21,449 nucleotides of DNA from a virus: positions 1-21,449 of the IMG/VR virus record IMGVR_UViG_3300008120_001034; one strand, written 5' to 3'. Shown here piece by piece: positions 1 through 21,449 of the stretch. Both the position numbers and the translations under genes were made by a program. The first letter of the stretch is position 1. Every line of letters starts with the position of its first letter. Under the pieces are notes generated by a model that ran no database searches, was not told where the DNA came from, and saw only the letters and a list, made by a program, of their open reading frames with translations.

Positions 1-12
1 GTTTTACTCCTT
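1..12 (-). promoter_or_regulatory. Ribosome binding site of the next gene, beyond the window
   Basis: Read on the minus strand, the last bases of the scaffold gene form AAGGAGTAA, where TAA is its stop codon. AAGGAG is a near-perfect Shine-Dalgarno site lying too close to the scaffold stop to serve anything but a following gene. The next gene must therefore start within a few bases outside the window. By gene order (portal, co-chaperonin, scaffold) it is probably the major capsid protein, which is inference. Confidence 0.6.
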
Positions 13-942
13 TACGTACTTGGCGTATTCCTCGAGAGGAACACCTAGCTTTTTGGCAATTGCAACTTGACTTGGTGTCAATTTGACAGTGCGGCGTGCG
101 TTGTTAATACCCGATGATCGGGATGCAGGTGCCACCGTTTGCACGTTCCTGGCGGCTCTGTTAGTTGGCGCTTGCTCTTGGACTACGCCCAGTTTCTGGG
201 GGAAGGCCTGCTTCAAGCGGTTGTCGAGTTCATCATAATACTCATCGCTGCTGCCGTCAAACCCCTCAACTTGGATCAACTGGCGATGAATGCCCCACGC
301 AGCGTGGGTCATGGCAGTGTCGCGGCCATACCAGGGGTTGCGCTCAGCCCATTCCTCGACGCGAGGATCGACTTGTTGCTGCGCTGGAGCCTGAGGCTGC
401 TGGGTAGCCTGCTGGGCAGCAACTTGCTGCTGGTAGTCCCACTCCTGCTGCCGACGCTCGCGCTCCTGGGTGGCGACGGCGAGCTGACTTTGCTCCAGGG
501 TCAGGGCTGTGAGGCGCTGCTGGGCTTCTGTCTCGGTGTCAATGTCGCCCTCTTCACGGGCCTTGCGGATGATCTGCTTGAGCGCCACTACCTGCGTCTG
601 CACGCGGCCGTTGGCCTCGCCCAGGCGCTCGGTGTCAGCGGTCATGTACTGCTGCTCGAGCTGTTGGGCACGGGCCTGCACGCTCTTGGCATATTCCAAG
701 GCTGCCTGCTCACGGCGCTGGGTCTCGCGCAGGCGTGCGGTCAGTTTGTCAATGCGCTTTTTGACGCTATCGCTGTACTGATCGAGCTCAGTGCCAGCGG
801 CAGGGGCCTGGGCTGTTTGCTGAGGCGTCTCAACAAGAGGTGCTTCGGGCTTGTCCAGCACTTCAGCAGCGCCGTCCTCACCGATAGCGACGGTGGCAGG
901 GCTTTCGTCCTCACCGATCTTAAATTGCAAGTCATCACTCAT
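4..942 (-). CDS. Putative capsid scaffolding protein
   Basis: A 312-residue hydrophilic protein. Residues 1-55 are acidic and Pro/Ala-rich. Residues 55-175 are highly charged and Gln/Glu/Arg-rich and should form a long coiled coil. A Gln/Pro/Ala linker follows, then a compact stretch (about 195-245) with aromatic residues (ERNPWYGRD, WGIHRQL). The C-terminus is basic (LTPSQVAIAKKLGVPLEEYAKYVKE region). There is no signal peptide or membrane segment. The start at 942 has AAAGGAG seven bases upstream. Acidic, helical proteins between the portal and capsid genes commonly act as internal scaffolds for procapsid assembly and leave before DNA packaging; that role is inferred from position and composition, not a recognised catalytic motif. 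A minor capsid or head decoration role is the alternative. Confidence 0.6.
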   Translation of the reverse strand: MSDDLQFKIGEDESPATVAIGEDGAAEVLDKPEAPLVETPQQTAQAPAAGTELDQYSDSVKKRIDKLTARLRETQRREQAALEYAKSVQARAQQLEQQYMTADTERLGEANGRVQTQVVALKQIIRKAREEGDIDTETEAQQRLTALTLEQSQLAVATQERERRQQEWDYQQQVAAQQATQQPQAPAQQQVDPRVEEWAERNPWYGRDTAMTHAAWGIHRQLIQVEGFDGSSDEYYDELDNRLKQAFPQKLGVVQEQAPTNRAARNVQTVAPASRSSGINNARRTVKLTPSQVAIAKKLGVPLEEYAKYVKE

Positions 943-954
943 ACTATCGCTCCT

Positions 955-1428
955 TTACATGTGCAGAATGTCTTCGGGACTGTTCACGACAGCCAAAACT
1001 TCGTCGTCGTTCAACAAACGAATCTCACCGCCGTCGATTGGGATGCGAGCACCCGCATATCGGCCGAAGATGATCCAGTCACCTTGCTTGCACCATGGTC
1101 CGGCGGGAAACTTGCTCTCGTCGGCATAGGCCAAGTCGCCCACTTTCAAGACGTAGCCGCACGTAGTGCCAAGCTGCGACCTGCGCTGCGTTTCCTCGGC
1201 CAAGACGATGCCGCCTTTGGTCTTTTCCGCGCCGCGATAGGGCAGGATGGCAATGCGCCATCCGGTAGGTTTTGGAATGGTGTCGATAACCGACTGGTCG
1301 AGCTTCTCGGGGTCAAACCCGAGCTCGGTGTAAGCGTCTTCGAGGACCGGCTGCTTGTTGGCTGCCTCCTCTGCCCACTTACGCTCCAGGGCGGTCATGT
1401 TGATTTCAGGTACTGCTGCGGTTTCCAT
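955..1428 (-). CDS. Phage GroES-like co-chaperonin
   Basis: A 157-residue protein with a Cpn10 (GroES) fold signature after a roughly 45-residue N-terminal extension. GWRIAILPYRGAEKTKGGIVLAEETQ matches the first beta strand and mobile loop of GroES (GGIVL is conserved). G-VLKVGDLAY and KQGDWIIFGRYAG match the core barrel strands, and LNDDEVLAVV matches the C-terminal strand of GroES. Cpn10 proteins cap the GroEL ring; phage versions such as T4 gp31 replace or supplement host GroES so that a bulky capsid protein can fold. Its position between portal and scaffold genes supports capsid folding. The start chosen (ATG at 1428) has GGAAG six bases upstream; an earlier in-frame start at 1461 would overlap the preceding gene and lacks such a site. 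The N-terminal extension is longer than in bacterial GroES (about 97 residues). Confidence 0.85.
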   Translation of the reverse strand: METAAVPEINMTALERKWAEEAANKQPVLEDAYTELGFDPEKLDQSVIDTIPKPTGWRIAILPYRGAEKTKGGIVLAEETQRRSQLGTTCGYVLKVGDLAYADESKFPAGPWCKQGDWIIFGRYAGARIPIDGGEIRLLNDDEVLAVVNSPEDILHM

Positions 1429-1438
1429 GGTCTTCCTT

Positions 1439-1642
1439 TCACTTGAGAAAATCGTCGACATCGTCCGTGACCTTTTTGAGCAAGTCTTTCACGGAGTCTT
1501 CGGCCATTCTCAAACCCTCAAGGCGACCCATCATGAAGCGGTAACGCTCCATGTCTGTGATGGTTCCGTTCAGGACAATCTGCTTGGATTGATCCTGGAG
1601 TTTCCTGATTTCCTTCAGAACTGCTTCTGCAAATTCGAGCAT
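1439..1642 (-). CDS. Small charged helical phage protein
   Basis: About 67 residues, nearly all predicted helix, with alternating charged and hydrophobic positions (MLEFAEAVLKEIRKLQ, then MERYRFMMGRLEGLR and a Lys/Asp-rich tail ending DDVDDFLK). It resembles short conserved proteins in phage head-gene clusters, but I recognise no function. The start is uncertain: ATG at 1642 has GGA seven bases upstream, ATG at 1654 has only a distant GGCGGAG, and a GTG at 1690 has no clear site. Its stop codon lies 11 bases before the co-chaperonin start, and the co-chaperonin Shine-Dalgarno overlaps the stop, so the two are translated together. Confidence 0.65.
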   Translation of the reverse strand: MLEFAEAVLKEIRKLQDQSKQIVLNGTITDMERYRFMMGRLEGLRMAEDSVKDLLKKVTDDVDDFLK

Positions 1643-1701
1643 GGTGATTTCCATGAAAAGCAGACGGTACAAGGCTCCGCCTGATAGCACTCACTCACGA
1701 A

Positions 1702-1968
1702 TCAGTATATCTTAACTGGACGGTTTCCGTCCTTTTTCTTCACAATCATTGCAGGGCCTTGCACACCTTTTGGTGTTTTCACCGCACCGCCCTTAGCCAT
1801 CTTGGTTTTGCCGGCTTTGTCGTACGCGATCGCAGCGGCCTGCTTCACGGCAGCAGCTTTGCTCTTTGGCTTGCTGGTGCCGATCATGCCGTCCTTCTTG
1901 TAGTCGCGAACGATCTCTCCGATGTTGGAGCTGATCGTCTTTTGGCTGGAACCTTTTTTAAGCGGCAT
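1702..1968 (-). CDS. Small basic phage protein with KQAAAIAYDKAG motif
   Basis: An 88-residue, strongly basic protein. The N-terminus MPLKKGSSQKTISSNIGEI leads to a Lys-rich segment with KSKAAAVKQAAAIAYDKAGKT. That pattern (a 'KQAIAIAL-EAG' helix after a basic linker) recurs in small proteins of phages and bacteria annotated only as domains of unknown function. A MAKGG motif follows and also occurs, as FAKGG and FKDGGEV, in the giant protein encoded upstream in the same operon. The start at 1968 has a full AGGAGG site six bases upstream and overlaps the end of the portal gene by 11 bases, so expression is coupled to the portal. Function unknown; nucleic acid or capsid contact is possible from the charge. 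Confidence 0.75.
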   Translation of the reverse strand: MPLKKGSSQKTISSNIGEIVRDYKKDGMIGTSKPKSKAAAVKQAAAIAYDKAGKTKMAKGGAVKTPKGVQGPAMIVKKKDGNRPVKIY

Positions 1969-4294
1969 ATTGGCCTCCTGGTTGGTTGAGTTTGGCCTGC
2001 TGCAATTGCAGCTTCTGCCGGTTGATCTGGTTGGTCTCTTGCGATTTTTGCTGATCCAGCGCCAAGCGTTGCTGATCGATGTTAATGCGTGCCTGGTCGG
2101 CTTGCGCACGCTGGGCAATCTCTTTCTCCTTGAGCTGCACCAGCGGATCGGGGCCCTCGCCGCCTGCAAATGCCTCTTGCATGTCGCGCACCTCTTTGAG
2201 GCCCGTTGCGATGCGAATGGCAACCATGCCTTCCTTCTGGATGGCAGAGACCAGACGGTCCGGATCGGTGCCGTAGGCCTTGAACAGGTCAGCTTCGACG
2301 TCCTCTTCCGCGCGCAGGCGCACGTGCTCGAGGATGTGCTTTTGCAACTCGGTTGCGGCCAGTGGGTTGGCGTGCAAAATAGGCGATAGACCCATCATCA
2401 AGTGCGATGCGATGTGCGCGTCGTGCTGCTGGCCGGCAAAGGCCTTCAACTTCATGCCGTTGAGCACGTCGCTGTTCTCTGACGCTGGATCGCGAGGCGT
2501 GTTGGTGTTCTGCGGCAGCAGCACGCCGTCAATGTCGCGGACGTTCAGCGCTGCATACATGCGGTAGTAGGCCTCGTACATGTTGTGCATGTTCGGGGCG
2601 CTCTGTGCAAGCTGCAGTTGCATCTGCGCGAGCTGGATGCGCTGGGCAGAGCTGAAGATGTTGGGGTCAGCCACCGGCTGCACCGACACCATCGAGTCAA
2701 AATCCCTTTTCTTGATCTTGCGGCTGGCCCCAGGCACGTCGTAGGGGTACTCGTCGGGCAGATACTGGCTGAAGCCCTCGAACAGCAAGCGGAACTCCAA
2801 CGTCTGCGCATAGTGCAGGCGTTTGTGGATGCTGGACATGACCATGGAGCCGCGCTCGAGCAGCGCCAGCGTCGTTCCGACCTGCGCGTACTGGTTGCCG
2901 TCGCCAACTTGCATGTCGGCCGTGCTGGACAGGCGTTTGCCAGAGTCAACCAAGAATCCCATCAGCGCAAACAGCACTTGGCTGGGCTCTTTGTACGGCA
3001 GCGGCAGCAAAGACGAGGAAAGTTCCGCGCCACCAGCGTCAATGTCGCGCCATTCGCCTGGTTGGATCGGATCAGAGTCGTCCGCGATCCGCGCTCCCTT
3101 GGCTTTGAAGCCTGCAGGCAGGTTAGACAGCGTTCCGGCGTCTGTCAGCTGGCGCAGGGCGCTTGTAGCGGACTTGCTGAGGCCTCCAATCAGGTGTACA
3201 AAGCCCAAACCGTAGGCTCCTGGCCCTTCGACCAGCACGTAGTGCACAAAATAGTTGCGGCGGCAGCATTTTTTGTCGTCTTCTTTCCAATTCCGACGAA
3301 TTCCGACCACCTTGAGCGTGTCTTCGGCCAGTGTGACGACGTATGGGCGCTTGATGCCGGTCAAATTGCCGTCTTCGTCCTTGTCTTCAAAGCCTTTGAG
3401 GTCCAAATCGACCAGTTGCTCGAGCAAAAACACCTCGCCGATGTCATCAGTGGGCTGAATGCCGGTGATTTTGTCGACTGCTTCTTGGATTTGGCTCGCA
3501 TCGGCAGGCGTGGCGTACGTGTCCAAGAAAATATCGAGGTATTCGCCGGCCAAAGCGCGCTTTTTGTACTCGTTGGCGTCCATCGCAATGCGGTGCGTGA
3601 GCCGTGGGCATTGGGACACGACGCTTGAGCCGTTGTAGGGGATGTAAACGTCGTCTGCCAGGCACAGTTTGGACACCATGCGGCCCAGTTGGTAGTCGTA
3701 GTAGACCTTCTTGAAGGTCGAACCACCGTAGCCAGTGTAGAAAAGCTGCTGGTCAAACTCCGGTGTGTACTCTTCCATCACCGTGGTGATCTGGTAGTTC
3801 ATGAAATCCTGCACGCGACCGGCTTGCTGGAACTTTTCCACCGTCTCTTTGCCCATGATCTGGCTGCGAACAGGGCCACCAGCAGGCATGAGCTCCTTGA
3901 AGGCCTGTGCCTGGAACTGGATGATGGCCTCGGTCAGCATTGGATGGGTCGCGCCTGACGCGCCACGGAAGGGTTTGGTGCGCTCTTCCATGCGAAAGCC
4001 CAGCAGATCAAGGCCCTTGGCGTACATCTGCTCCCAATCGGAGCGCGAGCCCTTGTCTGCCTCGAATAAAGTGGACACTTCGATGCCGATTTGGGCCAAG
4101 ACGTCCGGCTCAATGACCTCGGCCAGGTTGGCGTAGAAGTCAACCTCCTCGGCATCCTTCTCGCCCATCTCAACAATCGCTCCGCCATCCTCTTCGATGA
4201 TGATCTCAATGTCCGACTGCGGCGCTGGGATGCCTCCGCCGCCGATGATCACCTCAAGCGAGGGCAGTTGGTTCATTGCTTTTTCGATTGCCAT
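1958..4294 (-). CDS. Phage portal protein
   Basis: A 778-residue protein in the size range of P22-type portals (about 725). The portal forms the dodecameric ring at one capsid vertex through which terminase pumps DNA. After an acidic N-terminus (residues 1-65) comes a conserved-looking stretch with DWEQMYAKGLDLLGF and a PFRGASGATHPMLTEA motif that is typical of large phage portals from environmental genomes. Further features are the FYTGYGGSTFKKVYYD segment, a middle domain with the RNYFVHYVLVEG and YGLGFVHLIGGL strands, an LRQLTDAGTLSNLPAGFKAKG segment, and a long Gln-rich coiled-coil C-terminus (residues 690-778). The start at 4294 has AAGGAA five bases upstream. It lies two genes after terL, with the giant protein between. 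Portal identity is confident; the exact portal subfamily cannot be decided by eye. Confidence 0.85.
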   Translation of the reverse strand: MAIEKAMNQLPSLEVIIGGGGIPAPQSDIEIIIEEDGGAIVEMGEKDAEEVDFYANLAEVIEPDVLAQIGIEVSTLFEADKGSRSDWEQMYAKGLDLLGFRMEERTKPFRGASGATHPMLTEAIIQFQAQAFKELMPAGGPVRSQIMGKETVEKFQQAGRVQDFMNYQITTVMEEYTPEFDQQLFYTGYGGSTFKKVYYDYQLGRMVSKLCLADDVYIPYNGSSVVSQCPRLTHRIAMDANEYKKRALAGEYLDIFLDTYATPADASQIQEAVDKITGIQPTDDIGEVFLLEQLVDLDLKGFEDKDEDGNLTGIKRPYVVTLAEDTLKVVGIRRNWKEDDKKCCRRNYFVHYVLVEGPGAYGLGFVHLIGGLSKSATSALRQLTDAGTLSNLPAGFKAKGARIADDSDPIQPGEWRDIDAGGAELSSSLLPLPYKEPSQVLFALMGFLVDSGKRLSSTADMQVGDGNQYAQVGTTLALLERGSMVMSSIHKRLHYAQTLEFRLLFEGFSQYLPDEYPYDVPGASRKIKKRDFDSMVSVQPVADPNIFSSAQRIQLAQMQLQLAQSAPNMHNMYEAYYRMYAALNVRDIDGVLLPQNTNTPRDPASENSDVLNGMKLKAFAGQQHDAHIASHLMMGLSPILHANPLAATELQKHILEHVRLRAEEDVEADLFKAYGTDPDRLVSAIQKEGMVAIRIATGLKEVRDMQEAFAGGEGPDPLVQLKEKEIAQRAQADQARINIDQQRLALDQQKSQETNQINRQKLQLQQAKLNQPGGQYAA

Positions 4295-4342
4295 GTGTGT
4301 TCCTTATTGCGCGTCAAGTTGCCGTAAAAGATTGTCGTCCGC

Positions 4343-7300
4343 CTACCTCAGCGCTTGAATTGGCACCCCAAAATACAAAGGGGCCAAAACCTCTTCATCT
4401 AAAAACACTTTCTGACCCGTGTCTTCAAGCAATTTCTTAATGGTAGGAGGCATGCTGTTTGGACGTAGATTATTCAACAAATCAACTATCTGCGGTGCAT
4501 AATTTTCAGGAGTGGCATTAGCGGTCAACGGACCGTTGCCGGTGAGCTGTGCAATGGTGTTTTTCTTTGCGTCAGGGACACCGGGCTTGGCGGTCAAATA
4601 CTCCACCGTGACGTGGGGCACATTGTTATTGTCGTACAGCGAGTACACCTCAGCCTCGCCACTGTCCAACGCCGCACGGCCCTTTTTCAGGCTGCCGTAG
4701 GTGGTGGACTTGGCATAACCTGCCACCGAGTTGTTCATGCCTGCGGCAATTGCGCGAACGCCGTCCGGCTTGACTACCTTAACCCATCGAAAGTCATCTC
4801 CTGCGGGCAGGAAGTCTTTAACGCCAAAGGTCATGATGTCTGCGGGCGGGACCTTTCCTGCTTCAATAGCCTTCTTAACCAGCGGGATTGATTTCTCAAA
4901 CCGGTCCACCTGCTGGGTGTTCGCATACGCTTTCTTAAGAAAGTCCGGAAAGCCCATTTGATTGAGCTCATCAGGGTCCATTTGTTCTGCTTGACGCAGC
5001 ATCTGGGTGGGGCCCAAGCCTAGCATGCGCACGTAATCTGAGCGGATGTCTTGGATAGGCTGTCCCTTGTCAATCGCTACCTGCATCTCCGGCAAGAAAT
5101 ATCCGGCATCAACGGCCTCGCCATAGTCGGGCTGGCGTCCACCTGGCGTCACCATGGCTTCTACAGCCGGGGAGCCGTACAGGCTGGGATAGCGCGCCAT
5201 GTCGGAGTCTGAGACGTTGCGGCTGTTGACGAACAATGTTTCCGCGATCCGTGGTTCAAGGACCGTGGAGAACAGCGTCGGATTGTCCTTGATCTTCTGG
5301 CGTATCTGGGCAGCGACATCGGCCACGCCTGTTGGGCCTTGACCAGGCTTCCTACCGGCGTAAGCCAGTAGTTGGGCGTCAGGGATTTTGTCCAGGTTGG
5401 CCTGTATGTTGGCCATGATCTGGGACTGCATGACTCCCTCAACCTCGTCAGTACCCACGCGTCGGGGGACAGTGGACTGCATGCCTAGCATCTCGTCATA
5501 CGCTTTCTCAAGCAGGCGTAAGGATTCCAAGTCACCCTGCGCCACGCCCTTTTGCAGAGCTTGCGGGAAGGTATCCCCCATAGGCGTGCTTCGCTCAAAC
5601 TTCAACGCACCAGACAAAATGTCTTTGCGCAACGGGTCGTCAACACTGCCGGCCTGCTTGGTGAAGAAGTCCTTGGCCTTTTGGTTGAACAACATGGTCA
5701 ACGCCTGACGCTTTTCAGGATCGTCAATGTTGCGGATTTCTTTGAGGATCGGGTCAAACGCCTTGTCCAGGTTGGACAAGATGCCGCCTTCTGTGCTGCG
5801 CGATGTTGGGAAGTAGCCGCCTGGTGCACGGGAAACGTACGACGCGCCAGGCACGTTTAGCTGGCGGTTGTACTCTTGGAAGTCCTTGGCCACGTCAGCG
5901 GCCTTGTCGCCCACGGCCTTGGCTGCCTTGACACCTGCACGCACAGGCGCTGCAGGGTTCACGGCGCTCGAGCCGATCTCAGCCAGATTGAACAAGGCGC
6001 GAGCTGCTGTGCCTTCCTTGGGCGGCTCCTGGCGGATGCCTGCCCTGGTAGCGCGGCGCTTTAAGTCCTCCGAGCCCAGCATCGGCGCTTCCACGTTGTA
6101 GCCAAGCGGGCGCATGGCCATGGTGAGCAAATCAACCGGCGCGCCCAAGAGGTTATATGGGGTCTCAGAAATGCCCTGCAGTGCAGCCGCTTCCAGCTCG
6201 CCCGCCTTTGTAGAAGACTTGCGGCCGATGCCGGACTTGGGCGTTACAAAGGCTGGACGGCTTGCGGCGTCACGCTCTGCTTGCGAGACCTCGCCCTCCT
6301 CAGGCGAGCCCTTGGCGCGGTATTCGGGTTCCTGAGCCTGCTCGTTTTGCGCTTCCAGCTCCACCAGCAGTCGGCGCGCAGACGGGTCACGTACCGTCTT
6401 GCCCAGGTACTCCTTCAAGTTGGCCCGTTTTTTCTCGGGGCTTGGTACGGCTGTTGGGAATGGGGCCTTGCCCACATTCTCACCAATTGCCGATGCGTTT
6501 TTCATCCGCTCCGCAAAATCATCGGGCAGCTGGCCAGAGCCGAGGTACTTCGCCCGTTCCCTTTCCGTCAATGTCCTAAACGCCGCATCCCGACGAGCAT
6601 TTTCCAAATCCGTGAACCTCTTCGGCGCACGGCTAGCCAAGAAACGGTCAAGTCCTGCGCGCGCTGCGCCCACAGCACTTTTAACCAAAGGTGCAGCAAT
6701 CATCTCCGGGTACGAACCTTCAAGGCCCTGCTCGCGTTCAAGCTGAGCCCTGTAAGCAGGGCTGGACATGTCGCCCTTTTCCAGCACGCTGACAAATCCG
6801 CCCTTGGCAAAGCTGCGCTTGCTCAAGCTCTTCTTGACAAGGGTCTGGCCTTCAAGGGTAGGCGCGCCGAAGGTATCAGCTCCCAGGCCACGGGCCTTGT
6901 TCCGCGCTGCGTTGATCTTGAGCTGGTACACGCGGGCAAGCTCTTCCATCTGCTCACGGGCAGTGCCCATGCTCTTGGTCTCAGCTGCCTCTTGCGCGCT
7001 TGGCGGAGCGAAGGCCATGCCCTTAGATGCCGCCAAAGAAGGCATCTTGAGCGACATGTTCTTGTCGGTCTTCGACTCACCGCCCGAGCCCCGTGAAGTG
7101 CGCTTGACGGGGCGGCGCATTGGCTCGACCTGGTTGGCTTGTGTAACGTCAGCCAGGAGCTTTTGTGCATTGTCAAAAAGGGCTGCGCTCGAGTCCTGGT
7201 CCCCGCTCATCTGCTGCTGCAGGTACTCGTTAATCGAGTCGCTGTTCATGACCTCTCCGCCGTCCTTGAAGAACGCAGGCATGGCCGGGGCCGCGACTAC

Positions 7301-9808
7301 GTTGCCAAGGCGATCGGTGCGAGTGCCAAGGACGTCTGAGAGCTGTGCATTCTGGCCTGCGATCCGAGAGGTCAGCTGACCTCTTCTGATTTCGTCCTCT
7401 GTGGGCAGCGTCGCGCCAGCGACCACATTGCCCATGCGGTCGGTCGTCGTGCCAAAAGCGCCTGACAGCTTCTTGTAGCTGCCCAAGGTGTGAGGGTCCA
7501 AGCCTCCACTTCTTCTCATGCTCCCTTGAGGCGCAGGCTGGATGAGTCCGGAAGGTCCGCGCATATCAGGTGGGTTGATCCAAGACATCTCGCGCCTGAG
7601 CACCTCGTCTTCAAAGGCGTTCGGGCCTGAGGACAAGGTGAATGGTGCGGGGGCCACGGACCCTGGTGGGGGCGACGTGGGCATCGCAGGCGTCGGCTGC
7701 TTTGGCAGCATGACTGTAGGGGCGAACGGTGGCGGCGTCACTGGAAGCCGAATTGGAATGTTGGTGACGTCCGTAGGTGGCGTTGGCGTGACAACAGGTG
7801 GTGTCGCGATTGGCGGCGTCACCACAGGTGGAACGACCGGTGGTGTCACAACGGGTGGAACAACGGGCGGTGTCACCACTGGCGGGACGACCGGAGGAAC
7901 GGGTGGTGGGGGAGGCGATACCGGCGGCGTCACGGGTGGCGTCACCACAGGTGGAACGACCGGTGGAGGCGTTACAACTGGAGGCGTCACCACAGGTGGA
8001 ACGACCGGTGGAGGCGTTACAACTGGAGGTGCCATGTCCGCATTCACCTGACCAGGAAGAGTAGCTCCAGGGGTCGTGGCATTTACCTGACCAGGAAGAG
8101 TAGCTCCAGGGGTCGTGGCATTTACCTGACCGGGAAGAGTAGCTCCAGGGGTCGTGGCATTCACCTGACCGGGAAGAGTAGCTCCAGGGGTCGTGGCATT
8201 CACCTGACCGGGAAGAGTAGCTCCAGGGGTTAAAGCTGCAAGATCACTTGCGGCTGATCCGCTAAGGGCAGGAAAGCCGTCACCACTGCCTAGAGCTGGG
8301 AAACCACCACCACTGCCGATTGCAGGGAAACTGCTGTCACCGCCAAAACCAGCTTCGGCATCCGCACGTGCGTTATCCGCAGCATCTTGTCGGTCAAGTT
8401 CTGCAAAATCTTCTGCCGCTGACGCGCCGCCAGATGCGGAAGAGCCGCTACCGCCGAGTGCGGGGAAACCATCGCCACTACCAAGTGCAGGGAATCCATC
8501 CCCTCCGCCGAGTGCGGGAGAGCCGCCACCAAGAGCGGTTAAGTCATCTCGTGCTGATCCGCTACCTCCAAGACCGTCATTGCCTAAACCGCCATCGCCC
8601 AGACCGCCGCCAAGACCGTCATTGCCTAAACCGCCGCCGAGACCGTCATTGCCCAAACCACCATCTCCAAAACCGGCTTCGGCATCTGCACGTGCATTGT
8701 CCGCAGCGTCTTGTCGGTCAAGGCTTGCCAGGTCGTCTCTGGCGGATGTGTCACCAAGCCCTGAGTCGCCTACGGGGTTGTTGCTATTTGCGTTGGCGAT
8801 AGTGTCTTGGATGTAGGCGTCAAGGTCGCTTCTGAAAGCGTCCGCGTTAAAGGTTGGACGCGCAGGTGTCGGCAGGTTTGCCATCATCTGGTCAAACCGT
8901 GACATCGGAGCAGGGGCAGAGCTGTACAAAGGTGGGTTTGGCCTGAACGTACTGCGATTCGTCGCAGGAGTAAAGGTCGACCTGGAGCTGGTCGTTGTTC
9001 CACGCATCACAGGGGCAGACGTTGTTCTTGAGGAAGTGAACACTGAAGGGGCAGGTGTGTTCCCCCTCATCACAGTGGTAGATGTGGCCCTTGGGGAGCG
9101 AGCGGCCGAAGTAGATGTCACGCCTCTCATCACAGGGGCAGACGTCGACCTTGGGGCGCTAAACACTGAAGGGGCAGACGTGTTTCCACGCATCACAGGG
9201 GCAGACGTCGACCTTGGGGCGCTGACGGCCGAAGTAGGCGTTGTGCCTCTCATCACTGGAGCGGAGGTCGACCTCGGAGCGCTGAAGACCGAAGGGGCAG
9301 GTGTGTTCCCCCTCATCACAGTGGTAGAGGTGGCTCTTGGGGCACTGACGGCCGAAGTAGGCGTTGTGCCTCTCATCACAGGGGCAGACGTTGTCCTTGG
9401 GGCACTAAAGACTGAAGGGGCAGACGTGTTTCCACGCATCACTGGAGCGGATGTCGACCTTGGAGTGCTGATGGCCGTGGTAGGCGTTGTCCCACGCATC
9501 ACAGGAGCGGAGGTTGTTCTTGAAGCTGGGGCCGGCGTAGTTCGAGCTGGTTTAAGACTGTCTCGATGCGCCTGCTGCCGAGCGTTGAAATCGTTTCTCC
9601 ATGCCTGCTGCCGGGCATTGAAGTCATCTGTCTGTTTTTGCCGGAACGCTGCTGCAGCTCTTTCGCGAGCAGCGGCATCGGCCCTTGTCTTAGCCTGCTG
9701 CTCCTGGAAAGCACGCACCCCAGCGTTGTTCTTCAACATGTTGTCCCGGGTCTTCTGAGAAATCCCTGGGGCGTTCATCTCGGCTGCTGAATAGATTCTC
9801 TGGGCCAT
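4343..9808 (-). CDS. Giant repeat-rich probable virion protein (1821 aa)
   Basis: The largest gene in the window. Residues 1-95 are a charged helical region with a short repeat (DFNARQQA occurs twice). Residues 98-270 hold nine VMRG-ended repeats. Residues 360-500 hold Gly-rich GGLGNDGLG and GDGFPALG repeats with a duplicated RQDAADNARADAEAGFG block. Residues 527-591 hold five TPGATLPGQVNAT repeats, and residues 592-676 are PPVVTPPVV low-complexity. The C-terminal two thirds (677-1821) is ordinary globular or helical sequence with FKDGGEV and FAKGG motifs. Near the end it carries a YSLYDNNNVPHVTVEYL segment that resembles 'LRDPDGKPHVTIE' strings in very large phage polyvalent proteins and PcfJ-like proteins; that link is from memory and weak. 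The ATG at 9808 has AGGAA five bases upstream and is preferred over a TTG at 9823. Its place between terL and portal suggests an internal or ejected virion protein. The function is unproven. Confidence 0.75.
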   Translation of the reverse strand: MAQRIYSAAEMNAPGISQKTRDNMLKNNAGVRAFQEQQAKTRADAAARERAAAAFRQKQTDDFNARQQAWRNDFNARQQAHRDSLKPARTTPAPASRTTSAPVMRGTTPTTAISTPRSTSAPVMRGNTSAPSVFSAPRTTSAPVMRGTTPTSAVSAPRATSTTVMRGNTPAPSVFSAPRSTSAPVMRGTTPTSAVSAPRSTSAPVMRGNTSAPSVFSAPRSTSAPVMRGVTSTSAARSPRATSTTVMRGNTPAPSVFTSSRTTSAPVMRGTTTSSRSTFTPATNRSTFRPNPPLYSSAPAPMSRFDQMMANLPTPARPTFNADAFRSDLDAYIQDTIANANSNNPVGDSGLGDTSARDDLASLDRQDAADNARADAEAGFGDGGLGNDGLGGGLGNDGLGGGLGDGGLGNDGLGGSGSARDDLTALGGGSPALGGGDGFPALGSGDGFPALGGSGSSASGGASAAEDFAELDRQDAADNARADAEAGFGGDSSFPAIGSGGGFPALGSGDGFPALSGSAASDLAALTPGATLPGQVNATTPGATLPGQVNATTPGATLPGQVNATTPGATLPGQVNATTPGATLPGQVNADMAPPVVTPPPVVPPVVTPPVVTPPPVVPPVVTPPVTPPVSPPPPPVPPVVPPVVTPPVVPPVVTPPVVPPVVTPPIATPPVVTPTPPTDVTNIPIRLPVTPPPFAPTVMLPKQPTPAMPTSPPPGSVAPAPFTLSSGPNAFEDEVLRREMSWINPPDMRGPSGLIQPAPQGSMRRSGGLDPHTLGSYKKLSGAFGTTTDRMGNVVAGATLPTEDEIRRGQLTSRIAGQNAQLSDVLGTRTDRLGNVVAAPAMPAFFKDGGEVMNSDSINEYLQQQMSGDQDSSAALFDNAQKLLADVTQANQVEPMRRPVKRTSRGSGGESKTDKNMSLKMPSLAASKGMAFAPPSAQEAAETKSMGTAREQMEELARVYQLKINAARNKARGLGADTFGAPTLEGQTLVKKSLSKRSFAKGGFVSVLEKGDMSSPAYRAQLEREQGLEGSYPEMIAAPLVKSAVGAARAGLDRFLASRAPKRFTDLENARRDAAFRTLTERERAKYLGSGQLPDDFAERMKNASAIGENVGKAPFPTAVPSPEKKRANLKEYLGKTVRDPSARRLLVELEAQNEQAQEPEYRAKGSPEEGEVSQAERDAASRPAFVTPKSGIGRKSSTKAGELEAAALQGISETPYNLLGAPVDLLTMAMRPLGYNVEAPMLGSEDLKRRATRAGIRQEPPKEGTAARALFNLAEIGSSAVNPAAPVRAGVKAAKAVGDKAADVAKDFQEYNRQLNVPGASYVSRAPGGYFPTSRSTEGGILSNLDKAFDPILKEIRNIDDPEKRQALTMLFNQKAKDFFTKQAGSVDDPLRKDILSGALKFERSTPMGDTFPQALQKGVAQGDLESLRLLEKAYDEMLGMQSTVPRRVGTDEVEGVMQSQIMANIQANLDKIPDAQLLAYAGRKPGQGPTGVADVAAQIRQKIKDNPTLFSTVLEPRIAETLFVNSRNVSDSDMARYPSLYGSPAVEAMVTPGGRQPDYGEAVDAGYFLPEMQVAIDKGQPIQDIRSDYVRMLGLGPTQMLRQAEQMDPDELNQMGFPDFLKKAYANTQQVDRFEKSIPLVKKAIEAGKVPPADIMTFGVKDFLPAGDDFRWVKVVKPDGVRAIAAGMNNSVAGYAKSTTYGSLKKGRAALDSGEAEVYSLYDNNNVPHVTVEYLTAKPGVPDAKKNTIAQLTGNGPLTANATPENYAPQIVDLLNNLRPNSMPPTIKKLLEDTGQKVFLDEEVLAPLYFGVPIQALR
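7780..8033 (-). repeat. PPVVTPPVV low-complexity coding repeat
   Basis: Inside the giant gene. The minus strand encodes repeated PPVVTPPVV and PPVVPPVVT units (roughly residues 592-676), with the matching DNA repeating GGAACGACCGGTGG and CACCACAGGTGG on the plus strand. It probably forms an extended polyproline linker between the repeat-rich N-terminal third and the globular remainder. Confidence 0.85.
8036..8230 (-). repeat. Five near-identical 39-bp tandem repeats (TPGATLPGQVNAT)
   Basis: Five in-frame copies of a 39-bp unit inside the giant gene, each encoding 13 residues. Copies differ only at a few positions, such as ATTCACC/ATTTACC and CCAGG/CCGGG. That near-identity, compared with the more diverged repeats further upstream in the gene, suggests recent expansion by slippage or recombination. 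Confidence 0.95.
8346..8723 (-). repeat. Gly-rich repeats flanked by a duplicated RQDAADNARADAEAGFG block
   Basis: The stretches at 8346-8398 and 8671-8723 are a roughly 53-bp direct duplication encoding RQDAADNARADAEAGFG. Between them the DNA codes for GLGNDGLGG units (about 8560-8670) and GDGFPALG units (about 8440-8530; more copies follow at 8250-8330). They are coding repeats of the giant protein and should form a flexible Gly-rich linker. Confidence 0.85.
8999..9515 (-). repeat. Nine alternating 20/21-residue VMRG repeats
   Basis: The giant gene encodes nine units ending in VMRG. Two unit types mostly alternate: type A of 20 residues (TTPTSAVSAPRSTSAPVMRG) and type B of 21 residues (beginning NTSAPSVFSAPR and ending VMRG). 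This means that a unit pair of about 123 bp was itself duplicated. The repeats are Ser/Thr/Pro-rich with one Arg-Gly per unit, suggesting an extended, disordered or fibrous segment. Confidence 0.9.
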
Positions 9809-9845
9809 ACCGGTTCCTGCCAATAAGTTGCCTACATTTTACGGC

Positions 9846-11303
9846 TCAATAGTACTCCGGCACAAGCTCCCGCTTTTCACCTTCCTCGTTGTCGTCGGTG
9901 GCCAGGCTGATGAAGTTGCCGCGCCGGAATCTGTCCATGGCCATGGTCGTGCTGTCCACCATGTCGTCGTTGTCGCCGTTCGGGAACGCCGCGCATTCTT
10001 CAACAAGAAGCTCAGCCCACTCCGTGTCCGGGGCCCAGACCATCCCGGCCTCGAACACAGGGGCCACGGCGTTGGCCCGCGCGATCTTGTCCGTGCCCGA
10101 CCTGCGGCCTCCTGGCGAGTACATCGTCACAGGGATGCTCATCCTGCGCAGTTCCTGCTGCAGCGGCGTGCCCGTGGCCTTCGCCTCAATCAGCACGTTG
10201 TCCGGCTGCCAGTGGTCGTACTGCTCCTTCGCAATACGCTTGAGCTCTGGGAAGTCCCACCTCCCGCGCTTGACGTCAAGCAAGATGATGGACGCCCCCG
10301 AGTCCTCGTTCAGGTAAAACACACCCCAGGTCGTGATGACGGAAAAGTCAGCCGTCTCCTTCTTGGAGTAGGCCGTGTCCATGGACTGGATGATGTAGTT
10401 CACCACAGGCGGATCGTCATGTGGCCACACGCGCCACCACTCCCTTTTCAGAATAGCGCCCTCGTCGTTGGTGGGCTGCTGCTGGTACATCGCGTTCCAC
10501 TTTTGCACCGACAAAGTGGCCTTGACGCCCTCAAGTTCTTCGATCTTCCAAAAGCCTGGCCACAGGGGTTTGCCGCTCGGCATGATGGCCGGAAACTCAA
10601 TCACCTCCCACTGGTCCGCGTTCCGTGATTTTTGCGCCTTGAGTAAGCGCGCTGTCAGGTCCTTCGTCCCCCAGCGCGTCATCACGATCACGATCGCACC
10701 GCCTGGTTGCAAACGCGTGCGCGGGCCAGAGATGTACCACTCCCAGGCGTTGTCCAAAGCAAGCTCACTCATCGCGTCCTGCTCCGAGTGCGGATCGTCA
10801 ATGATCAAGACGTTCGCACCACGACCGGTCATCGCACCGCCCACACCAACAGCAAAGTATTCCCCGCCCTTGTTCGTGTCCCACCGGCCGGCAGCCTTTG
10901 AGTCCTGCTTCAAGGTCACATCTGGAAAAACCTCCTTGTAAGTGTCCATGTCCATCAGGTCACGGACCTTGCGGCCAAAGCGCACGGCGAGCTCGCTGTT
11001 GTGCGTTGCTTCAATGGCCTTGGTGCTTGGATCGCGGCCCATGAGGTACGCAGGCAGGAGGTAGGACGCGAATTCAGACTTCGTGTGCCGGGGAGGCATG
11101 TTGATGATCAAACGCTTCAAGGACCCAGCGGCAATGCGGTCGAAGGCCTTGGCCATGATCGCGTGGTGCTCACCAAGGATCGCGTTTGGCCAGACGTAGC
11201 GCACGAAGTCCAGGAAGCTGCTCCTGGCCTTCTCTTGCGAGTTAAGTTGTGCGAGTCGGTACTCAAGGCGCAGGCGGTCCGCTTCGATGTCGTCAGGGAT
11301 CAT
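9846..11303 (-). CDS. terL: Terminase large subunit
   Basis: A 485-residue packaging motor that docks on the portal, hydrolyses ATP to pump DNA and cuts the concatemer. The ATPase domain shows an atypical Walker A loop MPPRHTKSE (residues 69-77), Walker B VLIIDDP (165-171) and the coupling motif VMTRWGTKDLTARL (about 208-221). The C-terminal RNase H-like nuclease shows the acidic residues D309 (SMDTAY), E373 (LIEAKATGTP) and D447/D450 (DDMVDS). Length and motif spacing are normal and complete. The ATG at 11303 overlaps the stop of the HNH gene as ATGA, so translation is coupled; a longer reading frame to 11369 would run deep into the HNH gene and has no ribosome site. It is unusual that terS is not adjacent but about 5 kb upstream. 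Confidence 0.95.
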   Translation of the reverse strand: MIPDDIEADRLRLEYRLAQLNSQEKARSSFLDFVRYVWPNAILGEHHAIMAKAFDRIAAGSLKRLIINMPPRHTKSEFASYLLPAYLMGRDPSTKAIEATHNSELAVRFGRKVRDLMDMDTYKEVFPDVTLKQDSKAAGRWDTNKGGEYFAVGVGGAMTGRGANVLIIDDPHSEQDAMSELALDNAWEWYISGPRTRLQPGGAIVIVMTRWGTKDLTARLLKAQKSRNADQWEVIEFPAIMPSGKPLWPGFWKIEELEGVKATLSVQKWNAMYQQQPTNDEGAILKREWWRVWPHDDPPVVNYIIQSMDTAYSKKETADFSVITTWGVFYLNEDSGASIILLDVKRGRWDFPELKRIAKEQYDHWQPDNVLIEAKATGTPLQQELRRMSIPVTMYSPGGRRSGTDKIARANAVAPVFEAGMVWAPDTEWAELLVEECAAFPNGDNDDMVDSTTMAMDRFRRGNFISLATDDNEEGEKRELVPEYY

Positions 11304-11632
11304 GATTGTTCCACGTGGAGAGTTTTGTCGTCCGAGTGTAGGGTCAGATGACATTTTCGGCAAAGCCATGTGACTTGGAGCGGTTTGCTGTAGTCGTCAT
11401 GATGCTTTTGGGCAGAAGGGTCCTGGCACACGGCACAGGGTTCAGGAAGAAGTTTTCCCCTGCGCTGGTACACGTTGGCATAAGCACGGGCCACGGACCG
11501 CTGGCGCTGATCATCGGGAAGGTCCGCGTGCCGTGGTCGGTTGTCCCTGGCGTACGCAGCATGGCACGCGCGGCAGTAGCGTTGGGGTAGCCGGTCATTC
11601 GGACCGTGGCACTTGGAGCAGGTTGTTTTCAT
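11300..11632 (-). CDS. HNH-type zinc-binding endonuclease next to terL
   Basis: A 110-residue protein with two Cys clusters. C5-x2-C8 and C20-x2-C23 form an N-terminal zinc knuckle. C66-x2-C69 and C91-x2-C94 frame the nuclease core, which has KHHDDYSKPLQVTWLCRKCH (H77/H78, then H95 and H99). The string HHDDYSKPL...WLCRKCH is a familiar phage HNH / endonuclease VII-like signature. HNH nucleases next to terminases can assist DNA cleavage during packaging. The start at 11632 is chosen because upstream codons run into noncoding DNA; no strong Shine-Dalgarno is visible there. The stop overlaps the terL start as ATGA. It is the first gene of the late operon. A free-standing homing-like role is the alternative. 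Confidence 0.8.
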   Translation of the reverse strand: MKTTCSKCHGPNDRLPQRYCRACHAAYARDNRPRHADLPDDQRQRSVARAYANVYQRRGKLLPEPCAVCQDPSAQKHHDDYSKPLQVTWLCRKCHLTLHSDDKTLHVEQS

Positions 11633-11641
11633 GGAACGAAT

Positions 11642-11752
11642 TGTTTCACGAATACAAAAAAATTGCAAGGCAAATCGGTTTACAGGGGAAGGGGGCCCTT
11701 TTTCCTGCCGGGGGTCAAAAAGTGTTTCACGCAGCACATACCGTGTGAAACA
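11642..11752. promoter_or_regulatory. Candidate operator: three TGTTTCAC/GTGAAACA sites
   Basis: TGTTTCAC at 11723-11730 and GTGAAACA at 11745-11752 form a perfect inverted repeat whose centres are 22 bases apart, about two helical turns. A third copy, TGTTTCAC, is at 11642-11649, ten bases upstream of the HNH start codon on the transcribed side. Spacing and position suggest binding sites for a regulator of the late operon. I could not identify a convincing -35/-10 pair between them. Confidence 0.4.
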
Positions 11753-12234
11753 GGGCTAAAGCCCGCGACGCCCGCGACCCGGCCCGTTTTTTGGGGCCCG
11801 GGGTGGGTGGGTACTCACTTACGCGCCAGGGCGCGCGGACCCTGGACCACGGCCCACGGATCGCGGCCACCGGCCACCAGGTCCACGGCTCGCGGATCGA
11901 TGCCCCTGGATCGCGGACCATGCACCAGGTAACGGCCACCAGGCGGCCCGGCTCGCGGCCACCTGGTCGAGCGGATCGCGGCCACCAGGGCGCGCGTGCT
12001 GCAGCTGGTGCAGCGAAACATAATGCCCGCACCAGGTAGCGCGCCGGATTATCAATAATCGTTAACGGGGCACCAGGTCAACACAAACACAAACACGGCC
12101 ACCGGCACACGGTACGCGCACCACGCACCAGGGAGCGGCCAGGCGCGGACCCTGGGCAGGCCTGGCCACCAGGCGGTGATCGGGGTTTGTGGCCAACATG
12201 CCACCAGGTCCAGGGCGTCCGGTACGGTACCGGG

Positions 12235-12267
12235 CACAAAAAACCCGGCGCGCGGCCGGGTTTGTGG
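12235..12267 (-). terminator. Rho-independent terminator of the DUF932 unit
   Basis: On the minus strand the RNA would form an AAACCCGGC/GCCGGGTTT hairpin with a GC-rich loop, followed by further T residues (TTTTTTG). It lies 20 bases after the stop codon of the 70-residue gene at 12288 and closes that transcription unit before the repetitive intergenic region. Confidence 0.85.
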
Positions 12268-12287
12268 AGAGTTGAAAAACGACCGGG

Positions 12288-12500
12288 TCAGTCGATCCCG
12301 ACCTGGGCGGCGCGATCAGCCAGCAGCCGGTCGGCAGTGGCCATTGCGTCCGCTCGGTCGTCCGTGAAATATTCGGCCAGCAGCTGGTCGTCCTGGTCGA
12401 TCAGCTGCGCACGATATTCTCCGAACTCAGACGACCAGGTGACACGAAACCGACCGACCCCAGGGAAAGCCCCTGCGTAAACCAGGCGGCGCGCGCTCAC
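12288..12500 (-). CDS. Small conserved phage/plasmid protein after the DUF932 gene
   Basis: A 70-residue protein starting with GTG at 12500, whose GTGA overlaps the stop of the DUF932 gene; this coupling fixes the start. The central part RFRVTWSSEFGEYRAQLID...AEYFTDDRADAMATADRLL looks like two beta strands, a turn and a helix. The string 'EFGEYR ... DYFTDDREDA' recurs in small proteins of unknown function from phages and plasmids. It ends shortly before a terminator. It probably works with the DUF932 protein, but nothing in the sequence says how. Confidence 0.75.
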   Translation of the reverse strand: MSARRLVYAGAFPGVGRFRVTWSSEFGEYRAQLIDQDDQLLAEYFTDDRADAMATADRLLADRAAQVGID

Positions 12501-13591
12501 GCTGCCACCTCGACCAGGTCCAACAGGCCACCGGCCAGGGTTTCGAATTCGACCCGGTCCGCTTGCCAGGGGATCGAGCGCGCGTACGCGGTCGCGCCGG
12601 TCACCGCGTCCCAAACGGTCTCGATCGGGCGGCCCTCGTCCAGCATGTGCGCATGCTGCACGCGAGCGGCCACGCGCGGCCCGAACCGGGTCGCCAGGAA
12701 TTTGTCGACCTTTTCGAGTTTTGTGGTTTGCGCGCTGCGCAGGACCCCGGACACATTGGCCGCGCTCGAACGGGAATATTCCAAAAGGGCCGGGGTTACC
12801 TGGTCGATAAACTTATCCGGCGCGCTGGCCGTGTGCCTGATGCTGAACTCGTCCAGCTCATGCGCACCCCACACGATCCGGTTCGCGCAAACATAGTCAA
12901 ACAGGAAAGTCTTAACGCGCAGCGCGCCAGCTCCGACCTCGCTGTTTGTGACGAAAAACCCGCGCGCCAGGGTGCCGGTCTGGCCGTCCCGGCGGCCCGG
13001 TAACTCGATCCGGTTTTGCTCGTCCGCCAGGAAAACAAACATGTCACGGTCACCCGCGAACAATGTAGTGTTTTTACGGTCGACCTCGACCAGGTTACCG
13101 AACACCCCAGGCACCCGCCAGGGGCCGGTCGCACCGTCCCCGAACCGGTCGATTAAGGCGGCCACAACGTCACCGTCCCAAATTCGGCCGTAGTTCGGAC
13201 CGGTCACCGCGCGCAGCTCTGAACAGCCGTTACGGGACAATAAAACCCCGATGTCTTTCGCGTCCCGCTCGACCTGGAACCCGTAGTTCAGACAATCGGC
13301 GGCCAGGGGCGCGGGTAACTCTCGCAGATATGCACCAGGCGCGCCGACCAGGTTAGCGGCCTGGCCCATGGCCCAATGGGTCGGGGCGTACGCATGGCCG
13401 TTGGGTCCCTCAATCACCAGGCCCTGGTTATCGTCAGTTGGAACCGCGCGCAGACGGCGGGACGAAACCACGGCGGCCCGGCTGATCGCCTGGCGGGTCA
13501 CCATGGCCGCATGCATCTCATGCAGGGAAATAAAGCGCTCTTCGGCGGGGCGTGTGGCCCATTGGGCGCTGGCTTGTTTAAGTGTTGACAT
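12497..13591 (-). CDS. DUF932 (phage/plasmid-like) protein
   Basis: A 364-residue protein matching the DUF932 / TIGR03299 phage- and plasmid-borne family. An N-terminal helical part (ERFISLHEMHAAM) is followed by SSRRLRAVPTDDNQGLVIEGPNGHAYAPTHWAMGQ. Next come the typical RAVTGPNYGRIWDGDVVAALI stretch (about 147-167), the strand region LFAGDRDMFVFLADEQNRIELPG, and FFVTNSEVGAGALRVKTFLFDYVCANRIVWG (about 208-240). The C-terminus is helical. Family members are often found on mobile elements; their biochemical role is not established. It has its own promoter and leader (13592-13681) with a purine box instead of a strong Shine-Dalgarno, and is coupled to a 70-residue partner. The surrounding DNA is unusually rich in CCAGG/CCTGG. 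Confidence 0.85.
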   Translation of the reverse strand: MSTLKQASAQWATRPAEERFISLHEMHAAMVTRQAISRAAVVSSRRLRAVPTDDNQGLVIEGPNGHAYAPTHWAMGQAANLVGAPGAYLRELPAPLAADCLNYGFQVERDAKDIGVLLSRNGCSELRAVTGPNYGRIWDGDVVAALIDRFGDGATGPWRVPGVFGNLVEVDRKNTTLFAGDRDMFVFLADEQNRIELPGRRDGQTGTLARGFFVTNSEVGAGALRVKTFLFDYVCANRIVWGAHELDEFSIRHTASAPDKFIDQVTPALLEYSRSSAANVSGVLRSAQTTKLEKVDKFLATRFGPRVAARVQHAHMLDEGRPIETVWDAVTGATAYARSIPWQADRVEFETLAGGLLDLVEVAA

Positions 13592-13681
13592 GGTTTGCTC
13601 TCTTTCTAACTTTCTGAATTACCGGGAAACCGTCCCGGCGGCGGTGTTTGCATTATTACACACAAACAGAAAACAGGTTAA
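13592..13681 (-). promoter_or_regulatory. Promoter and structured leader of the DUF932 gene
   Basis: Minus strand: -35 TTAACC (13676-13681), a 17-base spacer, -10 TAATAA (13653-13658), then CAAACACC. A perfect CCGGGA/TCCCGG hairpin follows at 13622-13638, and the purine box AGAAAGTTAGAAAGAGAG at 13598-13615 lies just before the ATG. The -35 overlaps the stop codon of the upstream gene. It shares elements with the leaders at 14368, 15391, 16098 and 17834. Confidence 0.65.
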
Positions 13682-14367
13682 CGGTCGCGGCCCAGGTCCC
13701 CAACGATATGGTGGCGCAGCAGCGAACCGGGCGGTAGGGATCGAGCGAACCGGACCACGGCGGCCGCATCATCCGGCGCGCCGGTTTTGCGGGTGCTATG
13801 CCAAGCCAGGGCCACAGGGCCGCCGGTCCCGTAACATCCCCCGGCCTGGTCCTGGCCGACCAGGCGCGCGGCCTGGCCATGTGCCACAAACACAACTACA
13901 AAATCACGATCACCGCGCGCACACAATGGGCGGCCGCTCCCACAATCGGCGCAGCTGAAATTATCGGAGAGTTCCGCCGGGCACTGCACAAACCGGACCC
14001 CGGCGGCGGTATATGGCCACACGGTCCCGGCCGGGGCAGCGACCACGGCCGGGCGGCCAATGGCCACGGCGGCCAGGGCCTGGTCGATTGTGTCGCAGCT
14101 GGCATTAATCACGGTCTCGCCAGGTGCCGGGGTCGGCAGGGTTTCGGCGGGAAAATGAGAATAGGCCCAGGCCTGGCCACGTGGCGGCACGGCCTGGCGG
14201 ACGGCCGCCAAATAATCAAGGTCGACCAGGTCCGCGCCCTGGTCGCCTTTTGGGTTCAGCGGGCAGCTCTTCGGGCAGGTGGCCAGAGTTTGATGCTGGC
14301 CTGCGCGGTAGGTGACCGCGATCGGGCCGGTTTTACGGTTTGCGCTAATGCGTACGGTTTTCAACAT
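13678..14367 (-). CDS. Cys-rich conserved phage protein, function unknown
   Basis: A 229-residue protein. The N-terminus reads KTVRISANRKTGPIAVTYRAG, then TCPKSCPL (C31, C35). The middle has VINASCDTIDQALAAVAIGRPAVVAAP (C91). The C-terminal part has VQCPAEL (C129) and CADCGSGRPLCARGDRDFVVVFVAHG (C139, C142, C149). The Cys clusters suggest a zinc or iron-sulfur site. The pattern 'RKTGPI-VTY...TCP-SC...CPA...C-C....LCAR..R..VV.F.AHG' recurs in phage and plasmid proteins loosely like the mycobacteriophage gp88 type; that family link is from memory. It has its own promoter and leader (14368-14456), and its stop codon overlaps the -35 of the DUF932 promoter. No terminator is visible between the two genes, so some read-through is likely. 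Confidence 0.75.
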   Translation of the reverse strand: MLKTVRISANRKTGPIAVTYRAGQHQTLATCPKSCPLNPKGDQGADLVDLDYLAAVRQAVPPRGQAWAYSHFPAETLPTPAPGETVINASCDTIDQALAAVAIGRPAVVAAPAGTVWPYTAAGVRFVQCPAELSDNFSCADCGSGRPLCARGDRDFVVVFVAHGQAARLVGQDQAGGCYGTGGPVALAWHSTRKTGAPDDAAAVVRFARSLPPGSLLRHHIVGDLGRDR

Positions 14368-14456
14368 GTCAGCTCTCTTTCTATCTTTCTATTCCAGGTG
14401 TCCGACCTGGCGCGGTGTTTGTGATTCTAACATGTCAACACACAAACATGTCAACA
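14368..14456 (-). promoter_or_regulatory. Promoter and structured leader of the Cys-rich protein gene
   Basis: Minus strand: two direct copies of TGTTGACATGTT (14445-14456 and 14429-14440), -10 TAGAAT (14424-14429), CACAAACACC (14414-14423), the hairpin CCAGGT/ACCTGG (14394-14410) and the purine box AGAAAGATAGAAAGAGAG (14373-14390). The distal TTGACA is 19 bases from the -10, so either spacing is long or the repeats act as operator sites. GTTGACATGTTA also occurs in the promoter at 17768-17779. Confidence 0.65.
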
Positions 14457-14473
14457 CTCAGCGAACAAACACA

Positions 14474-14501
14474 AACAAAAAACCCGGCACGGTGGCCGGG
14501 T
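14474..14501 (-). terminator. Rho-independent terminator
   Basis: On the minus strand ACCCGGC pairs with GCCGGGT around a six-base loop, followed by TTTTTTGTTTG. It lies 20 bases after the stop codon of the 79-residue gene at 14521 and separates that unit from the promoter of the next one. Confidence 0.85.
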
Positions 14502-14520
14502 CAGGTCGGGTCCTGATCGG

Positions 14521-14760
14521 TCAGGCCAGGTCGCGCATATCGCGCAGCTCGTCGGCGATCCGGCGGTACTTTTCGAAAAGCTCCGGGAAAGCTCCCAGGA
14601 TGCGCGCCTGGTTGTCACCGTCCGCGCGGAAATAAGCCAGGGCCAGGGCAGCAGCAAAACCGCCGCCCATGTCTTCCATGGTCTGCGCTGCGCGGTGGTT
14701 CCAGGTCGCGCGCTCTTTAGGCAACATCAGCGCATAAGGCTTGAGGGTTTCGGCGGTCAT
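14521..14760 (-). CDS. Small phage protein, function unknown
   Basis: A 79-residue, mainly helical protein (MTAETLKPYALMLPKERATW, then AAQTMEDMGGGFAAALALAYFRADGDN and a charged C-terminal helix YRRIADELRDMRDLA). I do not recognise a family. The ATG at 14760 overlaps the stop of the preceding gene as ATGA, which fixes the start. It is the last gene of its unit and is followed by a terminator. Confidence 0.7.
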   Translation of the reverse strand: MTAETLKPYALMLPKERATWNHRAAQTMEDMGGGFAAALALAYFRADGDNQARILGAFPELFEKYRRIADELRDMRDLA

Positions 14761-14987
14761 AATTGGGCCCCTTTCATGGCGGCAAGTTCAAGGCGCGCGG
14801 TCTCTGCGCAGCAGTACCAAGCGGTCGGGGAAATCAAAGCGCGCGGGTTGTCTTCGGGCATGCCGTCCGCCAGGACCTGGTCGGCATAGCGGCGGATTGA
14901 TTCCAGCACAAAGGCTTGCATCAGCGGACCGGCCGGGCTAGCCGTCATTAAAAACTGCACTTTCTGCGCGTTTGTTTTGTGTTTCAT
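14757..14987 (-). CDS. Small phage protein, function unknown
   Basis: A 76-residue protein beginning MKHKTNAQKVQFLM and containing LMQAFVLESIRRYADQVL and SPTAWYCCAETARLELAAM, with two adjacent cysteines. I recognise no domain. The ATG at 14987 has GAGGTGG about six bases upstream, overlapping the stop codon of the repeat protein gene at 14998; longer frames to 15050 would intrude into that gene. It is the middle gene of a three-gene unit driven by the promoter at 15391-15471. Confidence 0.7.
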   Translation of the reverse strand: MKHKTNAQKVQFLMTASPAGPLMQAFVLESIRRYADQVLADGMPEDNPRALISPTAWYCCAETARLELAAMKGAQL

Positions 14988-14997
14988 TGTGGCCACC

Positions 14998-15390
14998 TCA
15001 TGCGCGGATTGAAAAACTGTTGTTCTGGAAAAAATCCCGGATCGCTTCATCGATGTCCAGGTTTTCGGTCAGCTTGTCGGAGTCGATCTCGCTGGCCAGG
15101 TCTTCCAGGTCGATGTCTCCGGCTATGTCGCTCAGCTGGCTATCGGTCAGCTCGGCCGCCAGGGTCGAAACGTCAATATGTCCGGCCATCTTTTCCAGCT
15201 GGCTATCGGTCAGCTCTCCGACCAGCTCGGACATGCTCAAATGCTCGACCAGTTTGGAAAGGTCGACATTTTCGGCCACTGCAGCCAGGTCCAGCTGGCC
15301 AGTGACCAGCTCGGCCCGGATCATATCGCGCACCATAGGGCGCAGCTGCTCGGCCAGGTCTTTTACAAGGGCTTCAACAATGTGTTGCAT
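14998..15390 (-). CDS. Acidic protein with about ten-residue helical repeats
   Basis: A 130-residue protein. After a 30-residue helix it becomes a chain of units of about ten residues with the pattern D/S-x-x-x-L-A/V-x-x-L/I: for example VDLSKLVEHL, SMSELVGELT, IDVSTLAAEL and DIDLEDLASE. A larger unit of about 21 residues (ELTDSQL...AGHID / AGDID) is visible twice, and the DNA repeats GCTGGCTATCGGTCAGCT. Such regular acidic units may form a small solenoid or helical bundle that binds another protein or mimics DNA charge; that is inference. It has its own promoter and purine-box leader. Confidence 0.75.
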   Translation of the reverse strand: MQHIVEALVKDLAEQLRPMVRDMIRAELVTGQLDLAAVAENVDLSKLVEHLSMSELVGELTDSQLEKMAGHIDVSTLAAELTDSQLSDIAGDIDLEDLASEIDSDKLTENLDIDEAIRDFFQNNSFSIRA

Positions 15391-15471
15391 GTCTTTCTCG
15401 CTTTCTAGGTTACGGCTCTGCGAAGTGCTCGGCCTGGTTGCATTCTAAATCTACTTTTATCAACTCGTCAA
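15391..15471 (-). promoter_or_regulatory. Promoter and leader of the repeat-protein unit
   Basis: Minus strand: -35 TTGACG (15466-15471), an 18-base spacer, -10 TAGAAT (15442-15447), then GCAACCAGGCC. The purine box AGAAAGCGAGAAAG (15392-15406 region) lies two bases before the ATG. A hairpin is less clear than in the related leaders. It overlaps the 3' end of the small frame at 15410-15628. Confidence 0.6.
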
Positions 15472-15628
15472 CCGTCCCCGCCAAATATTTTTTGGAACAG
15501 CCAAAAACTGAACAAACGGCGCACCATGCTGCCGATGTTAGATTGTTGTCGTTCGCTATCTGGGGTCTTGGGCGGTTGAAGGCGCGCCTGTACAAGGCGC
15601 TGTCGGTCCCGCCTTCGCATGCAGTCAT
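15410..15628 (-). CDS. Possible small Cys-containing protein
   Basis: A 72-residue frame whose ATG overlaps the stop of the DUF2591 gene as ATGA, the same coupling used throughout. It contains AAWCAVCSVFGCSKKYLAG, with three spaced cysteines, then DELIKVDLEC. AAAGG directly abuts the ATG, which is too close for a good ribosome site. Its last 60 bases contain the promoter of the next unit. Coupling supports it, while the poor ribosome site and embedded promoter argue against it. I do not recognise the family. An overlapping frame at 15468-15683 is less likely. Confidence 0.45.
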   Translation of the reverse strand: MTACEGGTDSALYRRAFNRPRPQIANDNNLTSAAWCAVCSVFGCSKKYLAGTVDELIKVDLECNQAEHFAEP

Positions 15629-15939
15629 CCTTTAAGAAGTTCAGCTGGGATTTCCACGGTGTCGCCCAGCTTGCTAACAACATAGCAGCGCATAGCGGCG
15701 ACTAGGGGTGTCGGGCCGTTCTGCATAGCCAGGCCGCAAGGTGCAGGGCATTCTGCTTCCCACAACGAGTCATTAACACAGTGCAGATCAATCCACTCCC
15801 GCTCAATAAGCGGACCGCATTCTTCCCAGCGGGTCGAGTATTCAGGGCAGTTGTCATCAAACCCATTACGCACGGGGAACCCTGTGCACTGTGCCACTGC
15901 CCAATCAAGGGCTGCACCTGTCAAATCGGATGTCCTCAT
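15625..15939 (-). CDS. DUF2591 (NinX-like) phage protein
   Basis: A 104-residue protein matching the DUF2591 family, which includes NinX of lambdoid phages. The N-terminus MRTSDLTGAALDWAVAQCTG, the central YSTRWEECGPLIEREWIDL and the C-terminal GPTPLVAAMRCYVVSKLGD followed by VEIP are characteristic. The family is widespread in phage accessory regions; its role is not established. The ATG at 15939 has GGGAG seven bases upstream and overlaps the stop of the 53-residue gene as ATGA. Length is normal for the family. An upstream extension to 15978 is only the antisense of the preceding gene. Confidence 0.85.
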   Translation of the reverse strand: MRTSDLTGAALDWAVAQCTGFPVRNGFDDNCPEYSTRWEECGPLIEREWIDLHCVNDSLWEAECPAPCGLAMQNGPTPLVAAMRCYVVSKLGDTVEIPAELLKG

Positions 15940-16097
15940 TTGTCGTCTCCCTGCGCCTCGTCTGCGTACATTTCCCAAGTGCTGTAATCCACCTCGTACC
16001 CTTTGCCTTCAGTCACTGCATCAATAGCGGCTTCTTCGCTTTCGGCCTCTACCTCATACACGTAATCGCGGCGCACGGTGACAATAAATTTTTTCAT
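15936..16097 (-). CDS. Small 53-residue phage protein
   Basis: A short gene with a clear beta-beta-alpha look: MKKFIVTVRRDYVYEVEAES, then EEAAIDAVTEG, then YEVDYSTWEMYADEAQGDDK. Small proteins of this type (a strand of the form 'KFIVTV', then a helix 'SEEEAID') are frequent in phages, with no known function. Its stop overlaps the DUF2591 start as ATGA. It opens its own unit, with promoter and purine-box leader at 16098-16172 directly upstream, which together fix the start at 16097. Confidence 0.8.
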   Translation of the reverse strand: MKKFIVTVRRDYVYEVEAESEEAAIDAVTEGKGYEVDYSTWEMYADEAQGDDK

Positions 16098-16172
16098 GTC
16101 TTTCTCTCTTTCTTGGTTGCCTGGGACGTCCAGGTGTTTGTGATCCTAGCACAACTGTCGCATACAAATCAA
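16098..16172 (-). promoter_or_regulatory. Promoter and structured leader of the 53-aa/DUF2591 unit
   Basis: Minus strand: -35 TTGATT (16167-16172), an 18-base spacer, -10 TAGGAT (16143-16148), CACAAACACC (16133-16142) and the hairpin CCTGG/CCAGG (16120-16134). The purine box AGAAAGAGAGAAAG (16099-16113 region) ends two bases before the ATG. The 16 bases at 16133-16148 match the corresponding part of the 14414-14429 promoter with one change. Confidence 0.65.
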
Positions 16173-16588
16173 CTGGCCACTAAAAAATTTCTCAACTCAG
16201 CCCAGCTGATCGCTGTCCAGGGCCACCGGGCCATCGCGGGTGTGTCGATGCCTAGGTTGACTAGGTCAATGGCTTGCTCCCCCGCATACAGTAGCAGTTC
16301 GGACTTCTTCGCGTGTGCGGTCCCGGCCGGTTGATACTGCACCAGGATGTAGGTCGGGCAGCGCAGATCGGCATGCTTAATGTGAAATGCCACCTGGTGC
16401 GGTGACAGGTTAACCTTGCGGCCCCGCTTGACCACCTTAAGCTCGACCATGACAAAGTCGCCATGCGGGAATGCCAGTAGGCAATCCGGTATGCCCAGGT
16501 TGACCCTGGACTCAATTCGGGTGAAATGGCAGTTTGGGAGGTTTTCTTTCAGTCGCTTGTACAGGTTCGCTTCTGGTTTCGCTGCCAT
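16169..16588 (-). CDS. VRR-NUC type PD-(D/E)XK nuclease
   Basis: A 139-residue protein with the VRR-NUC nuclease arrangement. E26 lies in RIESRVNLGIPDCLLAF, with D35 in GIPD. VELKVVKRGRKVNLSPHQVAFH holds the E-x-K (E49, K51) and the conserved Gln (Q65). This fold cuts branched or structured DNA, as in Holliday junction resolvase-like enzymes, and phages may use it to clear branches before packaging or in recombination. The start at 16588 has GAGGAAG about seven bases upstream; it lies inside terS, so the two genes overlap by 77 bases in different frames, and no later Met precedes the catalytic part. All catalytic residues are present. Confidence 0.85.
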   Translation of the reverse strand: MAAKPEANLYKRLKENLPNCHFTRIESRVNLGIPDCLLAFPHGDFVMVELKVVKRGRKVNLSPHQVAFHIKHADLRCPTYILVQYQPAGTAHAKKSELLLYAGEQAIDLVNLGIDTPAMARWPWTAISWAELRNFLVAS

Positions 16589-17186
16589 CGCCTTCTTCCT
16601 CGTCTGGTTCTTCCTCGATCTGCTTGGGCGTCACATCCACGATGGGCCCAGCTGAGCCGGCACCGTACAAGCGCTTGATCTCTTCGAGCTTGCGCTGCAC
16701 CTCTTCTTTGCTCATGCTGTCAATGGTGCCGTGTCGGATTTCCTTGCGGTCGATGTAAATCGTGCCTAAGGCTTGGCCACGTCGATATTCAGCCTGGACG
16801 GCTGCACCGTATGCACCGGCCTGCAATGCCTGGTCGCGAATGACCTGCAGGTCTCGCATGTGCCGCTCAAAGGTTGTGCCGTACTTCTCGCCCAACTCGC
16901 GGCGGCGCTCCTGGATGGCAGCAACGATGTGCGGGCAAATCTCCGGATCGGTCAGCTCACGTGCCCGGTTCTTCGCCCAGGCTTCGCTGTACCCGGCACG
17001 CAAAGCAGCTTCCTTCAAGGTGACGTGGCCATCGCCCGCGCAAAACTCTTCGACAAATTTCCATTCCTGGGGCGTCAGCAGTTTGGGCTTGTGGGGCTTG
17101 ACCGGGGCAGTCACACGGGCTTCGACAACAGCAGGCCTTCCACCCAGGCTTTTGCCGGCCAAAAACTTCTCGTCTTTGCCGGCCAT
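16512..17186 (-). CDS. terS: Terminase small subunit
   Basis: A 224-residue DNA-recognition subunit of the packaging complex, resembling the Terminase_2 family. A basic N-terminus (GRPAVVEARVTAPVKPHKPK) leads to LTPQEWKFVEEFC and a helix-turn-helix at about residues 53-75 (HVTLKEAALRAGYSEAWAKNRA), then ELTDPEICPHIVAAIQERRRELGEKYG. Next is a helical oligomerisation region (ERHMRDLQVIRDQALQAGAYGAAVQAEYRRGQALG) and an acidic tail (EEEPDEEEGDG). The ATG at 17186 overlaps the preceding stop as TGATG and has GGAGG eight bases upstream. Its C-terminal 25 codons overlap the nuclease gene. Unusually, terL lies 5 kb downstream. Confidence 0.85.
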   Translation of the reverse strand: MAGKDEKFLAGKSLGGRPAVVEARVTAPVKPHKPKLLTPQEWKFVEEFCAGDGHVTLKEAALRAGYSEAWAKNRARELTDPEICPHIVAAIQERRRELGEKYGTTFERHMRDLQVIRDQALQAGAYGAAVQAEYRRGQALGTIYIDRKEIRHGTIDSMSKEEVQRKLEEIKRLYGAGSAGPIVDVTPKQIEEEPDEEEGDGSETRSEPVQATERKPPKLPFHPN

Positions 17187-17440
17187 CAGGCAACCCTCCA
17201 CAGTCGCCAGCCTTCGCCGTACCGGCGGCAAGTAAACCTGGTGCCAGGATGCCTGCGCGAATACATGTAGGCGGCACTGCGGAGGTTCTTGATCCAGCCT
17301 TTGTCCAGGATCATGAAACTGTCGCCGACGGCCATGTCAGGGAATGGGTAGCGCTCTCGGGGATCGACGCCACCAGGCAGGGGGATGTTCTTTTCGATGT
17401 TCATGCCCACATTGTGCAACAAATCTACAGCCAACGCCAC
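17186..17440 (-). CDS. Small conserved phage protein (DMxVGDSF / RLWRV type)
   Basis: An 84-residue protein whose core MNIEKNIPLPGG...YPFPDMAVGDSFMI and C-terminus RRHPGTRFTCRRYGEGWRLWRVA fit a small family common in phages, with basic residues in the second half and a final 'RVWRV'-like strand. Its function is unknown; DNA binding is plausible from the charge. The start is ambiguous. A GTG at 17440 has an excellent GGAGG six bases upstream, whereas the ATG at 17404, where relatives usually seem to begin, has none. It is the first gene of the terS operon on the left side of the divergent control region. Confidence 0.7.
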   Translation of the reverse strand: MALAVDLLHNVGMNIEKNIPLPGGVDPRERYPFPDMAVGDSFMILDKGWIKNLRSAAYMYSRRHPGTRFTCRRYGEGWRLWRVA

Positions 17441-17467
17441 CAAGGCCCTCCAGAGGGCAAATTCAAA

Positions 17468-17685
17468 GTTTCCTATAGACTTTTTTAGACCAATGTATGT
17501 TTTTATTTTTTCAAAAAGTCAACCCGCGCGCATTTTATGTGAATTACATCTCTTGACTATGTGTAATTAACCGTGTTCTCATAACTCATTGATTTCATTG
17601 AACTATTACACCATTACATCTATTACACCAAATCTCACAAAAAAAATAAAAAAAACATGATGAGTCAAAAAAAGTCTATACAAAC
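17468..17685. repeat. Long imperfect inverted repeat with outward-facing arms
   Basis: The left arm core TATAGACTTTTTTAGAC (17474-17490) and the right arm core GTCAAAAAAAGTCTATA (17664-17680) are reverse complements with one mismatch. The similarity extends inward through CAT and an A-rich AAAAAATAAAAA block on both sides (left to about 17511, right from about 17641) and outward into AAAC. Read outward, both arms give AAAAAAGTCTATA then NNAAAC, so each could be a promoter or regulator site pointing at the gene it faces. Confidence 0.7.
17543..17629. repeat. ATTACA(C/T)C iterons
   Basis: ATTACATC at 17543-17550, ATTACACC at 17605-17612, ATTACATC at 17613-17620 and ATTACACC at 17622-17629, plus the inverse GTGTAAT at 17561-17567. 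They sit between the inverted-repeat arms. Three of them are nearly contiguous, with 8-9 base spacing. They look like binding sites for a regulator or initiator protein. Confidence 0.5.
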
Positions 17686-17761
17686 CCCAAATCACCGCAA
17701 GGCCCGTGGTCCGCGCACCTTTTACCTAGGGTAAACCCCTATTACAATGCCTCTTGACACA

Positions 17762-17790
17762 TTGACAGTTGACATGTTATAGGGTATAAT
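17762..17790 (+). promoter_or_regulatory. Perfect-consensus sigma70 promoter
   Basis: TTGACA (17762-17767), 17 bases, TATAAT (17785-17790): both hexamers and the spacing match the consensus exactly. Extra TTGACA copies at 17754-17759 and 17769-17774, and one more at 17811-17816, form a direct-repeat cluster. TGTCA (17797-17801 region) and TTGACA (17811-17816) are inverted across the start site. These may be operator sites controlling a very strong early promoter. Confidence 0.85.
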
Positions 17791-17818
17791 GTAGGTGTCA
17801 GCTAGAAAAGTTGACAAC

Positions 17819-17830
17819 TGTTCTTTAACA
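17819..17830 (+). promoter_or_regulatory. boxA-like antitermination element
   Basis: TGTTCTTTAACA in the leader of the plus-strand gene matches the rRNA boxA sequence TGCTCTTTAACA at 11 of 12 positions, and the bases that follow (TTTAG) also resemble rrn leaders. boxA RNA binds NusB-S10 and helps polymerase resist termination. Function here is inferred from the match alone. Confidence 0.5.
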
Positions 17831-17848
17831 TTTAGAAAGTGAGAAAGT

Positions 17849-18097
17849 ATGAGCACACATAATCGTGTCTGGATCGAGCTCGACCCACCCCAGCCTGGCC
17901 ATCCCGAACAGGGCTATGCCCGAGCGGAGGCAGCCACCAGGATGTTGAACAAACTGGGCGTGACCCGTGGTGAGTACTCCGTGGTCTGGTTTGATGAAAG
18001 CAAATGGCGCTATGCCTTTTGCCTGGACTCAGCCGGCACCTTTGTTTTGGCCGATGACCATGGCCAGTGGTTCAATCTTGACAAACTAGCTTCTTGA
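17849..18097 (+). CDS. Lone plus-strand early protein, function unknown
   Basis: An 82-residue protein, the only convincing plus-strand gene. It contains RVWIELDPPQPGHPEQGYARAEAATRMLNKLGV, then GEYSVVWFDESKWRYAFCLDSAGTFVLADDHGQWFNLDKL, suggesting a helix followed by four or five short strands. It has six acidic or aromatic clusters and no membrane segment. I do not recognise a family. The ATG is preceded by AGAAAGTGAGAAAG, the same purine box as in the 13-16 kb units. A perfect promoter 60 bases upstream and a strong terminator just after the stop make it a monocistronic, probably very early and abundant product, such as a host-takeover, anti-defence or regulatory protein (inference). Confidence 0.8.
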   Translation: MSTHNRVWIELDPPQPGHPEQGYARAEAATRMLNKLGVTRGEYSVVWFDESKWRYAFCLDSAGTFVLADDHGQWFNLDKLAS

Positions 18098-18102
18098 CCT
18101 TC

Positions 18103-18135
18103 AACCCCGCCAGCTGGACCCTGGCGGGGTTTTTT
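18103..18135 (+). terminator. Strong Rho-independent terminator
   Basis: AACCCCGCCAG (18103-18113) pairs perfectly with CTGGCGGGGTT (18121-18131) around a seven-base loop, followed by TTTTTA. It starts six bases after the stop of the plus-strand gene and ends at the stop codon of the convergent minus-strand gene at 18134. The hairpin may also stop minus-strand transcripts, although the T tract is on the plus side only. Confidence 0.9.
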
Positions 18136-18373
18136 ATTGCAAGCTCATCCCCAGCGCTTCTTTGTGTTCCCCGGCCAGCATCTTTGCAGCCACTTCCAGG
18201 GGCAGGAGGTCGCCAAACTCAATCTCCGTGACCTCTCCGAACTCTGTCGCCCGTGGGTCTTGAATCACGGGCCCGATGAGGGCGTACTTGACCCCACCGG
18301 CGGTGATGATCACGACCTGGACCATGGGCCGTGACCCGAGGACCTCCAGGATTTCTTTGAGGGCGTTGGTCAT
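18134..18373 (-). CDS. Small phage protein, last gene of the accessory operon
   Basis: A 79-residue protein. MTNALKEILEVLGSRPMVQVVIITAGGVKYALIGPVI suggests a helix followed by a beta hairpin, then an acidic TEFGEVTEIEFGDLLPLEVAAKMLAG. I recognise no family. The ATG at 18373 overlaps the preceding stop as ATGA, with AGGTG five bases upstream. It ends against the bidirectionally placed hairpin at 18103-18135, so it is the last gene of the operon. Confidence 0.75.
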   Translation of the reverse strand: MTNALKEILEVLGSRPMVQVVIITAGGVKYALIGPVIQDPRATEFGEVTEIEFGDLLPLEVAAKMLAGEHKEALGMSLQ

Positions 18374-18618
18374 CGGGGCACCTGCACCCATCCGACATCT
18401 GGACCTCCGTCCATGATCCCCAGGTCCAGGCAGAGTTTCTCGATGTCTGTCTCGAGCTTCTTGTTTTTTCTCTGCAGCTGGGTGACCTGGGAGGCCAGGG
18501 ACTCCATTAAGTCGTTTTGGACCTCGATTCTTCGGCGCAGGCCGTTGATGTACTCCTTGGTCTCGACGCAGTCGATGGGGCGGGGTGGGTTTTCTGTTGA
18601 AAAGGTAGCGGGTCTCAT
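18370..18618 (-). CDS. Small coiled-coil phage protein
   Basis: An 82-residue protein. After a Pro-rich start (MRPATFSTENPPRPIDCVE) it has a continuous coiled coil (NGLRRRIEVQNDLMESLASQVTQLQRKNKKLETDIEKL), then a short tail. It resembles the many small leucine-heptad proteins in phage early operons whose roles are unknown; dimerisation is likely. The ATG at 18618 has AAGGAA five bases upstream and overlaps the stop of the zinc-ribbon gene as ATGA; longer frames toward 18723 are antisense to coding DNA. Confidence 0.75.
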   Translation of the reverse strand: MRPATFSTENPPRPIDCVETKEYINGLRRRIEVQNDLMESLASQVTQLQRKNKKLETDIEKLCLDLGIMDGGPDVGWVQVPR

Positions 18619-18731
18619 TGTGTTTCCTTCAGTGTTGTCCATGCAGTTTGGTTGCACTTGGCGCATTGGTAATGATAGTGGTTGCGACCTGTTGTTGGGG
18701 TCAGCAGCCAGCGGTGTTGGCATTTGGTCAT
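18615..18731 (-). CDS. Tiny zinc-ribbon-like protein (38 aa)
   Basis: MTKCQHRWLLTPTTGRNHYH continues YQCAKCNQTAWTTLKETQ: a CxH pair and a C-x-x-C pair that could bind one zinc, in the style of short phage zinc ribbons. The ATG at 18731 overlaps the previous stop as TGATG and has GGGGGAGG five bases upstream; the stop overlaps the next start as ATGA. The perfect ribosome site and double coupling make this a real gene despite its size. No function is known. Confidence 0.8.
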   Translation of the reverse strand: MTKCQHRWLLTPTTGRNHYHYQCAKCNQTAWTTLKETQ

Positions 18732-19051
18732 CAGAACCTCCCCCTGTAGAACTTGCCGATGACCTCGGCCAGCTCGTCTATGTGGAAGTCCCCGCCTTCG
18801 CCACTGGCCGCTTCAATCCAGATCATGCCCGGTCCAAGGCCCGGGGTGAGGACATAGCCGCCCAGGTTGATTTCAAAGCGCTCGCGGCCATCCTTGAACC
18901 CCTGGTCGTAGGCCACCTTGGCCTTGCAGGCATCTTCGATGGTCATGAGGGTGTACTTCTGGCATTCTTCCCAGACGTACTTGGCGTTTTGTTCGCCAAT
19001 GACTTTCTGTTCTGCTTTGGTCAATTGGGACCACCATTCTGTGAATGTCAT
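18731..19051 (-). CDS. Small phage protein, function unknown
   Basis: A 106-residue protein beginning MTFTEWWSQLTKAEQKVIGEQNAKYVWEECQKY. The helical N-terminal half (with DACKAKVAYDQGFKDGRERF) is followed by a Gly-rich, beta-like part (GGYVLTPGLGPGMIWIE) and an acidic stretch ending ELAEVIGKFYRGRF. I do not recognise a domain. The ATG at 19051 overlaps the stop of the 57-residue gene as ATGA, with AAGGAA upstream at a slightly long spacing. Confidence 0.75.
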   Translation of the reverse strand: MTFTEWWSQLTKAEQKVIGEQNAKYVWEECQKYTLMTIEDACKAKVAYDQGFKDGRERFEINLGGYVLTPGLGPGMIWIEAASGEGGDFHIDELAEVIGKFYRGRF

Positions 19052-19221
19052 CGCAGTGTTCCTTGTGATTCGATTGTGTCGTTGACCACCTGCTCGTCGT
19101 CGCCACAGGCTTTCCAGACGGCGTTGGTCAAAACCCTATTGTTGTGCTCCAGACGCTCGTTCCGTGCTCTGAGCAGCTTGTTCTCTTGCTCGAGCTCGTC
19201 GATCATGGGCTTGTCACTCAT
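19048..19221 (-). CDS. Small coiled-coil protein (57 aa)
   Basis: MSDKPMIDELEQENKLLRARNERLEHNNRVL forms a clean leucine/asparagine heptad coiled coil, followed by TNAVWKACGDDEQVVNDTIE. This composition is typical of short phage helical proteins of unknown function. The ATG at 19221 overlaps the preceding gene by eight bases with a purine-rich GAGAAGAGGG upstream; the stop overlaps the next start as ATGA. Confidence 0.75.
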   Translation of the reverse strand: MSDKPMIDELEQENKLLRARNERLEHNNRVLTNAVWKACGDDEQVVNDTIESQGTLR

Positions 19222-19447
19222 CCCTCTTCTCCTCGATGGCCATCAGCCTGTCCAGTTCCGTGACCACAAAGGCTTTGAAATGCTCGGGCTCCATATCCGC
19301 TTGCTGGCCGATCATGGACAGCAAGATCATTAAGGTGTGCATGGCAACGGGAGGGCCTGCCTCTTCAAGCAGCGGCACCACCTTCTTGTACAGCGCATCC
19401 ACGCCCAGGTTGTGCATGTTCACAATGTAATCGTGATCTTCATTCAT
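19214..19447 (-). CDS. Small helical phage protein, function unknown
   Basis: A 77-residue, acidic, all-helix protein: MNEDHDYIVNMHNLGVDALYKKVVPLLEEAG, then PVAMHTLMILLSMIGQQAD, with a Met-rich hydrophobic helix too short and too broken to call a membrane segment, then EHFKAFVVTELDRLMAIEE. No family is recognised. The ATG at 19447 has GGAG about seven bases upstream and overlaps the preceding gene by eight bases (ATGAATGA). Longer frames up to 19507 are not supported. Confidence 0.75.
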   Translation of the reverse strand: MNEDHDYIVNMHNLGVDALYKKVVPLLEEAGPPVAMHTLMILLSMIGQQADMEPEHFKAFVVTELDRLMAIEEKRDE

Positions 19448-19697
19448 ATCTCTTCTCCATGTGTTCAAAAACTTCAATGGCAATGCGGGTGCATTCGCCG
19501 TGATCACCCTGTAACTTTTTCTCTAGCCATGGTGCAGGTCTGCCCTTGCGGTCGAGGATTTCCCAGTCCCCCGTGCCTCCTTCCTCCGGATAGCAGTACT
19601 CCGGCGGTCCGTTGATCTTGGCGGGAACATACGACTCCCAGTAGTTCACGCGGATGATGCAGGGGATGCCGCAGACGCGGGATGCAAACTCTGTCAT
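19440..19697 (-). CDS. Small phage protein, function unknown
   Basis: An 85-residue protein. MTEFASRVCGIPCIIRVNYWESYVPAKINGPPEYCYPEE looks like two strands and a Pro/Tyr-rich loop with three cysteines. GDWEILDRKGRPAPWLEKKL and HGECTRIAIEVFEHMEKRYE follow. Comparable small proteins with 'GPPE-CYPEEGG-GDWEILDRKGR' occur in phages but have no assigned function. The ATG at 19697 overlaps the preceding stop as ATGA, with AAGGGGA upstream. Confidence 0.8.
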   Translation of the reverse strand: MTEFASRVCGIPCIIRVNYWESYVPAKINGPPEYCYPEEGGTGDWEILDRKGRPAPWLEKKLQGDHGECTRIAIEVFEHMEKRYE

Positions 19698-20365
19698 GTG
19701 TTCCCCTTGATTTGATAGTCATGGAACACGGCACCCTTGGCCTTGTCCCCTACTGCGCAGTTCTTCACCCACACCTGCTTGCCAGACTTGAGCGTGCGCC
19801 AATGCCCACGGCGCTCGTGCCAGCGAGGGCTCGCATGCGTGCCGCCTTGGTCCTCGGACCGTGGTCTGCGAGGCTCAATCACTATCGTGGTCCAGTCGTA
19901 TGTCGGCACCTTGCCCTGGCGGATTTTTTTCTCCCAGTTAGCACGCTTGGTGGGCATGTAGCCAATGGCGGGCTGCGTGTCTAGGGACTCCAGGAACCTG
20001 GCGATAAAGGCCAGTACCCCTGTTGCAGAGCCGGTACGATAATCAAGAATCGAGCCGTTCAGGTTCCGACACAAGACCCCTTCCTCTTCCACGACATAGG
20101 TGAAGGGTGTGGTGGGCTTGTAGGATTTTTTGTCCAGCTGCCAACCAACCACTGCGGTAACTTTTCCCACGCGGTTGGTCAGCAAGAGCACTTTTTTGTC
20201 CTCGTAGGCGCACACCAGCGCTGTGAATGGAAAAGGCAGCGGCTTCTCCAGGATGTCGCCATCGATGACCTGCTCCGGCTTGTATACCGATGTCATGTCG
20301 AACCATTGGTAGTTGAGGGCTTCTTCAGGCTCAAGGCCCACCATCTCTTGAATCAACGGGCTCAC
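19694..20365 (-). CDS. Conserved phage protein with RGHWRTLKSGKxVWVK motif
   Basis: A 223-residue protein. The N-terminal part (LNYQWFDMTSVYKPEQVIDGDILEKPLPFPFTALVCA) is beta-rich. The central part (KVLLLTNRVGKVTAVVGWQLDKKSYKPTTPFTYVVEEEGV, then ATGVLAFIARFLESL) leads to a basic C-terminus with SPRWHERRGHWRTLKSGKQVWVKNCAVGDKAKG and HDYQI, a string I associate with uncharacterised proteins of many phages infecting proteobacteria. The role is unknown; the basic tail suggests nucleic acid contact. The start is a GTG at 20365 overlapping the preceding stop as GTGA, with a G-rich site upstream; the longer frame to 20497 is antisense. Confidence 0.8.
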   Translation of the reverse strand: MSPLIQEMVGLEPEEALNYQWFDMTSVYKPEQVIDGDILEKPLPFPFTALVCAYEDKKVLLLTNRVGKVTAVVGWQLDKKSYKPTTPFTYVVEEEGVLCRNLNGSILDYRTGSATGVLAFIARFLESLDTQPAIGYMPTKRANWEKKIRQGKVPTYDWTTIVIEPRRPRSEDQGGTHASPRWHERRGHWRTLKSGKQVWVKNCAVGDKAKGAVFHDYQIKGNT

Positions 20366-20583
20366 AGCACCACCCCCTTGGCGTCCTGCACGAACAGGCG
20401 TATGCGCTCCAGGATGGCGTCGTGCTGCTTGAGCTTGAACAGCCTGTGCAGCTCCTCGACAAGCGACTCGCCGACAGTGATGCCACGCTCCTTGCACAGT
20501 TCGCGCAAGTCATCGTCTGTCAGGTCATCGGTGCTGATGTCCACGTCCACTTCGACGGTGGTTGAAAGAAGGTGTCTGTTCAT
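20362..20583 (-). CDS. Small acidic helical phage protein
   Basis: A 73-residue protein: MNRHLLSTTVEVDVDISTDDLTDDDLRELCKERGI, then GESLVEELHRLFKLKQHDAILERIRLFVQDAKGVVL. An acidic N-terminal strand and three helices are likely. It resembles short proteins in phage early operons with 'DDDL-ELC-ERG' strings; no function is known. The ATG at 20583 overlaps the preceding stop as ATGA; its Shine-Dalgarno (GGGGA) is at long spacing, consistent with translation by coupling. Confidence 0.75.
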   Translation of the reverse strand: MNRHLLSTTVEVDVDISTDDLTDDDLRELCKERGITVGESLVEELHRLFKLKQHDAILERIRLFVQDAKGVVL

Positions 20584-20900
20584 AGTGGCATGTCCCCGTG
20601 CCATGGTTCGTCAGCCATGCGCTTGAGGTTGAAGATAAACCGATACTGCGGGTGCACCTTGACGAACAGGCGCGCGTAGAACGCAATGTGGTTGTTGCAA
20701 ATCTTGAAGTCCTGGCCAGTGGTCTTCATCGCCACTTCCCAGCGGATGCGGTTGATGATGAGCCAGTGGCTGATCTTCCTGTGGCCGTGGTTGATGGCCT
20801 CCAGCGTGAAGCGCTCAAAGTATTCCCACACGGCCGGGTTGGCCGCGTTGAACTTGTTGAACTCCCGCTGGCGCAGGTGGAATGGGGTGTTCATGCTCAC
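20580..20900 (-). CDS. Conserved small phage protein (FERFTLEAINHGH type)
   Basis: A 106-residue protein. NKFNAANPAVWEYFERFTLEAINHGHRKISHWLIINRIRWEVAMKTTGQDFKICNNHIAFYARLF...HPQYRFIF is a recurrent pattern in phage and prophage proteins of unknown function (WxxFERFT, then RIRWE, DFK-NNN-xxYYAR, HP). It is helical with a conserved aromatic core. A GTG at 20900 is chosen because GAGGAGG lies seven bases upstream; a later ATG at 20894 would be 13 bases from that site. The start overlaps the 33-residue gene as GTGA. Confidence 0.8.
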   Translation of the reverse strand: MSMNTPFHLRQREFNKFNAANPAVWEYFERFTLEAINHGHRKISHWLIINRIRWEVAMKTTGQDFKICNNHIAFYARLFVKVHPQYRFIFNLKRMADEPWHGDMPL

Positions 20901-20998
20901 AGCGGTGCCTCCTCTGCGTCAGATGGATAGACCGGCCCGCTCGGGGCCCGTGGTCCGTGATACGGGGGCAGTGGAAAGGGAGGAAATGGCCAGGTCAT
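20897..20998 (-). CDS. Tiny proline-rich peptide (33 aa)
   Basis: MTWPFPPFPLPPYHGPRAPS followed by GPVYPSDAEEAPL. It is rich in Pro and aromatics in its first 20 residues with an acidic end. The ATG at 20998 overlaps the preceding stop as ATGA and has GAGGAG five bases upstream; the stop overlaps the next gene as GTGA. It could be a real peptide or a translational bridge that keeps ribosomes moving into the next gene. Its size leaves doubt. Confidence 0.6.
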   Translation of the reverse strand: MTWPFPPFPLPPYHGPRAPSGPVYPSDAEEAPL

Positions 20999-21201
20999 GA
21001 CTGCTCCTCCCCGGGTGAGTCCACACGGAACCCGTTCAGCGAGTCTTCCCACTTATCGCAGGTGACCTGGGACACGGTGTACTTCAAGTGGTTGCGTGAT
21101 TCGCGGTTCAGGCACATGGCCTGCACGGGGCCGGAGCCCTCGCACTTGGCGAGCATGTCGGACCAGAACCAGCAGTCCAGGCATTGGCCGACGGCTCTCA
21201 T
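20995..21201 (-). CDS. Small Cys-rich, zinc-binding-like phage protein
   Basis: A 68-residue protein: MRAVGQCLDCWFWSDMLAKC, then AMCLNRESRNHLKYTVSQVTCDKWEDS. The spacing C7-x2-C10, C20, C29 and C48 suggests a small zinc-binding domain. Similar short Cys proteins are common in phage accessory operons. The ATG at 21201 overlaps the preceding stop as ATGA, with AAGGAG eight bases upstream. Confidence 0.75.
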   Translation of the reverse strand: MRAVGQCLDCWFWSDMLAKCEGSGPVQAMCLNRESRNHLKYTVSQVTCDKWEDSLNGFRVDSPGEEQS

Positions 21202-21410
21202 GATTGCTTCTCCTTGGTAAAGGCGTCCAGCAATGGCGTGCCGTATGTGTACTTTTCTTGTGACTGCTCTAAAACAATCTTCTCCAGCTTCTCCAGCGCG
21301 ATGTTTAGGTCTTCGTGCAGATACTCGGGAAGGTCTATCTTTGCGCTGAACGACCACGACTCCAGCGCGGACAGCAGCTTGATCAGTTTGATGGCGTCTT
21401 CTTTGCTCAT
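21198..21410 (-). CDS. Small helical phage protein, function unknown
   Basis: A 70-residue, Lys/Glu/Leu-rich helical protein (MSKEDAIKLIKLLSALESWSF, then LHEDLNIALEKLEKIVLEQ). No family is recognised. The ATG at 21410 has GAGGTGG about four bases upstream and overlaps the stop of the partial gene at the window edge as ATGA. Confidence 0.75.
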   Translation of the reverse strand: MSKEDAIKLIKLLSALESWSFSAKIDLPEYLHEDLNIALEKLEKIVLEQSQEKYTYGTPLLDAFTKEKQS

Positions 21411-21449
21411 GCTGCCACCTCGTCCTTGGCCAGGATGGACTGCAGGCCT
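21407..21449 (-). CDS. 3' end of a further gene of the operon (partial)
   Basis: Reading the minus strand from the window edge gives ...GLQSILAKDEVAA and a stop (TGA at 21407-21409) that overlaps the next ATG as ATGA. The coupling and amino-acid composition support a real gene whose start lies outside the window. Confidence 0.6.
   Translation of the reverse strand, partial: GLQSILAKDEVAA

Follow-up and report, generated by a model that had tools for sequence, protein, structure and literature searches.

What does a GC-rich phage keep in a short AT-rich stretch between genes, when that stretch is bracketed by two arms that mirror each other? The question is raised by the window, i.e., the whole 21,449-base stretch of DNA analysed here, which is a 21.4-kb phage fragment from IMG/VR and a relative of Phage DSL-LC04 (their TerL proteins are 77% identical). 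According to the comparison with related loci, the arms bound a conserved cis-acting intergenic site of about 250 bp, which has a defined anatomy and a fixed geometry, is present in a single copy in the window, is linked to terS and carries arms that vary together. As regards its role, the comparative analysis points to a nucleoprotein site at which these phages most likely initiate packaging (a pac-like site), a reading to which we give about an even chance.

Two mirror-image arms in an AT-rich island

The two arms of the window, with the basis for each in brackets, are the following:

17474 to 17511, minus strand: TerS-proximal arm, with GTCTATA at its core-distal end and an A/T tract at its core-proximal end (top inverted repeat of the window)
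17643 to 17680, minus strand: TerS-distal arm (own-arm pairing above all 20,000 permutations among 47 relatives)

As a preliminary description of this locus had stated, TATAGACTTTTTTAGAC matches the reverse complement of GTCAAAAAAAGTCTATA at all but one base, and the similarity does extend further, the inverted repeat growing to 38 nt per arm (17474-17511 and 17643-17680), 74% complementary and with 131 nt in between. Equally accurate was its mention of an AT-rich island in a GC-rich genome, inside which the arms sit (GC 0.26-0.34, against ~0.58 for the genome). The pair is the top spaced inverted repeat of the window, with a score of 38 versus 22 for the best at 1,377 other positions. The 13-mer AAAAAAGTCTATA occurs at two places only in the window, which are the arms themselves, two further matches with three mismatches being at chance level; neither a second copy of the element nor the further arm copies that would go with a phage-wide promoter motif were found in the window. 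Several related IMG/VR contigs stop within or beside the arms, at scattered positions, probably as a result of assembly breaks at repeats and A/T tracts.

Arms that change together

Relatives were collected by scans with TerS, with two core patterns and with the TerS of DSL-LC04, which gave several hundred related loci, and clustering at 85% identity defined 47 representatives; among GenBank phages, a direct search at the DNA level gave no match. The only match of the core pattern in the genome collection, L305, is a phage-like contig that encodes a DNA polymerase A and a TerS; its binning with a Burkholderiales MAG hints at the host.

The arm sequence is clade-specific and wholly different between clades (TATAGACTTTTTT in the window, TCAAATTTGGCATTTCAATAGGATTATTTACAACTTCATTTACA in the locus L066 and CTATAGGATACACTCTCT in DSL-LC04), with the match within each genome kept. 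Conservation of the arms in close relatives, on which the preliminary description had staked its reading, is therefore found at the level of the pairing, which is kept even where the arm sequence is not. In DSL-LC04 the arm pair is the best inverted repeat genome-wide (50 versus 22). Could such pairs be chance inverted repeats in an AT-rich island, whose A/T tracts raise the apparent similarity? This explanation, rejected by the conservation data, retains hardly any probability: the match to the arm of the same genome far exceeds dinucleotide shuffles (median z of 5.1, versus 0.45 for the direct-orientation control), the arms surpass the rest of the window, and the sum of own-arm scores among the 47 representatives is higher than every one of 20,000 partner permutations, an effect to which relatedness adds.

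A second explanation takes the pairing literally and proposes a DNA hairpin or cruciform, in which the arms would pair in single-stranded or supercoiled DNA for terminal-repeat or concatemer processing, a role like the one proposed for hairpins at T7 concatemer ends. Pairing that is kept through sequence change fits this, as do the arms of L066, identical at 54 of 62 positions, but the loop would measure 110-190 nt and contain the most conserved sequence. Moreover, 12 of 28 loci have arms that score no better than the remainder of the locus, so the pairing is not strictly required, and we regard the hairpin as very unlikely.

Even less probable, with only a slight chance of being right, is a pRNA-like, structured non-coding RNA transcribed from the TerS strand and closed by the arms. 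In its favour, arm mismatches are more often G-T (167) than A-C (92), which leaves a hint of some RNA or strand effect, and the sense strand folds more stably, but composition predicts some of this G-T surplus, the arms pair to a similar degree on both strands when compared with shuffles, Rfam gave no match, and the folding of the core is not above shuffles on either strand (median z of -0.16 and -0.70). The core is conserved as sequence and carries no RNA-structure signal. A consensus fold of the whole alignment returned nothing, because the arms are out of register.

A core of repeats around a predicted IHF site

Read in the TerS direction, the order is GGACCACGG-type motifs, distal arm, GTGTAAT units, IHF consensus, inverted ATTAC unit, direct TGTAATT unit, GC block, proximal arm and TerS operon. 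In the window, the parts other than the arms are these:

17700 to 17719, minus strand: GGACCACGG-type motif, outside the TerS-distal arm (motif count in relatives)
17605 to 17628, minus strand: three direct GTGTAAT-type repeats on the TerS strand, spaced 8-9 bp, TerS-distal of the IHF site (read from the sequence and the position profile)
17582 to 17594, minus strand: predicted IHF consensus WATCAANNNNTTR (AATCAATGAGTTA), near the dyad axis (predicted from sequence)
17561 to 17567, plus strand: inverted GTGTAAT unit, ATTACAC on the TerS strand (at +27 in 28 and at +19 in 13 of 47 relatives)
17542 to 17548, minus strand: further direct unit, TGTAATT on the TerS strand (at +47/+48 in 41 of 47 relatives)
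17532 to 17559, minus strand: possible -35/-10 pair TAGTCA-16-TAAAAT facing TerS (absent in distant relatives)
17524 to 17531, no strand: GC block GCGCGCG, adjoining the TerS-proximal arm at a fixed distance from the IHF site (position profile)

Of 57 distinct TerS-anchored islands, 49 carry the IHF consensus, for which shuffles predict 0.7, versus zero in 69,520 strand-positions of flanking sequence, and its start is 16-20 nt from the dyad axis in every one of the 66 loci whose arms are clear. The position profile of the 47 relatives places GTAA[TG] at -32 (31 relatives), -23 (44) and -15 (46) from this site, and GCGCGC or a variant of it at +63 to +66 in 46 of the 47 representatives. Since none of the 57 TerS-anchored islands has the IHF site in antisense (flipped) orientation, an invertible switch was discarded, a switch having been one of the options in the preliminary description. 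At least one GGNNCRMGG motif was found within 128 nt left of the arm in 40 of 46 relatives, versus none in a downstream control of 8.5 kb. Elsewhere in the window, a GC-rich region at 11740-12280, upstream of the genes for the terminase large subunit and an HNH protein, contains many CACCAGG and GGATCGCGGCCACC-like repeats and several GGNNCRCGG motifs that resemble those outside the distal arm.

Linkage to terS and the neighbouring genes

The genes and the promoter around the element are as follows:

16512 to 17192, minus strand: small terminase subunit TerS, with an SF6/SPP1-like DNA-binding domain (profile against PDB, 6.7e-7 to 4zc3)
17186 to 17404, minus strand: 72-aa ORF from an ATG (85 aa from an upstream TTG), between the element and TerS (ORF list)
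17762 to 17790, plus strand: sigma-70 promoter TTGACA-17-TATAAT of the plus-strand gene, outside the arm and not part of the element (consensus match, 12/12)
17849 to 18097, plus strand: 82-aa accessory gene, phrog_12905, not part of the element (ORF list)

In each of the 111 copies whose downstream sequence exceeds 1.5 kb, TerS follows on the same strand, at a distance of 186-718 nt from the IHF site, and it is directly adjacent in copies that have no intervening ORF; for roughly one relative in five, no counterpart of the 72-aa ORF was found. In the PDB search only SF6-family TerS matched the protein, with no match to TerS of the lambda gpNu1 type, and TerL matches TIGR01630. Two further features of the window may be recorded here: DUF7227 and DUF932 proteins (13678-14367 and 12497-13591) are encoded in the operon between terS and terL, and an ORF of 1826 aa (4343-9823), located between the terminase and portal genes, contains long in-frame tandem repeats with periods of 39, 45, 63, 123 and 246.

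The preliminary description had seen here a divergent control region, each of whose arms pointed at one transcription direction as if one promoter or operator had been duplicated outward. A conserved, intergenic and cis-acting region it is, but the divergent arrangement is not general, since the longest left-hand ORF points away from the element in 58 loci and toward it in 36. Within the window, the genes left of the island do all lie on the minus strand, led by the small ORF and then terS, but on the right there is a single plus-strand gene (82 aa) followed by minus-strand genes from 18134 on, so the island is not the boundary of two large opposed operons. The outward duplication finds no support either: the plus-strand gene has its own 12/12 promoter, 82 bp beyond the arm, which is present in all ten checked relatives that carry the gene (nine perfect, one 11/12), and the element is present in many relatives that have no such gene (in the collection scan, the phrog_12905 gene appeared in only 12 loci).

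Is it TerS that reads the repeat units? Its recognition-helix region varies widely among close relatives, the flanks of that region being conserved, and the GTGTAAT units are constant across TerS proteins with very different recognition helices, so a reading of the units through the HTH is not supported; either TerS does not read them or another protein does. A test with 88 distinct HTH segments revealed no TerS-iteron co-evolution within the lake clades. For SF6, TerS is reported not to read such units.

Lake and marine relatives

Arm-bounded versions are present in DSL-LC04, in the marine phage 023Pt_psg01, and in the cultured Pelagibacter phage HTVC023P and its relatives. In the HTVC023P type, which has been called the ocean's most abundant group of pelagiphages, the arm-bounded island is immediately upstream of TerS; most of the 39 distinct islands have a core of 131-192 nt surrounded by arms of the form TTCCTAGTACACTTCCTTACAAACA, and in 29 islands these arms rank first among the inverted repeats. 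Cultured HTVC023P itself, whose element occupies about 11,622-11,842 of its record, has 27-nt arms, whose score is only a tie for the best in its genome, together with repeats of the sequence ACTAGGAAAA, an IHF-like AATCAATACTTCT and the motif GGACCACG. In 023Pt_psg01, the arms are the best inverted repeat of the genome (39 versus 28) and flank TGGCACA direct, TGTGCCA inverted and TGGCACA direct units plus a GCGCGCG block. Most psg01-type loci showed no clear copy, and a genome-wide search of the cultured relative HTVC027P found no such inverted repeat or site. The homology of the marine versions rests on position and layout, their core sequence not being alignable. In the text searched, the original descriptions of DSL-LC04 and of the HTVC023P type name no inverted repeats or intergenic sites; a description of the site was not found in the papers searched, and its novelty is judged against these papers and the families searched.

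These relatives also bear on a possible control of late transcription, in which the repeats would be bound by an activator or a repressor that, helped by an IHF loop, drives or shuts the operon of the 72-aa ORF and TerS. The element does stand at the head of a long structural operon, the TAGTCA-16-TAAAAT pair faces TerS and ATAAAATGCGCG is retained in many relatives, but distant relatives lack the -10-like box and still have the repeats and the IHF site (TTCTGGGGATCGCGCG, TTTCTAGGGGGGCTCCGCG). Furthermore, one promoter needs no two mirror-image arms, and in 023Pt_psg01 TerS is inverted, i.e., on the opposite strand, yet still about 520 bp from the site, so the linkage is independent of being a promoter for TerS. 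We consider this kind of control decidedly unlikely.

Replication origin or packaging site?

Iterons, an IHF site and AT-rich flanks are well suited to origins of the plasmid type, and the preliminary description had already listed an origin among its options. Iterons would be bound by a phage initiator, IHF would bend the DNA, the AT-rich arms would melt or extrude, and the neighbourhood of terS would reflect only a gene order conserved at the early/late boundary. The layout of iterons, IHF site and AT-rich DNA, the single copy of the element and the repeat units unlinked to TerS specificity all agree with it. The GC-skew check that had been suggested gave a divided answer: in 023Pt_psg01 there is an extremum at the element, the detrended GC-skew maximum falling inside it (13,657), but neither DSL-LC04 nor the GC skew of HTVC023P has an extremum that coincides with the element. 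Against an origin there are also the replication genes, which lie kilobases away, and a linkage to terS that is complete in the copies examined; in DSL-LC04, no annotated initiator adjoins the element. An origin, the main rival, appears unlikely to us, although with a sizeable share of the probability; it must be kept in mind that an origin or a late-operon control site would account for most of the facts cited for packaging.

A packaging-initiation site is favoured because of the TerS linkage in 111 of 111 copies, a unit order like that of lambda cosB and the SF6-like TerS. Its weak point is the constancy of the repeat units across differing recognition helices, and the results on HTVC027P and on most psg01-type loci also speak against it. 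In the mechanism we propose, host IHF would bind near the centre and fold the DNA back upon itself, so that the direct and inverted units and the mirror-image, A/T-rich arms would be brought side by side. On the folded site, TerS may then assemble into a phage protein complex, either by itself or together with a second protein, and position the large terminase for the first cut, whose place may be in the conserved GC block or close to it.

The contigs bear on the kind of end that such packaging would leave. Five of them, of 60.8-62.8 kb, pass through the site and have their ends scattered elsewhere, so a fixed cohesive end looks unlikely, with the qualification that concatemer reads could mask ends. 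A fixed cos end is also disfavoured by the contig ends near the arms, which are scattered, not at one base. The long contigs, together with the circular record of DSL-LC04, are what permuted or circular maps, not a fixed end, would give, and the contig ends are compatible with headful, circularly permuted packaging that would begin at the site.

Comparison with known sites

The closest layout is that of lambda cosB (R3-I1-R2-R1), where IHF folds R3 against R2 for TerS docking (PMC4669245, PMC4856287). Like the island, it is situated beside the TerS gene, with direct, IHF, inverted and direct units in the same order and orientation, and A-tract DNA is adjacent in both, I2 in lambda (PMC4669245, PMC4856287). 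Unlike lambda cosB/cosN, the island has two co-varying inverted arms of 40-60 nt that bracket the core, units of 7-9 bp that vary independently of TerS specificity and a TerS that is SF6/SPP1-like, and it shows no sign of fixed cohesive ends.

As for headful systems of the SPP1/SF6 type, in SPP1, a relative of the pac phage SF6, the pac site overlaps the beginning of terS and contains direct repeats (PMC4737164). In common with the island, the SPP1/SF6 pac (pacL-pacC-pacR) goes with an SF6-like TerS DNA-binding domain and has repeats just upstream of terS and paired flanks around a centre (PMC4737164, PMC4856287). In contrast, the consulted parts mention no IHF site in SPP1 pac, and pacL and pacR are unlike each other, whereas the arms of the island are mirror images.

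The island also shares two-sided repeats, a predicted IHF site and TerS adjacency with the pac of phage P1, from which it differs in its repeats. P1 pac has repeat groups on both sides, involves IHF and lies beside the TerS gene, its repeats being Dam hexamers; it is not known to have long arms that co-vary. Iteron plasmid origins such as R6K gamma and pSC101 combine direct iterons, an IHF site, AT-rich DNA and inverted units, but the island has no nearby initiator gene, is linked to terS and has mirror arms on both sides.

Meaning for packaging in these phages

How pac phages recognise their own DNA has been described as unclear and controversial, with TerS-pac binding that is weak and mostly non-specific in vitro (PMC9611059). 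A conserved site with fixed geometry, whose arms keep matching while they change, offers a comparative handle on pac DNA recognition. We further propose, tentatively and with clearly less than even confidence, that it may represent a new class of viral cis-acting site, in which co-evolving mirror arms bracket an IHF-centred repeat core and a synapse, formed as the bend brings the arms together, would start packaging (or couple replication to packaging). If that is true, such a site would be common to the lake phages and to phages of the HTVC023P type.
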